Position numbers and translations under genes: made by a program. The notes beneath the pieces are model-generated. The model worked only from the letters and a program-made list of their open reading frames with translations. It was not told the DNA's origin and searched no databases. Positions 1-64,000 of a stretch of DNA of 64,000 nucleotides are shown one piece after another. Position 1 is the stretch's first letter; each line of letters opens with the position of its first letter. This DNA comes from Nocardioides sp. GY 10113 (GTDB lineage: Bacteria > Actinomycetota > Actinomycetes > Propionibacteriales > Nocardioidaceae), in the NCBI RefSeq assembly GCF_004919105.1, contig NZ_STGK01000005.1:62001-126000 (forward strand). The letters run 5' to 3'.

Positions 1-1
1 G

Positions 2-2416
<2,415 letters not shown>

Positions 2417-2441
2417 CCCGGACGAGGGGAGCACCCACGCC

Positions 2442-3737
2442 GTGACCGTCCACCGGTACGACGACGCGCTGGCCGGCCTGCAGGCCGCAGGCCGGCTGCC
2501 GTCGGTGTCGGGCGCCGTCGCCGAGGGGGGCCGCGCCGTCTGGTGGGGCGGGGTCGGGGAAGACCCGGTCCCGGTGCCGGGGACGGCGTACCGGATCGGG
2601 TCGATCACCAAGACGATGACGGCGGTCCTGGTGCTGCAGCTGGTCGAGGGCGGCGACGCCTCGCTCGACGACCCGGTGCGACGGTTCCTCCCCGACGCAC
2701 CGCACGGCGACGCCACGCTCGCCGGGCTGCTGTCGCACACCGCCGGCCTGCCCAGCGAGCCCGTCGGCCCGTGGTGGGAGCGCACGACCGGCGCGGACCG
2801 CGCTGCCCTGTTCGCCGCCAACGCGGGTCGGGCGCCGATCGCCGGGCCGGGCGAGGTCTACCACTACTCCAACCTGGGCTTCGCGCTGCTCGGCGGGGTG
2901 CTCGAGGAGGCCCACGGCCGGACCTGGCGGGAGCTGGTCGCCGACCGGCTGCTGGGGCCGCTCGGGATGACGGCCACCGCGTACGGCCCGCCCCCGGGGC
3001 GCGCGCCGGGGTGGAGCGTCGACCACTTCACGGGCGTCCTGGCCGCGGAGCCGCACGCGGACACGGTGGCGATGGCGCCCGCCGGCCAGCTGTGGAGCAC
3101 CCCGGGCGACCTGCTGACCTGGGCTGGGGTGCTGGCGCACGGCCATCCCCAGGTCCTGGGGGAGGCGACGGCGGCGTTGATGCGCGACCCGATCACCCCC
3201 GGCTACGGCCTCGGTGTGCGCCTCCTCGACGTCGACGGACACGCGTGGGTCGGGCACACCGGGTCGATGCCGGGCTTCCAGGCCAGCCTCTTCGCCGACC
3301 CGGCGACTGGTGACGCCGTCGCGGTGCTCGCGAACGCCACCACCGGGCTGCGCTCGGACCAGGTGCCCGTCCGGATGCGGGCGGCGGCTCCGACCGGCCC
3401 GAGGCCGTGGCATCCGACCGCGGACCTCCCGGATCCGGTCCGGGGCGTCCCCGGCCTCTGGTTCTGGGGCAACACCGCGTACTCGCTGGAGTGGTGGGGC
3501 GAGGACCTGCGGCTGCGCGACGTCCGCACCGGCGAGGTCGGCGACCGGTTCGGGCTCGCCGGCGAGCGCATCGTGGGGAGCGAGGGCTACCACCTCGGCG
3601 AGACGCTGGAGGTGCATCGCGACGCCCGGGGAGTGGTGACGCACCTGGAGTGCGCGACCTTCCTGTACACGAGGACGCCGTACGACCCCTCGGTGCCGGC
3701 CCCCGGAGGGCATCCGGACACCGTCCGCCGCGATTGA
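2442..3737 (+). CDS. Serine hydrolase, beta-lactamase/PBP4* family
   Basis: A 431-residue penicillin-recognising-fold serine hydrolase (class C beta-lactamase / EstB / PBP4* superfamily). The three signature motifs are visible: SxxK as S54-I-T-K57, YxN as Y142-S-N144, and HTG at 272-274. Roughly the last 100 residues form an extra beta-rich domain, as in many family members. No signal peptide is seen (it starts TVHRYDDAL), so a cytosolic esterase or peptidase is more likely than a secreted beta-lactamase; the substrate cannot be told. The GTG start at 2442 has a GAGGGGA ribosome site about 12 nt upstream. The stop codon overlaps the palindromic operator of the next gene. Confidence 0.85.
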   Translation: MTVHRYDDALAGLQAAGRLPSVSGAVAEGGRAVWWGGVGEDPVPVPGTAYRIGSITKTMTAVLVLQLVEGGDASLDDPVRRFLPDAPHGDATLAGLLSHTAGLPSEPVGPWWERTTGADRAALFAANAGRAPIAGPGEVYHYSNLGFALLGGVLEEAHGRTWRELVADRLLGPLGMTATAYGPPPGRAPGWSVDHFTGVLAAEPHADTVAMAPAGQLWSTPGDLLTWAGVLAHGHPQVLGEATAALMRDPITPGYGLGVRLLDVDGHAWVGHTGSMPGFQASLFADPATGDAVAVLANATTGLRSDQVPVRMRAAAPTGPRPWHPTADLPDPVRGVPGLWFWGNTAYSLEWWGEDLRLRDVRTGEVGDRFGLAGERIVGSEGYHLGETLEVHRDARGVVTHLECATFLYTRTPYDPSVPAPGGHPDTVRRD

Positions 3738-3753
3738 GAACGTGTTCTAGGCT
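3736..3753 (+). promoter_or_regulatory. KstR-like palindrome overlapping a leaderless promoter
   Basis: AGAAC-GT-GTTCT is a perfect inverted repeat (3738-3749 within GAGAACGTGTTCTA, 3736-3749). It fits the TetR-family KstR consensus TnnAACnnGTTnnA except for the first base. The -10-like TAGGCT (3748-3753) overlaps its right arm and lies 6 nt before the GTG at 3760, so the thioesterase is probably read from a leaderless transcript repressible by a KstR/FadR-like regulator. The repressor assignment is inference. Confidence 0.6.
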
Positions 3754-3759
3754 GCCCCG

Positions 3760-4605
3760 GTGAGCGACTTCGTACCGGGCTGGTTCCGCAGGGGTGAGCG
3801 CGGCACGCTCCTCCCGCAGGCGCTGGCCGCCAGTCTGTGGAGCGACACGCAGATGCACGGCGTCGCGGTGAGCGGGTTGCTGGCGCTGACGCTGGAGGAG
3901 CACGTGGCCGAGCTCGGCCGCCCCGATCTGGTCCCGACCCGGTACCACGTCGATCTGTTCCGGCCCGCTCGGATGGTCCCGTCCGTCGGCCGGGCCACGG
4001 TGGTCCGCTCCAGCGCGCGACTGCTCCTCCTCGACGCCGTGATGGAGCAGGACGGCGAGCCGGTCGCTCGGGCGAGCGCGCTCTTCCTCCGCCCGGGGGA
4101 GGACCCCGCAGGCACACTCTGGACGGCCGCGGACCGTCCGGCCCCGCCGGGGCTCGACGTCGTACCGAACGACGGCGCCCACCACGTCCCGTTCTTCGCC
4201 AGCGATGCGCCCTGGTCCCAGAACTTCGGCGAGCACCAGAACGCGGGCCGCCACGCCACGTGGCAGACCGCGATGCCCGTGGTCGTCGGCGAGGAGGCCA
4301 CCCCGTTCCAGGCGGTGGCCTCGGTCGCGGACGCCACCAGCATGGTGACCAACTGGGGGAGCGGCGGCATCGAGTACATCAACACCGACATCGACCTGAC
4401 GCTCGCGCGGCGCCCCGACAGCACCACCCTGGGCATCCGCGCCACCGACCACGTGGCCGCACAGGGCCTCGCGGTCGGCACGGCCGAGGTCTTCGACCGG
4501 AGCGGGCCCCTGGGCACCGCGACGGTCACCGCGATGTCCAACGTGAAGCGGACGGTCGACCTGGGAGGGCCCGAGAACCCGATCCTCGGGCCCGACCGGG
4601 TCTGA
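3760..4605 (+). CDS. Acyl-CoA thioesterase-like protein (double hotdog)
   Basis: A 281-residue protein of the acyl-CoA thioesterase-like family (TesB-related double hotdog, 4HBT_3 type). Such enzymes hydrolyse acyl-CoA to free acid and CoA in the cytosol. The N-terminal hotdog includes the segment around TQMHGVAVSGLLAL and RPARMVPSVGRATVVRSS; the C-terminal hotdog covers about residues 160-270 with WTAADRPAPPG as linker. It begins with GTG 6 nt after a TAGGCT -10 box and has no ribosome site, so leaderless initiation is likely. The KstR-like operator at its promoter suggests a role in lipid or steroid catabolism, which is inference. The neighbours do not form a clear pathway with it. Confidence 0.8.
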   Translation: MSDFVPGWFRRGERGTLLPQALAASLWSDTQMHGVAVSGLLALTLEEHVAELGRPDLVPTRYHVDLFRPARMVPSVGRATVVRSSARLLLLDAVMEQDGEPVARASALFLRPGEDPAGTLWTAADRPAPPGLDVVPNDGAHHVPFFASDAPWSQNFGEHQNAGRHATWQTAMPVVVGEEATPFQAVASVADATSMVTNWGSGGIEYINTDIDLTLARRPDSTTLGIRATDHVAAQGLAVGTAEVFDRSGPLGTATVTAMSNVKRTVDLGGPENPILGPDRV

Positions 4606-4632
4606 GCGGGGCCGCTGCCCGAGCCGGGACCC

Positions 4633-5376
4633 TCAGCGGGCGGAGGCGGCCGCCGCGGCCACCGCAGCGCGCGGGGACCCGTGGAACGCGGGTCCGTGGC
4701 CCGGGACGACCACCTCGGCCTCCAGCTCCGACAGGAGCTCGAGCGAGGCCAGCGCCTCGTCGTCGTCGTGGTTGAAGAAGGACGGCAGGAGCTGAGGTCC
4801 CGGCGTGCGCGCGAGGGCGTGCTCGGTCATCAGGGCGTCGCCGACGAGCAGCGCACCCCGGTCGGGCAGGTGGAAGGCGGCGTGCCCCGACGTGTGTCCG
4901 GGCGTGGGCACCGGCACCGGGTGCCCGGGGAGGTCGAGGGGCTCGGTGGTGAAGGTGTCGACCGCCGCCAGTCGGTCGACACGCGCGGCCTTCAGCGCCA
5001 CGATGTCCCGCATCCAGACCGCCACGTCGGGTCGCCAGACCCGGGCGAGCAGGGTCGCGACGGACACCTGCTCGATGTGGGCACCCGTCGCGTTCGGCAC
5101 CTCCTTCTCGTGGACCAGCACCGGCGTCCCGACCTCGGCACGGAAGTACTCGGCGCTGCCCAGGTGGTCCGGATGGGCGTGGGTGAGGATGACGGCCGAG
5201 ACGTCAGCGGGCGCTCGGCCCACCTTCTCCAGTGAGGCGATCACCCGGCCACGGTCGCCGGGATAGCCGGTGTCGACCAGCGTCACCTCGCCGCCGTCGA
5301 CGATGAGGACCCACGCCACGTGCTTCGCGCGGGCCTGCCAGACACCGGGGGCGACCTCGTGTACGTCGACATTCAC
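4633..5376 (-). CDS. MBL-fold metallo-hydrolase
   Basis: A metallo-beta-lactamase-fold hydrolase of about 247 residues. The zinc motif THAHPDHLG, a PTPGHTSGH second metal motif, the bridging Asp in LLVGDALM and the late His in VVPGHGPAF are all present. It is a single-domain, soluble enzyme; the family includes glyoxalase II-like and lactonase-like members and the substrate is unknown. I place the start at GTG 5376 because TACGTT (5389-5384, minus strand) lies 7 nt upstream as a leaderless -10 box; a TTG at 5385 in frame would overlap that box. It converges with the thioesterase gene, 27 nt apart. Confidence 0.82.
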   Translation of the reverse strand: MNVDVHEVAPGVWQARAKHVAWVLIVDGGEVTLVDTGYPGDRGRVIASLEKVGRAPADVSAVILTHAHPDHLGSAEYFRAEVGTPVLVHEKEVPNATGAHIEQVSVATLLARVWRPDVAVWMRDIVALKAARVDRLAAVDTFTTEPLDLPGHPVPVPTPGHTSGHAAFHLPDRGALLVGDALMTEHALARTPGPQLLPSFFNHDDDEALASLELLSELEAEVVVPGHGPAFHGSPRAAVAAAAASAR

Positions 5377-5383
5377 GCGTCGC

Positions 5384-5389
5384 AACGTA
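5384..5389 (-). promoter_or_regulatory. -10 box, leaderless start of the MBL-fold gene
   Basis: TACGTT read on the minus strand fits the actinobacterial TAnnnT -10 hexamer and ends 7 nt before GTG 5376. No ribosome site precedes that GTG. Confidence 0.45.
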
Positions 5390-5452
5390 GCGGCCCGTGA
5401 GGCCGGCGTCGAGGCGCTGTCGGGAGCTCTGGGTGGTGCGGCGCGGGTGTGG

Positions 5453-5496
5453 TCGTGTGCCTGAGACAGCGGTAGGCGGGGTTCTCGGGCACACGA
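5453..5496 (-). terminator. Long hairpin between rmuC and the MBL-fold gene
   Basis: Two 14-nt arms, 5453-5466 and 5483-5496, are complementary at 13 of 14 positions around a 16-nt loop. The structure lies in the 244-bp gap downstream of rmuC and upstream of the MBL-fold start, so it may terminate rmuC transcription. No U-tract follows, which is common in high-GC actinobacteria. The rest of the gap holds an imperfect tandem repeat (about 5546-5600, two copies of a GACCAG...GTGGGGCCG unit) and no gene. Confidence 0.55.
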
Positions 5497-5620
5497 CCCG
5501 CGGTCGGCAGCGGCGGGCAGGGAGCGGCGCCGGCGGATCGGGCGCTTCCGACCAGTCTCGGTGGGGCCGGACTGACCAGCGTCAGTGGGGCCGCCTCGAG
5601 GGCGCGGGGCTCCCGCCGGG

Positions 5621-7138
5621 TCAGCCCGCCTGCTGGTCCTCGACGATCTCGGCCTCCACGGCCTCGATGGCGTCCTCGATGGAGAGCTGCAGCTCGTCCC
5701 GGTCCAGGTCGGCGATCGCCTCGAAGTCGCCGCTGGTCAGCGCGCGCGGGACGACCTCGATCGGCTGCGGGGAGGGGATGACCGAGGACTCGTCCATCCG
5801 GTCCAGCTTGCGGGCGGTGACCAGCACGCGGGACTCCAGCGAGCCGGCGAAGGCGTTGTAGCTCTTCACCGTGCTCTCCAGCGAGCGGCGCAGCTTCTCG
5901 GCGTGCTCGCCCATCTTGAGGATCCGGAGGTAGAGCTCGCGGCCCAGGTCGAAGAGCTCCTTGGCGTCCTCGGTGAGCACGTCCTGGCGCCAGGTGAACG
6001 CCACGGTCTTGAGGATCGCCCAGAGGTTGGCCGGGGTGGCCAGCACGATGCCCTTGCCGAAGGCGTGCTCCAGCAGCGACGGATCCGCGTCGAGCGCCGC
6101 GGTCAGCAGCTGGTCGTTGGGGATGAAGGCGACCGTGAACTCGGGGCTGGCCGCGAGGCCGGACCAGTAGGACTTCGACGAGAGCGCATCGACGTGGCCG
6201 CGGACCTTCTTGGCGTGCTCGACCAGGTGCCGGTGGCGCACGTCGGGGTCGATGTCCTTGCGGCAGGCCTCCATGTAGGCGTTGTAGGGGGCCTTGGCGT
6301 CGATGGCCATCTGCTTGCCGCCCGGCATGTTGATCACCATGTCGGGTCGGCGCAGGCCCGAGTCGGCCTCGATCTGGTTCTGCAGGGTGAAGTCGACCCG
6401 CGACAGCAGTCCGGCCGACTCCACCAGCGTGGTGAGCTGGGTCTCGCCCCAGAACCCCCGCACGGCGTTGTTGGAGAGCGCGGAGGCGAGGGTGTCCGCG
6501 GCCTTCTTCGACTCCGCCACCGTGTGCTGGGTGGTGCGCAGCTGCTCGGCGAGCTCGCCGTGCTGGAGGTGGCGCTGCTTCTCCATGTCCTCCACGCGCA
6601 GCTGCATCGCTCGCAGCTGCTCCGCGACCGGGGTCAGGGTCTTGAGCACCTGGGTGTGCCCGGCGTCGGCCTTCTCGCGCTCCCGCTGGGCCTCCTGGTG
6701 CTGCCGCAGGATCTCCTGGTGCCGCTCGCGGGCGGCCGCGAGGACCTCCCGATGCTGCTCCTGGGCCGCGGTGAGGGCGGAACGGTGCTGCTCCTGGGCG
6801 GACTGGAGGGCCGCGCGCAGCTCGTCCAGGGAGGCCGCCGCGGCCGAGAGCCGGGCCTCCACCTCGGCGCGGGCCGCGGACTCCTGCGAACGGACCTCGG
6901 CGACGATCGCCTGCTGGCGCGCCTCGGCCAGCGCCTCGGCCTGGACCAGCTCCGAGCGGGCCCGCTCCACCTCGAACTGGAGCCGCTCGGCCTCGGCGCG
7001 TCCGCGCTCCGCCTCGCCGCGCAGCCGGTCCACCTCGCCGCGGTCCGCCGTGGAGGCTCCCGAGGTCAGGACACGCGTGGCCAGTGCGCCGACGGCGACG
7101 CCGACGACCAGCCCGATGAGCAGCAGCACGATCTCCAT
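5621..7138 (-). CDS. rmuC: DNA recombination protein RmuC
   Basis: RmuC-family protein of about 505 residues. It has an N-terminal membrane anchor (MEIVLLLIGLVVGVAVGALA), then a long Ala/Glu/Arg-rich coiled coil to about residue 185, then the conserved RmuC nuclease-like domain with motifs VRGFWGETQL, DFTLQNQIEADSGLRRPDMV and AIDAKAPYNAYMEA. The PD-(D/E)XK-like core residues are D (in RRPDMV) and DAK. In E. coli RmuC limits inversions at repeats; its exact biochemical role is not settled. I use ATG 7138 at the start of the transmembrane helix; TTG 7150 would add only four residues. The gene diverges from the SDR gene. Confidence 0.93.
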   Translation of the reverse strand: MEIVLLLIGLVVGVAVGALATRVLTSGASTADRGEVDRLRGEAERGRAEAERLQFEVERARSELVQAEALAEARQQAIVAEVRSQESAARAEVEARLSAAAASLDELRAALQSAQEQHRSALTAAQEQHREVLAAARERHQEILRQHQEAQREREKADAGHTQVLKTLTPVAEQLRAMQLRVEDMEKQRHLQHGELAEQLRTTQHTVAESKKAADTLASALSNNAVRGFWGETQLTTLVESAGLLSRVDFTLQNQIEADSGLRRPDMVINMPGGKQMAIDAKAPYNAYMEACRKDIDPDVRHRHLVEHAKKVRGHVDALSSKSYWSGLAASPEFTVAFIPNDQLLTAALDADPSLLEHAFGKGIVLATPANLWAILKTVAFTWRQDVLTEDAKELFDLGRELYLRILKMGEHAEKLRRSLESTVKSYNAFAGSLESRVLVTARKLDRMDESSVIPSPQPIEVVPRALTSGDFEAIADLDRDELQLSIEDAIEAVEAEIVEDQQAG

Positions 7139-7254
7139 GCCTGCATCCAAACAGGCGGGCTCGACACAATCCCGTGGCCACGCCGGGGGAGGCCCGGTGT
7201 GACGGATCGCCGGTCTCCCGGGCGCCCGGCGCCGCCCTGTGCCAGCCTGGGCCC

Positions 7255-8166
7255 ATGCGTCCCTGGACCGCCGTGCCGCCGCAGCCCGGGCGTCGCTTCG
7301 TGATCACCGGAGCCAGCAGCGGGATCGGCCTGGCCACCGCGCAGATCCTCGGGTCACGCGGCGCCGAGCTGGTGCTCGCCTGCCGCAACCTCGAGAAGGC
7401 CGAGGCGGCCGCCCGCACCGTGCCCGGTGCGGACCGGGGCCGCGTCCACGTCCGCCGGCTCGACGTCGCCGACCTCGGCTCGGTGCGCCGCTTCGCCGCG
7501 GCGACCGCCGAGGAGTTCGGCCACGTCGACGTGCTGATCAACAACGCCGGCGTGCTCGGCGTACCGCACCGGCTCACCCGGGAGGGCGTCGAGCTGCACT
7601 TTGCCACCAACTACCTGGGCCACTTCGCCCTCACCCACCTGCTGCTGCCCCACCTGCGCGACCGCGTGGTGGTCACCGGGTCGCGTGAGCACCGCGGCGG
7701 CCGCCTGGACCTGGACGACCTCGCCTGGCAGCGTCGCCGGTACCGGGTCTTCCGGGCCTACGCCGACTCCAAGCTGGCCGACCTGCTGTTCCTCGCCGAG
7801 CTCGATCGGCGGCTCCGCGCGGCCGGCAGCCCGGTGCGCGCCGTCGGGGCGCACCCGGGGGCGACGTTCTCCGCCATCACCAGCGGCACCGGCAACCCGG
7901 TACTGACCGCGATCGGCTCGTTCGGCCAGCGGCTGGTCAGCATGCCGACCTGGCGGGGCGCCCTGTGCACGGTCTACGCCGCGACCATGGACGTCCCCGG
8001 CAACGCCTACATCGGCCCGCACGGGCGGACCGAGATGTGGGGCTGGCCGGCGCCGGCACGGCGCAGCGCACGCGCCACCGACGTGGCGGCGGCGCGCGCG
8101 CTGTGGGAGCGGTCGGTGGAGCTCACCGGGGTCGACCTCCCGGGCGCGCTGCCGGCAGCCCCGTGA
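7255..8166 (+). CDS. SDR-family NAD(P)-dependent oxidoreductase
   Basis: A 303-residue classical short-chain dehydrogenase/reductase resembling retinol dehydrogenase/WWOX-like members. The Rossmann motif TGASSGIG is at 18-25, NNAG at 96-99, and the catalytic Y169-x3-K173 in YADSK. The Ser of the triad is in VVTGSRE. The substrate is unknown. ATG 7255 is chosen because the N-terminus then places the Rossmann motif at the normal depth; an in-frame upstream extension to 7174 has no support. It ends exactly where the convergent cyclophilin gene ends (8166/8167). Three copies of CCGTGATC occur across that junction. Confidence 0.88.
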   Translation: MRPWTAVPPQPGRRFVITGASSGIGLATAQILGSRGAELVLACRNLEKAEAAARTVPGADRGRVHVRRLDVADLGSVRRFAAATAEEFGHVDVLINNAGVLGVPHRLTREGVELHFATNYLGHFALTHLLLPHLRDRVVVTGSREHRGGRLDLDDLAWQRRRYRVFRAYADSKLADLLFLAELDRRLRAAGSPVRAVGAHPGATFSAITSGTGNPVLTAIGSFGQRLVSMPTWRGALCTVYAATMDVPGNAYIGPHGRTEMWGWPAPARRSARATDVAAARALWERSVELTGVDLPGALPAAP

Positions 8167-8877
8167 TCAGCCCGTGATCGACACGCCCGTGATCTGGATC
8201 GAGGTCTTCGGCGCCCCGTCCTGTGCGCCCTCCGGCGTCACGCCCGCCCGGGCGGCGTCGGCGATCAGGTCGGTGCCGGTCGGATCCATGGCGCCGAACA
8301 CCGTGTAGGCGGCGTTCAGTGCCGTGTCGCCGTAGCAGATGAAGAACTGCGAGCCGCCGGAGTCGGGTGCCCCGGTGTTGGCCATCGCCAGCGTGCCCTC
8401 GCCGTAGGTCTCCGACCCGGTGATCTCGTCGGGGACCGTGTACCCCGGGCCGCCGGTGCCGGTCCCGGTCGGGTCACCGCACTGCAGGATCTTGAAGACG
8501 TCGGCGACCGTCATCCGGTGGCAGGGGCTGTCGTCGTAGTACCCGCTCTCGGCCAGGAACACGATGGAGTTGACGGTGCAGGGCGCGGCGTCGGCGTCCA
8601 GGGTGATCGGCAGGTCGCCGATCGTGGTCTCCAGGGTCGCCTTCACCTCTCCCGAGACGGTCGGCTCGGCCGGCGGCAGTTGCGGGTCGGCGACGCTGCC
8701 ATCGGGCGTGTAGGCGCACGTCGTGGCGGCGTCGGTGCTCTCGGAGGCCGCGTCGGACGCCGAGGCCGAGGCCGTGGTCGGGTCGCTCGCGGTGGCGTCC
8801 CCGTCGTCGCCCCCGCACGCGGAGAGGGTGGCCACGAGCAGCACGGCCGGTACAACGGCCAGGGAACGCGTCAGCAT
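8167..8877 (-). CDS. Cyclophilin-type peptidyl-prolyl isomerase lipoprotein
   Basis: A 236-residue secreted lipoprotein with a cyclophilin domain. The signal sequence ends in LLVATLSAC with lipobox Cys21, so it is anchored outside the membrane. A Ser/Thr/Ala-rich linker (about 22-55) is followed by the isomerase domain with CHRMTVADVFKILQCGDPTGTG, GTLAMANTGAPDSGGSQFFI and the AYTVFGAM segment, matching cyclophilin motifs. The usual catalytic RxxxxFxxQ core is partly altered (HRMTVADVFKILQCG), with Arg and the Gln position recognisable. It probably assists folding of exported proteins, a family-based inference. Start ATG 8877; divergent LLM oxidoreductase 52 nt away. Confidence 0.88.
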   Translation of the reverse strand: MLTRSLAVVPAVLLVATLSACGGDDGDATASDPTTASASASDAASESTDAATTCAYTPDGSVADPQLPPAEPTVSGEVKATLETTIGDLPITLDADAAPCTVNSIVFLAESGYYDDSPCHRMTVADVFKILQCGDPTGTGTGGPGYTVPDEITGSETYGEGTLAMANTGAPDSGGSQFFICYGDTALNAAYTVFGAMDPTGTDLIADAARAGVTPEGAQDGAPKTSIQITGVSITG

Positions 8878-8916
8878 GGTTGGAAATCGTAGGCGCCCAC
8901 CCCCGGCAATCCGGCG

Positions 8917-8922
8917 TAGGTT
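8917..8922 (+). promoter_or_regulatory. -10 box, leaderless start of LLM oxidoreductase
   Basis: TAGGTT lies 7 nt before ATG 8930, with no ribosome site between, matching the leaderless pattern seen repeatedly in this window. Confidence 0.5.
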
Positions 8923-8929
8923 CGCCGGT

Positions 8930-9796
8930 ATGGACCTCGGAATCCACTACGCGAACTTCAGCCACCCCGAGTGGCAGACCAGATTGGCGGACCGCCTCAC
9001 GGCGACCGCCCAGGCCGCGGACGAGGGCGGAGTCGCCCTGTTCACGGTGATGGACCACTACTTCCAGATGGAGATGCTGGGTGGCCCGCCCGAGCCGATG
9101 CTGGAGGGCTACACGACCCTCGGCTACCTGGCCGGGATCACCGAGCGGGTCGACCTCGGCCTGCTGGTGACCGGCGTGACCTACCGGCACCCCGGACTGC
9201 TCGCCAAGATCGTCACCACCCTCGACGTGCTCTCCGGGGGGCGGGCCTGGCTCAACCTCGGCGCGGCCTGGTACGACCGGGAGCACGAGGGTCTCGGCGT
9301 GCCGTTCCCGCCGACGGCCGAGCGGTTCGAGCGCCTGGAGGAGACCCTGCAGATCGTGCGCCAGATGTGGAGCGACGACGACGGCCCCTACGAGGGCGCG
9401 CACTACCGTCTCGCCGAGACCGTCAACGTGCCGGCGCCGACGCGGGATCGGGTGCCGGTGCTGGTCGGCGGCACCGGCGAGCGCAAGACGCTGCGGCTGG
9501 TCGCGCAGTACGCCGATGCCTGCAACCTGTTCGCCGAGGGCACCGAGGTGATGAAGCACAAGCTGTCGGTGCTCCGGGAGCACTGCGACCGCCTCGGCAC
9601 CGACTACGACGCGATCCGTACGACGATCCTGGTGATGACCGACCCGCTCGCCGACCGCGACGGGTTCCTGCGCGAGATGGAGGAGTACGCCGCCCTCGGG
9701 GTGTCGCTGGTGACGATGATGCCGCCCAGCGACGACCCCGAGGCGTGGGTGACGACGGTGGCCGAGGAGATCGTTCCCCGCCTCTCCGAGCTGTGA
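8930..9796 (+). CDS. LLM-class F420-dependent oxidoreductase
   Basis: A 288-residue luciferase-like TIM-barrel oxidoreductase, of the group that uses F420 (sometimes FMN). Diagnostic segments are MDLGIHYANFSHPEW at the N-terminus, GLLVTGVTYRHPGLLAK, the LDVLSGGRAWLNLGAAW motif typical of the family, and VPVLVGGTGERKTLRLVAQY near the cofactor pocket. The substrate is unknown. The real start is ATG 8930: an in-frame extension reaches back to 8723 but runs through the cyclophilin gene and lacks family similarity. A TAGGTT -10 box 7 nt upstream indicates leaderless translation. It converges with the next gene at a 7-nt gap. Confidence 0.9.
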   Translation: MDLGIHYANFSHPEWQTRLADRLTATAQAADEGGVALFTVMDHYFQMEMLGGPPEPMLEGYTTLGYLAGITERVDLGLLVTGVTYRHPGLLAKIVTTLDVLSGGRAWLNLGAAWYDREHEGLGVPFPPTAERFERLEETLQIVRQMWSDDDGPYEGAHYRLAETVNVPAPTRDRVPVLVGGTGERKTLRLVAQYADACNLFAEGTEVMKHKLSVLREHCDRLGTDYDAIRTTILVMTDPLADRDGFLREMEEYAALGVSLVTMMPPSDDPEAWVTTVAEEIVPRLSEL

Positions 9797-9803
9797 GCCT
9801 GGG

Positions 9804-11084
9804 TCAGTCGACCGGCCGGTAGATCAGCACCGAGCCCTGCGCGGCGCGGCCGCGACCGTCGACCACGGCCAGGTCGACGGTCCGCCCCGGCCAGATCGTG
9901 TCGGTGATGCCGTAGCCCCCGGGCAGGCCGGTGCTCGAGCCGAGCCGGCCGTTGGTCGCGAGCATGACCTGCTTCGCGGGCTGCCCCTTCGCGGCCACGA
10001 ACCCGACCAGTCGGGGCGCGTCGGCCTCCTCCAGATCGAGGCGTGCGGTGCGGCCGGGCGCGTCGGCGAGCTCCCAGGTGCGCCCGGCGGCCTCGACGAC
10101 GCGGTCGACCTCGACGCCGGCCACCTGCTCCCGCGCCCCGTCGCGGTAGATGCCGAGGCCGGCCACGGTGCCGTCGAGCGCGACGACCTCCTCCGACCCC
10201 CTCGACTCCGTCGTCGCGAAGGTGATCGTGTGCATCGTCCCGGCCGGATCGTCCAGCAGGTCGACGCCGGTCCCGCCGCCGCCCGCGTCGACGTCGGAGG
10301 GGTCACGGAGGCACTTCGAGTACAGCGTGGTGCCGTCGTCGATCCTGACGCTCAGCGCCATCGTGCGCTGCGACCCGCGGTCGCAGTAGAACGAGAAGGT
10401 CAGCGTCGAGATCGGCCCCGGCACCTCGAAGGTCATGCTGCTGGCCCCCTCCGGCAGGAAGCCGCCGTCGACGAGGGTCTCACCGGCGATCTCGTCACGG
10501 AAGACCGCGGTGCCGTTGGAGATGCCCGGGGGCAGGTGTCCGTCCACGCGCTCGAAGACCGAGAGACGGAGCACCGTCTCGGGAGAGATGCCCCGCGACC
10601 TGATCTCCAGCGGGACCGGGCCCGCCTGGATCGGCACCGGCGGCTGGTCCGCGTCACCGCCCATCAGCTGGGAGTGGACCGTGTCGAAGTAGGGGTCGAC
10701 AAGGGTCACTCGCGCGCCGTCGGGCAGGTCGGTGGCCGACAGCTGAACGACCCGTGCGCGATCGCTGGAGGGAAGGTCGGCCGAGACGGTTCGTTCGCCC
10801 GGCTCGCCGTCCACGGCGAGGTCGAGCCGGTACTGGAAGCCGTTGACCTCGACCGTGGGGGCGTCGTCGGCCGGTTCGGCGTCCTTCCCGCCGCCCAGGG
10901 TCGGTACGCCGAGGGCGACCGCCGCCACCACGGCGGCGGTCCCGGCGGCCAGCGCGGCGTGGCGGCGGCGCCGGATGGCGCGGACGCGGCGGCGTACGGA
11001 GCCGATCCGGGCGGGGTCGGGCGCCCCGGCGACGGTCTCGGCGTCGTGGGCGAGCTGGCTGCGCAGGTCGTCGAGGGTGTTCAT
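9804..11084 (-). CDS. Single-pass membrane protein coupled to SigE-type sigma factor (putative anti-sigma or effector)
   Basis: I do not recognise this 426-residue protein. The N-terminal 40 residues are charged and cytoplasmic (MNTLDDLRSQLAHDAETV..., then an RRRVRAIRRRRH cluster). One transmembrane helix follows at about 42-62, and the rest is an extracytoplasmic beta-rich region containing two Cys (FYCDRG and YSKCLRD). No HxxxCxxC zinc anti-sigma motif is visible. Its ATG overlaps the stop of the sigma factor gene (ATGA, 11084-11081), which implies translational coupling. By position it could be an anti-sigma factor or membrane sensor for that sigma factor. That role is inference; in related genomes such genes are often annotated hypothetical. 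Confidence 0.72.
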   Translation of the reverse strand: MNTLDDLRSQLAHDAETVAGAPDPARIGSVRRRVRAIRRRRHAALAAGTAAVVAAVALGVPTLGGGKDAEPADDAPTVEVNGFQYRLDLAVDGEPGERTVSADLPSSDRARVVQLSATDLPDGARVTLVDPYFDTVHSQLMGGDADQPPVPIQAGPVPLEIRSRGISPETVLRLSVFERVDGHLPPGISNGTAVFRDEIAGETLVDGGFLPEGASSMTFEVPGPISTLTFSFYCDRGSQRTMALSVRIDDGTTLYSKCLRDPSDVDAGGGGTGVDLLDDPAGTMHTITFATTESRGSEEVVALDGTVAGLGIYRDGAREQVAGVEVDRVVEAAGRTWELADAPGRTARLDLEEADAPRLVGFVAAKGQPAKQVMLATNGRLGSSTGLPGGYGITDTIWPGRTVDLAVVDGRGRAAQGSVLIYRPVD

Positions 11085-11641
11085 CGCGCACCTCCGGTGG
11101 TGTCGTCGGCGAGTGCGGGGTCGATCCTGAGGTGGGCCAGCGCCTTGTGCAGCTGGCTCTTCACGGTGCCGGTGCTGCACCCCATCACGTGGGCGGTCTC
11201 GGCCACGGAGAGGTCCTCGAAGAAGCGGAGGACCACCACCGCGCGCTGGCGCCGGGGGAGTCGGTCCAGCGCGTCGGCGAGGTCGTGCCGCTCGACGACC
11301 GCGGTGGCGCCGTGATCGCCGTCGGCACCCTCGGGGAGCGTCTCGGTGGGCTGCTCGCCGTGCCAGCGGCGGCCGCGCCAGCCGGCGTAGGTGGTGACCA
11401 GGATCCGGCGCACGTACGGCTCGGGGTGCTTCTCGATCCGGTGCCAGGCGAACCACGCCTTGCTGAGGGCGGTCTGCAGCAGGTCCTCGGCCATGGCGTG
11501 GTCGCGGGTCAGCAGGTAGGCGGTGCGGAGCAGGGCCTGAGCGCGGGCGGCCACGAAGGCCTCGAACTCGACGAGCTGGTCGGCATCGTTCGGCAACGCG
11601 GCCTCCGTTCGTCGGCTCGCGTCGGACGTTCGCAAGGTCAT
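11081..11641 (-). CDS. SigE-family ECF RNA polymerase sigma factor
   Basis: A 186-residue ECF sigma factor of the SigE-like actinobacterial family. Region 2 spans about residues 25-90 (FEAFVAARAQALLRTAYLLT, then DHAMAEDLLQTALSKAW) and region 4 about 120-170 (LPRRQRAVVVLRFFEDLSV, then CSTGTVKSQLHKAL as the helix-turn-helix). ATG 11641 has a GAAGGGG sequence immediately upstream with short spacing, so a slightly later start is possible. It overlaps its downstream membrane-protein partner by 4 nt. The 149-bp gap to cinA should hold its promoter; I saw no clear consensus there. Confidence 0.9.
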   Translation of the reverse strand: MTLRTSDASRRTEAALPNDADQLVEFEAFVAARAQALLRTAYLLTRDHAMAEDLLQTALSKAWFAWHRIEKHPEPYVRRILVTTYAGWRGRRWHGEQPTETLPEGADGDHGATAVVERHDLADALDRLPRRQRAVVVLRFFEDLSVAETAHVMGCSTGTVKSQLHKALAHLRIDPALADDTTGGAR

Positions 11642-11790
11642 GCCCCTTCGACCGGGTGGCCCGGGGCTTGGTTGCCTCCGGCGCCCGGATTGTCGCGCCC
11701 CACGGCGGCGGTGTGGCGCACCTCGCGCAATCTGGACGCTCGTGGAGATCTTCGCGGCGAGTCCTGGTACCTCGACGACGAGGGCTGCCC

Positions 11791-13095
11791 CTACCTGACC
11801 GAGTGGGCGCCGGGCGGCCCGGCGGAGACCACCTCGCGGAGGAGGTGGAGCAAGCTGGTGACGGACCGGGCGCGGATCGCGTCCCGACCACCGCCGAGGC
11901 GCAGCGCACGGTGCCGGACGCCGTCCTGGCTCACGACCGCGACGTGGACCAGCCCCACCGGCTTCTCCGGCGTCCCGCCGTCGGGGCCGGCGACGCCGGT
12001 GGTGGACAGGCCGTACGTCGTTCCCAACCGCTCGCGGGCGCCCGCGGCCATCGCGACCGCGACCTCCTCGCTGACCGCGCCGACCTGGCGCAGCAGCTGC
12101 TCCGGTACTCCGACCTCGGCGGTCTTCGCCTCGTTCGCGTAGGTCACGAACCCGCCGAGCAGGTAGCGCGACGAGCCCGGGAGGTCGGCCAGCCGGCCGG
12201 CGACCAGGCCGGCGGTGCACGACTCCGCGGTCGCCACGGTCGCGCCGCGCGCGACCAGCAGGTCGGCCAGCACGCGGTCGACCGTGCGCCCGTCGGTCGA
12301 GAAGACCCGCGCGCCGAACCGGTCGACGAGCGCCGCGGTCAGCGACCGGTAGGCGGCCGCCGCCTCCGGCGCGAACCGCGTCACCACCTCCAGCTCGCCG
12401 TCGCGCAGGCAGGTGCTCACCTCGAGGTCGTCCAGACCGTGCCGCGCCTCGTGGTCGCGGAGCAGCCCGGCCAGCTCGGCCTCCGGGGGGCCCCAGATCC
12501 GGATCGTCTCCTCGTGCAGTGTCACCGCGCCGGCCAGCGCCGCCGCGACCTCCGGCGCCGCGAGCGCCGCGGGCCACATCGCCCGCAGCTCGCGGGGCGG
12601 GCCGGGGAGCACCAGCACCGGCGGCCCGTCGTGACCGTCGGGCGCGGGCACCACCAGGCCCGGCGCCGTCCCGGTCGGCTCCAGCACCCGCGCGCCGCGT
12701 GGCACCAGTGCCTGCTTGGCCGTGCCCGCCCGGACCTCGGCAGCGGGGGAGTCCCACCCGCGGTCGGCGTACAGCCGCTCGACGATCCTCTGGATCCGGG
12801 TCTGCAGCGCGACGTCCGGTGCCAGGGGGCGGGCCTGGAAGTCGGCGACCACGGCCGCGGTCAGGTCGTCCGCGGTCGGCCCGAGTCCGCCGGTGGTGAT
12901 CACCAGGTCGTGCGAGGCGGCCAGGAAGCGCAGCGCGGCGAGGAGGTCGGCGGCGCGATCACCGACGACGACGACCTGGCCCACGTCGACGCCGAGGCGC
13001 CGCAGCTCCTCGGCGAGCCAGGACCCGTTGGCGTCGGCGACCCTCCCGGTGAGCACCTCGGTGCCCGTGACCACGATCCCCGCCCGCGCGCGCAT
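11791..13095 (-). CDS. cinA: CinA family protein: nicotinamide-nucleotide amidohydrolase / competence-damage protein
   Basis: A full two-domain CinA of 434 residues. The N-terminal MoCF-like domain (about 1-170) shows GTEVLTGRVADANGSWLAEE and the TTGGLGPTADDLT motif. The C-terminal PncC-type amidase domain (about 265-430) shows TVATAESCTAGLVAGRL with the catalytic Ser, and GVAGPDGGTPEKPVG. It deamidates nicotinamide mononucleotide in NAD recycling; family members have also been linked to competence and DNA damage. ATG 13095 is preceded 6 nt upstream by TACGAT on the minus strand, a leaderless start. Longer in-frame extensions upstream lack family similarity. Confidence 0.93.
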   Translation of the reverse strand: MRARAGIVVTGTEVLTGRVADANGSWLAEELRRLGVDVGQVVVVGDRAADLLAALRFLAASHDLVITTGGLGPTADDLTAAVVADFQARPLAPDVALQTRIQRIVERLYADRGWDSPAAEVRAGTAKQALVPRGARVLEPTGTAPGLVVPAPDGHDGPPVLVLPGPPRELRAMWPAALAAPEVAAALAGAVTLHEETIRIWGPPEAELAGLLRDHEARHGLDDLEVSTCLRDGELEVVTRFAPEAAAAYRSLTAALVDRFGARVFSTDGRTVDRVLADLLVARGATVATAESCTAGLVAGRLADLPGSSRYLLGGFVTYANEAKTAEVGVPEQLLRQVGAVSEEVAVAMAAGARERLGTTYGLSTTGVAGPDGGTPEKPVGLVHVAVVSQDGVRHRALRLGGGRDAIRARSVTSLLHLLREVVSAGPPGAHSVR

Positions 13096-13101
13096 GCGTC
13101 G

Positions 13102-13107
13102 ATCGTA
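13102..13107 (-). promoter_or_regulatory. -10 box of cinA
   Basis: TACGAT on the minus strand, 6 nt before ATG 13095; no ribosome site, so a leaderless transcript is likely. Confidence 0.5.
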
Positions 13108-13188
13108 GGGGGCCGTGACCACGGGTCGCCGCCGGCGCCGAGGGCGCCCTGCTCGAGCCCCCACCCGCCCCGTCGGTTCGCGTGGCGG

Positions 13189-13216
13189 GGCTCGCCGGCG
13201 ACCTCGCCGGCGAGCC
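13189..13216 (-). terminator. Hairpin terminator of mscS copy 1
   Basis: A perfect 13-bp inverted repeat (13189-13201 and 13204-13216) with a 2-nt centre begins 6 nt after the stop codon of the mechanosensitive channel gene. No U-tract is present. Confidence 0.65.
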
Positions 13217-13222
13217 GCTCGG

Positions 13223-14443
13223 TCACCGGGACGCCGGTTGACGTGGACGGAGGTCGCCGAGGTCGGCGTCCGCTGGGCGGTCGGCGTCGCCGACGGCCCG
13301 GAGGTCGATCTCGCCGGTGGCGCGGGCCGCCCGTTCCTCGGCCGCCTCGTCACCGTGGAACAGTCCGCCGACGTCCGTCCGCGGGGTGTGCACCCGGCTC
13401 CGCGGCGCCTCGACGATCTCGGTCCGCAGGCGCGGCATGCCGCGCTCGGCGTTCTCGCGGACCCAGGCGACCAGGTGCTCGCGGACGTGGCAGCGCAGGT
13501 CGAAGAGCGTGGGGGCGTCGCGGGCGGTGACCAGCACCCGCACCCGGACGTAGCCGCCGACGGCGTCGGTGACCTGCACGACCTTGGCCCGCCCGTCCCA
13601 CAGGTCGGTGACCTCGAGTGCCCGGTCGACCTCGGCGCGCAGCGCCGCTGTGTCCACGCGCCAGTCCAGGTCGAGCTCGACGGAGCCGAGCAGCTCGGCG
13701 CTCTCCCGGGTCCAGTTCTGGAACGGGGTGGTGGTGAAGTAGCTGGACGGCAGCACCATCCGGCGCTCGTCCCAGAGCCGGACGACGACGTAGGTGAGGG
13801 TCAGCTCGTCGATCCAGCCCCACTCGCCCTCGACGATGACGGCGTCGTCGAGGCGGATCGCGTCGCTGAAGGCCAGCTGCAGCCCGGCGAAGACGTTGCC
13901 GAGGACGGAGGTCGCGGCGAGGCCGGCGACGACGCTGATCACGCCGGCCGAGGCGAGCACGCTGGCGCCGTACGCCTCGACGCCCGGGATGCTGAGCAGC
14001 ACCGCGCCGACGGTGACCACCGCGCCGGCGACGTACACCAGGCGGCGCAGGATCATCACCTGGGTGCGCAGGCGCCGCGCGGCGCGGTTGTCCGCCCGGG
14101 CCACGCCCGCGGCGTTGCGGAGCAGCGCGAGGTCGACCAGGAAGACCAGTACGACGGTCAGCAGCCAGCCGGCGGCGAACACCATCGCGACCCTGGCCCC
14201 GCCGTCGACCGTGGCCCACCCCGGCAGGTCGTACCCGGCGTCGAGGTCGGCCAGCACGGGGGAGAGCGCGACCAGCGCGACGAGCGCCCGGAAGGGGATC
14301 CGGGCGCTCTCGGCGAGGCGTGAGGCGGGTGGCCAGCGTCGGGCGAGCAGGCCGATGCCCACCCGCGTCGCCGCGATCACCGCGACGGCGATGGCGAGGG
14401 CGACGGTCGCGGCCGCGAGCAGGTGCACGTTCGGTTCCTCCAT
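13223..14443 (-). CDS. MscS-family mechanosensitive ion channel, copy 1
   Basis: A 406-residue small-conductance mechanosensitive channel homologue in the cytoplasmic membrane, acting in osmotic release. Hydrophobic segments lie at about 8-28, 47-65, 80-105, 125-150 and the pore helix around ASAGVISVVAGLAATSVLGN (Ala/Gly-rich TM3). The beta domain follows (DDAVIVEGEWGWIDELTLTY, LPSSYFTTTPFQNWTRES). The C-terminal tail from about 370 is charged. ATG 14443 is chosen at the first transmembrane helix. Residues about 175-365 are almost identical, in DNA as well, to copy 2 at 15721-16902. Confidence 0.9.
   Translation of the reverse strand: MEEPNVHLLAAATVALAIAVAVIAATRVGIGLLARRWPPASRLAESARIPFRALVALVALSPVLADLDAGYDLPGWATVDGGARVAMVFAAGWLLTVVLVFLVDLALLRNAAGVARADNRAARRLRTQVMILRRLVYVAGAVVTVGAVLLSIPGVEAYGASVLASAGVISVVAGLAATSVLGNVFAGLQLAFSDAIRLDDAVIVEGEWGWIDELTLTYVVVRLWDERRMVLPSSYFTTTPFQNWTRESAELLGSVELDLDWRVDTAALRAEVDRALEVTDLWDGRAKVVQVTDAVGGYVRVRVLVTARDAPTLFDLRCHVREHLVAWVRENAERGMPRLRTEIVEAPRSRVHTPRTDVGGLFHGDEAAEERAARATGEIDLRAVGDADRPADADLGDLRPRQPASR
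13423..13910 (-). repeat. Near-identical mscS block, copy A
   Basis: This block matches 15882-16369 at a constant offset of 2459 bp with only scattered substitutions visible by eye. It spans the pore helix and beta domain of both MscS paralogues. Boundaries are approximate; outside it the two genes diverge. Confidence 0.8.
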
Positions 14444-14520
14444 CAGACCAGCGTGCCGGGGCGCCCGGCGGAACCGAAGGTTCTGTGGCCGGTTCCACAC
14501 CGCCCGAGGATCGAACGCGG

Positions 14521-14557
14521 ACGAGCCGCCGGGTGGGTCCTCACCCCGGCGGCTCGT
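14521..14557 (-). terminator. Hairpin terminator of the polyester hydrolase gene
   Basis: Arms 14521-14535 and 14542-14557 pair along 15 bp with one bulged G and a 6-nt loop, starting 13 nt after the hydrolase stop codon. Confidence 0.7.
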
Positions 14558-14570
14558 ACGTGTTGCTGGG

Positions 14571-15434
14571 TCAGGCCGGGCAGGTGTCCCGGTAGTCCGA
14601 GAGGTTGAACGAGCTCGGACCGGGGCACAGGTACGGGTCGTAGCGCGTGTCCTCGTCCAGGTAGCGCTTCAGCCACGAGACGAACAGCCGTCCCTGCCAG
14701 TCGTCGTCGGTGTTGGCGATCAGGTGGCCGGCGTTGTTGATCTCGCCGTACGCCTTCTCCGGGGCGTTGGTGAGCGTGTTGTAGAACGGGATCGAGTGCG
14801 AGGAGACGGGAGCGATCGTGTCGTTCTCAGCGCCGATGATCATGGTGGGGACGTCCACCCCGTACCAGGTCTTGTCGGTGTGCCACGGCTGCAGGGCGAC
14901 GGCCGCCTTGACGATGCTGGGGCCGTTCTCGGCGGCGTACAGCGTGCCGCCGCCGCCCATCGAGTGGCCCGAGACCGCGATGCGGGACTCGTCGAGCCGG
15001 GCCGCGACGGCGCTGGGCGCGCGCTCGGTCAGGTACTCGACGCCGGCCAGGATCTGCCGGCCGCGGCTGTCGGGCTGGTCGTAGATCGTGTTGGTGTCGA
15101 TGACCAGGACCACGAAGCCGTGGGAGGCCACCCGTCGTGCCAGCGGGATGTACTGGCTGGCGCGGGCCGTGAAGCCCGGCGAGAAGACGACGCCGCCGAA
15201 GGTGCCTGCGGAGGTGGACGTCGGGTAGTAGATGGTCCCGCCGCCGAAGCCGGACACGAAGGAGGACACCGAGTCGGTGCTCACCGAGAAGGAACCGCTC
15301 CCGAGCAGACTGCTCGCGGTGGGCGCAGGCCCGCGCTCGTAGCCGTCTGCCTGTGCGGGGCCCGCCACCAGGCCCGCCAGAGGGAGGGTCAGGGCTGCAG
15401 CAATCGCGCCGAGCCGGATCGCCAATTTTCGCAC
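14571..15434 (-). CDS. Secreted polyester hydrolase, cutinase/PETase-like alpha/beta hydrolase
   Basis: A 287-residue exported alpha/beta hydrolase closely resembling Thermobifida-type cutinases and PET hydrolases. A Sec signal peptide ends near AGPAQA at 29. The triad is Ser158 in GHSMGG, Asp205 in GAENDTIAPV and His237 in NNAGH. The mature start YERGPAPTASSLL, GFGGGTIYYP, ASHGFVV, DQPDSR and QPWH (Trp184) follow the family. The aromatic clamp position is Phe88 (SPGFTA). The C-terminal disulfide pair Cys270/Cys285 is present. The extra disulfide of Ideonella PETase is not: those positions read Ala202 and Ile239 by my alignment from memory. GTG 15434 has a strong AAAGGAG site 6 nt upstream. 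It probably degrades cutin-like or synthetic polyesters, triacylglycerols or short esters outside the cell; activity on PET is untested. Confidence 0.9.
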   Translation of the reverse strand: MRKLAIRLGAIAAALTLPLAGLVAGPAQADGYERGPAPTASSLLGSGSFSVSTDSVSSFVSGFGGGTIYYPTSTSAGTFGGVVFSPGFTARASQYIPLARRVASHGFVVLVIDTNTIYDQPDSRGRQILAGVEYLTERAPSAVAARLDESRIAVSGHSMGGGGTLYAAENGPSIVKAAVALQPWHTDKTWYGVDVPTMIIGAENDTIAPVSSHSIPFYNTLTNAPEKAYGEINNAGHLIANTDDDWQGRLFVSWLKRYLDEDTRYDPYLCPGPSSFNLSDYRDTCPA

Positions 15435-15479
15435 GAGATTCTCCTTTGCCAGGGGCCGGTGATCGGCCGCTCGACCCCG

Positions 15480-15511
15480 ACGCTAGGACGCTTGATGTGT
15501 CGCGCGTCACA
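15480..15511 (-). promoter_or_regulatory. Promoter with CRP/GlxR-like box for the polyester hydrolase
   Basis: TAGCGT on the minus strand (15485-15480) is a plausible -10 box about 45 nt before the GTG. Just upstream, TGTGT-CGCGCG-TCACA (15496-15511) matches the CRP/GlxR consensus TGTGA-N6-TCACA at 9 of 10 conserved bases. Its centre would lie near -31, a position that overlaps RNA polymerase. Confidence 0.5.
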
Positions 15512-15530
15512 GTCGGACGGCCACAGCCTT

Positions 15531-15549
15531 GTTGTGCTGGATGCACAAC
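15531..15549. promoter_or_regulatory. Perfect 7-bp inverted repeat upstream of the hydrolase
   Basis: GTTGTGC-TGGAT-GCACAAC is a perfect inverted repeat with a 5-nt spacer, about 100 nt upstream of the hydrolase start. It could be an operator for an IclR- or TetR-type regulator. Nothing else is evident in the 286-bp gap 15435-15720 apart from the promoter and the terminator of mscS copy 2. Confidence 0.45.
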
Positions 15550-15690
15550 CGCCCTTCTAGGGCGCTCGCACCAAACGACGCGCTCGTGCCCTGACCACGG
15601 GTCTGCACCGGGTGATGGCGCCCCGCGGTGACCGCGCTGGCGGTACGGCGACGGGGAGTGTTACTCAGCCGTCATCGAGCGCGGAGCGGG

Positions 15691-15706
15691 CGCCGGGGCA
15701 CCGGCG
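15691..15706 (-). terminator. Small hairpin after mscS copy 2
   Basis: CGCCGG-GGCA-CCGGCG forms a 6-bp stem with a 4-nt loop 14 nt after the stop codon of mscS copy 2. Confidence 0.45.
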
Positions 15707-15720
15707 ACTCTCGCGTCGCC

Positions 15721-16902
15721 TCACTCGGCCGACGGCCCGGGGCCGCCCGGGTCGTGGGCGTCCTCATGCAGCCCGGCCGCCCGTGCGGCACGCTCCTCGG
15801 CCGCCTCGTCGCCGTGGAAGAGCCCGCCGACGTCGATGGCGATGGCCCCGATCCGGGAGTGCGGTGTGGTCACGATCTCGGTCCGCTGGCGCGGCATGCC
15901 GCGCTCGGCGTTCTCGCGGACCCAGGCGACCAGGTGCTCGCGGACGTGGCAGCGCAGGTCGAACAGCGTGGGGGCGTCGCGGGCGGTGACCAGGACGCGG
16001 ACCCGGACGTAGCCGCCGACGGCGTCGGTGACCTGCACGACCTTGGCCCGCCCGTCCCACATGTCCGTGACGCTGAGTGCCCGGTCGACCTCGGCGCGCA
16101 GTGCGGTGGTGTCGACGCGCCAGTCGAGGTCGAGCTCGACGGAGCCGAGCAGCTCGGCGCTCTCCCGGGTCCAGTTCTGGAACGGGGTGGTGGTGAAGTA
16201 CGACGAGGGCAGCACCATCCGGCGCTCGTCCCAGAGCCGGACGACGACGTACGTCAGGGTCAGCTCGTCGATCCAGCCCCACTCGCCCTCGACGATGACG
16301 GCGTCGTCGAGGCGGATGGCGTCGCTGAAGGCCAGCTGCAGCCCCGCGAAGACGTTGCCCAGCACGGGCCCGGCGGCCAGGCCCGCCACGAAGCTGATCA
16401 CGCCGGCCGAGGCGAGCACGCTGACCCCGAAGCGGGAGACCGGCGGGAAGCTCATCAGCACCGCGCCGACGGTGAGCACGCCGCCGATCACGTAGACGAG
16501 GCGTCGCAGGATGAGCACCTGCGTGCGCAACCGACGCGCGGCCCGGTTGTCGGAGCGCGCCACCTCCGCCGCGTTGCGGCGCAGGCCCAGGTCGATGAAG
16601 AAGACGACCAGGCTGGTCACGAACCAACCGCCGGCCGTGATCGCGAGCACGCGGGCGGTGATCGCGGCCAGGTGCCAGCCCGGGGCGTCGCCCTCGGGGC
16701 GCAGGTGCTGGAGCACGGGGTTGAGCGCGATCAGGAGGACCAACACCCGGAACGGGACCCGCTCGCGGCGTGCCAGGTGGTCGAGCAGGGGCCAGCGGCG
16801 GGCCAGCAAGTGGGCCGCGACCTGCACCGCAACGATCACCGCGAGTGCCGCGACGATGGCGATGGTGGTGGCGGTCAGGAAGTAGGAGAGGTCGCCCTTC
16901 AT
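15721..16902 (-). CDS. MscS-family mechanosensitive ion channel, copy 2
   Basis: A 393-residue paralogue of the channel at 13223-14443 with the same order of segments: N-terminal helices (MKGDLSYFLTATTIAIVAALA...), the pore helix ASAGVISFVAGLAAGPVLGN, and the beta domain DDAVIVEGEWGWIDELTLTY. The N-terminal third and the C-terminal tail differ clearly from copy 1, whereas the middle is nearly identical in DNA. That pattern suggests an old duplication homogenised by gene conversion, or a recent partial one. ATG 16902 is chosen at the first helix. The two copies bracket the polyester hydrolase in the same orientation. Confidence 0.9.
   Translation of the reverse strand: MKGDLSYFLTATTIAIVAALAVIVAVQVAAHLLARRWPLLDHLARRERVPFRVLVLLIALNPVLQHLRPEGDAPGWHLAAITARVLAITAGGWFVTSLVVFFIDLGLRRNAAEVARSDNRAARRLRTQVLILRRLVYVIGGVLTVGAVLMSFPPVSRFGVSVLASAGVISFVAGLAAGPVLGNVFAGLQLAFSDAIRLDDAVIVEGEWGWIDELTLTYVVVRLWDERRMVLPSSYFTTTPFQNWTRESAELLGSVELDLDWRVDTTALRAEVDRALSVTDMWDGRAKVVQVTDAVGGYVRVRVLVTARDAPTLFDLRCHVREHLVAWVRENAERGMPRQRTEIVTTPHSRIGAIAIDVGGLFHGDEAAEERAARAAGLHEDAHDPGGPGPSAE
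15882..16369 (-). repeat. Near-identical mscS block, copy B
   Basis: Partner of 13423-13910 in direct orientation. Recombination between the blocks would delete about 2.46 kb including the polyester hydrolase. Confidence 0.8.
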
Positions 16903-16973
16903 CGCCACAGCCTGCCCGTCCGGCGGCACCAGCGGAATGCCTCGCGGCGCCGGATCCAGCGCGGCGCGCGAAA

Positions 16974-17008
16974 CCGGTTCGCTCCCGGCCGGGCGGAACC
17001 GGCAGACT
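16974..17008. promoter_or_regulatory. Inverted repeat and possible -10 before the ABC-F gene
   Basis: CCGGTTC (16974-16980) pairs with GAACCGG (16996-17002) and the interior CCCGG/CCGGG extends the stem. CAGACT (17003-17008) directly follows and resembles a -10 box, leaving a leader of about 40 nt before GTG 17058. It could be an operator or part of a leader regulation device. Confidence 0.35.
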
Positions 17009-17057
17009 GGGTGCGGGCACGCGCAGGCGCGCGTCCCGGTGAGCGAGGGGACTGCTG

Positions 17058-18698
17058 GTGGGCGCGACGATCAAGGTGTCCGGGCTGTCCGCCGGACACG
17101 GCGCGGCGGCGCTCTTCTCGGGACTGGACCTGGTCGTCGGACCAGGGGACGTGGTCGGTCTGGTCGGCCCCAACGGGGCCGGCAAGTCGACGCTGCTGCG
17201 CACCCTGGCCGGCGAGCTGCGCCCCGAGGCCGGTGCGGTCGTGGTCGCCCCGGCGCACGCCACGATCGGCTACCTGCCCCAGGAGGTCGACCGGAGGCCC
17301 GGCGAGACGGTGCGCGGGTTCCTGGCTCGCCGTACCGGCGTGGCCGCCGCCCAGGCCGCCTTCGACGACGCGACCGCGCGGCTGGAGGCGGGGGCGCCCG
17401 GTGCCGACGATGCGTACGCCGACGCGCTGGAGCGATGGCTCGCCCTCGGTGCGCCCGACCTCGACGAGCGCGCCGAGGCGATCGCCGACGACGTCGGCCT
17501 CGCGATCGACCTCGAGCAGCCGATGACGGCGCTCTCGGGCGGTCAGGCCGCGCGCGCGGGCCTGGCCAGCCTGCTGCTGTCCCGGTACGACGTCTTCCTG
17601 CTCGACGAGCCGACCAACGACCTCGACCTGGACGGGCTGGCTCGGCTGGAGCGGTTCGTGGGGGACCTCGCCGCGGCGGCGGTGATCGTCAGCCACGACC
17701 GGGAGTTCCTGGCCCGCACGGTCAACCGGATCGTCGAGCTCGACCTCCACCAGCGGGCGATCAACGTCTACGGCGGCGGGTACGACGCCTGGCTGGCCGA
17801 GCGCGAGATCGCCCGGCGCCACGCCCGCGAGGCCTACGAGGAGTACGCCGACACGGTGTCCACCCTCCAGGCGCGGGCCGCCACGCAGCGCAACTGGGCC
17901 GCGCAGGGCGTCCGCAACGCGCGGCGCAGCATCAACAACGAGCCCGACAAGAACCTGCGTCGCTTCCGTGCGGAGTCGAGCGAGAAGCAGGCCGCCAAGG
18001 TCCGCCAGTCCGAGCGCGCCATCGAGCGCCTGGAGGTGGTGGAGGAGCCGCGCAAGGAGTGGGAGCTGCGGATGGAGATCGCCGCCGCGCCCCGTTCCGG
18101 TGCGGTCACCGCGGCCCTGCGGCAGGCCGTCGTACGGCGCGGGGACTTCACGCTCGGCCCGGTGTCGGTGGAGATCGGCTGGGCGGAGAAGGTGGCGATC
18201 ACCGGGCCGAACGGTGCCGGCAAGTCGACGCTGCTCGCGCTGCTGCTGGGCCGGCTGGCCCCGGAGGCGGGGGAGTCGCACCTCGGGCCGGGCGTCGTCG
18301 TCGGCGAGGTCGACCAGGCACGGGCGCTCTTCGAGGGCGACGAGCCGCTGGTGGACGCCTTCCAGCGTCAGGTGCCCGACTGGGCGCCCGAGCCGGTGCG
18401 CACGCTGCTGGCGAAGTTCGGCCTCAAGTCCGACCACGTGCTGCGCCCGGCGAGCACGCTGTCGCCGGGGGAGCGGACCCGGGCGGCGCTGGCGCTGCTG
18501 CAGGCGCGTGGGGTCAACCTGCTGGTCCTCGACGAGCCGACCAACCACCTCGACGTACCGGCGATCGAGCAGCTGGAGTCCGCGCTGGCCGAGTTCCCGG
18601 GCACGTTGCTGCTGGTCACCCACGACCGGCGGATGCTGGAGGCGGTGCGGACCACCCGCGAGCTGCGCGTCGAGGGCGGGCGTGTGGGCGAGCGGTGA
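17058..18698 (+). CDS. ABC-F family ATPase (ribosome-associated)
   Basis: A 546-residue ABC-F protein with two nucleotide-binding domains and no membrane segments. The first domain has Walker A GPNGAGKST (about 36-44), signature LSGGQ and Walker B FLLDEPTNDLD. An arginine-rich linker of about 80 residues follows (QARAATQRNWAAQGVRNARR). The second domain has GPNGAGKST, signature LSPGER and VLDEPTNHLD. ABC-F proteins bind the ribosomal E site; some relieve stalling and some give ribosome-targeting antibiotic resistance. Which role applies here cannot be told from sequence. GTG 17058 follows a GAGGGG site about 8 nt upstream. A relBE-like module starts 70 nt after its stop. Confidence 0.9.
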   Translation: MGATIKVSGLSAGHGAAALFSGLDLVVGPGDVVGLVGPNGAGKSTLLRTLAGELRPEAGAVVVAPAHATIGYLPQEVDRRPGETVRGFLARRTGVAAAQAAFDDATARLEAGAPGADDAYADALERWLALGAPDLDERAEAIADDVGLAIDLEQPMTALSGGQAARAGLASLLLSRYDVFLLDEPTNDLDLDGLARLERFVGDLAAAAVIVSHDREFLARTVNRIVELDLHQRAINVYGGGYDAWLAEREIARRHAREAYEEYADTVSTLQARAATQRNWAAQGVRNARRSINNEPDKNLRRFRAESSEKQAAKVRQSERAIERLEVVEEPRKEWELRMEIAAAPRSGAVTAALRQAVVRRGDFTLGPVSVEIGWAEKVAITGPNGAGKSTLLALLLGRLAPEAGESHLGPGVVVGEVDQARALFEGDEPLVDAFQRQVPDWAPEPVRTLLAKFGLKSDHVLRPASTLSPGERTRAALALLQARGVNLLVLDEPTNHLDVPAIEQLESALAEFPGTLLLVTHDRRMLEAVRTTRELRVEGGRVGER

Positions 18699-18717
18699 GC
18701 GGTGGCCCCGGTAGTAC

Positions 18718-18761
18718 GCCTGAATTGCAGCCTTGATGAGGCCGGAATTCAGGCCTACTCT
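18718..18761 (+). promoter_or_regulatory. Promoter and operator of the toxin-antitoxin operon
   Basis: TTGATG (18733-18738) and TACTCT (18756-18761) are a -35/-10 pair with 17-bp spacing. The -10 ends 7 nt before GTG 18769, so the antitoxin mRNA is probably leaderless. The perfect inverted repeat GCCTGAATT (18718-18726) / AATTCAGGC (18746-18754) flanks the -35 box and is a natural autorepression site for the antitoxin-toxin complex. Confidence 0.65.
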
Positions 18762-18768
18762 TGACGGG

Positions 18769-19071
18769 GTGCAGACACTGCCCATCTCCAAGGTCAAGGA
18801 CCGGCTCAACGAGTTCGTCGATGCTGTCGCGCTGACCCGTGAGCAGGTCACCATCACCAAGAACGGCTCGCCGGCCGCCGTGCTCATCGGTGTCGACGAG
18901 TGGGAGTCGCTCCAAGAGACGCTCTTCTGGCTGTCCCAGCCCGGCATCCTGGAGGACATCGCCGAGGGTGAGCGGCAGCTCGCGGCGGGTGAGACGGCGG
19001 GGGAGGCGGAGCTCCGGGCCGAGTTCAACGTCCCGCGGCGTGGTGGCTCCGCTCCGGCTGCTGGCGCCTGA
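18769..19071 (+). CDS. relF: Type II antitoxin, Phd/YefM family (RelF-like)
   Basis: A 100-residue Phd/YefM-type antitoxin. The N-terminal DNA-binding part reads LPISKVKDRLNEFVDAV and ITKNGSPAAVLIGVDEWESL; the C-terminal toxin-binding tail is acidic and disordered (EDIAEGERQLAAGE...). From memory it resembles the RelF antitoxin of the M. tuberculosis RelFG pair throughout. It should neutralise the adjacent toxin and autorepress via the inverted repeat at 18718-18754. GTG 18769 is chosen over the in-frame ATG 18736, which would lie inside the operator and promoter. The toxin gene starts 6 nt after its stop. Confidence 0.9.
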   Translation: MQTLPISKVKDRLNEFVDAVALTREQVTITKNGSPAAVLIGVDEWESLQETLFWLSQPGILEDIAEGERQLAAGETAGEAELRAEFNVPRRGGSAPAAGA

Positions 19072-19077
19072 GCGAAC

Positions 19078-19416
19078 GTGGGGTCGTCGTACGACGTTCG
19101 CCTGGCCTCGACGGCGCAGCATGACCTGCGTCGGGTTCCGCCGCGCATCGTGCCCGCGATCATCGAGTTCCTCTACGGAGATCTCTCCCGCGACCCCCGT
19201 CGCGTCGGCAAGCCCTTGCAGCGCGAGCTCGAGGGGTTCTGGTCCGCGCGGCGTGGTCCGTACCGAGTGATCTACCGGATCGATGACGGCGAACTGGTGG
19301 TGCTGGTCATTCGCGTCGACCAGCGGTACGCCGAGAAGCGGGTCAACGAGATCCTGCTGCGCCGGCAGTGGAATTCCGGGGCGGGCATGGGCTCTGACCA
19401 GGGTGTCCACCCGTGA
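19078..19416 (+). CDS. relG: Type II toxin, RelE/ParE superfamily (RelG-like)
   Basis: A 112-residue RelE-superfamily toxin. Characteristic segments are YDVRLASTAQHDLRRVPPRI, VGKPLQRELEGFWSARRGPY and RVIYRIDDGELVVLVIRVD; the basic residues in WSARRGPYRVIYR fit the mRNA-binding surface. RelE toxins cleave mRNA in the ribosomal A site; that activity here is inferred. It lies 6 nt downstream of its antitoxin, the usual order. The tail after about residue 95 (RRQWNSGAGMGSDQGVHP) is longer than usual. Its stop overlaps the GTG of a methyltransferase gene (GTGA at 19413-19416), which is not standard for relBE operons. Confidence 0.88.
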   Translation: MGSSYDVRLASTAQHDLRRVPPRIVPAIIEFLYGDLSRDPRRVGKPLQRELEGFWSARRGPYRVIYRIDDGELVVLVIRVDQRYAEKRVNEILLRRQWNSGAGMGSDQGVHP

Positions 19417-20171
19417 ACGACCTGTTCACCGACCACCTCGCCGCGTGGCGTGCGTACACGGCGACACCGTGGGCACGGATCCGGTACGCCGTCGTCGGAG
19501 ACGTGCTGCGCCGTGAGTGTGACAGCCTGGGGGAGAGGCTCCGGATCCTCGACGTCGGCGGTGGCGACGGCCTGGACGCGGTGCCGCTGGCGGCACTGGG
19601 GCACGACGTGACGGTCCTCGACCCGTCCGCGGCGTGGTTGGCGGAGGCCCGGCGTCACGCGGCCGAGGCGGGCGTCGACGTCGCGACGGTCGTCGGCGGC
19701 CTGGACGACCTGCCCGACGGCACCTGGGATCTCGTGTTATGTCATTTCGTGCTGCGGTACCGGCCGGCCGGCCCGGGTGACGTGGAAGCGCTGGCGGCGC
19801 TGGTGCGTCCGGGCGGCAGGCTGTCGCTGATGGACGTCAATCCCGCCGGACGCGTCCTGCGGAAGCTGGTCTCCGAGGGTCCTGCGGCAGCCAGCGTCGA
19901 GCTCGTCGCTGACCGCCTGGAGACGGTGACCTTCGGGACCGATACCCGCAAGGTCGAGATCGACGACGCCGTGGCGGAGGCGCAGGATGCTGGACTCGAC
20001 GTGCGTGCGCTGTACGGACACCGGATCGCCAACCATCTTCTGGTGGACGACGAGGCGAAGCGCGACCAGGAGTACTTCGAGCAGCTGCTTTCCCTGGAAC
20101 GCGATCTGAGCGGTCGCGCACCGTTCAATCGCATCGGGATGGCGTGGCAGCTGCTCCTGGAGCGCCCCTGA
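19413..20171 (+). CDS. Class I SAM-dependent methyltransferase, CmoM-like
   Basis: A 252-residue methyltransferase. Motif I is ILDVGGGDGLDAVPLA (about 45-60) and motif II ends with Asp in VTVLDPSA. From memory the overall layout follows E. coli CmoM, the tRNA carboxymethoxyuridine methyltransferase: motif I with a GGG core, LCHFVLRY in place of LFHAVLEW, LVRPGGRLSLM, and a C-terminal half ending YFEQLLSLERDL...PFNRIGMAW. A tRNA wobble-uridine target is therefore plausible but unproven; a general small-molecule methyltransferase is the alternative. Its GTG overlaps the toxin stop by 4 nt, so toxin and methyltransferase are translationally coupled. Confidence 0.82.
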   Translation: MNDLFTDHLAAWRAYTATPWARIRYAVVGDVLRRECDSLGERLRILDVGGGDGLDAVPLAALGHDVTVLDPSAAWLAEARRHAAEAGVDVATVVGGLDDLPDGTWDLVLCHFVLRYRPAGPGDVEALAALVRPGGRLSLMDVNPAGRVLRKLVSEGPAAASVELVADRLETVTFGTDTRKVEIDDAVAEAQDAGLDVRALYGHRIANHLLVDDEAKRDQEYFEQLLSLERDLSGRAPFNRIGMAWQLLLERP

Positions 20172-20253
20172 GAGTCACACCGTTGTCATGACCCGGCTGT
20201 CATTCAGGAGAACGTCGTGGGGAGTGGCTCAGGGCGCTCCTCCCGACGCGCAA

Positions 20254-20266
20254 TGACATAATGTCA
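20254..20266. promoter_or_regulatory. Perfect palindrome TGACAT-A-ATGTCA
   Basis: A 13-bp perfect palindrome in an AT-richer patch between the convergent methyltransferase and NTF2-like genes. Related GTCA elements occur at about 20184 and 20199, and an ATGTCAT element lies upstream of the NTF2-like gene near 20785. It may be an operator; no gene starts directly next to it. Confidence 0.35.
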
Positions 20267-20329
20267 CTTATCGGCGATATGGCCCAGGAGGGGTCCCGAG
20301 GCGTCCGACGACCTGACGACGCATCGGTT

Positions 20330-20755
20330 TCACGACGGCGGGCCGAACAGCACCTCGACGGCACGTGAGTCGGCGTACTCCTCGAACCGCGCGATCCGTC
20401 CGTCGCGCAGGGTGACCACCAGGCAGGACGGGATCCGGACAGCCCGACCGTCGCCGCTGGCGCCCACGGTCACCGAGCGCACGACCCAGCCGCCGTCGAA
20501 CACGTTCACCCTGACGTCCTCGACGCGCAGCTCCGCGCCGGCCTGGATGCTGCGCGTGCGTGACGGCGTCTGCTGGATCTCGGCCTCCCAGTCGCCGGTG
20601 TTGTGCCACGTGCTGACGCCGTGGGCGTACACGTCGTCGTCCGCGCGACGTCCCGCGAGGAACGCCGGCAGCCACCGGCGCGCGAGGTCGGCGGCCTGGT
20701 GCACGCCGGCGGTCGTGGGCGTCTCGATCACGACCTCACAGCCAGGCTCGTCCAC
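20330..20755 (-). CDS. NTF2-like (SnoaL-type) domain protein
   Basis: A 141-residue protein with the compact alpha+beta NTF2-like fold pattern: N-terminal helices ADLARRWLPAFLAGR, then a pocket-forming beta sheet including VSTWHNTGDW, RVNVFDGGWVVRSVTVGA and a C-terminal VVTLRDGRIARFEEYADSRA, the typical SnoaL ending. Members are enzymes or ligand binders; no catalytic residues can be assigned. The start GTG 20755 is the first with reasonable homology. It stands alone between a convergent methyltransferase and a divergent aldo/keto reductase. Confidence 0.75.
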   Translation of the reverse strand: MDEPGCEVVIETPTTAGVHQAADLARRWLPAFLAGRRADDDVYAHGVSTWHNTGDWEAEIQQTPSRTRSIQAGAELRVEDVRVNVFDGGWVVRSVTVGASGDGRAVRIPSCLVVTLRDGRIARFEEYADSRAVEVLFGPPS

Positions 20756-20947
20756 AGGGCTCCTTCTCAGCCGGTGCGCCAGTTATGTCATCTGGATGCG
20801 CGTTGCGGGACGACGCTACCGGCGACGGCGTCGACCTGGAGCGCACTCCGTCAGTGAGGCCGGAGTCGGGCCGATCACGGCAGGTCGTGCGCGGATGACC
20901 CCGCAGGGGTTGACCTGGGGCGCCCCTCAGGGCGTTGTCTGGTGGGC

Positions 20948-21940
20948 ATGACGCTTCCAACCCGCACCCTCGGCACCACCTCAGCGCTCGCCGTCTCGGC
21001 GCTCGGCCTCGGCTGCATGGGCATGTCGGAGTTCTACGGAACGCCCGACGAGGCCGGCGGCATCGCCACCATCCGGCGCGCGCTCGACCTCGGCGTCACG
21101 TTCATCGACACCGCCGACATGTACGGGCCGTTCACCAACGAGCGCCTGGTCGGCAAGGCGATCGCCGGCCGCCGCGACGAGGTGCAGCTGGCCACGAAGT
21201 TCGGCAACGAGCGGCTCGCCGACGGCACCCGGCTCGGGATCAACGGCAGTCCCGACTACGTCCGTCGCGCCTGCGACGCCTCGCTGGAGCGGCTGGGCGT
21301 GGATCACCTGGACCTCTACTACCAGCACCGGGTCGACCGGACGGTCCCGATCGAGGAGACCGTCGGCGCCATGAAGGAGCTGGTCGAGGCGGGCAAGGTA
21401 CGGCACCTCGGCCTCTCCGAGGCGTCCCCGACGACGATCCGCCGGGCGCACGCCACCCACCCGATCACGGCACTGCAGACCGAGTACTCCCTCTTCACGC
21501 GCGACCTGGAGGACGAGATCCTGCCGACGCTGCGGGACCTGGGCATCGGACTGGTGCCCTACTCCCCCCTCGGCCGCGGCCTGCTGACCGGCGCCATCTC
21601 CAGCACGCCGTCGGCCGACGGCGATCGCCGCTCGACGGCGTACTTCCCGCGCTTCCTCGGCGACAACCTGACGGCCAACCTCCAGCTCGTCGACAAGGTG
21701 ACGGAGGTGGCCGAGCGGAAGGGCTGCACGCCGGGTCAGCTCGCGCTGGCCTGGGTGCTCGCCCAGGGCGAGGACGTGGTGCCGATCCCGGGCACGCGTC
21801 GCGTCGCCTACCTCGAGGAGAACGTCGGGGCGGCCGCCGTGACGCTCGACACCGCCGACCTCGCGGCGATCGAGGAGGCCGTCCCGCGGGGTGCCGTCGC
21901 CGGTGATCGGTACGGCGACATGAGCTCCATCGACGCCTGA
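20948..21940 (+). CDS. Aldo/keto reductase
   Basis: A 330-residue NADPH-dependent aldo/keto reductase (TIM barrel) similar to AKR13/YajO-type members. The catalytic tetrad is visible: Asp54 (FIDTADMYG), Tyr59, Lys84 (LATKFG) and His127 (YYQHRVD). The NADP-binding end is also present ([15 protein letters not shown]). The substrate is unknown. ATG 20948 is used; an in-frame GTG at 20942 would add two residues. I see no convincing ribosome site. Confidence 0.9.
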
Positions 21941-21977
21941 GCGGCCGGCTGGGGGTGGTCCGCGGCAGACTGGCGGG

Positions 21978-22733
21978 ATGGCGACCGAGCTGACCCAGAC
22001 CGACCAGCTGCGCGGCGGCAGGATCCACCTCTGCGAGCTCGCCGGGCTCGAGATCCGCGACTGCGAGGTCAGCGGGCTCACGATCGTCGACTGCTACGGC
22101 GGCGACGTCTCGCTGGGCGGCGACTTCGGGCGGGTGGTGGTGAACGACGTGGACGTGACGGCGTACGTCGAGGCCGAGCTGGACCGGCGGCACCCGGCCC
22201 GGGTGCTGGTCCGTGAGGCCGACTCCCCCGCCGACGTCCGCGCCGCGTGGGACGCGATCGTGGTGATGTGGGCCGAGACCGTCGAGCGGGCCCGGCTGCT
22301 CGGTGAGAGCGCGCTCCAGCGGCGGGTCGACGGTGAGTGGTCGTTCGTGGAGACGCAGCGGCACCTGCTGTTCGCCAGCGACGCCTGGGTCGGGAGCGCC
22401 GTGCTCGAGGAGGAGTCGCCCTTCCACCGCTGGGGCTACCCGGCGGGCAGCACGTCGCCGGAACAGGCCGCCAGCGCCGGGCTCGACCTGGGGGCGACGC
22501 CGACCCTGGACGAGGTGCTGGCCGCGCGCGCCGAGCGGATGGCGGTCGTACGGCGCCTCGTGGACCGGCTCGACGAGGCCGAGCTCGACCGGGTGTGCGC
22601 CCGCAGGCCCGCGCCCTGGTACGCCGACGAGGAGTACGTCGTACGGCGTTGCGTCAGGGTCGTGCTGAACGAGGAGGTCGAGCACCACCGCTATGCAGCG
22701 CGGGATCTCGCGGTGCTGCAGACGCAGGCGTGA
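21978..22733 (+). CDS. DinB-family protein with N-terminal pentapeptide-like segment
   Basis: A 251-residue protein. The first 55 residues look like a short pentapeptide-type or beta-helix segment (LRGGRIHLCELAGLEIRDCE...). The remainder is a DinB-like four-helix bundle: WAETVERARLLGESALQRRV, WSFVETQRHLLFASDAWVG and the C-terminal VVLNEEVEHHRYAARDL. Its His residues (QRHLL and EVEHHRY) fit the metal-binding positions of DinB/mycothiol-S-transferase folds. A thiol-dependent enzyme role is possible; the substrate is unknown. A CAGACT box lies 6 nt before ATG 21978, close to the leaderless pattern. Confidence 0.75.
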   Translation: MATELTQTDQLRGGRIHLCELAGLEIRDCEVSGLTIVDCYGGDVSLGGDFGRVVVNDVDVTAYVEAELDRRHPARVLVREADSPADVRAAWDAIVVMWAETVERARLLGESALQRRVDGEWSFVETQRHLLFASDAWVGSAVLEEESPFHRWGYPAGSTSPEQAASAGLDLGATPTLDEVLAARAERMAVVRRLVDRLDEAELDRVCARRPAPWYADEEYVVRRCVRVVLNEEVEHHRYAARDLAVLQTQA

Positions 22734-22803
22734 CCCGGCGGGCGCCGGTGCTACCCGATCCGGGCGATGCGTGAGCCGGTGGGCGCTGGGCATCGTCCGG
22801 TAG

Positions 22804-23265
22804 GTGACCTCCTCCCCCGCCCTGCCGACTGGCGGTCGGGCGAGCGCGTCGAGCGCGTCGAGCTCGTCGCTCCGGTCGACGCTGGCGGTGTTGCGGTCTG
22901 AGCTGATCGACCTGGCCCGCACCGCCCCGGGCGGTCTGGCCGTCGCGCACCGGTCGGCGTTGCGGACGCTGCTCCTCCTGGTGTGGACGCTCGCCATCGT
23001 GCTCGACGGCTACACCACGGTGGCGATGATGGGCGCCGGCATCTCCGAGGAGGCGAACCCCGTCGCCGCGGCGGCGATGTCGGTGATCGGTGTGCTCGGC
23101 TACACGATGGCCGCGTCCCTGCTCTCGGCCGCGCTGTGCCTGCTCGCGCTGGGCCGGCCGACCGGTCTCTACTCGTGGACCGTGGTCGCCACGATCGCCC
23201 TGGTGGGCTGCGCCAAGCTGGCCCAGGGCGCGGCGAACGCGCTGCTGTGGGTCCAGCTGACGTGA
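22804..23265 (+). CDS. Small membrane protein, DUF5658-like
   Basis: A 153-residue protein with a Ser/Ala-rich N-terminus and three or four hydrophobic segments (about 54-75, 90-115, 125-150). The segment LDGYTTVAMMGAGISEEANP resembles the conserved D..T...G..E.NP core of DUF5658-type proteins. No function is known to me. The start is uncertain; GTG 22804 is the first in frame, but a later start near the first helix would also give a membrane protein. It sits between the DinB-like and GNAT genes. Confidence 0.6.
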   Translation: MTSSPALPTGGRASASSASSSSLRSTLAVLRSELIDLARTAPGGLAVAHRSALRTLLLLVWTLAIVLDGYTTVAMMGAGISEEANPVAAAAMSVIGVLGYTMAASLLSAALCLLALGRPTGLYSWTVVATIALVGCAKLAQGAANALLWVQLT

Positions 23266-23329
23266 GCTCCCGGCCGGTGCGGCGGGTGACGTCTTGCGGC
23301 GCGGGAGGTGGCCCTGGTCGACTCACGGC

Positions 23330-23842
23330 ATGGACACCGCATGGATCGCCCGCCCGGAGACGCCGGCCGACGACGGCCGGATCCGGGCAGTCAACGTCGC
23401 CGCCTTCCCCACCGCGGCCGAGGCCGACCTCGTGGAGGCCCTCCGGGCCGACCCGGACGCGTGGGTCGACGGACTGTCCTGGGTGGCGGAGGCGCCCGAC
23501 GGCGCGGTCGTCGGTCACGCGCTGCTGACCCGCTGCACGGTCGGCGGCGAGCCGGCCCTGGCCCTCGCCCCCTGCGCCGTGCTGCCGGACCACCAGCGGA
23601 CGGGTGCGGGAAGCGCCGCGATCCACGGTGCCCTCGCCGCCGCCCGGGAAGGTGGCGAGAGCCTCGTCGTGGTGCTCGGCCACGCCGACTACTACCCGCG
23701 GTTCGGCTTCGAGTCGGCCAGCAGCCTCGGCATCACCGCGCCGTTCGAGGTGCCGGACGAGGCGTTCATGGCGCTCCGCCTCGACCCGGACCGCCCGACC
23801 CCCGCCGGCGTGGTCGCCTATCCGCCCGCGTTCGGCGTCTGA
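23330..23842 (+). CDS. GNAT-family N-acetyltransferase
   Basis: A 170-residue GNAT of the YhbS-like type. The acetyl-CoA pyrophosphate motif reads HQRTGAGSAAIHGAL, and the downstream VVLGHADYYPRFGFESA matches the YhbS family pattern of HxxYYxRFGF. The acceptor is unknown. ATG 23330 is selected from the position of the first beta strand (IARPETPADDGRIRAV); 36 further bases in frame upstream are less likely. It is followed directly by a GntR-family gene remnant. Confidence 0.85.
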   Translation: MDTAWIARPETPADDGRIRAVNVAAFPTAAEADLVEALRADPDAWVDGLSWVAEAPDGAVVGHALLTRCTVGGEPALALAPCAVLPDHQRTGAGSAAIHGALAAAREGGESLVVVLGHADYYPRFGFESASSLGITAPFEVPDEAFMALRLDPDRPTPAGVVAYPPAFGV

Positions 23843-23866
23843 CGGCCACTGCCGGTCCGACGGGAT

Positions 23867-23995
23867 CGGCTCGCCGCCCCAGCCCGGCGGCGGGCGATCG
23901 CCGCGGGCGACGCCGAGGCGGCGCGGATCGCGGCGCAGGCCCACGTGTCCTCGATCCTGGTGCGGATGCGCCGGGTGGCGCGGTCCACGACGTAG
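23867..23995 (+). pseudogene. C-terminal remnant of a GntR/FCD transcriptional regulator
   Basis: About 35 codons read RRRAIAAGDAEAARIAAQAH then VSSILVRMRRVA and a TAG at 23993-23995. This is the end of an FCD ligand-binding domain (the agDaeaAr...H signature of FadR-type regulators). No start, DNA-binding domain or upper FCD part is present upstream, where the GNAT gene ends instead. It is therefore a truncated relic. Its 3' end carries a tandem 14-bp repeat. Confidence 0.6.
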
Positions 23996-24017
23996 CGTCC
24001 ACGACGTAGCGTCCACG
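23983..24017. repeat. 14-bp tandem direct repeat
   Basis: GTCCACGACGTAGC occurs twice in tandem (23983-23996, 23997-24010), followed by a third partial copy GTCCACG (24011-24017). It overlaps the stop of the FCD remnant. Confidence 0.85.
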
Positions 24018-24037
24018 CCGCCAGCGACGCGCGCCCG

Positions 24038-24832
24038 TCAGGAGATCGTGGCCGACTCCCCGGGGCGCAGGTCGATCAGCTCGCAGTCCGGTGCCAGACG
24101 CTCCAGCGCGCGCACGAACTCCGGGTGCGGCCGGTCGATCCACGGATCGGTCGGTCGGTGGATGATCGGCGGATGCAGGGTGCCCCAGTGGACGGCGAGT
24201 GCCCGCGCGGCGCCGGTGCGCACGCAGGCCTCGGCGGCCTGCACCGGATCGAGGTGCCCGCCCGACAGCCGCGGTCCCCAGCCGGCGATCGGCACCAGCA
24301 CCAGGTCCAGGGGCCGACCGAGCATCTCCGGGATGTCGCTCATCGCGTCGAAGAGCTCGGTGTCCCCCACGGCCCACACCGTCCACCGGCTGCCCCGCAC
24401 CAGGTGGCTGTTGACGGCGTTCGGGCGGTGCGGCATCGGGCGGTGCCCGTGTACGGCGGGGGCGGCGCGCACGCTGACCGGGCCGTCGGCGATCGGGTGC
24501 CACTCCTCGCCCAGGTCGACCCCGGCGAGGCCACGCCTGCGCAGCCACGCGGCGTTCAGCGGCGCGCTCAGCAGGGGCACGCCCGGGAACATCCGCAGCG
24601 ACGGCAGCTCGGCGTGGTCGTGGTGGAGGTGGGAGATGAGCACGGCGTCGGGGTCCCGGTACAGCCGCGGGTGCGGCATCGGGTAGCGGCGTCGCAAGGG
24701 GCCGTTGTGCCGCTTGACCAGCGGGTCGGTCAGGATCCGGACCCCGTCGAGGTCCAGCGTGACCGTGGAGTGACCGATCCAGGACACGCTCAGGGCTCCG
24801 TCGGCGCGGTCGCTCCGAGCGCTGTCGGTCAC
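24038..24832 (-). CDS. MBL-fold metallo-hydrolase, UlaG/NAPE-PLD-like
   Basis: A 264-residue metallo-beta-lactamase-superfamily protein of the UlaG/NAPE-PLD-like branch. The metal motif is SHLHHDHAELP, followed by VHGHRPMPH, a bridging Asp in AVGDTELFDA, and a late His in LAVHWGTLHPP. The N-terminus VSWIGHSTVTLDLDGVRILT is typical of that branch. Substrates range from lactones to phosphodiesters, so function is open. GTG 24832 has a GAGGAGG ribosome site 4 nt upstream. Transcriptionally it is separated from upstream pruA by two hairpins. Confidence 0.85.
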   Translation of the reverse strand: MTDSARSDRADGALSVSWIGHSTVTLDLDGVRILTDPLVKRHNGPLRRRYPMPHPRLYRDPDAVLISHLHHDHAELPSLRMFPGVPLLSAPLNAAWLRRRGLAGVDLGEEWHPIADGPVSVRAAPAVHGHRPMPHRPNAVNSHLVRGSRWTVWAVGDTELFDAMSDIPEMLGRPLDLVLVPIAGWGPRLSGGHLDPVQAAEACVRTGAARALAVHWGTLHPPIIHRPTDPWIDRPHPEFVRALERLAPDCELIDLRPGESATIS

Positions 24833-24930
24833 GGTGCCTCCTCGTCCCACGTCGGCGCGGATCTACGCTCCCACGTCACGTCGGCACCCGGTAGGGCCGA
24901 GCCCCTCCGACCTCGCCGCCGGGGTGCGCG

Positions 24931-24961
24931 GCGGGCGGGGACCGGTCGGGTCCCCGCCCGC
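24931..24961 (-). terminator. Terminator hairpin 2 after pruA
   Basis: Perfect 13-bp stem (24931-24943 with 24949-24961) and a 5-nt loop, distal of two tandem hairpins downstream of pruA. Confidence 0.75.
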
Positions 24962-24969
24962 CTCCCGGA

Positions 24970-24999
24970 CCCGTGGGACGTCAGGGGGTGTCCCACGGG
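24970..24999 (-). terminator. Terminator hairpin 1 after pruA
   Basis: CCCGTGGGAC / GTCCCACGGG is a perfect 10-bp stem with a 10-nt loop, 21 nt after the pruA stop. Confidence 0.7.
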
Positions 25000-25020
25000 C
25001 CGGGGTCCTCGTTCGGCCGA

Positions 25021-26658
25021 TCAGGCCTCGGGCGCCATGTGGGGGTAGGCGACCGAGGTCGGCGGAACGAAGGTCTCCTTGATGGACCGGGGTGAGGTCC
25101 AGCGCAGCAGGTTGGCCGGCGAGCCGGCCTTGTCGTTCGTGCCCGAGGCGCGCGAGCCGCCGAACGGCTGCTGGCCGACAACCGCGCCGGTCGGCTTGTC
25201 GTTGATGTAGAAGTTGCCGGCGGCGAAGCGCAGGAGCTCGCTGGCCTCGGCGACCACCCGGCGGTCCTGGGCGAGGATCGAGCCGGTGAGGGCGTACGCC
25301 GAGAACGACTCCATCTGCTCGAGAACCTCGTAGTAATCGGCGTCCTCGTAGACGTGGACGGCCAGCAACGGGCCGAAGTACTCGGTCGCGAAGATCTCGT
25401 CGCCCGGGTCCTCGCTGACCACGATCGTGGGCCGGACGAAGTAGCCGACCGAGTCGTCGACCTGGCCGCCGGCGACGATCTCGAGGTGCTCGGCCGACCG
25501 GGCGCGGTCGATCGCGGCCCGCAGCCGGGCGAAGGCGCGGTCGTCGATGACGGCGCCCATGAAGTTGGTCAGGTCGGTGACGTCGCCCATGGTGAGGCCC
25601 TCGACCTCGGCGACCAGGTCGTCGCGGATCCGCTCCCAGAGGCTGCGCGGCACGTAGGCGCGTGAGGCGGCCGAGCACTTCTGCCCCTGGAACTCGAAGG
25701 CGCCGCGGATCAGCGCGACCCGGAGCACGTCGGCGTCGGCGGACGGGTGGGCCAGCACGAAGTCCTTGCCCCCGGTCTCGCCGACCAGCCGCGGGTAGGT
25801 CCGGTACGACGCGATGTTCTCGCCGACGGTCCGCCACAGGTGCTGGAAGGTCGCGGTGGATCCGGTGAAGTGGATGCCGGCGAGGTCGGGGTGGGTCAGC
25901 GCCACCTCGGAGACCTCGAGGCCGTCGCCGGGCAGCATGTTGATCACGCCGGCCGGAAGGCCCGCCTCCTCCAGCAGCTCCAGCACCAGGTGCGCGGAGG
26001 CCTGCTGGGTCGGCGACGGCTTCCAGACAACGACGTTGCCCATCATCGCGGGCGCGGTCGGCAGGTTGCCGGCGATCGCGGTGAAGTTGAACGGCGTGAT
26101 GGCGTAGACGAAGCCCTCCAACGGCCGGTGGTCGCTGCGGTTCCAGACGCCGGGGCTGTTCGCGATGGGCTGCTCGGCGGTGATCTCCTTGGCGAAGTGC
26201 GCGTTGAAGCGCCAGAAGTCGATCAGCTCGCAGGCGGAGTCGATCTCGGCCTGGAACGCCGTCTTCGACTGGCCGAGCATGGTGGCGGCGTTGATCCGCT
26301 GGCGCCACGGGCCGGCCAGCAGGTCGGCCGCCTTGAGGAAGATCGCGACCCGCTCGTCGATCGGGAGCGCGCGCCAGGCCGGCGCGGCGGCGAGCGCCGC
26401 CTCGATGGCCTCCTCCGCGTCCTCGCGGGTGGAGTTGTTGAGAACGCCCAGCACGTGGCGGTGGTCGTGCGGCTGGACGACCTCGATCGGGGCGCCGCCG
26501 CCCATCCGGCGCTTGCCGCCGATGGCCGCGGTGAAGGCGACCGACTCCGCCTCCTGCAGGTGCAGCTCGGCGAGCAGCGCTGCCCGCTCCTCGGATCCCG
26601 GAGCGTAGGTCAGGTTCGGCTCGTTGACCGGGGCCGGCGTACGGGTGATGGCGTCCAA
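25021..26658 (-). CDS. pruA: L-glutamate gamma-semialdehyde (P5C) dehydrogenase
   Basis: A 545-residue aldehyde dehydrogenase of the P5CDH type, the second step of proline breakdown (P5C/glutamate semialdehyde to glutamate with NAD+). Motifs are ITPFNFTAIAGNLPTAPAMM, LVGETGGKDF with the general-base region, and the catalytic Cys in FQGQKCSAASR. Length matches the single-domain P5CDH family. The TTG start at 26658 has an AGGAG site about 7 nt upstream. It lies downstream of the PucR regulator gene on the same strand, and the proline dehydrogenase gene starts divergently beyond the regulator, so the three form a proline-use locus. Confidence 0.96.
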   Translation of the reverse strand: MDAITRTPAPVNEPNLTYAPGSEERAALLAELHLQEAESVAFTAAIGGKRRMGGGAPIEVVQPHDHRHVLGVLNNSTREDAEEAIEAALAAAPAWRALPIDERVAIFLKAADLLAGPWRQRINAATMLGQSKTAFQAEIDSACELIDFWRFNAHFAKEITAEQPIANSPGVWNRSDHRPLEGFVYAITPFNFTAIAGNLPTAPAMMGNVVVWKPSPTQQASAHLVLELLEEAGLPAGVINMLPGDGLEVSEVALTHPDLAGIHFTGSTATFQHLWRTVGENIASYRTYPRLVGETGGKDFVLAHPSADADVLRVALIRGAFEFQGQKCSAASRAYVPRSLWERIRDDLVAEVEGLTMGDVTDLTNFMGAVIDDRAFARLRAAIDRARSAEHLEIVAGGQVDDSVGYFVRPTIVVSEDPGDEIFATEYFGPLLAVHVYEDADYYEVLEQMESFSAYALTGSILAQDRRVVAEASELLRFAAGNFYINDKPTGAVVGQQPFGGSRASGTNDKAGSPANLLRWTSPRSIKETFVPPTSVAYPHMAPEA

Positions 26659-26787
26659 GGGGGTGCTCCTTCGGGTCGTGCTGCCGCGCGGTCCTCACGC
26701 GCGGGGCCACGGTCCACCGTAGGAGCGCCACGCGGCGCGGAGAACAGACGAATGTCCGAGAGCAGCGCTCGGAAGGTCGACCAGATG

Positions 26788-27966
26788 TCACGCCGTGAGG
26801 TAGTCGCTGAACGAGAGGGCCAGGTGCAGCGTGAGTCGATCCTGCCCACGCGTGAGATCCAGGCCGGTGGCGGCCTCGATCTGGCGGAGCCGGTGGTAGA
26901 GCGTCTGCCGGTGGATGGTGAGGGCGGCGGCGGTGCGGCCGGGGCTGCAGGCCTCGTCGAGGTAGGTCCGCGCCGTGCGGACCAACGTCTCGTCCGCGCC
27001 GAGCGCGAAGGCGCCCGCCGGTCCGGAGAGCACCGTGCGGCGCAGGTCGTCGGAGGCGAGGACCCGGAGCAGCTGGAGGGCGCCGAGGTCGTCCCACCGT
27101 GCCGGCGAAGGGACGCCGCCGGTCTCCGGCTGCCGGAGGGCTACCCGTAGGGCGGTCCGGGCGCCCGCCCAGCTGTCGGGCAGGCGCGCCAGGCCCGGGA
27201 CCGCCGGCCCCACGCCGAACCGCAGCGAGCCGGCCAGCTCCTGGTCGGTCGGTCCGGGCGCGGAGAGGGCGCTCAGCAGCTCGCCGGCATCGCTCCACTC
27301 CCCCAGCCGGCGGGCTCCGATCAGCACGAGGCGCTCCGTGGCGCCGCGGCCCGGTCCGACGTGCTCGGCCCACACCACGCCCGGGCGGGCGCGCCGCGAG
27401 GCGACCTCGAGCGACCGCTCGGGGCCGGCGACCACCAGGCAGCGCACGGGGCCATCCAGCTCGAGCCCGGTCAGCGCCGCCAGGCCCCGAGCGGCCTGGC
27501 GGGTGTCGGCCCCGTCGAAGCCGATCAGGTCCGCCAGGTGCGCCTCGACCCGGGCCTGCCGCCGGCCGGCCTGGCTCAGCAGCACGCCGGCGGTCTCGGC
27601 GATGGCCATCGCGTCCGGCCACAGCGACTCCTCGACGGACTGGTCGGGGTCGATCAGCCAGAAGTAGCCGTAGGGGCGGCCCTGGTGGCGTGCGGGGACG
27701 CACAGCCGGGGGCTGATGCCGAGGTCGGGGTCGGCCGGCGTGCGGACCGGCTGCTCCGCGTCCCGGATGCCGTGGCCGTGGAACCAATCACGGATCTCGC
27801 GGCTCGCGCGCCGCTCGAGGATGGTGCGCCGGCGTACGTCGTCGACCTCGCCCTGGGCGGCGTACGTGATCAGGTTGAAGTCGGCGTCCTCGAGCACGCA
27901 GGGCCCTCCGAGGAGCGCGGCCAGGTCCTCGACCAGGGTCTCGAGCTGGCTGGTCACGGTCGCCAT
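26788..27966 (-). CDS. PucR-family transcriptional regulator of proline catabolism
   Basis: A 392-residue PucR-type regulator. The N-terminal sensory region (about 1-150) is GAF-like (LGGPCVLEDADFNLITYAAQ). A central domain follows, and the C-terminal helix-turn-helix reads TAAALTIHRQTLYHRLRQIE. Such regulators often activate amino-acid or purine catabolism; its place between pruA and the divergent proline dehydrogenase argues for proline or P5C as signal. ATG 27966 is chosen; in-frame sequence upstream extends through the divergent promoter and is not credible. The 109-bp divergent region holds an ATCCGG-TCG-CCGGAT palindrome. Confidence 0.87.
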   Translation of the reverse strand: MATVTSQLETLVEDLAALLGGPCVLEDADFNLITYAAQGEVDDVRRRTILERRASREIRDWFHGHGIRDAEQPVRTPADPDLGISPRLCVPARHQGRPYGYFWLIDPDQSVEESLWPDAMAIAETAGVLLSQAGRRQARVEAHLADLIGFDGADTRQAARGLAALTGLELDGPVRCLVVAGPERSLEVASRRARPGVVWAEHVGPGRGATERLVLIGARRLGEWSDAGELLSALSAPGPTDQELAGSLRFGVGPAVPGLARLPDSWAGARTALRVALRQPETGGVPSPARWDDLGALQLLRVLASDDLRRTVLSGPAGAFALGADETLVRTARTYLDEACSPGRTAAALTIHRQTLYHRLRQIEAATGLDLTRGQDRLTLHLALSFSDYLTA

Positions 27967-27986
27967 ACCTGTGTCATTTGCTCCAT

Positions 27987-28001
27987 ATCCGGTCGCCGGA
28001 T
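27987..28001. promoter_or_regulatory. Putative operator for the proline regulator
   Basis: ATCCGG-TCG-CCGGAT is a perfect inverted repeat in the 109-bp divergent region, 20 nt from the regulator start and 75 nt from the proline dehydrogenase start. Two GTCCAT direct repeats follow at 28005 and 28013. Confidence 0.5.
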
Positions 28002-28075
28002 GTCGTCCATCTGTCCATACGCAGCCCCGCTCCGGGGATCTTACGCTCGGCTGCGACAGCGAAGGAGTGTGTGCC

Positions 28076-29005
28076 GTGCTGAGCACCGTGTTGAACAAGG
28101 CGTCCCGTAGTGGCCGCGCCCGTCGGGCCGTCGAGGCCGTCCCGATCACCCGCAAGGTCGTGGCCCGGTTCGTCGCCGGCGCCGAGCAGGCCGCCGCGCT
28201 CGAGGTGGCCCGCGACGCGGCGGCCGGAGGCCTGGCCACCAGCCTCGACATCCTGGGTGAGGGCGTCAGCGACATCGCCGGCGCCCGGCGCACCCGCGAC
28301 CAGTACCTCGCCCTGCTCGACGCGCTCGCCAGCGCCGGCGCGGGCCCCGCCACGGAGGTCTCGGTCAAGCTCTCGGCCCTCGGACAGGCGCTGCCGGACC
28401 GGGGGCACCAGGTGGCGCTCGACCTCGCGGCCGAGATCTGCGCGGCGGCGACCGCGGCCGGCACGATGGTCACCTTGGACATGGAGGACCACACCACCGT
28501 CGACTCCACGCTGGCGATCGCCAACGAGCTGCGCCGCGAGCACCCGCGCACCGGCACCGTGCTGCAGTCCAACCTCCGGCGGACCGCCGGGGACATCGCC
28601 GACCTCGCCGCCGACCCGGTCCGGGTGCGCCTGGTCAAGGGCGCCTACAGGGAGCCGGCGTCGGTGGCCTACCAGCGCAAGGTCGAGGTGGACGAGGCCT
28701 ACCGCGCCGACGTGGCGCGGCTGATGGCCTCGCGCTGCTACCCGATGGTGGCCACGCACGACCCGGCGATGATCGAGGTCGCCCGGCGCCGCGCCCGCGA
28801 GGAGGGTCGCGGGGCCAGCGACTGGGAGCTCCAGATGCTCTACGGCGTCCGGGGCGACCTCCAGACCGCACTGGTGGCCGAGGGGCACCAGGTCCGCGTC
28901 TACGTGCCGTTCGGCGAGGAGTGGTACCCCTACTTCATGCGCCGGCTGGCCGAGCGGCCCGCGAATGTCGCCTTCTTCCTGAAGGCGCTGGCCCGCGCCA
29001 GCTGA
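28076..29005 (+). CDS. pruB: Proline dehydrogenase
   Basis: A 309-residue monofunctional FAD-dependent proline dehydrogenase that oxidises proline to P5C and hands electrons to the membrane quinone pool. Family motifs include VSVKLSALGQ, RLVKGAYREPASVAYQRK, MVATHDPAMI, LQMLYGVR and the FAD/substrate motif YPYFMRRLAERP at the C-terminus. GTG 28076 is preceded 8 nt upstream by AAGGAG; another GTG at 28067 is in frame but overlaps that site. An open frame back to 27716 runs through the regulator gene and is spurious. The gene is divergent from the PucR regulator and works with pruA. Confidence 0.95.
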   Translation: MLSTVLNKASRSGRARRAVEAVPITRKVVARFVAGAEQAAALEVARDAAAGGLATSLDILGEGVSDIAGARRTRDQYLALLDALASAGAGPATEVSVKLSALGQALPDRGHQVALDLAAEICAAATAAGTMVTLDMEDHTTVDSTLAIANELRREHPRTGTVLQSNLRRTAGDIADLAADPVRVRLVKGAYREPASVAYQRKVEVDEAYRADVARLMASRCYPMVATHDPAMIEVARRRAREEGRGASDWELQMLYGVRGDLQTALVAEGHQVRVYVPFGEEWYPYFMRRLAERPANVAFFLKALARAS

Positions 29006-29032
29006 GCGCACTGACTCGACCGGCGGCGTGCC

Positions 29033-31417
<2,385 letters not shown>

Positions 31418-31508
31418 CGTGCTGCTCCGTCCTCGGGGTCGCGCGTCAGGCTAGCGAGTGAACGGGCGGTACGACGGCCCGGTTCCCGACCGGTGCGGCG
31501 CGGCCGCC

Positions 31509-32525
31509 TCAGGGCTCGAGCAGCACCTTGATCGCGCGACGCTCGTCCATCGCCCGGTAGCCCTCGGCGGCCTCCGACATCGGCAGGGTGAGGTCGAAGA
31601 CCGCGCCGGGGTCGAGCGTGCCGGCGAGCACCCGGTCCAGCAGGTCGGGCAGGTAGGCCCGCACCGGCGCCATCCCGCCGCGCAGGCCGATGTTCCGCTC
31701 GAACAGCGTGCGGATCGGTACCTCCACCCCGTGCGGCGCGCCGACGAAGCCGACGCCGCCTCCGGGCCTGGTCGCGTCGATGGCGGTCTTCATCGCTCCG
31801 TCGGTGCCGACGCACTCGAGGGCGGCGTCGGCGCCGACGCCGTCGGTGATCTCGAGCACGGCCTCCCGGGCTGCCTCGCCACGCTCGGCGACGACGTGGG
31901 TGGCTCCGAACGCCCGGGCCACCTCCTGGCGCGGCTCGTGGCGCGACATCGCGATGATCCGCTCCGCGCCCATCGTGGCCGCCGCCAGCACGCCGCACAG
32001 CCCGACGGCGCCGTCGCCGACGACGACGGCGGTCGAGCCGGGGGTGACGCCGGCGGCCACCGCGGCGTGCCAGCCGGTCGGCATCACGTCGGACAGGGCC
32101 AGCAGTGCGGGCACCAGGTCGGCGGACGGCGCCTCGGGCACGGCGACCAGGCTGCCGTCGGCCTGGGTCACGCGGGTGTACTGGCCCTGCCCGCTGCCGG
32201 TGAAGCCGAGGTTCGAGCAGGCGGAGTGCATCCCGGCCAGGCAGTGCGGACAGGTGTTGTCGCAGTGGTCGAACGGGACGACGACGTAGTCGCCGACCTT
32301 GGTCCGCGAGACCTCGGAACCCACCTCCTCGACGACCCCGATGCACTCGTGGCCGATCGTCGACCCGGGGCGGATCGGGTTCTCCCCGCGGTAGGGCCAC
32401 AGGTCCGAGCCGCAGATGCAGCCGGCCGTGACTCGGACGATCGCGTCGGTCGGCTTCTTGATCACCGGATCGGGGACCTGCTCGAAGCGGATGTCCCGAG
32501 TACCATGGATCGTCGTGGCGAGCAT
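31509..32525 (-). CDS. Zinc-dependent alcohol dehydrogenase (MDR family)
   Basis: A 338-residue medium-chain dehydrogenase. Catalytic zinc ligands are in GCICGSDLWPY and GHECIGVVEEVG; structural-zinc cysteines lie in HCDNTCPHCLAGMHSACSN. The NAD(P) Rossmann motif is VVVGDGAVGLCG. The substrate is unknown; sequence style resembles threonine/sorbitol-type and formaldehyde-related members. I choose ATG 32525 because AAGG lies 9 nt upstream, whereas the in-frame ATG 32534 directly abuts that site. It diverges from the HTH-MurA gene with about 130 bp between starts. Confidence 0.87.
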   Translation of the reverse strand: MLATTIHGTRDIRFEQVPDPVIKKPTDAIVRVTAGCICGSDLWPYRGENPIRPGSTIGHECIGVVEEVGSEVSRTKVGDYVVVPFDHCDNTCPHCLAGMHSACSNLGFTGSGQGQYTRVTQADGSLVAVPEAPSADLVPALLALSDVMPTGWHAAVAAGVTPGSTAVVVGDGAVGLCGVLAAATMGAERIIAMSRHEPRQEVARAFGATHVVAERGEAAREAVLEITDGVGADAALECVGTDGAMKTAIDATRPGGGVGFVGAPHGVEVPIRTLFERNIGLRGGMAPVRAYLPDLLDRVLAGTLDPGAVFDLTLPMSEAAEGYRAMDERRAIKVLLEP

Positions 32526-32614
32526 GGCACTCATCCTTGCATCGCCGGGCAAGCAGTGCGGTCGCCGCCTCCGTCGACGCGGCGGGCCCCCGCTCGACAC
32601 GCCGCGACGCGCCG

Positions 32615-32648
32615 ACGAAGTTGCGATATCTCATATGTGAGTTACCGT
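32615..32648 (+). promoter_or_regulatory. Promoter of the HTH-MurA gene with CTCA-TATG-TGAG repeat
   Basis: TACCGT (32643-32648) lies 6 nt before ATG 32655, a leaderless -10 box. Immediately upstream is an AT-rich patch with GATATC and CTCA-TATG-TGAG (about 32630-32641), a short inverted repeat that could be bound by the HTH domain encoded by the gene itself. Confidence 0.45.
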
Positions 32649-32654
32649 CGTCGC

Positions 32655-34199
32655 ATGGATGCTCAGCTCGATGAGACCGGCGACTACAAGGGCCGGATCG
32701 GCAACCTGATTCGCGACGCGCGCAAGCACCGTGGACTCACGCAGGCCCAGCTCGCCGACCGGCTCAACACCAGCCAGAGCGCGGTGAACCGGATCGAGAA
32801 GGGCCACCAGAACCTCTCGTTGGAGATGCTGGCGCGGATCGGCAGTGCACTGGACTCCGAGATCGTCGCGCTCGGCGCCGGCCCGACCCACCTGCGCGTG
32901 AAGGGTCCGACGACGCTGACCGGCAGCATCGACGTGAAGACCTCCAAGAACGCCGGTGTCGCGCTGCTCTGCGCCTCGCTGCTCAACCGCGGTCGCACGA
33001 CGCTGCGCAAGGTGGCTCGGATCGAGGAGGTCAACCGACTGCTCGAGGTGCTCAGCAGCCTCGGCGTCCAGACGCGCTGGATGAACGAGGACAACGACCT
33101 CGAGATCATCCCGCCCAAGGAGCTCGACCTCACCGACATCGACGCCGAGGCTGCGCGCCGCACGCGCTCGGTGCTGATGTTCCTGGGCCCCCTGCTGCAC
33201 CGTGCCGACGCCTTCGAGCTGCCGTACGCCGGCGGCTGCAACCTCGGCACCCGCACCGTCGAGCCGCACATGTCCGCGCTGCGCCCCTTCGGCCTGGAGG
33301 TCAAGGCGACCGACGGCTGGTACCACGGCCGCGTGAACCGGGCGATCGTGCCCGAGCGGGCGATCGTGCTGACCGAGCGCGGCGACACCGTGACCGAGAA
33401 CGCGCTGATGGCCGCCGCCCTGCACCCCGGCACCACGACGATCCGCAACGCCTCGTCCAACTACATGGTCCAGGACCTCTGCTTCTACCTGCAGGCGCTG
33501 GGCGTGTCCGTGGAAGGGATCGGCACCACCACGCTGCGGGTGACCGGGCGCGAGGTCATCGACGTCGACGTCGACTACGCGCCGAGCGAGGACCCGATCG
33601 AGGCGATGTCGCTGATCGCCGCGGCGATCGTGACGCGTTCGGAGATCACCGTCCGCCGGGCGCCGATCGAGTTCCTCGAGATCGAGCTCGCGGTGCTGAC
33701 CGAGATGGGCTTCCGGTACGAGCTGAGCGAGGAGTACCTCGCCGCGAACGGCCACACCCGCCTGGTCGACATCCGGACCCTGCCCTCGGACATGGTGGCG
33801 CCGCGCGACAAGATCCACCCGATGCCCTTCCCCGGCCTCAACATCGACAACCTGCCGTTCTTCGCGGTGATCGCCGCGGTCGCCCAGGGCGCCACGCACC
33901 TGCACGACTGGGTCTACGACAACCGCGCGATCTACCTCACCGAGCTCAACAAGCTCGGCGGCCGGGTGACGCTGCTGGACCCGCACCGGGTGATGATCGA
34001 GGGACCGACCTCGTGGTCGGGCGCCGAGCTGATGTGCCCGCCTGCGCTGCGGCCCGCGGTCGTCGTCCTGCTGGCGATGCTGGCCAGCAAGGGCACCTCG
34101 GTCCTGCGCGGCACCTACGTGATCCACCGCGGCTACGAGGACCTCGCCGAGCGCCTCAGCTCGCTGGGCGCCGACATCGAGACCTTCCGCGACATCTGA
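32655..34199 (+). CDS. murA: Fusion of XRE-type HTH domain and MurA-like enolpyruvyl transferase
   Basis: A 514-residue protein. Residues about 13-70 form a Cro/C1-type helix-turn-helix (LIRDARKHRGLTQAQLADRL, TSQSAVNRIEKGHQNLS). From about 78 on it is a MurA-fold enolpyruvyl transferase with SKNAGVALL (Lys98) and the PEP-reactive Cys195 in YAGGCNLGTRTVEPH. MurA makes UDP-GlcNAc-enolpyruvate, the first committed step of peptidoglycan synthesis. The sequence is divergent from housekeeping MurA, so this may be a second copy with a regulatory role. Leaderless ATG 32655. It is followed after 13 nt by a glycerophosphodiesterase. Confidence 0.9.
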   Translation: MDAQLDETGDYKGRIGNLIRDARKHRGLTQAQLADRLNTSQSAVNRIEKGHQNLSLEMLARIGSALDSEIVALGAGPTHLRVKGPTTLTGSIDVKTSKNAGVALLCASLLNRGRTTLRKVARIEEVNRLLEVLSSLGVQTRWMNEDNDLEIIPPKELDLTDIDAEAARRTRSVLMFLGPLLHRADAFELPYAGGCNLGTRTVEPHMSALRPFGLEVKATDGWYHGRVNRAIVPERAIVLTERGDTVTENALMAAALHPGTTTIRNASSNYMVQDLCFYLQALGVSVEGIGTTTLRVTGREVIDVDVDYAPSEDPIEAMSLIAAAIVTRSEITVRRAPIEFLEIELAVLTEMGFRYELSEEYLAANGHTRLVDIRTLPSDMVAPRDKIHPMPFPGLNIDNLPFFAVIAAVAQGATHLHDWVYDNRAIYLTELNKLGGRVTLLDPHRVMIEGPTSWSGAELMCPPALRPAVVVLLAMLASKGTSVLRGTYVIHRGYEDLAERLSSLGADIETFRDI

Positions 34200-34212
34200 T
34201 CGGCCGGAGCCG

Positions 34213-34998
34213 GTGTACCTGCGGCAGGGCAGGGTGCTGGCGTTCGCCCACCGCGGCGGCGCCTACCACCCGGAGATCGAGGGGCTGGAGAACACCCTGG
34301 CGGCGTTCCAGCACGCCGCCGACCTCGGGTACGACTACCTCGAGACGGACGTGGTGGCCACCCGCGACGGCGTGCTGCTGGCGTTCCACGACGACGTCCT
34401 CGACCGCGTGAGCGACGGCAGTGGGGCCATCGCCGAGCTGACGCTCGACGAGGTACGCCGGGCGCGGGTCGGCGGCCGCGAGGAGATCCCGGTCTTCACC
34501 GACCTGCTCGACGCGTTCCCCGAGGCGTGCTTCAACGTCGACCTCAAGTCCGAGGCCGCCGTCGAGCTGCTGGCGGACCTGGTGCTCGAGCGCGGGCTCG
34601 CGGAGCGCGTCCTGGTCGGCTCGTTCTCGGTACGCCGCACCCGGCGGTTCCGCCGGCGTACCGGTGGCCGGGTGGCCACGGCCGCCCACCCGTTGGAGGT
34701 GCTCGCCTTCCGCCTCTCCCCCACCGCCGCGATCGCCCGGCTGCTCACCCCCGGTCGGCCCGCCGCCCTGCAGATCCCCGTCACCCGCGGTCCGTTGCGG
34801 GTGCTCACCGAGGGCCTGCTGCGGCGTGCCCACGCAGCGGGGGTCCAGGTCCACGTGTGGACCGTCGACGAGCCGGACCAGATGCACGAGCTCCTCGACC
34901 TCGGAATCGACGGAATCTTCACCGACCGCACCGATCTGCTCAAGGATGTGCTCGTAGCGCGCGGCCAATGGTGGTCGCGCCGGAGGGGGAACCGATGA
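34213..34998 (+). CDS. Glycerophosphodiester phosphodiesterase
   Basis: A 261-residue GDPD-family TIM-barrel enzyme without signal peptide, so probably cytosolic. Catalytic motifs are FAHRGGAYHPEIE with the first His, ENTLAAF, DYLETDVVATRDGVLLAFHD, and NVDLKSE. The C-terminal VQVHVWTVDEPDQMHELLDL and DGIFTDRTDLL complete the barrel. It hydrolyses glycerophosphodiesters to glycerol-3-phosphate and alcohol. GTG 34213 follows murA by 13 nt. Its stop overlaps the next ATG (ATGA, 34995-34998), so murA-like, GDPD and transporter form an operon. Confidence 0.9.
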   Translation: MYLRQGRVLAFAHRGGAYHPEIEGLENTLAAFQHAADLGYDYLETDVVATRDGVLLAFHDDVLDRVSDGSGAIAELTLDEVRRARVGGREEIPVFTDLLDAFPEACFNVDLKSEAAVELLADLVLERGLAERVLVGSFSVRRTRRFRRRTGGRVATAAHPLEVLAFRLSPTAAIARLLTPGRPAALQIPVTRGPLRVLTEGLLRRAHAAGVQVHVWTVDEPDQMHELLDLGIDGIFTDRTDLLKDVLVARGQWWSRRRGNR

Positions 34999-36392
34999 CC
35001 AACGAGGCGCCGCTCCCGGTGGAGGGCCCGACCGCCGACGAGCTGTTCGGCCGCGGCAACGACGGTGACGGCGGCAGGCGCCGGTTCGGCTGGCCCGTCT
35101 ACGCCTGGGGACTCTGGGACTGGGGCTCGGCCGCGTTCAACGCGGTGATCACCACCTTCGTGTTCAGCGTCTACATCACCTCCGACGACTTCGGGCCGGG
35201 TGCCGCCTCGAAGCTGGGCTGGGCGCTGGCGGGCGCGGGCCTGATGGTCGCGCTCTTCGCCCCGGTCAGCGGGCAGGGGGCCGACCGCTCGGGCCATCGC
35301 GGACGCTGGCTGGGCATCAACACCGGCCTGGTGGTCCTCGCCTCTGCCGGCATGTTCTTCGTCCAGCCCTCGCCGGACTACCTGTGGCTCGGCCTGCTGC
35401 TGCTGGCCGCCGGCAACGTCTTCTTCGAGTTCGCCTCGGTCAACTACAACGCGATGCTCTCCGAGGTGTCGACGCCGGCCACGATCGGGCGCGTCTCGGG
35501 ACTGGGGTGGGGCCTGGGCTACCTCGGCGGCATCGTGCTGCTGCTGATCGTCTACTTCGGCCTGATCAGCCCGGAGGTCGGGCTCTTCGGCGTGGGTGAC
35601 GAGAACGCCCTCGACGTGCGCGTGACCATGCTGCTCTGCGCCCTGTGGACCCTGGTCTTCTCGCTGCCCGTCCTGCTCACGCTGCGCGACCGCCCGATGC
35701 CCCGCGACGTCGCCCGCACGCGGATCGGGCTGCTCGCCTCCTACCGGCTGCTCTTCGCCAGCATCGCCGATCTCTGGCGGGCGGACCGTCGTACGGTCTG
35801 GTTCCTGGTCGCCTCGGCGGTCTTCCGCGACGGCCTCGCCGGCGTGTTCACCTTCGGAGCGGTGATCGCGGCCAACGTGTTCGACTTCAGCGACGGCGGC
35901 GTGATCATCTTCGGCATCGCGGCCAACGTGGTCGCGGGCGTGGCGACGATCGCCTTCGGGCACCTCGACGACCGCATCGGCGCGCTCCGGGTGATCCAGA
36001 TCGCCCTCGTCTCCATGGTGGTCGCGGGCCTGGTGATCTTCGTGCTCCACGACGCCGGACAGGGGGCGTTCTGGGCGTTCGGGCTGCTCCTGTGCATCTT
36101 CGTCGGCCCCGCGCAGTCCGCCTCACGGTCCTATCTCGCACGGCTCATCGAGCCGGGGCGCGAGGGCCAGGTGTTCGGCCTCTACGCCACCACCGGGCGA
36201 GCGGTCAGCTTCCTGGCGCCCGCCGCCTTCGCGATCGCGATCTGGCTCGGCGCGACGGTGACCGGAAGCACGTCCGACGACGCCGAGTACTGGGGAATCC
36301 TCGGCATCGCCGCGGTGTTGCTCCTGGGCCTGGGCCTGCTCCTGGGACTGGTCCGGACGAGCGCCGCGGACGCGGCGGCCGCCCCGGAGTGA
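34995..36392 (+). CDS. MFS transporter, UMF1 (VacB/Atg22-like) family
   Basis: A 465-residue integral membrane transporter with about 12 hydrophobic segments. The N-terminal WPVYAWGLWDWGSAAFNAVI is typical of the UMF1 family, related to eukaryotic Atg22. Also seen are the loop RSGHRGRWLGIN, ASVNYNAMLSEVSTPATIGR, and ASRSYLARLIEPGREGQVFG. Substrates of bacterial members are not well known. Translation is coupled to the GDPD gene by a 4-nt overlap. A frame extending upstream to 34527 lies inside the GDPD gene and is not real. Confidence 0.88.
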   Translation: MTNEAPLPVEGPTADELFGRGNDGDGGRRRFGWPVYAWGLWDWGSAAFNAVITTFVFSVYITSDDFGPGAASKLGWALAGAGLMVALFAPVSGQGADRSGHRGRWLGINTGLVVLASAGMFFVQPSPDYLWLGLLLLAAGNVFFEFASVNYNAMLSEVSTPATIGRVSGLGWGLGYLGGIVLLLIVYFGLISPEVGLFGVGDENALDVRVTMLLCALWTLVFSLPVLLTLRDRPMPRDVARTRIGLLASYRLLFASIADLWRADRRTVWFLVASAVFRDGLAGVFTFGAVIAANVFDFSDGGVIIFGIAANVVAGVATIAFGHLDDRIGALRVIQIALVSMVVAGLVIFVLHDAGQGAFWAFGLLLCIFVGPAQSASRSYLARLIEPGREGQVFGLYATTGRAVSFLAPAAFAIAIWLGATVTGSTSDDAEYWGILGIAAVLLLGLGLLLGLVRTSAADAAAAPE

Positions 36393-36407
36393 GACAGTCG
36401 TCACGAT

Positions 36408-36435
36408 GGCAACCTTGCGGGCCTGGGTAGCGTTG
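36408..36435 (+). promoter_or_regulatory. Possible SigR-type promoter of rbpA
   Basis: GGCAAC (36408-36413) and GTTG (36432-36435) are separated by 18 bp, close to the Streptomyces SigR pattern GGAAT-N18-GTT. In S. coelicolor rbpA belongs to the SigR regulon (recalled). The leader to ATG 36520 would be about 80 nt and contains complementary GACGAGG/CCTCGT stretches. Confidence 0.4.
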
Positions 36436-36519
36436 AAGGAGACGAGGGCGTCCGTCCTCCGCTGATCGGGGACGTCCCCCGGCGACGGGTCCTCGTTGTC
36501 TCGGGCGATGGAGGTAGAG

Positions 36520-36909
36520 ATGGCCGAACGTACGTTGCGTGGCGCCCGACTGGGTGGTCAGTCCTTCGAGGACGAGCGCGGGATCGAGTTCGCGGCACGC
36601 CAGCAGGTGGGATACCGCTGTCCGCAGGGTCACGAGTTCGAGATCACGATGTCGATGGAGGCCGAGGTCCCGGCGGTCTGGGAGTGCCCGCGATGCGGCG
36701 TCGAGGCCACCAGCACGGCCGGCATCCAGGCCGAGGAGAAGGTGGACAAGCCGCAGCGCACGCACTGGGACATGCTCCTGGAGCGCCGCTCCCCGGAGGA
36801 GCTGGAGGCGATCCTCACCGAGCGTCTGGAGCTCCTGCGCGGTGGCGAGATCGGTCCCGCGCACCTGCACCGCTCGTCCCCGCGCAAGCGCAAGGCGGCG
36901 CACACCTGA
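36520..36909 (+). CDS. rbpA: RNA polymerase-binding protein RbpA
   Basis: A 129-residue actinobacterial transcription factor that binds group 1/2 sigma factors and the beta subunit to stabilise open complexes. The N-terminal tail (AERTLRGARLGGQSFEDERG) contacts polymerase. The zinc-type core has Cys34, His38, Cys56 and Cys59. The basic linker and sigma-interaction domain follow (THWDMLLERRSPEELEAILTERLELLRGG). ATG 36520 has a GGAGGT site 6 nt upstream. It converges with fxsA, and its stop codon lies in the loop of a GC hairpin. Confidence 0.97.
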   Translation: MAERTLRGARLGGQSFEDERGIEFAARQQVGYRCPQGHEFEITMSMEAEVPAVWECPRCGVEATSTAGIQAEEKVDKPQRTHWDMLLERRSPEELEAILTERLELLRGGEIGPAHLHRSSPRKRKAAHT

Positions 36910-36916
36910 GGTGTGC
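36900..36916. terminator. Hairpin containing the rbpA stop codon
   Basis: GCACACC-TGA-GGTGTGC is a perfect 7-bp stem whose loop is the rbpA TGA. It lies between rbpA and convergent fxsA and may act in both directions. Confidence 0.5.
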
Positions 36917-36927
36917 CCCGACGGGCG

Positions 36928-37431
36928 TCACTGCTCGTCGTCGATGACCTCGCCCCGAACCACGGCATCACCGGCCGCCGGTCCGGGGCGGGTCTGCGTT
37001 CCGGGGCCGTAGACGGTCTGCCCGTAGGCGTTGGTCATCGTCACGGTGGCGCGCGACGCGGCGTAGGCGATCACCAGACGGCGGAACACGGGTCGCGTCG
37101 GCGGCAGGATGAGGAGCACGCCGAGGATGTCGGTGACGAAGCCGGGGCTGAGCATGAGCGCGCCGCCCAGGGTGACCAGGGCGCCGTCGGCCAGCTCGCG
37201 GGTGGGCAGCCCGCCCTCCTCGATCCTGGTGCGGAGCGCGCGCCAGGTGTGGCCCCACTCGCGCTTGAGCAGCCACGCACCGATCAGGCTGTCCACCACG
37301 AGCAGGACGATGGTGGGCGCGGCGCCGATCACCTGTCCCACCTGGATCAGCACGTACAGCTCGATGAGCGGTACGACGATGAAGGCGACGAACAGGACGA
37401 TCGCCAGCCGGCGTCGGCCGGACCGGGTCAT
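36928..37431 (-). CDS. fxsA: FxsA-family membrane protein
   Basis: A 167-residue FxsA-family protein with hydrophobic segments at about 8-40 ([20 protein letters not shown]), 44-60 and 95-115. The family motif [12 protein letters not shown]...[19 protein letters not shown] is clear, as is the Gly/Leu-rich [20 protein letters not shown]. In E. coli FxsA affects F-plasmid exclusion of phage T7; its role in actinobacteria is unknown. ATG 37431 overlaps the ppm1 stop by 4 nt, making it the last gene of an lnt-ppm1-fxsA operon. Confidence 0.92.
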
Positions 37432-38186
37432 CGGCGCCCCCGCAGGCCCTGCCACCGCTCGCGGATCCCCCACTGCGTGACGCGTGCCAGCGACTCCAGC
37501 GCCACCTGACCGCTCATCTTCGAGTCGCCGCGGACGCGTTCGACGAACTCGATCGGCACCTCCGCGACGGTGAGGCCAGCGCGGAGCGTGCGCGCGGCCA
37601 GGTCGGTCTGGAAGACGTAGCCGGTGGAGCGCACCTCGTCGAGCGAGATCTTCTCCAGCGTCGTGCGCCGGAACACGCGGTAGCCCGCGGTGGCGTCGCG
37701 CACGTCGATCCCGAGCAGCAGCCGGACGTAGAGGTTGCCCCCGCGCGACAGCGCCTCGCGCTGCCAGGGCCAGTTGACCACCGAACCGCCGGGCACCCAC
37801 CGCGAGCCGATCACGAGGTCGGCATCCTGCAGTGCGGAGAGCAGGCGGTGCAGCTGCTCGGGCTGGTGCGAGCCGTCCGCGTCCATCTCCCCGATCACGT
37901 CGTAGCCCTCGCCGAGGCCCCAGGCGAAGCCGGCCAGGTACGCCGCTCCCAGCCCGCCCTTGCCCTCGCGGTGGAGCACGTGGACGTGCGGGTCGGCCGC
38001 GGCCAGCTCGTCGGCGATCCGGCCGGTGCCGTCGGGCGAGGCGTCGTCCACGACCAGCAGGTCGACCTCGGGCTGCGCGCGGCGCAGCCGGTCGGCGATC
38101 CAGCCGAGGTTCTCGGCCTCGTTGTAGGTCGGCACCACCATCAGGACGCGGCCGAGCGCGTGGTGGTTCTGCGGTTCGTCAAGCAA
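37428..38186 (-). CDS. ppm1: Polyprenol monophosphomannose synthase (GT2)
   Basis: A 252-residue family-2 glycosyltransferase like the catalytic domain of mycobacterial Ppm1. It transfers mannose from GDP-mannose to polyprenyl phosphate for cell-envelope mannosylation. Motifs are [26 protein letters not shown], the metal-binding [13 protein letters not shown] and the late VRGDSKMSG. The start is uncertain: TTG 38186 overlaps the lnt stop by 8 nt and has GAGG about 8 nt upstream. Longer upstream frames run into lnt. In M. tuberculosis the Lnt and Ppm parts are fused in one protein; here they are two adjacent genes. Confidence 0.9.
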
Positions 38187-39762
38187 CGGGGGCCTCGTTC
38201 GCGCTGGGGACCACCGCCGACGGCGTCGGGGCGGGCTCGGTCGGCACGCCGGCATCGTGCCGATTCCGACGATACGCCAGAGCGCCCAGCGCGAGGCCGA
38301 GCAGCGCCGCGAGGGAGAGAAGTCGTGCCGGCCAGTCGCCCATCCGCACGGCGGGGGTGAGGGTGTCGCTGAGTCCCACCCGCTCGCTGAGCACCGCTGT
38401 GGTGCGCGGGTCCGCGGACGCGACGACCTCCCCCGACGGGGCGATCACGCCGCTGCGGCCGTTGGTGGAGGCGACCACGAGCCACCGGCCGGCCTCCAGT
38501 GCGCGCAGCCGGGTGATCGCGAACTGCTGCTCGATCTGGTGGGTGAAGATGAAGCTGGCGTTGCTCGTCTGCACCATCAGCATCTGGGCGCCGTTGCGCA
38601 CCTGGGTGGTGGTGACGTCGTCGTAGGCGATGTCGAAGCAGATCGCGTCGCCGACCAGGGCCCCGTCCACGCGCAGCGGCGTGGTCCGGGTGCCGGCGCG
38701 CATGTCCCGTGTGATCAGGGCGAGCTGCCCGAACTTCGGGTCCCAGAGGTCGCGGAACGGGATGTACTCGCCGTACGGCACCGGGTGTCGCTTGGTGTAG
38801 CGGTCGCCGGGCCCGGTGACGGGGTCCCAGACGATGCCCTGGTTCAGGATGTGCCCGGGCTCGGGGTCGTCGACGAGACCGCCCACGACCACCGGCACGT
38901 CGATGGCCGAGACGGCGCGGCGGATACCCGCGCTCACCTCGCGGTCGTCGAACGGGTCGACGGCGGTGGAGTTCTCCGGCCACACCACGAAGTCCGGACG
39001 CTCGACCCGGCCGGCCGCGACGTCGGCCGCGAGGTCCTCGGTCGCCTGCACGTGGTTGGCCGTCACGCCGCGGGAGTCGTACAGGATGTCGTTGCCCGGC
39101 CCTGGCACGTTGCCCTGCACGGCCGCGACCGCGACCGTCCGGTCCGTGGTCACGTCGTACGGCGCGACGGCAGGGACCACCAGCAGAGCGACCAGTCCCA
39201 CCGCCGGCGCGAGGCGCAGCCAGAGCGTGCCGCCGGCGTGGCGGTCAGCTGCGTGCACCAGCAGGAAGCCCAGCAGGGCCAGCGCGAACGAGAGCCCCGT
39301 CATCCCGAGGTAGGCGACCGCGGGGGCCGCGGGAGTGTCGATCGTCGCGAACGCCAGGCGGCCCCAGGGCATGCCGCTGGCGGGCCACACGCTGCGCAGG
39401 CACTCGGCCGCCGTCCAGACGGCGGCCGCCCACAGCGGCCAGGCGGGCAGGCGGCGCACCAACGGCATGGCGGCGCCGGCCGCGGCGTAGAACAGTGACT
39501 CGAGCGTGGAGAGGCCGAGCCAGGCGTCGGGACCGATGGAGGACCGCATCCAGTCGATGTGGGTGAAGTAGAAGGCGATGCCGAACAGCCAGCCGGTGAG
39601 CGCGGCGCGGCGCACGGTGAGACCGGTGCAGGACCAGCCGAAGAGGGCCACCCCCAGGGGCAGCAGCACCGGCCACGCGATGGGCTCGAACGCCGCCGAG
39701 GTGATCAGGCCGGCGAGGGTGGCGACGGCGCACCTGAGTGCCCACGCCCTGCGATCCGTCAC
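38179..39762 (-). CDS. lnt: Apolipoprotein N-acyltransferase
   Basis: A 527-residue integral membrane enzyme that N-acylates the lipobox cysteine of lipoproteins. About six hydrophobic segments fill the first 215 residues. The nitrilase-like domain follows with the triad Glu in VVWPENST, Lys in [14 protein letters not shown] and Cys in [13 protein letters not shown] final transmembrane helix is near the C-terminus. I select GTG 39762, where TACCCT on the minus strand lies 8 nt upstream as a leaderless -10 box. The frame is open further to 40014 but that part lacks family features. Candidate substrates in this window are the cyclophilin, FKBP and UrtA lipoproteins. Confidence 0.92.
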
Positions 39763-40211
39763 AGGGAGCAAGGGTACGGCCACCCTGCGGGCGCCGGCCG
39801 CTCCGGGCCGACCGGGGGCGGAAGGGTCGCGCGCATCTTCGGGCCACTCCGAACATCGGCCGGCTGCCCATGTCGAAGCGTTGTCTAGGGTGCGCGAGAC
39901 CCTTCCGCGTCGCACTCGCGGGGTGAACCGACCTCCGCGGACCGTCGGCGGGTGGAGCTGGTGCGACTCCCCCGACAGCGGCCACTCGGACGGCGGTCCA
40001 CTTCCCGCGACCACATCGAGCGACGCTGGTAACTCTTGTGATGTGGGCGTGCCGTGTCAACCGTTTCAGAATCATCCACATTGGGTATGCGGGGAATCAG
40101 GCGTGGGCCAGGTCACGGCAGTGGGCTTTGTTTCATCTCGGTCGAGAGATCTGAACGTTTCGTGCGCGCCGATGACGCCGCCCTGTGCGGGCGGCGGTTC
40201 CCGGCACGGCC
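39763..40211. other. 449-bp region without a gene
   Basis: Between the lnt start and the end of the Lrp gene I see no credible coding sequence. The region holds the lnt promoter (TACCCT, 39776-39771 minus), a TAGGGT hexamer on the plus strand near 39890, an AT-richer patch at about 40015-40160, and the hairpin at 40177-40195. An unrecognised small RNA or short gene cannot be excluded. Confidence 0.5.
40177..40195 (-). terminator. Hairpin terminator after the Lrp-family gene
   Basis: GCCGCCC-TGTGC-GGGCGGC, a perfect 7-bp stem with a 5-nt loop, starts 17 nt after the Lrp stop codon. Confidence 0.6.
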
Positions 40212-40670
40212 TCAGCCGGTGACGGGGCGGTTCTCGTAGTAGGTCGAGAGCACGATCGTGGTGCGTGTCGAGACGTTGGCCGCCGCGCGGATCCGGGCGA
40301 GCAGCTCCTCGAGCTCGACGGGCGTGCCGGTGCGCACCTTCAGGACGTAGGACTCCTGGCCGGCGACCGACCAGCACGACTCGATCTCCGCGATCCCCTC
40401 GAGCCGCTCGGGGCAGTCGTCGGGCTGCGAGGGGTCGATCGGCCGGATCGAGATCAGGGCCGTCAACGGCAGGCCCAGGTCGGCGTGGTTGATCGCCGCC
40501 CCGTAGCCGAGGATCAGGCCCCGCTTCTCCAGGCGCTTGACCCGCTGGTGCACCGCGGAGGTGGACAGTCCGGTCGCCTTGCCGAGGTCGGTGTACGACA
40601 TCCGCCCGTCGGTCGCGAGCAGCTCCAGAATCCGTCGATCGATCTGCTCGACAGGTCCACTCTCGCTCAC
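40212..40670 (-). CDS. Lrp/AsnC-family transcriptional regulator
   Basis: A 152-residue Lrp/AsnC regulator. The N-terminal winged helix-turn-helix reads VEQIDRRILELLATDGRMSY and LGKATGLSTSAVHQRVKRLEKRGLI. The C-terminal RAM effector domain follows (LTALISIRP, CWSVAGQESYVLKVRTGTP). It probably senses an amino acid. GTG 40670 lies 7 nt after a TAGGGT -10 box on the minus strand, so initiation is leaderless. The divergent 5' nuclease start is only 43 bp away, so the two promoters overlap. Confidence 0.9.
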   Translation of the reverse strand: MSESGPVEQIDRRILELLATDGRMSYTDLGKATGLSTSAVHQRVKRLEKRGLILGYGAAINHADLGLPLTALISIRPIDPSQPDDCPERLEGIAEIESCWSVAGQESYVLKVRTGTPVELEELLARIRAAANVSTRTTIVLSTYYENRPVTG

Positions 40671-40677
40671 CCCGGAC

Positions 40678-40705
40678 ACCCTAGGGCATCGCCGCCCACT
40701 AGCGT
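40678..40705. promoter_or_regulatory. Back-to-back leaderless promoters, lrp-like and 5' nuclease
   Basis: TAGGGT (40683-40678, minus) serves GTG 40670 and TAGCGT (40700-40705, plus) serves GTG 40714. Each expected -35 position falls on or next to the other -10 box, so binding of polymerase may be mutually exclusive. Confidence 0.5.
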
Positions 40706-40713
40706 GGGCGGGT

Positions 40714-41634
40714 GTGAGTGAGCGCCTGATGCTGTTGGACACCGCGAGCATGTACTTCCGGGCGTACTTCGGTTCCCCCGAGATCCTGGCGCCGGACGGC
40801 ACGAACGTGAACGCCGTGCGCGGCCTGCTGGACTACATCTCCCGGCTGGTGGACCAGTACCGACCCACGCACCTGGCCTGCTGCTGGGACGAGGACTGGC
40901 GCCCGGCCTGGCGGGTCGAGCTGATCGACACCTACAAGGCCCACCGCGTGGTCGAGGCGGTCCCCGTCGGGCCCGATGTCGAGGAGGTGCCCGACACCCT
41001 GCTCCCCCAGGTGCCGGTCATCCGCGAGGTGCTCTCCGCGTTCGGCATCGCCGTGGTCGGTGCCGCCGGCTACGAGGCCGACGACGTGATCGGCACGCTC
41101 GCCACCGACGCCGGGATGCCGGTCGACGTCGTCACCGGCGATCGCGACCTGTTCCAGCTCGTGGACGACGAGCGCGCGGTCCGGGTGCTGTACATCGGGA
41201 AGGGCGTGGGGCGCCACGAGCGGGTCGACGAGGCCTGGGTGCGCGACAAGTACGGCGTGGAGGCCGGCCAGTACGCCGACTTCGCGACCCTGCGCGGCGA
41301 CGCCTCGGACGGCCTGCCGGGGGTGAAGGGTGTCGGGGAGAAGACGGCGGCGACGCTGCTCGGCCGCTTCGGGGACCTGGCGCGGATCCGCGCCGCGGCG
41401 GCCGATCCCGCCGCGGAGATGGCGGCCGGCGTGCGCGCCAAGGTCGCGGCCGCGAGCGACTACCTCGATGTCGCCCCCCGGGTGGTCGCGGTCGCCCGGG
41501 ACCTGCCGCTGGACCGGTCCGGGCTGGCCCTCCCTGTCGCGCCCGCCGACCCGGCGGCGCTGTCCGCGCTCGCGGAGCGCTGGGGCCTGGACAGCCCGGT
41601 GGCGCGCCTCACGGGCGTGCTCGGCGAGGCGTAA
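40714..41634 (+). CDS. 5'-3' exonuclease (PolI-type flap nuclease domain, stand-alone)
   Basis: A 306-residue stand-alone homologue of the 5' nuclease domain of DNA polymerase I (FEN family). Metal-binding acidic motifs include LMLLDTASMYFRAYF, CCWDEDWRPAWRVELIDTYK, AGYEADDVIGTLA and VTGDRDLFQLVDD. The helix-hairpin-helix region GDASDGLPGVKGVGEKTAATLL binds DNA. It would remove RNA primers or flaps as a second copy besides PolI. GTG 40714 is used, 8 nt after TAGCGT; an upstream open frame to 40537 lies in the Lrp gene on the other strand. Confidence 0.92.
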   Translation: MSERLMLLDTASMYFRAYFGSPEILAPDGTNVNAVRGLLDYISRLVDQYRPTHLACCWDEDWRPAWRVELIDTYKAHRVVEAVPVGPDVEEVPDTLLPQVPVIREVLSAFGIAVVGAAGYEADDVIGTLATDAGMPVDVVTGDRDLFQLVDDERAVRVLYIGKGVGRHERVDEAWVRDKYGVEAGQYADFATLRGDASDGLPGVKGVGEKTAATLLGRFGDLARIRAAAADPAAEMAAGVRAKVAAASDYLDVAPRVVAVARDLPLDRSGLALPVAPADPAALSALAERWGLDSPVARLTGVLGEA

Positions 41635-41638
41635 CCCC

Positions 41639-41776
41639 GATTTAATTCCATTTGGTAATAGTTCGAAATCCGGCCTCCCTAGGTTCATCGCCACCGGGGC
41701 TCGACGCTGCGCCCCTTTGGCACTGCGGCCACCGCTCGACTGCGGTAGCCCGACTGACCGAGAGGGTCGTACCCAC
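41639..41776 (+). promoter_or_regulatory. AT-rich promoter and leader of the urea transport operon
   Basis: A markedly AT-rich patch (41639-41670, including TTTAATTCCATTTGGTAATA) precedes a TAGGTT -10 box (41680-41685). No good -35 is spaced correctly, suggesting activator dependence; GTAAT and GAAAT elements in the patch vaguely recall GlnR half-sites. The leader to GTG 41777 is about 85 nt. Confidence 0.45.
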
Positions 41777-43021
41777 GTGTTCCCATCCCGCTCCCGCTTC
41801 GTCGCGGGCACCGTCCTCGCGCTGACCTCGACGCTCGCGCTCTCCGCGTGCGGCTCCAAGTCCGGAGAGGAGGGCGCGGTCGAGAGCTGCGTCGACACCT
41901 CCGGCGACACCATCAAGCTCGGCTTCCTGAACTCGCTCTCGGGTCCGATGTCGATCAGCGAGACCACGGTCTCCAAGTCGCTGAGCATGGCGGCCGAGGA
42001 GATCAACGCCGACGGCGGCATCCTCGGCAAGGAGATCGACATCGTCCAGGAGGACGGCGCCTCCGAGCCCACCGTCTTCAACGAGAAGGCCCAGAAGCTG
42101 ATCCAGCAGGACTGCGTCGCGGCGGTCTTCGGTGGCTGGACCTCCTCGTCCCGCGTCGCCATGCGGGACACCTTCAAGCAGCTGAACTCGCTGCTGTTCT
42201 ACCCGGTCCAGTACGAGGGCCTGGAGTCGGACCGGAACATCTTCTACACCGGTGCGACCACCAACCAGCAGATCATCCCGGCGCTGGACTTCCTCCGCGA
42301 GGAGAAGAAGATCACGTCGATCTTCCTCGCCGGCTCGGACTACGTGTTCCCGCGCACCGCCAACAAGATCATCAAGCAGTACGCGGCCGAGTACGGCATC
42401 GAGGTCGTCGGCGAGGAGTACCAGCCGCTCGACCAGGGCGCCTGGGGCACCGCGGTGGACAAGATCGTGGCCACCAAGCCCGACGTCGTCTTCAACACGA
42501 TCAACGGCGACTCGAACGTCGCGTTCCTCCAGGCCTACGACGAGAAGGGCCTGAGCGCGAAGAACATCCCGATCGTCTCGGTGTCGATCGCCGAGGAGGA
42601 GGCCGCGGCCATCCCCGTCGACCTCACCGGACAGATGACGTCGTGGAACTACTACCAGACCGTCGACAGCCCGGAGAACAACGAGTTCGTCGCCGCCTTC
42701 AAGGCGAAGTACGGCAAGGACGCGGTGACCTCGGACCCGATGGAGGCGGCGTACACCTCGCTGTACCTGTACAAGGCGATGGTCGAGAAGGCCGACTCCT
42801 TCGACGTGGACAAGGTGATCGAGGCGGCCGGTGGCGTCTCCTTCGAAGCCCCGGAGGGCACCGTCACCGTCAACGGCGAGAACCACCACATCGCCAAGAC
42901 CACGCTGATCGGCCAGGTCAACAAGGACAAGCTGATCGACGTGATCTGGTCCTCGGGCGAGCCGATCGAGCCCGACCCGTACCTCGAGGGCTACGACTGG
43001 TGGGACCCCAGCCAGGAGTGA
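41777..43021 (+). CDS. urtA: Urea ABC transporter substrate-binding lipoprotein
   Basis: A 414-residue periplasmic-binding-type lipoprotein, first gene of urtABCDE. The signal peptide ends LALSACGSK with lipobox Cys25. The mature protein follows UrtA closely: DTIKLGFLNSLSGPMSISET, INADGGILGKEIDIVQEDGASE, AAVFGGWTSSSRVAMRD, LFYPVQYEGLESDRNIFYTG, and GSDYVFPRTANKIIKQY. It captures urea for the UrtBCDE permease. GTG 41777 is chosen because the signal peptide starts there. The long frame extending upstream lies in another frame of the nuclease gene. Confidence 0.96.
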   Translation: MFPSRSRFVAGTVLALTSTLALSACGSKSGEEGAVESCVDTSGDTIKLGFLNSLSGPMSISETTVSKSLSMAAEEINADGGILGKEIDIVQEDGASEPTVFNEKAQKLIQQDCVAAVFGGWTSSSRVAMRDTFKQLNSLLFYPVQYEGLESDRNIFYTGATTNQQIIPALDFLREEKKITSIFLAGSDYVFPRTANKIIKQYAAEYGIEVVGEEYQPLDQGAWGTAVDKIVATKPDVVFNTINGDSNVAFLQAYDEKGLSAKNIPIVSVSIAEEEAAAIPVDLTGQMTSWNYYQTVDSPENNEFVAAFKAKYGKDAVTSDPMEAAYTSLYLYKAMVEKADSFDVDKVIEAAGGVSFEAPEGTVTVNGENHHIAKTTLIGQVNKDKLIDVIWSSGEPIEPDPYLEGYDWWDPSQE

Positions 43022-43132
43022 CCCGCTAGCCGAACCGGAGCGGTACGCCGCTCAGCAGTCGAGTGCCTCGGTGGTCCCGGTCGCAGCGCGGCCGGGACCA
43101 CCGGGCCCGTCCCCGGCAGGAAGGCGTCTGGC

Positions 43133-44017
43133 ATGGACGTTGTCATCTCGCAGGTCTTCACCGGTGCCTCGTTCGGCGCCGCGCTCCTCCTCATCTCCCT
43201 CGGCCTCGCCCTCACGTTCGGCCAGATGGGCGTCATCAACATGGCCCACGGCGAATTCGTGATGGCCGGCGCCTACACCGCCTACATGACCCAGCAGGTG
43301 GTCACGAACGCGGACGTCTCGCTGCTGATCGCGATCCCCGTGGCGTTCGTGATCGCCGGACTGCTCGGCGTCCTGCTCGAGGTCACGATCATCCGCTGGA
43401 TGTACGACCGGCCCCTCGACACGCTCCTGGTCACGTTCGGTGTCAGCCTCGTCCTGCAGCAGGCGGCCAAGGACATCTTCGGTGCGCAGGCGGTCGCGGT
43501 CGAGGCGCCCAGCTGGCTGAGCGGCCAGATCGGGATCCTGGGCTACCGCTATCCCTACAGCCAGGCATTCATCCTGGTGCTCGCTCTCGGCTGCCTGGCG
43601 GCGATGGCGTGGCTGATGAAATCGACCGCCTTCGGCCGCCAGATGCGCGCCACGGTGCAGAGCCGCGGCCTGGCGGAGACGGTCGGCGTCTCGACCCGCA
43701 ACGTGGACCGGTTGACCTTCTTCATCGGGTCCGGCCTGGCCGGCATCGCGGGTGTCGCGGTCACCCGGATCACCGCCGTGGAGTCGACGATGGGCCAGGA
43801 GTACATCATCTGGGCCTTCCTGGTGGTCGTCGTCGGCGGCATCGGGCAGATCAAGGGCGCCGTGATCGCGGCGTTCGCGTTCGGCATCCTCCGTTCGTTC
43901 CTCACCTACTTCACCGACGGGAGCATGGCCGTGGTGCTGACCTTCCTGATCGTGGTCGCCTTCCTCCAGGTCCGGCCGCAGGGCCTGTTCGTCGTCCGCA
44001 CGCGGAGCCTCGTATGA
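43133..44017 (+). CDS. urtB: Urea ABC transporter permease UrtB
   Basis: A 294-residue LivH-type permease with about eight transmembrane segments. The family motif GQMGVINMAHGEFVMAGAY occurs at about 30-48, and VVGGIGQIKGAVIAAF near the C-terminus. Together with UrtC it forms the channel of the urea importer. ATG 43133 has an AGGAAGG site about 8 nt upstream. The 111-bp gap after urtA has no clear hairpin. The stop overlaps urtC by 4 nt. Confidence 0.95.
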   Translation: MDVVISQVFTGASFGAALLLISLGLALTFGQMGVINMAHGEFVMAGAYTAYMTQQVVTNADVSLLIAIPVAFVIAGLLGVLLEVTIIRWMYDRPLDTLLVTFGVSLVLQQAAKDIFGAQAVAVEAPSWLSGQIGILGYRYPYSQAFILVLALGCLAAMAWLMKSTAFGRQMRATVQSRGLAETVGVSTRNVDRLTFFIGSGLAGIAGVAVTRITAVESTMGQEYIIWAFLVVVVGGIGQIKGAVIAAFAFGILRSFLTYFTDGSMAVVLTFLIVVAFLQVRPQGLFVVRTRSLV

Positions 44018-45132
44018 GTGCCCCGGAGGCGGCCCCGACGGCCACGGCCACGCGGGCGCTCCGGGCCGCGGCGCCGCTGATCGGCATCGCGGTGCTCGCG
44101 CTGCTGCTCCTGGTGGTGGCTCCCGCGGTCCTCAGCCAGTTCCGGCTGAACAACCTGGGCAAGTACTGCTGCTACGCCATCGCCGCCGTCGGGATCGGCA
44201 TCGCCTGGGGCCGCGGCGGCATGCTGGTGCTCGGCCAGGGGCTCTTCTTCGGCATCGGCGCCTACGCGATGGGCATGCACCTCAAGCTCGAGGCGGCGGA
44301 GTCCACGGGCGGGGTGCCGGACTTCATGCTCAACTTCGGCGACGGCACCCTGCCCGCGTGGTGGGAGCCCTTCCGGAGCGGGGCCTTCACGGTGGCCGCG
44401 ATCATCGTGCTCCCGGCGCTGCTCGCGGCGCTGCTGGGGTTCTCCGTGTTCAAGCGCCGGATCAAGGGTGCGTACTTCGCCATCCTCTCCCAAGCGTTGA
44501 CGGTGGCCTTCGCGGCGCTGCTGGTCTCGCAGATCAAGTACACCGGCGGCCAGACGGGCCTGAACTCGCTCAGCTCGTTCTTCGGCTACAACCTCTACGA
44601 CCCGGCCAACCGGCAGATGCTCTTCTACATCACCGCCGGCCTGCTGATCGCGATGCTGGTGGTCACCTACCAGCTCTACCGCAGCCGCTTCGGCGAGCTG
44701 CTCGTGGCGGTCCGTGACGCCGAGGAGCGGGTCCGCTTCCTCGGCCACGACCCGGCCAACATCAAGGTCGTCGCGTTCGTCGTCGCCGCGATCATGGCCA
44801 GCATCGGCGGCGCCATGTTCGTGCCGCTGGCGGGCCTGATCAACCCGCGCGAGGTCAACGCCCTGGCCTCGATCATGCTGATCGCGGGCGTGGCGCTCGG
44901 CGGACGGGCGGCGCTCCTCGGTCCGGCGCTCGGCGCGCTCGCCGTGGGCTTCGGCAGGACCTACCTCTCGGAGAGCTTCCCCGAGCAGTGGACCTACTTC
45001 CTCGGCGCCCTCTTCATCGTGGTGATCCTCTTCATCCCGGCCGGCCTGGCCTCGGTCCTCCCCCGGCTCTGGGCGCGTTGGCGACCGGCACCGTCCACCC
45101 CGGCCCCGGCCCAGCAGGAGGCTCCCGCATGA
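44014..45132 (+). CDS. urtC: Urea ABC transporter permease UrtC
   Basis: A 372-residue LivM-type permease with about ten hydrophobic segments. Motifs are LGKYCCYAIAAVGIGIAWGRGGMLVLGQG (seen in shorter pieces), SRFGELLVAVRDAEERVRFL, and PREVNALASIMLIAGVALGG. ATG 44014 overlaps the urtB stop (ATGA); an in-frame extension to 43063 runs through urtB and is spurious. The C-terminus is Pro/Ala-rich (STPAPAQQEAPA) and overlaps urtD by 4 nt. Confidence 0.95.
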   Translation: MSAPEAAPTATATRALRAAAPLIGIAVLALLLLVVAPAVLSQFRLNNLGKYCCYAIAAVGIGIAWGRGGMLVLGQGLFFGIGAYAMGMHLKLEAAESTGGVPDFMLNFGDGTLPAWWEPFRSGAFTVAAIIVLPALLAALLGFSVFKRRIKGAYFAILSQALTVAFAALLVSQIKYTGGQTGLNSLSSFFGYNLYDPANRQMLFYITAGLLIAMLVVTYQLYRSRFGELLVAVRDAEERVRFLGHDPANIKVVAFVVAAIMASIGGAMFVPLAGLINPREVNALASIMLIAGVALGGRAALLGPALGALAVGFGRTYLSESFPEQWTYFLGALFIVVILFIPAGLASVLPRLWARWRPAPSTPAPAQQEAPA

Positions 45133-45911
45133 CGCCCAAGATCGCCCCGCCCGACAGCCGCGGACTCGACTACCTGGAGATCACCGGCCTGACGGTCGAC
45201 TTCGACGGCTTCAAGGCCGTCGACGGCGTCGACCTGACCCTCCTCCAGGGCCAGCTGCACTTCCTGATCGGCCCCAACGGCGCCGGCAAGACGACGCTCG
45301 TCGACGCCGTCACCGGGCTGGTCCCGGCGACCGGACGCGCGGAGTACCGGGGGCGCCAGCTGCTCGGCATGAAGTCGCACCGGATCGTTCGGGCCGGGCT
45401 CGGCCGGACCTTCCAGACAGCGACCGTCTTCGAGGAGCTCTCGGTCCTGCAGAACCTCGACATCGCCGGCGGCGTGCACCGCTCCGCGTGGGGCATGCTG
45501 CGCGCCCGTCGCGGGGTGCCGGAGTACGTCCAGGAGGCGATGGAGACCATCGGCCTGTCCGCGCTGGCCGACCGGCCGGCGGGGGTGCTGGCCCACGGGC
45601 AGAAGCAGTGGCTGGAGATCGGGATGCTCCTGGTCCAGGACTCGAAGGTGATGCTGCTCGACGAGCCGGTGGCCGGGATGAGTGCCGAGGAGCGCGCCGA
45701 GACCGGCGACCTGCTGCGCCGGATCGGTGAGGAACGCACGATCGTGGTGATCGAGCACGACATGGACTTCGTCCGGGAGTACGCCGACATCGTCACCGTG
45801 ATGCACGCGGGCAAGGTGCTGACCGAGGGCACGGTGGCCGACATCCAGGCCAACCCCAAGGTCCAGGAGGTCTACCTGGGCCGCACCGCGGAAGGAGCCG
45901 ACCATGCTTGA
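45129..45911 (+). CDS. urtD: Urea ABC transporter ATP-binding protein UrtD
   Basis: A 260-residue LivG-type ATPase. Walker A is GPNGAGKTT, Walker B VMLLDEPVAGM, and the switch His is in VIEHDMDFV. The signature is degenerate, LAHGQKQWLEIGM, as is usual for UrtD. The segment GLGRTFQTATVFEELSVLQN is typical. It energises urea import with UrtE. The ATG overlaps urtC by 4 nt and its own stop overlaps urtE by 8 nt. Confidence 0.95.
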   Translation: MTPKIAPPDSRGLDYLEITGLTVDFDGFKAVDGVDLTLLQGQLHFLIGPNGAGKTTLVDAVTGLVPATGRAEYRGRQLLGMKSHRIVRAGLGRTFQTATVFEELSVLQNLDIAGGVHRSAWGMLRARRGVPEYVQEAMETIGLSALADRPAGVLAHGQKQWLEIGMLLVQDSKVMLLDEPVAGMSAEERAETGDLLRRIGEERTIVVIEHDMDFVREYADIVTVMHAGKVLTEGTVADIQANPKVQEVYLGRTAEGADHA

Positions 45912-46584
45912 GATCAGGGGGGTCACGGCCGGCTACGGCCGATCGATGGTGCTCGACGACGTCGACCTGAAGGTCCCCGAGGGCGGCGCCGTCGCTGTGA
46001 TGGGCCACAACGGGGCCGGCAAGACCACGCTGCTGCGCGTCGCGGTCGGCCTGCTGCCGGTCAGGTCCGGCACCGTGCTGCTCGACGGCGAAGACGTCAC
46101 CGCGATGCGCCCGAGCGCCCGGGTGAAGCGCGGCCTGGGCTACGTGCCGCAGGGGCAGCAGTCCTTCCCCCAGATGACGACCCTCGAGAACCTCCGGCTG
46201 ATCACCACCGACAAGGCGGCGATCGACGACGTCCTCGACACGTTCCCGGCGTTGCGGGGGCTGCTGAGCAGACGCGCCGGCCTGCTGAGCGGCGGCCAGC
46301 GCCAGCAGCTCGCGATCGCGCGCACGCTGCTCACCCAGCCGCGGATGCTGATCCTCGACGAGCCGACCGAGGGCATCCAGCCGAACGTGGTCGCCGAGAT
46401 CGAGGGGGTCATCGTCGACCTGACCAAGCGCGGCGACCTGTCCGTGCTCCTCGTCGAGCAGCACGTCGGGTTCGCGCTGCGCAGCACCGACTCCTACTAC
46501 GTCCTCGAGTCGGGGCGGATCACCACGAGCGGTGCGGGCGGCGACGGAGCCCTGGAGGCCGTTCGAGCGGCGATGGCGGTCTAG
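45904..46584 (+). CDS. urtE: Urea ABC transporter ATP-binding protein UrtE
   Basis: A 226-residue LivF-type ATPase. Walker A is GHNGAGKTT, signature [13 protein letters not shown], Walker [15 protein letters not shown], and the switch region [29 protein letters not shown] is characteristic of UrtE. ATG 45904 overlaps the end of urtD. Urease structural genes follow after 103 bp that contain a separate promoter. Confidence 0.95.
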
Positions 46585-46589
46585 ACCCC

Positions 46590-46618
46590 TTGAACGCCGT
46601 GACGCCCGTCACTATGCA
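46590..46618 (+). promoter_or_regulatory. Internal urease promoter with operator-like inverted repeat
   Basis: TTGAAC (46590-46595) and TATGCA (46613-46618) have exact 17-bp spacing. Within the spacer lies GTGAC-GCCC-GTCAC (46599-46612), a perfect 5-bp inverted repeat placed where a repressor would block polymerase or a spacer-binding activator could act. The leader to ATG 46688 is about 62 nt and contains AGGAGG. Confidence 0.6.
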
Positions 46619-46687
46619 ACCCTGGCCGCACGCTGCGACCGCGGCCGCGGCTCGCCGCGGCACCGACCTAGGAGGAGACGCTCACCG

Positions 46688-46990
46688 ATGTACCTGACTG
46701 GGTCCGACACCGAGAAGCTGCTGCTCAGCGTGGCCGGGATGGTCGCGCGCGACCGTCTGGGTCGCGGCGTGAAGCTCAACTACCCCGAGTCGGTCGCGCT
46801 GCTGTCGTGCTGGGTGATCGAGGAGGCGCGAGCCGGCGCCGGCGTCGCCGAGCTGATGGAGCGCGGACGCGAGGTGCTCACCAGCGACCAGGTGATGCCC
46901 GGCGTGCCGGAGATGGTGGTCGACGTCCAGGTCGAGGCGACCTTCCCCGACGGTCGCAAGCTGGTCACCCTGCACCACCCGATCGCCTGA
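46688..46990 (+). CDS. ureA: Urease subunit gamma
   Basis: A 100-residue UreA. The whole protein follows the family: [60 protein letters not shown], and the ending TLHHPIA. It is part of the (UreABC)3 urease that hydrolyses urea to ammonia and carbamate. ATG 46688 is preceded by AGGAGGAG about 11 nt upstream. A 66-bp gap separates it from ureB. Confidence 0.97.
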
Positions 46991-47056
46991 CCCGGCGTCC
47001 CGACCCGAGTTCCTGATCCCATTGCGCGAGGAGTTCCGACCTGTGAGGAGAGCGGC

Positions 47057-47387
47057 ATGAGCGGCGTCACCGACGGACCGGGCGCGACCCGGACGGCCCC
47101 GGGCACCGTGGTGCTCAACGGCGACCGGAGCGCCGAGGAGCGGGCCACCATCGTGGTCACGAACACCGGCGACCGGCCGGTCCAGATCGGCTCCCACATC
47201 CACCTGCCCGACGCGAACTCGGCTCTGGATCTCGACCGGGCGGCGGCCCACGGCTTCCGGCTCGACATCCCGTCCGGGACGTCGCGGCGCTTCGAGCCCG
47301 GCGCGTCCCAGGAGGTGGCGATCGTCGCCCTCCGCGGCGCTCGGACGGTTCCGGGGATCCAGGTCCGCAACGACGGGGGTGTCCTCG

Positions 47388-47395
<8 letters not shown>
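47057..47395 (+). CDS. ureB: Urease subunit beta
   Basis: A 112-residue UreB. Family segments are [58 protein letters not shown] and [12 protein letters not shown]. The usual YHFFEVN stretch is altered to [11 protein letters not shown]. It packs against UreC in the urease trimer. ATG 47057; its stop overlaps the ureC start by 8 nt, so the two are translated together. Confidence 0.95.
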
Positions 47396-49094
<1,699 letters not shown>

Positions 49095-49105
49095 ACCACG
49101 ACGAG

Positions 49106-49822
49106 ATGGTGCTCGAGGAGATGACGGATCCGGGAGCCCGTGCGGGCGGACCGGGGGCGGGCGGGGTCGATCCCGAGCTGTTCCTGCTGCTGCTCGCGGA
49201 CGCCCGGCTCCCGGTCGGCGGTCACACCCAGTCGGGGACGCTCGAAGGGGCGCTGGCCCACGGGTTGGGCGCGGCGGACGTACCCGGATTCCTGCGCGCC
49301 CGGCTGCTCGGGGTCACCCGGGTCGAGGCCGGCACCGCCGTGGCCGCCCGGGCGGCGGTGCTCTCCGGCGGCTCGCTGGCCGCGGTGGACGACGCGTGGG
49401 CGGCGCGCACCGTGGCGCCTGCGCTGCGCGAGGCCTCGCGCCAGCAGGGTCGGGCGCTGCTGATGGTCGTCGAGCGGATCTGGCCGGCCGCGCTGCCGCC
49501 GCTGGCCGGGCTGGACCGCCCGGCCCGGGCGACCGTGCTCGGGGCCGTCGCCGCGCACCTCGGGCTCGGCGCCGCCACGCTGGCGCGCCTGGTCGCGTAC
49601 GACGACGTGCAGACCGTCTGCGCCGCGGCGCTCAAGCTGGTGCCGCTGGATCCGTTCGTCGTGACCGGCTGGGTGGCGCAGGCGCTGCCCGCCGTGGACG
49701 AGGTGACCCGAGCGGTCGCCGAGGTGACCGACCCGGCCGACGTGCCGGCCGTCGCCGCACCCCAGATCGAGGCGTGGGCGCAGGCCCACGCGACCACCAC
49801 GAGGAGGCTCTTCCGTGCCTGA
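49106..49822 (+). CDS. ureF: Urease accessory protein UreF
   Basis: A 238-residue all-helical UreF, a GTPase-activating partner of UreG in the nickel-loading complex. Motifs are [24 protein letters not shown] near the N-terminus (given in part), [10 protein letters not shown], and [20 protein letters not shown]. The start is ATG 49106; ATG 49121 is in frame and possible. No strong ribosome site is seen 11 nt after the ureC stop. Its stop overlaps the ureG start by 8 nt. Confidence 0.9.
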
Positions 49823-50564
49823 ATCCGTTGCCCACCACTCCGAGGCCTCCCGGCCGCTCCGCCTCGGCGTCTGCGGACCCGTCGGCACCGGGAAGAGCTC
49901 CCTCATCGCCCTGCTCTGCCGTGAGCTGGCGGCCGACTGGAGCCTGGCCGTCGTCACCAACGACATCTACACCGACGAGGACGCCCGGTTCCTGCGCTCG
50001 GCGGGTGTGCTCGCCGAGGACCGGATCCGCGCCGTCGAGACCGGCGCGTGCCCGCACACGGCGATCCGCGACGACATCAGCGCGAACCTCATCGCGGTCC
50101 AGGAGCTCGAGCACGACTACCCGGGGTTGGACGCGGTGCTGCTGGAGTCCGGCGGCGACAACCTCACCGCGACCTTCTCCCCCGCCCTCGTCGACGTCCA
50201 GATCTTCGTGCTCGACGTGGCCGGTGGCGGCGACGTGGCGCGCAAGGGAGGGCCGGGTATCGAGCGGGCCGACCTGCTGGTCGTCAACAAGACCGACCTG
50301 GCGCCGTACGTCGGGGTGGACGTGGCGCGCATGCTCGACGACGCCCGGCGCGCGCGGGGCGATCGCCCGGTGATCGGGCTCTCGCGCTCCGACCGTGCCA
50401 GCATCGATGCGCTCCTCGCCTGGCTCGGCGCGGTCCGGGACCGTCACCGCGAGGGGCACTGGGTGCCGACGGACCCCGGTCCGATGGCCCCGCACTTCCA
50501 CGCCGAGGACCACGAGCACGAGCACGAGCACGCTCACGAGCACGGGCATGCTCACGGACACTGA
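49815..50564 (+). CDS. ureG: Urease accessory GTPase UreG with His-rich C-terminal tail
   Basis: A 249-residue SIMIBI-class GTPase that delivers nickel to urease. Motifs are the P-loop [22 protein letters not shown], the metal-binding [13 protein letters not shown] (Cys-Pro-His), [13 protein letters not shown], and NKTDLAPYV. After about residue 225 the protein ends in a run rich in His and Glu/Asp ([20 protein letters not shown]). Such tails store nickel; more often they are N-terminal in UreG or C-terminal in UreE. No ureE gene is present in this cluster, so the tail may take over that role. GTG 49815 overlaps ureF. Confidence 0.95.
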
Positions 50565-51315
50565 CCGGGTCGCCCGCACCCGACTCCGGGCCACCCTCAC
50601 CGACGCCGGCCGCTGCCGGGTACGCAGCGCCGTCACGCTCTCGGACCCGACCGCGCCCTCGGTGCGGCCGGTGGTGATGACCCAGGAGCGTGCCGCTGCC
50701 CGCGTCTCGCTCGTGCCGGAGGGCGCCCTGTTGCTGGCCGGCGACGCGGTGGAGATCGACGTCGAGGTGGAGGCCGGCGCGCGCCTGGACCTGGTCGAGC
50801 CCGGCGGCACGGTGGCCTACGACATGCGGGGCGCCGCCGCCCGGTGGTCCGTGCGGATCACCCTCGGTCCGGGCGCCGTGCTGACCTGGGCCGGCGAGCC
50901 GTTCGTGGTCTCGGCCGGAGCGTCGGTCGATCGGCGGACCTCGGTGCGCATGGCCGACGGCGCGGCGCTCGCGCTGCGGGAGACCTTGGTGCTCGGCCGG
51001 TACGGCGAGCCGCCCGGACGGATCACCCAGCGCACCGACGTGACCGTGGCCGGCCGCCCGGCACTGGTCGAGGAGATGCCACTGGACCCGACCACCGCGC
51101 CGCTGCTGCTGGGCGGTCACCGGGTGGTCGGCGCGGTGCTCGCGGTCGGAGGCGCGGCCGCCGGCGGACCGGTCGGTCCCGAGCGGGACCGGTACCTCCT
51201 CGAGCGCGGCGGCGCGTTGTGGCGCAGGCTCGGCTGCGAGGCTCACGAGGCCGACCTCGGCGAGGCGTGGCGGGCCGCGGTGGCGGCGGCCGGGGAACCG
51301 GCGTGGGTCCCCTAG
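50548..51315 (+). CDS. ureD: Urease accessory protein UreD/UreH
   Basis: A 255-residue UreD (UreH), the scaffold that recruits UreF and UreG to apo-urease. Recognisable parts are [38 protein letters not shown] and [17 protein letters not shown]. The family is weakly conserved. ATG 50548 overlaps the His-tail coding region of ureG by 17 nt, so tail codons double as the start of ureD. It ends with a TAG that forms the base of a symmetrical hairpin shared with the next, convergent gene. Confidence 0.9.
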
Positions 51316-51363
51316 GGCGGGAGCCCGCGGGTGCGGCCCGACGAGGCGCCGGGCCCGCCCTAG
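51312..51363. terminator. Symmetrical bidirectional terminator with both stop codons in the stem
   Basis: CTAGGGCGGG (51312-51321) and CCCGCCCTAG (51354-51363) are perfectly complementary, with further GC-rich pairing inside. The ureD TAG and the TAG of the convergent receptor-like gene sit at mirror positions in the stem. Confidence 0.7.
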
Positions 51364-52448
51364 CGTGCGCGGGCGATCTGGTCGGTGATCCGGAACTCCA
51401 GTCCGTCTGCCTCGGCGAGATAGACGTCCTGGTCGACCAGGTTGCCGTCCAGCCGCATCAGGCCGCGTGGGCTGGAGTAGAAGTGGCCCGTCTCCAGGCG
51501 GGCGACCGACTCCATGGAGACCGACCCGCACACCTCGCCCAGCCGGGCGAGGAAGAGCAGTGCCTCGTAGCAGGACTCTCCCACGGCGTTGAGCGCGGGC
51601 GCCCAGGCTCCCCAGCGCCCGTAGTAGGCCGCGGCCAGCTCCGAGCTCTCGCTGGTGCGCAGCGAGTCGAAGTAGGCGGCAGCGGCGTAGAGGCCCTCGT
51701 GCGCGCCGGCTCCGCCGGCCAGCAGGGTGTTCTCCTCGACCGCGGGGCTGAGGCGGGGCATCTGGACGGCCAGGCCCGAGCGCGCGAACTGGCGGTTGAA
51801 GTGCACGGCGTCCTGACCCATCAGCAGCATGATCACGCCGTCCACGGGCTGGTCGTTGAGCCGGGCCAGTACGCCGCTGAAGTCGCTCGTGCCCAGCGGC
51901 ACGTAGGTCTCGCTGACGACCTGGGAGTCCGTGCCCTCCAGGGCCAGCCGGGCGGTGGTCCCGGTGACACGGGGGAAGACGTAGTCGTTGCCGACGATCG
52001 CCCAGCGCCCGACGCCGAGCTCACGGCGCATCCAGTGGGCGGCGGGCAGGAGCTGGTTGATCGGGCGCTCGCCGAGCATGAAGACGCCCGGCGTCTCGTC
52101 GCCGCCCTCGTGCATGGCGGCGAAGGCGTAGACCACACGACCGCCGACGCGGCGGGTGATGGCCTGGCGCACCGCGGAGATGTGCCAGCCGGCGACCGCC
52201 TGCACGCGGCCGGTGTCGACCAGCGCGCCGACCTCGTCGGCGACCACCTCCGGGTCGCGACCGCCGTCCACGATCACCAGCTCGACCTCCCGGCCCGCGA
52301 TGCCGCGGCCGGCGTTCAGCTGCTCCACGGCCAGCTCGCCGCAGGCCAGGCACGAGGGGCCGTAGATGCCGGTCGGTCCCTGCAACGGTACGACGAACGC
52401 GATCGCGAGCGTCCGGGCGGCGCGCAGCGCCGCGTACGTCTCGGCCAC
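51360..52448 (-). CDS. Cytosolic urea/amide-binding-protein homologue (AmiC/UrtA fold)
   Basis: A 362-residue periplasmic-binding-fold protein of the UrtA/AmiC/FmdD type. Segments include FVVPLQGPTGIYGPSCLACG, LNAGRGIAGREVELVIVDGG, VGNDYVFPRVTGTTARLALE and YVPLGTSDFSGVLARL, the last two parallel to UrtA. There is no signal peptide or lipobox, so it stays in the cytosol, like the amide sensor AmiC. It could sense urea or a short-chain amide and control the adjacent genes, which is inference. GTG 52448 has GGAGG about 4 nt upstream. It is divergent from a MarR-type regulator and convergent with ureD. Confidence 0.82.
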   Translation of the reverse strand: MAETYAALRAARTLAIAFVVPLQGPTGIYGPSCLACGELAVEQLNAGRGIAGREVELVIVDGGRDPEVVADEVGALVDTGRVQAVAGWHISAVRQAITRRVGGRVVYAFAAMHEGGDETPGVFMLGERPINQLLPAAHWMRRELGVGRWAIVGNDYVFPRVTGTTARLALEGTDSQVVSETYVPLGTSDFSGVLARLNDQPVDGVIMLLMGQDAVHFNRQFARSGLAVQMPRLSPAVEENTLLAGGAGAHEGLYAAAAYFDSLRTSESSELAAAYYGRWGAWAPALNAVGESCYEALLFLARLGEVCGSVSMESVARLETGHFYSSPRGLMRLDGNLVDQDVYLAEADGLEFRITDQIARAR

Positions 52449-52605
52449 GGGACCTCCGTGGGGCAACGGTGGGCACGGCCGGCGACATTGCGGGCGCGTG
52501 GGACAACCGAGCGAACAGGTCTCGCCTACGATAGGGCCGGCCGGACCGCACCGTCGCGGGCTTCTCACGAATGTGACGCACGACCGGAGCGAGCGAGGTG
52601 ACCCG

Positions 52606-53019
52606 ATGCAGTCCCTGAGCGCGGAGGAGGCCACGGTGGCCGATCCGGCTGACGCCAACCCCGGCACGCCGAGCCTGGCTGTCCGGGTGCGTCAGGTCGA
52701 GGCGGCGCTGCGCGAGGTGCTGCAGCCGGTCCTCGACGAGCACGGACTCACACTCGAGCACTGGCGGATCCTCGCCGTGGTCGACGCCGACCCGGGACTC
52801 GGGATGAGCGAGGTGGCCACCCTGGCGGTGGTCCCGGCCGCGTCGCTGACCCGGCACATGGACCGGCTGGTCGAGCGCGCGCTGGTGGTCCGCCGGATCG
52901 ACCCGGCGGACAGGCGTCGGGCCGTGGTCGCCCTCTCCCCGCTCGGCCGCGACTACGCGGCCCGGCTGCTTGCCGCGGAGCGGAGCGCCACCCTGCCGGT
53001 CGCGACCCCGACAGCCTGA
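52606..53019 (+). CDS. MarR-family transcriptional regulator
   Basis: A 137-residue MarR-type winged-helix regulator. The DNA-binding domain reads HGLTLEHWRILAVVDADPG, MSEVATLAVVPAASLTRHMD and the wing RRIDPADRRRAVVALSPLG. It begins with ATG 52606 about 5 nt after a GAGGTG sequence. The 157-bp divergent region to the receptor-like gene contains TACGAT (52527-52532), a possible -10 box. Partnership with the cytosolic binding protein is suggested by their divergent arrangement only. Confidence 0.87.
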   Translation: MQSLSAEEATVADPADANPGTPSLAVRVRQVEAALREVLQPVLDEHGLTLEHWRILAVVDADPGLGMSEVATLAVVPAASLTRHMDRLVERALVVRRIDPADRRRAVVALSPLGRDYAARLLAAERSATLPVATPTA

Positions 53020-53088
53020 ACCGGCACGGACGTCCGGATCCCGACGCGGTCGAGGGCGGACTCGGGGCCGGCCGCGGGCGGGGCCGGG

Positions 53089-55914
53089 TCAGGCGCCCGC
53101 CACGATCCCACGGCGCAGCAGCCGCACCGACTCCTGGGCGACGGCGCGGACCGGCGTCCCGGCGGCAGCGTCGGCGATCTGGCCCATGAAGTCGACGAGC
53201 TGCTTCATCTGCCGCACGAAGTCGCCCGCGGTCAGGTCGGCGCGCCCGAGCACCTCGTCGAGGGCCTGGCCGTCGGCCCACCGGTAGGCGGTCCACGCGA
53301 ACCCGGCGTCGGGTCGGCGGAGGAAGTCCAGCCGGTGGTCGCGCTCGAGGGCCTCGAGCGTGCCCCACAGCCGCACCAGCTCGTCGATCCGGACGCTCAC
53401 CTGGCCGCCCGGGACGCCCGGCACGGCCTCGTCGGGTCGTCGGGCCTCGTAGACCAGTGTGGAGACGACCGCGGCGAGCTGCACCGGCGTCAGGCCGTCC
53501 AGCAGGCCGGCGCGCAGCGCCTCGGCCGCGACCAGGTCGAGCTCGGAGTAGATCCTCATCAGGCCCCGGCCACGGTCGGTGACGTCGTCCCCGTCCAGGT
53601 AGTCGAGTGCCTCCAGGACCTCGCAGACCCGGTCGAACGTGCGGGCCACGGTGTTGGTGCGCCGCTCGACGCGTCGGGCCAGGGTCTGCGCATCCCGGTC
53701 CAGCCGGTACCAGCGCTCGGCCCAGCGGGCGTGGTCCTCGCGCTCGGGGCAGCCGTGGCAGGGGTGCGCGCGGACCTGGGCGCGGAGCGCGGCGATCTCC
53801 TCGGCGACCGCGCCGTCGATCGGCGCCCGCTCGGCGCGCGGCCGGGTCACCGAGTGCGGCAGCTCGCGGACGGCCTCGCGGATCGCCTGCGCCACGTCCT
53901 TGCGCTGGTGCGGGTTGCGCGGGTCGATCCGCTTCGGCAGGCGGATCGTGGCGACCGGCTCGACCGGGACCGGGAAGTCGGGCGGCGAGAGCCGCTTGCC
54001 CTGCCGGTCCGCGGTGATCACCAGCGGCCGGTGGCCCTGCTCCGAGAGGCCGGGGTCGACGATCACCGCGGGTCCGGCGAACTTCCCGGCGGGGACCACG
54101 ATCACGTCGCCGGCCCGCAGCTGCTCCAGGGAGGCGGCGGCCTCGGTGCGCCGGTCGGTGCGGCGGCTGCGGCTCGCCTCCTTCTCCTTGTCGCTGATCG
54201 CGCGGCGCAGCGCGGCGTACTCCATGAAGTCGCCGAGGTGGCAGGTCGCCGACTCCTCGTAGCCGGCGAGCGCGTCCTCGGCCTTGCGCAGCTGGCGGGC
54301 CAGCCCGACGACCGCCCGGTCGGCCTGGAACTGGGCGAACGAGAGCTCCAGCAGCTCGCGGGCACGGTGCCGGCCGTAGGCGTCGACCAGGTTGACCGCC
54401 ATGTTGTACGACGGCCGGAACGAGGAGCGCAGCGGATAGGTGCGGGTGGAGGCGAGACCGGCCAGCTCCCGCGGGTTCATCCCCGGCTGCCAGAGCACGA
54501 CCGCGTGGCCTTCGATGTCCAGGCCGCGTCGTCCGGCGCGGCCGGTGAGCTGGGTGTACTCCCCCGGTGTGATGTCGGCGTGCGTCTCGCCGTTCCACTT
54601 GGTCAGCTTCTCCAGCACGACGGTGCGGGCGGGCATGTTGATGCCCAGCGCCAGCGTCTCCGTCGCGAAGACCACCTTGACCAGCCCGCGCAGGTAGAGC
54701 TGCTCGACGCACTCCTTGAACGACGGCAGCAGACCGGCGTGGTGGGCGGCGACGCCGCGGCTGACGGCGTCGAGGAAGTCGTGGTAGCCGAGCACCTCGA
54801 GGTCCGCGGACGGGAGCCGGCCGACGGTGCTCTCGACGTACGCGATGGCCTCGTCGCGCTCCTCGGGGGTGGTCAGTCGGAGGTTGGCGTCGAGGCACTG
54901 CTGGACCGCGGCGTCGCAGCCGGCCCGGCTGAAGATGAAGACGATCGCCGGGAGCAGCTGCTGGCGCTCCAGCCGGTCGATCATGTCGGTGCGCGACGGG
55001 ATCCACACCCGGCGGCCGTTGCCGACCGCGCGCGGGTTCTTCGACGATCCCGGCTTGCCCTTGCGCGGCGATCGCCGGTCGCGCATCAGGCGCGAGCTGG
55101 CCCAGTCGTCGCGGGCCAGGCGCATCAGCTCCTCGTTGACCGGGGCGCCCTCGCGGACGAACCCCGCGGCCGCGTCCACGTCGGAGGAGGCGAAGAGGTC
55201 GAGCAGGCGCCGGCCGACCATGACGTGCTGGTACAGCGGCACCGGCCGCCGCTCGGCCACGATCGTGCTGGTGGCGCCGCGCACGGTCTCCAGCCACTCG
55301 CCGAACTCCTCGGCGTTGGAGACGGTCGCCGACAGCGAGATCACCGACACCGACTCCGGGAGGTGGATGATCACCTCCTCCCAGACGGCGCCGCGGGAGC
55401 GGTCGGCGAGGTAGTGCACCTCGTCCATCACCACGTAGCCGAGGTCGACCAGGGTGCGGGAGCGCGCGTAGAGCATGTTGCGCAGCACCTCGGTGGTCAT
55501 CACCACGATCGGCGCCTCGCCGTTGATCGAGGTGTCGCCGGTGAGCAGGCCGACCCGGTCGGCGCCGTAGCGGTCGACGAGGTCGTTGTACTTCTGGTTC
55601 GACAGCGCCTTGATCGGCGTGGTGTAGAAGCACTTGCGGCCGTTGTGCAGCGCCAGGTGGACCGCGAACTCGCCGACCACGGTCTTGCCGGCGCCCGTCG
55701 GTGCGGCGACCAGCACCCCGCGTCCGTCCTCGACCTCGCGGCACGCCTCCACCTGGAAGTCGTCGAGCCCGAAGGGGTACGCGCCGGCGAAGTCGTGGAG
55801 GACCGGGTGCTGCGCGCGACGCCGGGAGGCGGCGTACCGCTCGGCGGGGCTGGCCTCGGCGTCCTCGGCCTCCGGGTGCCCGTCGAACGCGGGGCGGTCG
55901 CGTCCGGCGCTCAT
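53089..55914 (-). CDS. helY: Ski2-like DEVH-box RNA helicase (HelY type)
   Basis: A 941-residue superfamily 2 helicase resembling mycobacterial HelY and eukaryotic Ski2/Mtr4. Walker A is APTGAGKT (Lys77), motif II is DEVH at 164-167, motif III SLSATVSN, and motif VI QLTGRAGRRGLDIEG. A beta-barrel insertion and the C-terminal DSHCT helical domain follow (HPCHGCPEREDHARWAERW with Cys residues). Such helicases are thought to act in RNA turnover. ATG 55914 overlaps the stop of the upstream lipid-kinase gene by 4 nt. It is the last gene of a conserved minus-strand block. Confidence 0.93.
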   Translation of the reverse strand: MSAGRDRPAFDGHPEAEDAEASPAERYAASRRRAQHPVLHDFAGAYPFGLDDFQVEACREVEDGRGVLVAAPTGAGKTVVGEFAVHLALHNGRKCFYTTPIKALSNQKYNDLVDRYGADRVGLLTGDTSINGEAPIVVMTTEVLRNMLYARSRTLVDLGYVVMDEVHYLADRSRGAVWEEVIIHLPESVSVISLSATVSNAEEFGEWLETVRGATSTIVAERRPVPLYQHVMVGRRLLDLFASSDVDAAAGFVREGAPVNEELMRLARDDWASSRLMRDRRSPRKGKPGSSKNPRAVGNGRRVWIPSRTDMIDRLERQQLLPAIVFIFSRAGCDAAVQQCLDANLRLTTPEERDEAIAYVESTVGRLPSADLEVLGYHDFLDAVSRGVAAHHAGLLPSFKECVEQLYLRGLVKVVFATETLALGINMPARTVVLEKLTKWNGETHADITPGEYTQLTGRAGRRGLDIEGHAVVLWQPGMNPRELAGLASTRTYPLRSSFRPSYNMAVNLVDAYGRHRARELLELSFAQFQADRAVVGLARQLRKAEDALAGYEESATCHLGDFMEYAALRRAISDKEKEASRSRRTDRRTEAAASLEQLRAGDVIVVPAGKFAGPAVIVDPGLSEQGHRPLVITADRQGKRLSPPDFPVPVEPVATIRLPKRIDPRNPHQRKDVAQAIREAVRELPHSVTRPRAERAPIDGAVAEEIAALRAQVRAHPCHGCPEREDHARWAERWYRLDRDAQTLARRVERRTNTVARTFDRVCEVLEALDYLDGDDVTDRGRGLMRIYSELDLVAAEALRAGLLDGLTPVQLAAVVSTLVYEARRPDEAVPGVPGGQVSVRIDELVRLWGTLEALERDHRLDFLRRPDAGFAWTAYRWADGQALDEVLGRADLTAGDFVRQMKQLVDFMGQIADAAAGTPVRAVAQESVRLLRRGIVAGA

Positions 55915-56792
55915 GCGAGCACCTGGACGGCGGCGGGGACGGACTCCACGGTCAACGGCAACGCACCGAACCTCTCGCCGTCGGCGTAGCCGACGATGTC
56001 GGGAGCGGTCACCGTGACCCGGGTGGCCCGGTGACGCTCGAACTGGGGGTGGTGGACGTGCGAGCCCCGGAACAGCCGCGGGTAGGTGCGGACCAGGTCG
56101 GCCCTGGTGAGCGGACCGACCACGACCACGTCGAGGAGGCCGTCGTGCAGGTCCGCGCCCTCGCAGATGCGCAGTCCCCCGCCGTACGACGGCCCGTTCC
56201 CGACCGCGACCAGCGATGCCTCGAGGCGCACCTCGACGCCGTCGAGGTCGAGGACGTAGGGGCGAGGTCGGAAGGTGCGCAGCTCGGCGAGCGTGGCGAG
56301 GGTGTAGCGCGCCTGGCCGCGGGGCCGTCGCATCCGGTTGGCCCGCTCGTTGACGACGGCGTCGAACCCGGCGGCGAGCACCGTGGCGTAGTACCGGTCG
56401 CCGAGCCGCGCCAGGTCGATCGGACGGGGGTGGGCGGCGAGCAGGTGCCGGGCCGCGGCGCCACCGCCGGAGCGCGGCACGCCGAGGTACCGGGCGAGGT
56501 CGTTGCCGCCGCCGGCCGGCAGCAGCCCGAGGGCCACGTCGGTGCCGGCGACGAGCTGCAGCCCGAGGTTGACGAGTCCGTCGCCGCCGCAGACCACCAG
56601 GGCGTCCGCGCCGTCCGCGAGCGCCTTGCGGGCCAGGTCGGCGGCCTCCTCGGCGTCGCGACCGACCAGCGACCGGACCTGCCACCCCGCGCCCCGCAGC
56701 CAGGGCAGCGCCTCGTCGCGCACGCGCGGTGCGCGCCCGCCGCCCGCCGTGGGATTGGTGAGGACGACGACGTCCCGGATCTCGCCGGCCAC
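55911..56792 (-). CDS. Diacylglycerol kinase-like lipid kinase
   Basis: A 293-residue DAGK-catalytic-domain protein. Motifs are VVLTNPTAGGG, VVCGGDGLVNLGL and LLPAGGGNDLARYLGV, followed by the beta-rich C-terminal domain (VAVGNGPSYGGGLRICEGAD, HDGLLDVVVVG). It may phosphorylate diacylglycerol or another lipid; the exact substrate is unclear. GTG 56792 lies 6 nt after TAGGCT on the minus strand (56804-56799), so it probably has its own leaderless promoter within the block. It is translationally coupled to the helicase. Confidence 0.88.
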   Translation of the reverse strand: MAGEIRDVVVLTNPTAGGGRAPRVRDEALPWLRGAGWQVRSLVGRDAEEAADLARKALADGADALVVCGGDGLVNLGLQLVAGTDVALGLLPAGGGNDLARYLGVPRSGGGAAARHLLAAHPRPIDLARLGDRYYATVLAAGFDAVVNERANRMRRPRGQARYTLATLAELRTFRPRPYVLDLDGVEVRLEASLVAVGNGPSYGGGLRICEGADLHDGLLDVVVVGPLTRADLVRTYPRLFRGSHVHHPQFERHRATRVTVTAPDIVGYADGERFGALPLTVESVPAAVQVLA

Positions 56793-56798
56793 CCGATC

Positions 56799-56804
56799 AG
56801 CCTA
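56799..56804 (-). promoter_or_regulatory. -10 box of the lipid-kinase/helicase pair
   Basis: TAGGCT on the minus strand, 6 nt before GTG 56792, without a ribosome site. Confidence 0.5.
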
Positions 56805-56822
56805 GGGCGTGCGGGGGTGGAA

Positions 56823-57221
56823 TCACTGGCCGGCGCGCAAGCGGACGCTGAACCGCTCCCGGGGTGCCCCGACGGCCTGGGCCATCCGGCCGACGGCCTC
56901 CAGCACCTCGTCGGCGCTGTGCCGGGTGGTCGGCACGGCCAGGGTGAGCCGGCCGTCCCCGTCGGCGAGGTGCACCTGCCCCAGCTGCCAGGCGCGGTGG
57001 GCGGCGTACCGGGTCTCGGCGTCGACCAGCGCTCGGGGGTACGTCGTGTCGGCGGCGACCAGGTCGCAGCAGATCTCGGCGCCGTCCGTGTCGCTGGTCA
57101 GGGTGCCGCGCAGGGTGGAGCTGTCCATCGGGCTGTGCGCCGACCAGGTGACCTCGTGGGTGCCGATCCACTCGGGGAGGTCGAAGGGGTCGACGGCGGT
57201 CCACGTCCGGACCGCGGTCAC
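56823..57221 (-). CDS. Conserved-looking protein of unknown function coupled to tatC
   Basis: A 132-residue soluble protein I do not recognise. It has an alternating beta pattern in the first half (TWTAVDPFDLPEWIGTHEVT, STLRGTLTSDTDGAEICCDL), then a segment like TTYPRALVDAETRYAAHRAWQ, and a C-terminal helix DEVLEAVGRMAQAVGA followed by FSVRLRAG. No signal peptide or membrane segment is visible, and a Cys-Cys pair lies mid-protein. Its GTG 57221 overlaps the tatC stop (GTGA), so it is co-translated with tatC. A link to Tat export is only positional. Confidence 0.75.
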   Translation of the reverse strand: MTAVRTWTAVDPFDLPEWIGTHEVTWSAHSPMDSSTLRGTLTSDTDGAEICCDLVAADTTYPRALVDAETRYAAHRAWQLGQVHLADGDGRLTLAVPTTRHSADEVLEAVGRMAQAVGAPRERFSVRLRAGQ

Positions 57222-58054
57222 AGGGGGCTCGCCTCGTCGGGCGAGAGACCTGCGTTGATGCCGCGCTCGGCGCGTCGCCGGTCGTTGAGCCGGGCGATCA
57301 CCTCCGAGATCCCGAACAGCAGGATCATCGGAACCGCCATGAACGTCATCGTGAACGGATCGGTGGAGGGAGTCATCGCGGCCGCGAAGACGAAGGTGCC
57401 GATGATGATCCACGGCCGGTAGGCGCCCAGGGTCTTGCCGCTCACCACGCCCGCCAGGTTCAGCATCACGACGAAGACCGGGATCTCGAAGGCGATGCCG
57501 AAGCCGAGCAGGGTGCGGCTGAAGAAGGTCAGGTAGTCGTTGAACTCGACCAGGTTGGTGAGGCCGTCAGGGGTGAACCCGATCAGGATCTCCAGGCCCT
57601 TGGGCAGCGTCACGTAGCCGAGGACGATCCCGATCAGGAAGAGCGGGCCGGCGACGGCGAAGAAGATCGCCGACCACTTCTTCTCCTGCGGGTGCAGCCC
57701 GGGAAGGATGAACGCCCAGATCTGGTAGAGCCAGAACGGGCTGCTGAAGATGATCGCCGCCAGGCCGCACAGCTTGAGGGTCAGCAGGAAGCCGCCGGCC
57801 GCGCCGCTCGTGGTCGCCATCGTCCGCTCGTCGCCGAGGGCCTCGCGGGCCTGCTCGTAGGGCGCGTTGACCAGCTCGAAGAGCGGGTCGAAGAAGTAGA
57901 TCGCGATCACGAACGCGAGCAGCAGGACGAGCGCGCACTTCAGGATGCGCGCGCGCAGCTCGCGCAGGTGGTCGGAGAGGGCCATCCGCCCGTCCGCGCC
58001 GACGGGGTGGACCGGCCGACCGACGAAGAGCTGGACGACTCCGGACAGGGACAT
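57218..58054 (-). CDS. tatC: Sec-independent (Tat) translocase subunit TatC
   Basis: A 278-residue TatC with six transmembrane segments. The N-terminal signal-recognition motif MALSDHLRELRARILK starts at about residue 24. Also visible are SPFWLYQIWAFILPGLHPQEKKW, FEIPVFVVMLNLAGVVS and AAAMTPSTDPFTMTFMAVPM. It binds twin-arginine signal peptides and assembles with TatA to export folded proteins. ATG 58054 lies 26 nt after tatA. The 23 residues before the conserved motif are an extension. Confidence 0.96.
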   Translation of the reverse strand: MSLSGVVQLFVGRPVHPVGADGRMALSDHLRELRARILKCALVLLLAFVIAIYFFDPLFELVNAPYEQAREALGDERTMATTSGAAGGFLLTLKLCGLAAIIFSSPFWLYQIWAFILPGLHPQEKKWSAIFFAVAGPLFLIGIVLGYVTLPKGLEILIGFTPDGLTNLVEFNDYLTFFSRTLLGFGIAFEIPVFVVMLNLAGVVSGKTLGAYRPWIIIGTFVFAAAMTPSTDPFTMTFMAVPMILLFGISEVIARLNDRRRAERGINAGLSPDEASPL

Positions 58055-58080
58055 TCAGGTGTGCGTGGGTGCGACGAGGC

Positions 58081-58335
58081 TCAGCCGGCGCTGGTGTCCC
58101 GGCGGTGGTCCTCGACGATCTCGCCCTCGGCGGGCTCCTCGGAGGACGGCAGGGCGTCCTTGGCCTTCTCCTCGTCGTCACGCAGGCCACGGGTCTCGGC
58201 CTTGAAGATGCGGAGCGCCTGGCCGGTGCCGCGGGCGAGGTCCGGCAGCTTCGCCGCTCCGAAGACCAGGATCACGATGGCGAGGATGATCAGCAGCTCC
58301 GGGGTGCCCGGCGCGCTGATGAGGGGGTGGGACAT
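58081..58335 (-). CDS. tatA: Tat translocase subunit TatA
   Basis: An 84-residue TatA. One N-terminal transmembrane helix (TPELLIILAIVILVFGAAKL) leads into the FGAAKLPDLARGTG hinge and amphipathic helix, then an acidic tail (RDDEEKAKDALPSSEEPAEG). It forms the Tat pore. ATG 58335 is used; the TTG at 58347 is too close to the AGGAG site upstream. tatC follows 26 nt later. No tatB is seen, as in many actinobacteria that keep it elsewhere. Confidence 0.95.
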   Translation of the reverse strand: MSHPLISAPGTPELLIILAIVILVFGAAKLPDLARGTGQALRIFKAETRGLRDDEEKAKDALPSSEEPAEGEIVEDHRRDTSAG

Positions 58336-58470
58336 CGTGAGGACCAACTCTCCTGGGACGTGACAGTACGATCACCGGCCAGTCTACGCCGCCGCTGGCG
58401 AGGCGTTCGGCCGGCTGGCCCTTCCGACCATTGAACAGTCGCTGAACACCTGGGCCGTCGACGATCGGAG

Positions 58471-59490
58471 TCACCGGTAGCGGTCGAGCGTGGCGCGCGC
58501 AGCGCGCTCGTACGACGCGGCGAACTCGGGTGGGCCGAGCACGCTCGCGTGCGGCGCGAGCCGGAGCAGCAGCCGGTCCAGCCACTGGGGGTCCGCCACC
58601 AGCAGATCGACCTCGAGCGAGCCGTCCGGGCGGGGCCGGGCCGCGCGCATCGGGTAGTAGTCGACCGCCCACGACGCCTCCGGGGCGAGCAGCAGCGTGG
58701 CCACGACGCCGCCGGTGTCGGGCCGCTCGGCGAAGGCGCCGGCAGTGACGTCGCGCGGTGGGCGCCGCGGGGTCTCGGCCGCGGAGTCGAGCACCCGCGC
58801 GGCGGTGATCCGGTCCAGGCGGAACAGGCGGTCGCCGCCGGCGAGGTGGCACCAGCCGTCCAGGTACCGGAAGCGTCCGTGGGTGACCACCCCCTGCGGG
58901 TCCACGACGCGCTCCGAGAGCTCGTCGCGGCTCGGCACGTGGTAGCTCAGCAGTACCTGCCGGGACTCGTCGGCGGCGCGCTGCAGCGTGGCGGCGAGCG
59001 TGGCCAGCTCCGCCTCCCGCGGCTCGGTGGCGATCGCGACCGGTCCCGGCCCCCGGGAGGCCTCGGCGCCGGCGGTGACGGCGCGCTCGATCTTGGCCAG
59101 CACGCGGTCGACGAGTGCCACGGTCTCCGGTGAGGACCCCGTGCGCAGCGTGTGCAGGGCGACGGTGACCGCGGACGCCTCGGTGGGGCTCAGCCGCAGC
59201 GGCCGGGCCAGGTAGTCGGCATTGTCGACCCGGACCAGCCCGTCGGCCAGCGGCGTGCCGTCCTCGGTCACGAGCGCGTCGAGGTCGACGTCGATCAGGT
59301 CGTCGGGCAGTCCGCCGGGCAGGCCGCACAGGAAGAGCACCCGCAGGTCGGCCAGTACCTGTCCCGGCGTGGTGCCGAGCAGCTCCGCGGCCTCCCCCAG
59401 ACGCACCTGGGGGCGGTGGTGAAGGTAGGGCACCAGCGTGAGCAGCCGGGCCACCTGGTCCCGCGCCCCCGGGACGGCGCGGGAGCTCAC
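58471..59490 (-). CDS. pafC: WYL-domain transcriptional regulator PafC
   Basis: A 339-residue WYL-domain protein, partner of PafB. An N-terminal winged helix (ARDQVARLLTLVPYLHHRPQ, VRLGEAAELLGTTPGQVLADL) is followed by the WYL core (RQVLLSYHVPSRDELSERVV, RFRYLDGWCHLAGGDRLFRLDRI) and the WCX C-terminus. In mycobacteria PafBC is a LexA-independent activator of DNA-damage genes. GTG 59490 overlaps the pafB stop by 4 nt. The 135-bp gap to tatA contains GGCCAG...CTGGCC pairing but no gene. Confidence 0.93.
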   Translation of the reverse strand: MSSRAVPGARDQVARLLTLVPYLHHRPQVRLGEAAELLGTTPGQVLADLRVLFLCGLPGGLPDDLIDVDLDALVTEDGTPLADGLVRVDNADYLARPLRLSPTEASAVTVALHTLRTGSSPETVALVDRVLAKIERAVTAGAEASRGPGPVAIATEPREAELATLAATLQRAADESRQVLLSYHVPSRDELSERVVDPQGVVTHGRFRYLDGWCHLAGGDRLFRLDRITAARVLDSAAETPRRPPRDVTAGAFAERPDTGGVVATLLLAPEASWAVDYYPMRAARPRPDGSLEVDLLVADPQWLDRLLLRLAPHASVLGPPEFAASYERAARATLDRYR

Positions 59491-60449
59491 GCGACCACCG
59501 CGGTGAGCCGGTCGACGACCTGCTGGCGCAGCTCCACCGGCTGGACCAGCACCACGTCGGAGCCGTGGTAGAGCACCTCGTCGACCAGACCCCGCGCGGG
59601 GCGGTCCAGCTCGACCCGGTCCCAGTCCTCGCGACCGTCGGGACCCGTCACGCCGCGCGTCACCGTCGCCGCGCGCCGACGGAACGCGTGGCCGGTGTTC
59701 GGCCGGGCCAGCAGCACCGCGTGCGCGGCCCCGGGGACCGGCGCGAGCCGGCGGATCGTCTCGCGCAGGTCGATGTCGGGCGGGACGTCGTACGCGCCCG
59801 GGTGGCCGGTGCGGCGCACCGGGCCGGCGAACCGGTCCAGCCGGAAGACCCGCTCGGCGCCGCGGTCGACGTCGCGGCCGACGAGGTACCACCGGCCCGA
59901 GGAGCGGACCACGCCCCACGGCTCGACGCGGCGGGTCCGCGGCTCGTCCTCGTCGGGACGGCGGTAGTCGAAGGAGACCGCCGTCCGGGCGCAGACGGCC
60001 TCCCAGCACGCCGGGAAGGCCGGCTCGTCCGCGACCGCGCCGGGAGCGGCCAGGTCCAGCGCGGACAGGTTCACCCCCACCCCGGCCGCGGACAGCTTGC
60101 GCACCGCGTCCGCGGTCGCCTGGGTCATGGTCGCGTCCTGCCACACCCGGGTGGCCAGCGCCACCACCGAGGCCTCCTCGGCGGTCAGCGTGATCTCCGG
60201 CAGCGCGAACTGGTCGGCCGGGATCCGGTAGCCCACCTCGTCGTCGAAGTAGGCGTCGGTCGGGGCCACCTCGATCGGTACCCCCAGGCCGCGCAGCTCC
60301 TCCTTGTCGCGCTCGAACATCTTCTCGAAGGCGTCCGGGCGCGAGCCGGGGTACAGCAGCTCCCGGATCCGCTCCTTGGGGATCGGGCGGCGCTGCACGA
60401 GCAGCATGATCAGGAGGTTGAGCAGGCGCTCGCTCTTGGCCACCGGCAT
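59487..60449 (-). CDS. pafB: WYL-domain transcriptional regulator PafB
   Basis: A 320-residue WYL-family regulator. The N-terminal helix-turn-helix region reads KSERLLNLLIMLLVQRRPIP, KERIRELLYPG and FEKMFERDKEELRGLGVPIE. The WYL domain holds RVEPWGVVRSSGRWYLVGRD and RVFRLDRFAGPV. It acts with PafC in the DNA-damage response known from mycobacteria. ATG 60449. A hairpin separates it from the upstream FKBP gene, so pafBC may have its own promoter although the order matches the proteasome block. Confidence 0.94.
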   Translation of the reverse strand: MPVAKSERLLNLLIMLLVQRRPIPKERIRELLYPGSRPDAFEKMFERDKEELRGLGVPIEVAPTDAYFDDEVGYRIPADQFALPEITLTAEEASVVALATRVWQDATMTQATADAVRKLSAAGVGVNLSALDLAAPGAVADEPAFPACWEAVCARTAVSFDYRRPDEDEPRTRRVEPWGVVRSSGRWYLVGRDVDRGAERVFRLDRFAGPVRRTGHPGAYDVPPDIDLRETIRRLAPVPGAAHAVLLARPNTGHAFRRRAATVTRGVTGPDGREDWDRVELDRPARGLVDEVLYHGSDVVLVQPVELRQQVVDRLTAVVA

Positions 60450-60474
60450 GGCTCAAGTGTGCCCGAACAGCCGT

Positions 60475-60510
60475 CAGGGCCGCTCTCCGAATTCGCCGGG
60501 AGCGGCCCTG
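60475..60510 (-). terminator. Hairpin between the FKBP gene and pafB
   Basis: CAGGGCCGCTC (60475-60485) and GAGCGGCCCTG (60500-60510) form a perfect 11-bp stem with a 14-nt loop, 21 nt after the FKBP stop. Confidence 0.65.
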
Positions 60511-60531
60511 TCGGGTGGCCGTGCGGTGTCG

Positions 60532-61560
60532 TTACTCGGTCGGGGCCTCGGTGGCCGCGGGAGCCGGGGTGTTCGCGGCGTCGGCGATGTCGACGACGAA
60601 GTACAGGGTGGAGTTGGCCGGGATGCTGTCGCCCTGCTTCTGGTCCCCGTAGCCGAGCGCCGGCGGGATCTCGAGCAGGACCCGGCTGCCGACGGTCTGG
60701 CCGACCAGGCCCTTCGACCAGCCCTTGACGACCGAGGCCTGCTTGCCGCCCACGACCGCGCTGAGGCCACCGGAGCGGGAGAAGCTCTCGTCGAACGGCT
60801 TCTTGCCCTTGTACACCTGGCCGAGGTAGTTCACCAGGATCGTCTGGCCGCTCTTCACGACCGGACCGTCGCCCTTGACCAGCGTGGCGACCTCGAGGTC
60901 GCCCGAGGGCTTCGGGGTGCCCTTGAAGTCGAGCGAGGCGGGCACACCGTCCTTCTCGACCACCGTCGGCGCCCAGGCAGGCGCCTTCTTCTCGGTGCCC
61001 GTCGGGGCGGCCAGCGAGGCCAGGTCGACGACGAAGACCAAGCCGTCCTCGTTGCCGATGCCGTAGTCGGTGAAGGCGGTCGTGTAGTCGGCGAAGGCCT
61101 GCGGCACTCCCACGGTCACCGCGAACCGGGTGCCCACGGTCATCCCGTCGTCGATCAGCCCGGAGAGGTAGCCGGTGAACAGGTCGGAGGCGACCTGGGG
61201 CTGCGCTGCCTCGCCGCCGACCGTGGCCAGGAACCCGGTGGTCTCCTGGTCGTAGGTGTCGAGGACGACGTCCTCGGTGAACCCGTCGGCGACCGTGTAC
61301 TGGACGAGCACCTGGTCGCCGTCGGCGACCTCGGGGCCGTCGCCCTCGATCAGGGTCTTCTGCTCCTCCTCGCCGGCGACGAGCTGGTCGGAGAAGTCGA
61401 AGGTCGGCGTGGTGCCGAAGTCGCCGGACACCTCGACGGCGTCGAAGCCCTCGGCGCCGTCGGAGTCGTCGGAGCCGCAGGCGGCGAGCGACAGGGCGAG
61501 CGCCGGGGCGATCACGAGGGCGGTCGGGCGGCGGAAGGAGCGGGGCAGACGGCTGAGCAC
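60532..61560 (-). CDS. FKBP-type peptidyl-prolyl isomerase lipoprotein with two FKBP domains
   Basis: A 342-residue exported lipoprotein. The signal peptide ends LALSLAACGSDD with lipobox Cys28. The first FKBP-like domain (about 75-180) is degenerate (VADGDQVLVQYTVADGF, LIDDGMTVGTRFAVTV). The second (about 220-330) is canonical: VKSGQTILVNYLGQVYKG, KPFDESFSR, VVKGWSKGLVGQTVGSRVLL, EIPPALGYGD and NSTLYFVVDI. It should assist folding of exported proteins. GTG 61560 lies 7 nt after TAGGGT; GTG 61569 would overlap that box. It sits between pafA and pafB, as in related genomes. Confidence 0.92.
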   Translation of the reverse strand: MLSRLPRSFRRPTALVIAPALALSLAACGSDDSDGAEGFDAVEVSGDFGTTPTFDFSDQLVAGEEEQKTLIEGDGPEVADGDQVLVQYTVADGFTEDVVLDTYDQETTGFLATVGGEAAQPQVASDLFTGYLSGLIDDGMTVGTRFAVTVGVPQAFADYTTAFTDYGIGNEDGLVFVVDLASLAAPTGTEKKAPAWAPTVVEKDGVPASLDFKGTPKPSGDLEVATLVKGDGPVVKSGQTILVNYLGQVYKGKKPFDESFSRSGGLSAVVGGKQASVVKGWSKGLVGQTVGSRVLLEIPPALGYGDQKQGDSIPANSTLYFVVDIADAANTPAPAATEAPTE

Positions 61561-61567
61561 GGCCGTC

Positions 61568-61573
61568 ACCCTA
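61568..61573 (-). promoter_or_regulatory. -10 box of the FKBP lipoprotein gene
   Basis: TAGGGT on the minus strand, 7 nt before GTG 61560; no ribosome site. Confidence 0.5.
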
Positions 61574-61615
61574 CCCAGGCGGTCCCAACGCGGTGGCGCA
61601 GGCCCGCCGCGAGCC

Positions 61616-62977
61616 TCACATGCCGTCGATCAGCCGCTGCACCCGCTCGTCGTACGCCCGGAACGGGTCCTTGCAGAGCACGGTGCGCTGCGCCTGGTCG
61701 TTGAGCTTCAGGTGCACCCAGTCCACGGTGAAGTCGCGGCGCCGCTCCTGGGCGGTCCGGATGAACTCCCCGCGCAGCCGGGCGCGGGTGGTCTGCGGGG
61801 GCACCGACTTGGCCTCGAAGATCTTCAGGTCGTCGGTCACCCGGGCCACCGCCCCGCGCTTCTCGAGCAGGTAGTAGAGGCCGCGGTCGCGGTGGATGTC
61901 GTGGTAGGCGAGGTCGAGCTGGGCGACGCGCGGGTGGCTCAGCGGCAGGCCGTGCTTGGCGCGGTAGCGGTCGATCAGCTTCCACTTGATCACCCAGTCG
62001 ATCTCGCGGTCGACCAGCCCGAGGTCGTCGGACTCGACGGCCTTGAGCGCCCGCTCCCAGAGGTCCAGCGCCCGCTCGATCACGGGGGTGGCGATGTCGC
62101 GCCGGTCGACGAAGTCACGGGCCTTCGCCAGGTACTCCGCCTGGATCTCCAGCGCGCTGGCCTCGCGGCCGTTCGCCAGCCGGACCTTGCGGGAGCCGGT
62201 GACGTCGTGGGAGATCTCCCTGATCGCGCGGATCGGGTTCTCCAGGGAGAGGTCGCGCATCACCACGCCCTCCTCGATCATCCGCAGCACCAGGTCGCAC
62301 GAGGCGACCTTGAGCATCGTCGTGGTCTCGCTCATGTTCGAGTCGCCGACGATCACGTGCAGGCGGCGGTACTTCTCCGCGTCGGCGTGCGGCTCGTCGC
62401 GGGTGTTGATGATCGGCCGGCTCCGGGTGGTGGCGCTGGAGACGCCCTCCCAGATGTGCTCGGCGCGCTGGCTGACGGAGTAGCTGGTGCCGCGCGGGGT
62501 CTGGGTCACCTTGCCGGCGCCGACGATGATCTGCCGGGTCACCAGGAACGGGATGAGGACGTCGGCGAGCCGGCTGAACTCCCCGGCCCGGCCGACCAGG
62601 TAGTTCTCGTGGCAGCCGTAGGAGTTGCCCGCGGAGTCGGTGTTGTTCTTGAACAGGTAGATCTCGCCGGCGATGCCCTCGTCGTGCAGCCGCTGCTCGG
62701 CGTCCACCAGCAAGCCCTCGAGGACCCGCTCGCCGGCCTTGTCGTGGGTGACCAGCTCGACCACGTCGTCGCACTCCGGGGTGGCGTACTCCGGGTGGCT
62801 GCCGACGTCGAGGTAGAGCCGGGCCCCGTTGCGCAGGAAGACGTTGCTGGAGCGGCCCCAGCTGACCACCTTGCGGAACAGGTAGCGGGCGACCTCGTCG
62901 GGCGAGAGGCGGCGCTGGCCCTTGAACGTGCAGGTCACGCCGTACTCGTTCTCGATCCCGAAGATCCGCCGCTCCAT
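61616..62977 (-). CDS. pafA: Pup--protein ligase PafA
   Basis: A 453-residue glutamine-synthetase-like ligase that joins Pup through its C-terminal Glu to substrate lysines, marking them for the proteasome. ATP/Mg motifs are [15 protein letters not shown] at the N-terminus, the catalytic Asp57 in [36 protein letters not shown] and [18 protein letters not shown]. Length matches the family. ATG 62977 is chosen because the conserved protein starts exactly there and TAGGGT lies 7 nt upstream. An open frame to 63118 overlaps prcA and is spurious. Confidence 0.97.
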
Positions 62978-62984
62978 GCCGATC

Positions 62985-62990
62985 ACCCTA
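62985..62990 (-). promoter_or_regulatory. -10 box of pafA
   Basis: TAGGGT on the minus strand, 7 nt before ATG 62977, within the 25-bp gap after prcA; suggests pafA can be transcribed separately from prcBA. Confidence 0.5.
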
Positions 62991-63002
62991 GCCCCGGGAC
63001 CC

Positions 63003-63782
63003 TCAGGAGGGAGGTGCGATCGGCGGGTCGTCGTCCGCGGCGGGCGGCTCTCCGGAGAGCTCCGGCGCCGCGTGCTCCGCCTTGCCCCGCTCCCCCAGCA
63101 GGTCGCCGAGTCGCGCACCCATCAGCCGGCGGAACTTCCGCGGCTGGACGCGGGTGCGATCCAGCACCGCGACCTCGAGATCCTCGACCGGGATCACCCG
63201 GTCCTCGCTGGTGGTGTGCCCCAACGCGGCGACCGCGACCCGCAGCGCCTCGGCGAGGCTCGCGCCGGGAGCGTAGTGCTCCTTGAGGTAGCCGGCCACC
63301 GTCTCGGCGTCGCCGCCCATCACCGCGTAGCCGTGCTCGTCCGCGACCCGGCCCTCGTAGGTGAGCCGGTAGATCTGGTCGTCCTCGGGCGCGTCGCCGA
63401 TCTCGGCGACGAAGAGCTCGACCTCGTAGGGCTTCTCGCCGCCGCTGGAGAAGATCGTGCCGAGCGTCTGGGCGTAGGCGTTGGCCAGTCCGCGGCCCGT
63501 GACGTCGCGCCGGTCGTAGGCGTACCCGCGCATGTCGGCCAGCCGCACGCCGGCGATCCGGAGGTTCTCGAACTCGTTGTAGCGACCGACGGCGGCGAAG
63601 GCCAGCCGGTCGTAGAGCTCGGAGACCTTGTGCAGCGCCTGCGACGGGTTCTCTGTGACCAGCAGTACGCCGTCGGCGTACTGGACCGCGACGAGGGAGC
63701 GCCCGCGGGCGATGCCCTTGCGCGCGAAGTCCGCCCGGTCCTTCATCAGCTGCTCGGGCGACACGTAGAACGGCATGCTCAT
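63003..63782 (-). CDS. prcA: 20S proteasome subunit alpha
   Basis: A 259-residue actinobacterial proteasome alpha subunit forming the outer rings of the 20S core. The N-terminal gating segment [20 protein letters not shown] and the alpha signature [20 protein letters not shown] are typical, as is [20 protein letters not shown]. The tail from about 230 is acidic and Pro-rich. ATG 63782 follows the prcB stop by one nucleotide; ATG 63776 is a second possibility. It assembles with PrcB and receives pupylated proteins from the Mpa/ARC ATPase, which lies outside the window. Confidence 0.97.
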
Positions 63783-63783
63783 C

Positions 63784-64000
63784 TCAGGCCCCCTCTCCCG
63801 TGGTGCCGGCATCCGGCCCGGTCAGCGGTGCCAGCGGCCCGTCGGGGCGCACCATCCGGCCACCGACCACGCGGTCGGCCAGCGCGCCGATCTCCGACTC
63901 CTCGAGGCGAACGGCGCCGTCGGCGGTGACCACCCAGACCATCGGGAAGATCCGCCGGGTCAGGTCCGGACCGCCGGTCGCGGAGTCGTCGTCGGCGGCG
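63784..64000 (-). CDS. prcB: 20S proteasome subunit beta, 3' part only
   Basis: The last 71 codons of the proteasome beta subunit are present; the rest, including the catalytic Thr, lies beyond the window. The readable C-terminus begins [20 protein letters not shown] and continues [14 protein letters not shown], matching the conserved beta-subunit ending, then a variable tail [12 protein letters not shown]. The TGA (63786-63784) is one nucleotide before the prcA ATG, so prcB and prcA are co-translated. The longer open frame on the opposite strand here is a shadow. Confidence 0.92.

What the first reader, a model, noticed from the sequence alone, without database searches (positions are those of the whole stretch)
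51360..53019. Signal-peptide-less UrtA/AmiC-like receptor divergent from a MarR regulator next to urease
The protein shares segments with UrtA but is cytosolic, like the amide sensor AmiC that controls amidase expression by sequestering a partner. Divergent MarR plus convergent urease genes suggest a two-part urea or amide sensing device that has not, to my knowledge, been described.
Basis: inference. Interest (0 to 1): 0.55.

Follow-up and report, generated by a model that had tools for sequence, protein, structure and literature searches.

The report
Cytosolic urea/amide receptor–MarR pair beside urease
Next to the urea-uptake and urease genes of a Nocardioides-like bacterium lie a receptor protein that seems to stay inside the cell and a partner gene switch; the two are kept together beside urease in related bacteria and most likely help turn urea use on, as similar couples probably do for amides.

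Summary
A 362-aa Peripla_BP_6 protein without a visible export signal (51360-52448, -) is divergent from a 137-aa MarR protein (52606-53019, +) and converges on urtABCDE-ureABCFGD. The pair is real: in 58 relatives (own genome included) the receptor orthologue and its close MarR partner occur in exactly the same 16, all urease-positive (0 of 33 urease-negative). In 48 of 48 urease-linked loci MarR is adjacent and divergent, although the pair sits in three different positions around the urease genes. More distant receptors are also paired with MarR, many beside aliphatic amidase, some beside formamidase, one beside nitrile hydratase. A tree separates these receptors from UrtA; the predicted fold matches urea-binding proteins, UrtA and AmiC. 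Ser/Glu/Tyr of UrtA's urea pocket are kept, Gln144 and Asn246 are not, and the urease-linked clade has its own pocket residues. Best reading: a cytosolic AmiC-like receptor that controls a MarR repressor of urea uptake and urease. The kind is not new (amide-responsive AmiC systems; M. smegmatis acetamidase; Rhodococcus nitrile hydratase regulators, recalled); the urease-linked clade seems undescribed in the open papers searched. Ligand, contact and sign are inferred.

The parts
51360..52448 (-). signal-less Peripla_BP_6 receptor (AmiC/UrtA-like), 362 aa, GTG start
52449..52605 (.). 157-nt divergent region between receptor and marR; a -10-like CCTA(G/C)GATAG is conserved in close relatives; operator not identified
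52606..53019 (+). MarR-family regulator, 137 aa, partner gene
41777..43021 (+). urtA, exported urea-binding protein of the ABC transporter (comparison protein)
   Evidence: TIGR03407 504.3 bits, cut-off 492.75
43133..46584 (+). urtB, urtC, urtD, urtE (43133-44017, about 44014-45132, 45129-45911, 45904-46584)
   Evidence: urtB and urtE by Pfam
46688..51315 (+). ureA (46688-46990), ureB (47057-47395), ureC (47379-49094), ureF (about 49117-49822), ureG (49815-50564), ureD (about 50548-51315)
   Evidence: ureA, B, C, G, D by Pfam
41642..41668 (+). conserved block upstream of urtA (TTAATTCCATTTGGTAATAGTTCGAAA), single copy in the genome within 3 mismatches; candidate cis element, regulator unknown
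41679..41715 (+). -10-like CTAGGTT (41679-41685) and the place of a dyad seen in most relatives (41696-41715 here, imperfect); candidate operator or 5' UTR hairpin

Best explanation
The two genes encode a cytosolic ligand receptor and its MarR-family DNA-binding partner. MarR represses (inferred) the urea uptake/urease genes and the divergent receptor/marR promoters; when urea, or a close amide-like compound, enters the cell and closes the receptor, the receptor's effect on MarR changes and repression is lifted. Shown here: both genes, no export signal, the conserved pairing, the link of this receptor clade to urease, the predicted fold and the partly conserved urea/amide pocket. Inferred: ligand (urea about 50-55%), direct receptor-MarR contact, sign of regulation and target promoters.
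For: The same 16 of 58 relatives hold a receptor orthologue (E<1e-70), the close MarR match (E<=2.1e-20) and urease alpha; 9 of 58 have urease without the pair, 0 of 58 the pair without urease (Fisher 2.6e-8, kinship not corrected). Of 15 such loci fetched besides the window, 6 have the receptor converging on ureD, 3 have MarR leading into urtA, 6 have MarR upstream of ureABC without urtA-D, in L038 with an NCS1-like permease gene between. 47 of 47 named orthologue loci (some the same genomes as among the 58) have MarR and urease genes in the held stretch; 48 of 48 urease-linked loci including the window are divergent. Urease-linked receptors form one clade of 48 rows, SH-aLRT 99, apart from UrtA, SH-aLRT 100 (quick tree). 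Relatives paired with MarR lie by aliphatic amidase, formamidase, nitrile hydratase. Fold: pLDDT 92.4; TM 0.88-0.90 to a urea-binding protein, 0.86-0.88 to UrtA, 0.83-0.85 to AmiC. UrtA's Ser122, Glu146, Tyr190 (PMC10392092 passages) are kept in 108 of 108 receptors compared. M. smegmatis acetamidase is controlled by AmiC (positive), AmiD (positive) and AmiA (negative) (PMC12719403 passages).
Against: Two of the four residues that hydrogen-bond urea in UrtA (Gln144, Asn246) are Met in the urease-linked clade and mostly Leu and Val/Leu in the others, so UrtA-like urea binding is not predicted. No operator shared by the receptor/marR region and the urtA promoter was found. No data on binding, contact or expression. 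9 urease-positive relatives do without the pair. Of 108 rows with a MarR match, 6 are not divergent (3 same strand, 3 convergent), and so is L163; all lie outside the urease clade. Of 61 non-urease rows, 16 had none of the queried enzymes or permeases in the held stretch and 9 only an NCS1-like permease (many stretches are only 4 kb).
Confidence: 0.7

Rival explanations
1. Same two-part switch, but the ligand is not urea: a short amide, formamide or a ureide whose breakdown feeds urease.
For: The pocket lacks Gln144 and Asn246 of UrtA and in that respect resembles the amidase/formamidase-linked receptors. Kribbella-type loci and a sister lineage (G105) have an NCS1-like permease gene beside the pair, in G105 with no urease match in the 20 kb fetched; NCS1 permeases usually carry nucleobases or allantoin (recalled).
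Against: The urease-linked clade is one clade, in every locus examined beside urease genes, and has its own residues at 3 of 9 urea-contact positions (P 0.015, shared descent not corrected), as expected if the ligand changed together with the enzyme.
Confidence: 0.25
2. The two genes are only neighbours: MarR answers to its own small molecule and the receptor has another cytosolic role (for example urea buffering or help to urease).
For: No contact data; many MarR proteins bind ligands directly (recalled).
Against: Pairing holds over 106 distinct loci from Actinomycetota and, on plasmids, Pseudomonadota, with different enzymes next door, mostly divergent and within about 0.4 kb between the matches.
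Confidence: 0.1
3. AmiC/AmiR-type antitermination: the receptor controls an ANTAR protein.
For: Fold and lack of an export signal as in AmiC.
Against: The adjacent partner is a winged-helix MarR; the genome has one ANTAR match, on another contig.
Confidence: 0.03
4. An exported second urea-binding protein of the Urt transporter whose signal was missed.
For: UrtA-like sequence, urt genes close by.
Against: No signal in the window protein or in 64 relatives by eye; score 151.7 against the UrtA cut-off 492.75; Kribbella-type loci show no urtA-D match in the held stretch.
Confidence: 0.03

Closest known systems
Pseudomonas aeruginosa AmiC/AmiR (amidase operon)
   Same: AmiC has the same fold (1pea, TM 0.84-0.85, 24% identity) and is an amide receptor that controls amidase genes; AmiC-AmiR complex described in PMC13209695 (passages).
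   Different: AmiR is an ANTAR protein (recalled), an RNA-binding antiterminator; here the partner gene is MarR and the enzyme urease.
Mycobacterium smegmatis acetamidase regulon amiC/amiA
   Same: AmiC positive and AmiA negative regulator; a vector with a regulon minimised by deleting amiD and amiS is in use (PMC12719403, passages).
   Different: Acetamide and acetamidase. The amiC and amiA sequences were not reached or compared here, and that AmiA is MarR-like was not verified.
Rhodococcus nitrile hydratase regulators (nhhC/nhhD type)
   Same: In Rhodococcus sp. M8 a 44%-identical receptor and a MarR gene lie beside nitrile hydratase nthBA; a Rhizobium rhizogenes homologue is annotated 'nitrile hydratase regulator'. 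Amide induction through AmiC-like NhhC and MarR-like NhhD in R. rhodochrous J1 is recalled, from no call.
   Different: Receptor and MarR genes convergent in M8; enzyme is nitrile hydratase.
UrtA (TIGR03407)
   Same: Same fold; Ser122, Glu146, Tyr190 kept.
   Different: No export signal, far below the family cut-off, lacks Trp120/Gln144/Asn246; separate branch in the tree.

Membership tests
UrtA urea ABC-transporter binding protein (TIGR03407) | score over the curated cut-off | tested here: not met
   151.7 bits against 492.75
UrtA urea ABC-transporter binding protein (TIGR03407) | export signal/lipobox | tested here: not met
   inspection by eye, window and 64 loci; no signal predictor available
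UrtA urea ABC-transporter binding protein (TIGR03407) | urea-bonding Ser122, Gln144, Tyr190, Asn246 | tested here: not met
   Ser and Tyr kept, Gln and Asn replaced by Met in 48 of 48 urease-linked receptors
AmiC/AmiR amide-responsive antitermination | AmiC-fold receptor without export signal | tested here: met
AmiC/AmiR amide-responsive antitermination | adjacent ANTAR (AmiR) partner | tested here: not met
   adjacent partner is MarR; the only ANTAR match is on another contig
AmiC-like receptor + MarR gene pairs (amidase, formamidase, nitrile hydratase loci) | homologous receptor, distinct from UrtA | tested here: met
   tree: 109 receptor rows apart from 7 UrtA, SH-aLRT 100; His at position 89 in 108 of 108 receptors compared, Trp in 28 of 29 UrtA
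AmiC-like receptor + MarR gene pairs (amidase, formamidase, nitrile hydratase loci) | adjacent MarR gene | tested here: met
   108 of 109 rows, the window among them, at E<=1e-4; L124, the one left out, matched at 2.7e-5 in a smaller search
AmiC-like receptor + MarR gene pairs (amidase, formamidase, nitrile hydratase loci) | usual but not defining: an amide- or nitrile-using enzyme next door | tested here: not met
   urease instead; that is the variant. Not every other pair has such an enzyme in the stretch seen either
AmiC-like receptor + MarR gene pairs (amidase, formamidase, nitrile hydratase loci) | ligand-dependent regulation | not testable with these tools
   needs binding and expression assays
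MarR family (PF12802/PF01047) | MarR winged-helix domain over cut-off | tested here: met
   46.5 bits (cut-off 27) and 33.5 (24.6); the single-sequence model was poor (pLDDT 49.4) and not used

The most novel reading that the evidence does not exclude
The urease-linked clade is a dedicated intracellular urea sensor: a periplasmic-type urea/amide binding fold used in the cytosol, its pocket re-cut for urea at the concentrations found inside the cell, and coupled to a MarR repressor, giving Nocardioidaceae and Kribbella a substrate-specific switch for urea uptake and urease.
Probability: 0.45. Interest if true: 0.6.

Novelty: new variant of a known kind. Interest (0 to 1): 0.45.

Why it matters
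In Actinomycetota urease is described as part of general nitrogen control: AmtR regulates urease genes in C. glutamicum, and urease genes rise on nitrogen limitation in M. smegmatis (PMC4617892, passages). A substrate-specific switch built from a re-used transport-type protein would add a second layer, would give a modular receptor family whose neighbour enzyme hints at the ligand (urea, formamide, acetamide, nitrile-derived amides), and could yield genetically encoded urea or amide sensors.

Tried and rejected
Operator search: dyads in the receptor/marR region and upstream of urtA. A strongly conserved block and, in most loci, a dyad lie upstream of urtA, but I did not see the same dyad in the receptor/marR region. 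In one search, 17 promoters were scored (L059 was not, its -10-like pattern was not found); in 14 of 17, shuffled sequence reached the dyad score in more than 5% of trials. In L051 and L062 the best dyad is not the common one (in L062 the script's -10 pattern hit further upstream), and in the window it is a longer imperfect one about the same centre. Of the nine pair-less urease relatives only G027 (L047) shows urtA in the stretch fetched, so the lack of the block there proves little; L113, where only receptor remnants were seen in the held stretch, keeps the block with changes. The element could as well serve a nitrogen regulator. Not claimed as the MarR site.

M. smegmatis was not reached by name; genus searches around G145 (28 genomes) and G248 (18 genomes) did not help, so AmiC/AmiA could not be compared by sequence. 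MarR structure: poor model, discarded. AmiR-type partner and exported-protein readings disfavoured. Papers: in the listings of ten searches (titles and starts of abstracts) I saw none on a receptor-MarR pair at urease; the library holds open-licence papers only and lists were capped, so this is weak evidence of absence. No paper on nitrile hydratase regulators was found (the passages of PMC7193024 seen do not treat regulation).

Full report
What is there. The window is a stretch of genome G000 (contig C31, bases 62001-126000), Nocardioides-like judging by its nearest named receptor relatives. At 51360-52448 on the minus strand lies a 362-aa protein with a GTG start and a GGAGGT ribosome site. 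It matches Peripla_BP_6 (3.5e-68) and, far below the curated cut-off, the UrtA family (151.7 against 492.75 bits). At 52606-53019 on the plus strand lies a 137-aa MarR protein. The 157-nt gap is a divergent region. The receptor converges on a complete urtABCDE-ureABCFGD run, whose own UrtA (41777-43021) begins with a lipoprotein-like signal and passes the UrtA cut-off (504.3 bits). No such signal is seen, by eye, in the receptor or in the N-terminal stretches of 64 relatives. A signal predictor was not available.

The pair is real. In the same 58 relatives (own genome included) I searched the receptor, the MarR and urease alpha. A receptor orthologue (E<1e-70) occurs in 16 of 58 (one, G022, only as three pieces in different frames). 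The close MarR match (E 2.1e-20 or better) falls in exactly these 16, next to the receptor; the best MarR match elsewhere is 1.1e-11. Urease alpha over the cut-off occurs in 25 of 58, among them all 16; 9 of 58 have urease without the pair (G003, G018, G024, G027, G029, G037, G044, G045, G047) and none has the pair without urease (Fisher 2.6e-8; kinship is not corrected, and the 16 come from two genera). Of 15 such loci fetched besides the window, 6 have the window's layout (L032-L037), 3 have MarR leading into urtA (L044-L046), and 6, from the 8-Mb genus that matches Kribbella records, have MarR upstream of ureABCFGD without urtA-D (L038-L043). In L038 an NCS1-like permease gene lies between, and so it does in the 17 named loci of this layout (in L073 about 4 kb separate it from marR). 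Keeping company through rearrangement is the strongest sign of shared function. N. immobilis has two contigs, each with the full cluster plus the pair (L049, L053).

Wider kin. A scan of named genomes, seeded by short peptides of the window protein and so biased to close kin, gave 65 loci; several are the same genomes as among the 58. In 47 of them (L049-L095, 70-85% identical; Nocardioides, Pimelobacter, Aeromicrobium, Kribbella, a few MAGs and others) MarR is adjacent and urease genes lie in the held stretch (L082, a 6.4-kb contig, shows ureD and ureG only). In 17 (L096-L112, 41-48%; Williamsia, Solirubrobacter, Streptomyces, Pseudonocardia, Actinomycetospora, Nocardia, Rhodococcus) MarR is also adjacent and no urease gene was matched; neighbours are aliphatic amidase (L096, L097, L099, L101, L109), formamidase (L098, L100, L102), an NCS1-type permease alone (L103, L104, L106-L108), or none of those queried (L105, L110-L112). 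L113 was a UrtA match with receptor remnants and was left out of later counts. In the window's genus, G014 has a second, 43-44%-identical pair, its MarR gene followed by a gene of the acetamidase/formamidase family (L048; PF03069 6.5e-135, below the NCBIfam formamidase cut-off). In 201 genomes of the family of G058 (Nocardia camponoti), 56 have a relative at E<=1e-50; the 30 loci returned all have a MarR match beside the receptor, 27 divergent and 3 on the same strand. Of 12 longer stretches that I chose, 11 have an aliphatic amidase gene near by and one an acetamidase/formamidase-family gene; one (L163) has MarR on the same strand. In plasmids, 73 records match at 1e-40; the 8 I opened all have an annotated MarR gene next to the receptor (5 divergent, 3 convergent): nitrile hydratase in Rhodococcus sp. 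M8, aliphatic amidase in R. rhodochrous pNit, R. qingshengii and M. arabiense, amidase with AmiS/UreI in a C. glutamicum plasmid, amidase in Caballeronia, an amidase about 4 kb off in Aminobacter pBAM1, an ABC transporter in a Klebsiella plasmid. Over 109 receptor rows (106 distinct loci; L102/L123, L150/L161 and L152/L166 are repeats) 108 have a MarR match at E<=1e-4: 48 of 48 urease-linked ones divergent; of the other 60, 54 divergent, 3 same strand, 3 convergent. L124, the one without, matched at 2.7e-5 in the smaller search. Of the 61 non-urease rows, 29 had aliphatic amidase, 7 an acetamidase/formamidase-family gene, 9 only an NCS1-like permease and 16 none of these in the held stretch, which is often only 4 kb (nitrile hydratase and other amidases were not among the queries).

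Tree. A quick maximum-likelihood tree of 109 receptors and 7 UrtA proteins (LG+G4, SH-aLRT only, several long branches flagged, rooted on UrtA) separates UrtA from all receptors (100) and puts the urease-linked receptors into one clade of 48 rows (99; the one row labelled 'other' in it is L082, see above). The urease label needs 2 changes against 36.8 in shuffles. Next to that clade (support 86) stands G105 with receptor, MarR and an NCS1-like permease and no urease match in 20 kb.

Fold and pocket. The AlphaFold model from 23 sequences is confident (pLDDT 92.4, pTM 0.91). Nearest solved structures are a periplasmic urea-binding protein (8tg1, TM 0.88-0.90), UrtA (0.86-0.88) and AmiC (0.83-0.85) (by sequence). 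In P. marinus UrtA nine residues line the urea: Trp120, Ser122, Tyr141, Gln144, Glu146, Tyr190, Phe192, Asn246, Ser274, with hydrogen bonds from Ser122, Gln144, Tyr190, Asn246 (PMC10392092, passages). By the alignments I place His89, Ser91, Phe109, Met112, Glu114, Tyr156, Phe158, Met210, Ala236 of the receptor there. The comparison took 48 urease-linked receptors, 60 others (the three repeats included, L151 left out of both) and 29 UrtA. His89, Ser91, Glu114 and Tyr156 are invariant in 108 of 108 receptors; UrtA has Trp at the His89 place in 28 of 29. The urease-linked clade differs from the others at Gln144 (Met 48 of 48; others Leu 45, Met 2 of 60), Asn246 (Met 48 of 48; others Val 37, Leu 20, Ile 3), Ser274 (Ala 47 of 48; others Leu 45, Ala 4 of 60) and Phe192 (Phe 31, Tyr 17; others Trp 60 of 60). 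By a strict rule (at least 90% in one group, at most 10% in the other) 23 of 362 positions discriminate, 3 of them among the nine (P 0.015; shared descent not corrected). So the site looks like a remodelled small-amide/urea pocket, but it is not UrtA's urea site: half of the urea-bonding set is missing. This is the main reason why I put urea as ligand at only about one half.

How it probably works. AmiC is an amide receptor that acts on a partner regulator (PMC13209695, passages). In M. [quoted passage not shown] By analogy MarR is the repressor and the liganded receptor lifts repression. In the window's layout marR is 10 kb from the urtA promoter and would have to act in trans. The region upstream of urtA holds a block conserved in 16 loci compared and found once in this genome within 3 mismatches, followed in most by a dyad near the likely start of transcription, but I could not tie either to MarR. 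Direct contact, sign, targets and ligand are inference.

Known or new. The kind is known: AmiC-type amide regulation is published, and homologous receptor-MarR pairs sit by amidase and nitrile hydratase genes; one homologue carries the deposited name 'nitrile hydratase regulator'. I recall, from no call, that AmiC-like and MarR-like genes (nhhC, nhhD) regulate nitrile hydratase in R. rhodochrous J1. The papers on M. smegmatis amiA and amiC themselves were not held, nor that on the minimised regulon, so that AmiA is MarR-like is unverified. In the listings of my ten searches I saw no paper on the pair at urease. The urease-linked clade, with its own pocket residues and its link to urease in every locus examined, is therefore best called a new variant of a known kind, of moderate interest and easily tested.

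Noticed in passing
L038:11152-12852 and the other Kribbella-type loci: Between marR and ureA lies a 566-aa NCS1-like permease with a C-terminal CxxC zinc-ribbon-like tail and no Pfam or NCBIfam match at 0.001; a candidate urea permease, also beside the pair in G105 without urease near by.
   Followed up: partly
window 41642-41715: Strongly conserved urtA promoter block plus, in most relatives, a dyad after the -10-like box whose two arms vary in step; regulator unknown.
   Followed up: partly
L046 (G022): Receptor lies in three pieces in different frames and urtC in two, in one contig; either sequencing indels or a decaying cluster.
   Followed up: no
L113 (Nocardioides pelophilus) 11387-11631: urt-ure cluster with only short receptor remnants after ureD and no MarR match in the held stretch: the pair may be being lost there.
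   Followed up: no
L049 and L053 (Nocardioides immobilis): Two contigs each carry a full urt-ure cluster with its own receptor-MarR pair.
   Followed up: no
L096 3506-7187; L170 and L173: Two tubulin-like genes (weak Pfam matches in Williamsia, annotated as such on Rhodococcus plasmids) lie near amidase-linked receptor-MarR pairs.
   Followed up: no
L079 (MAG labelled Lysobacterales): Receptor 71% identical but ureC only 64%: the pair beside a different urease, or a misbinned contig.
   Followed up: no
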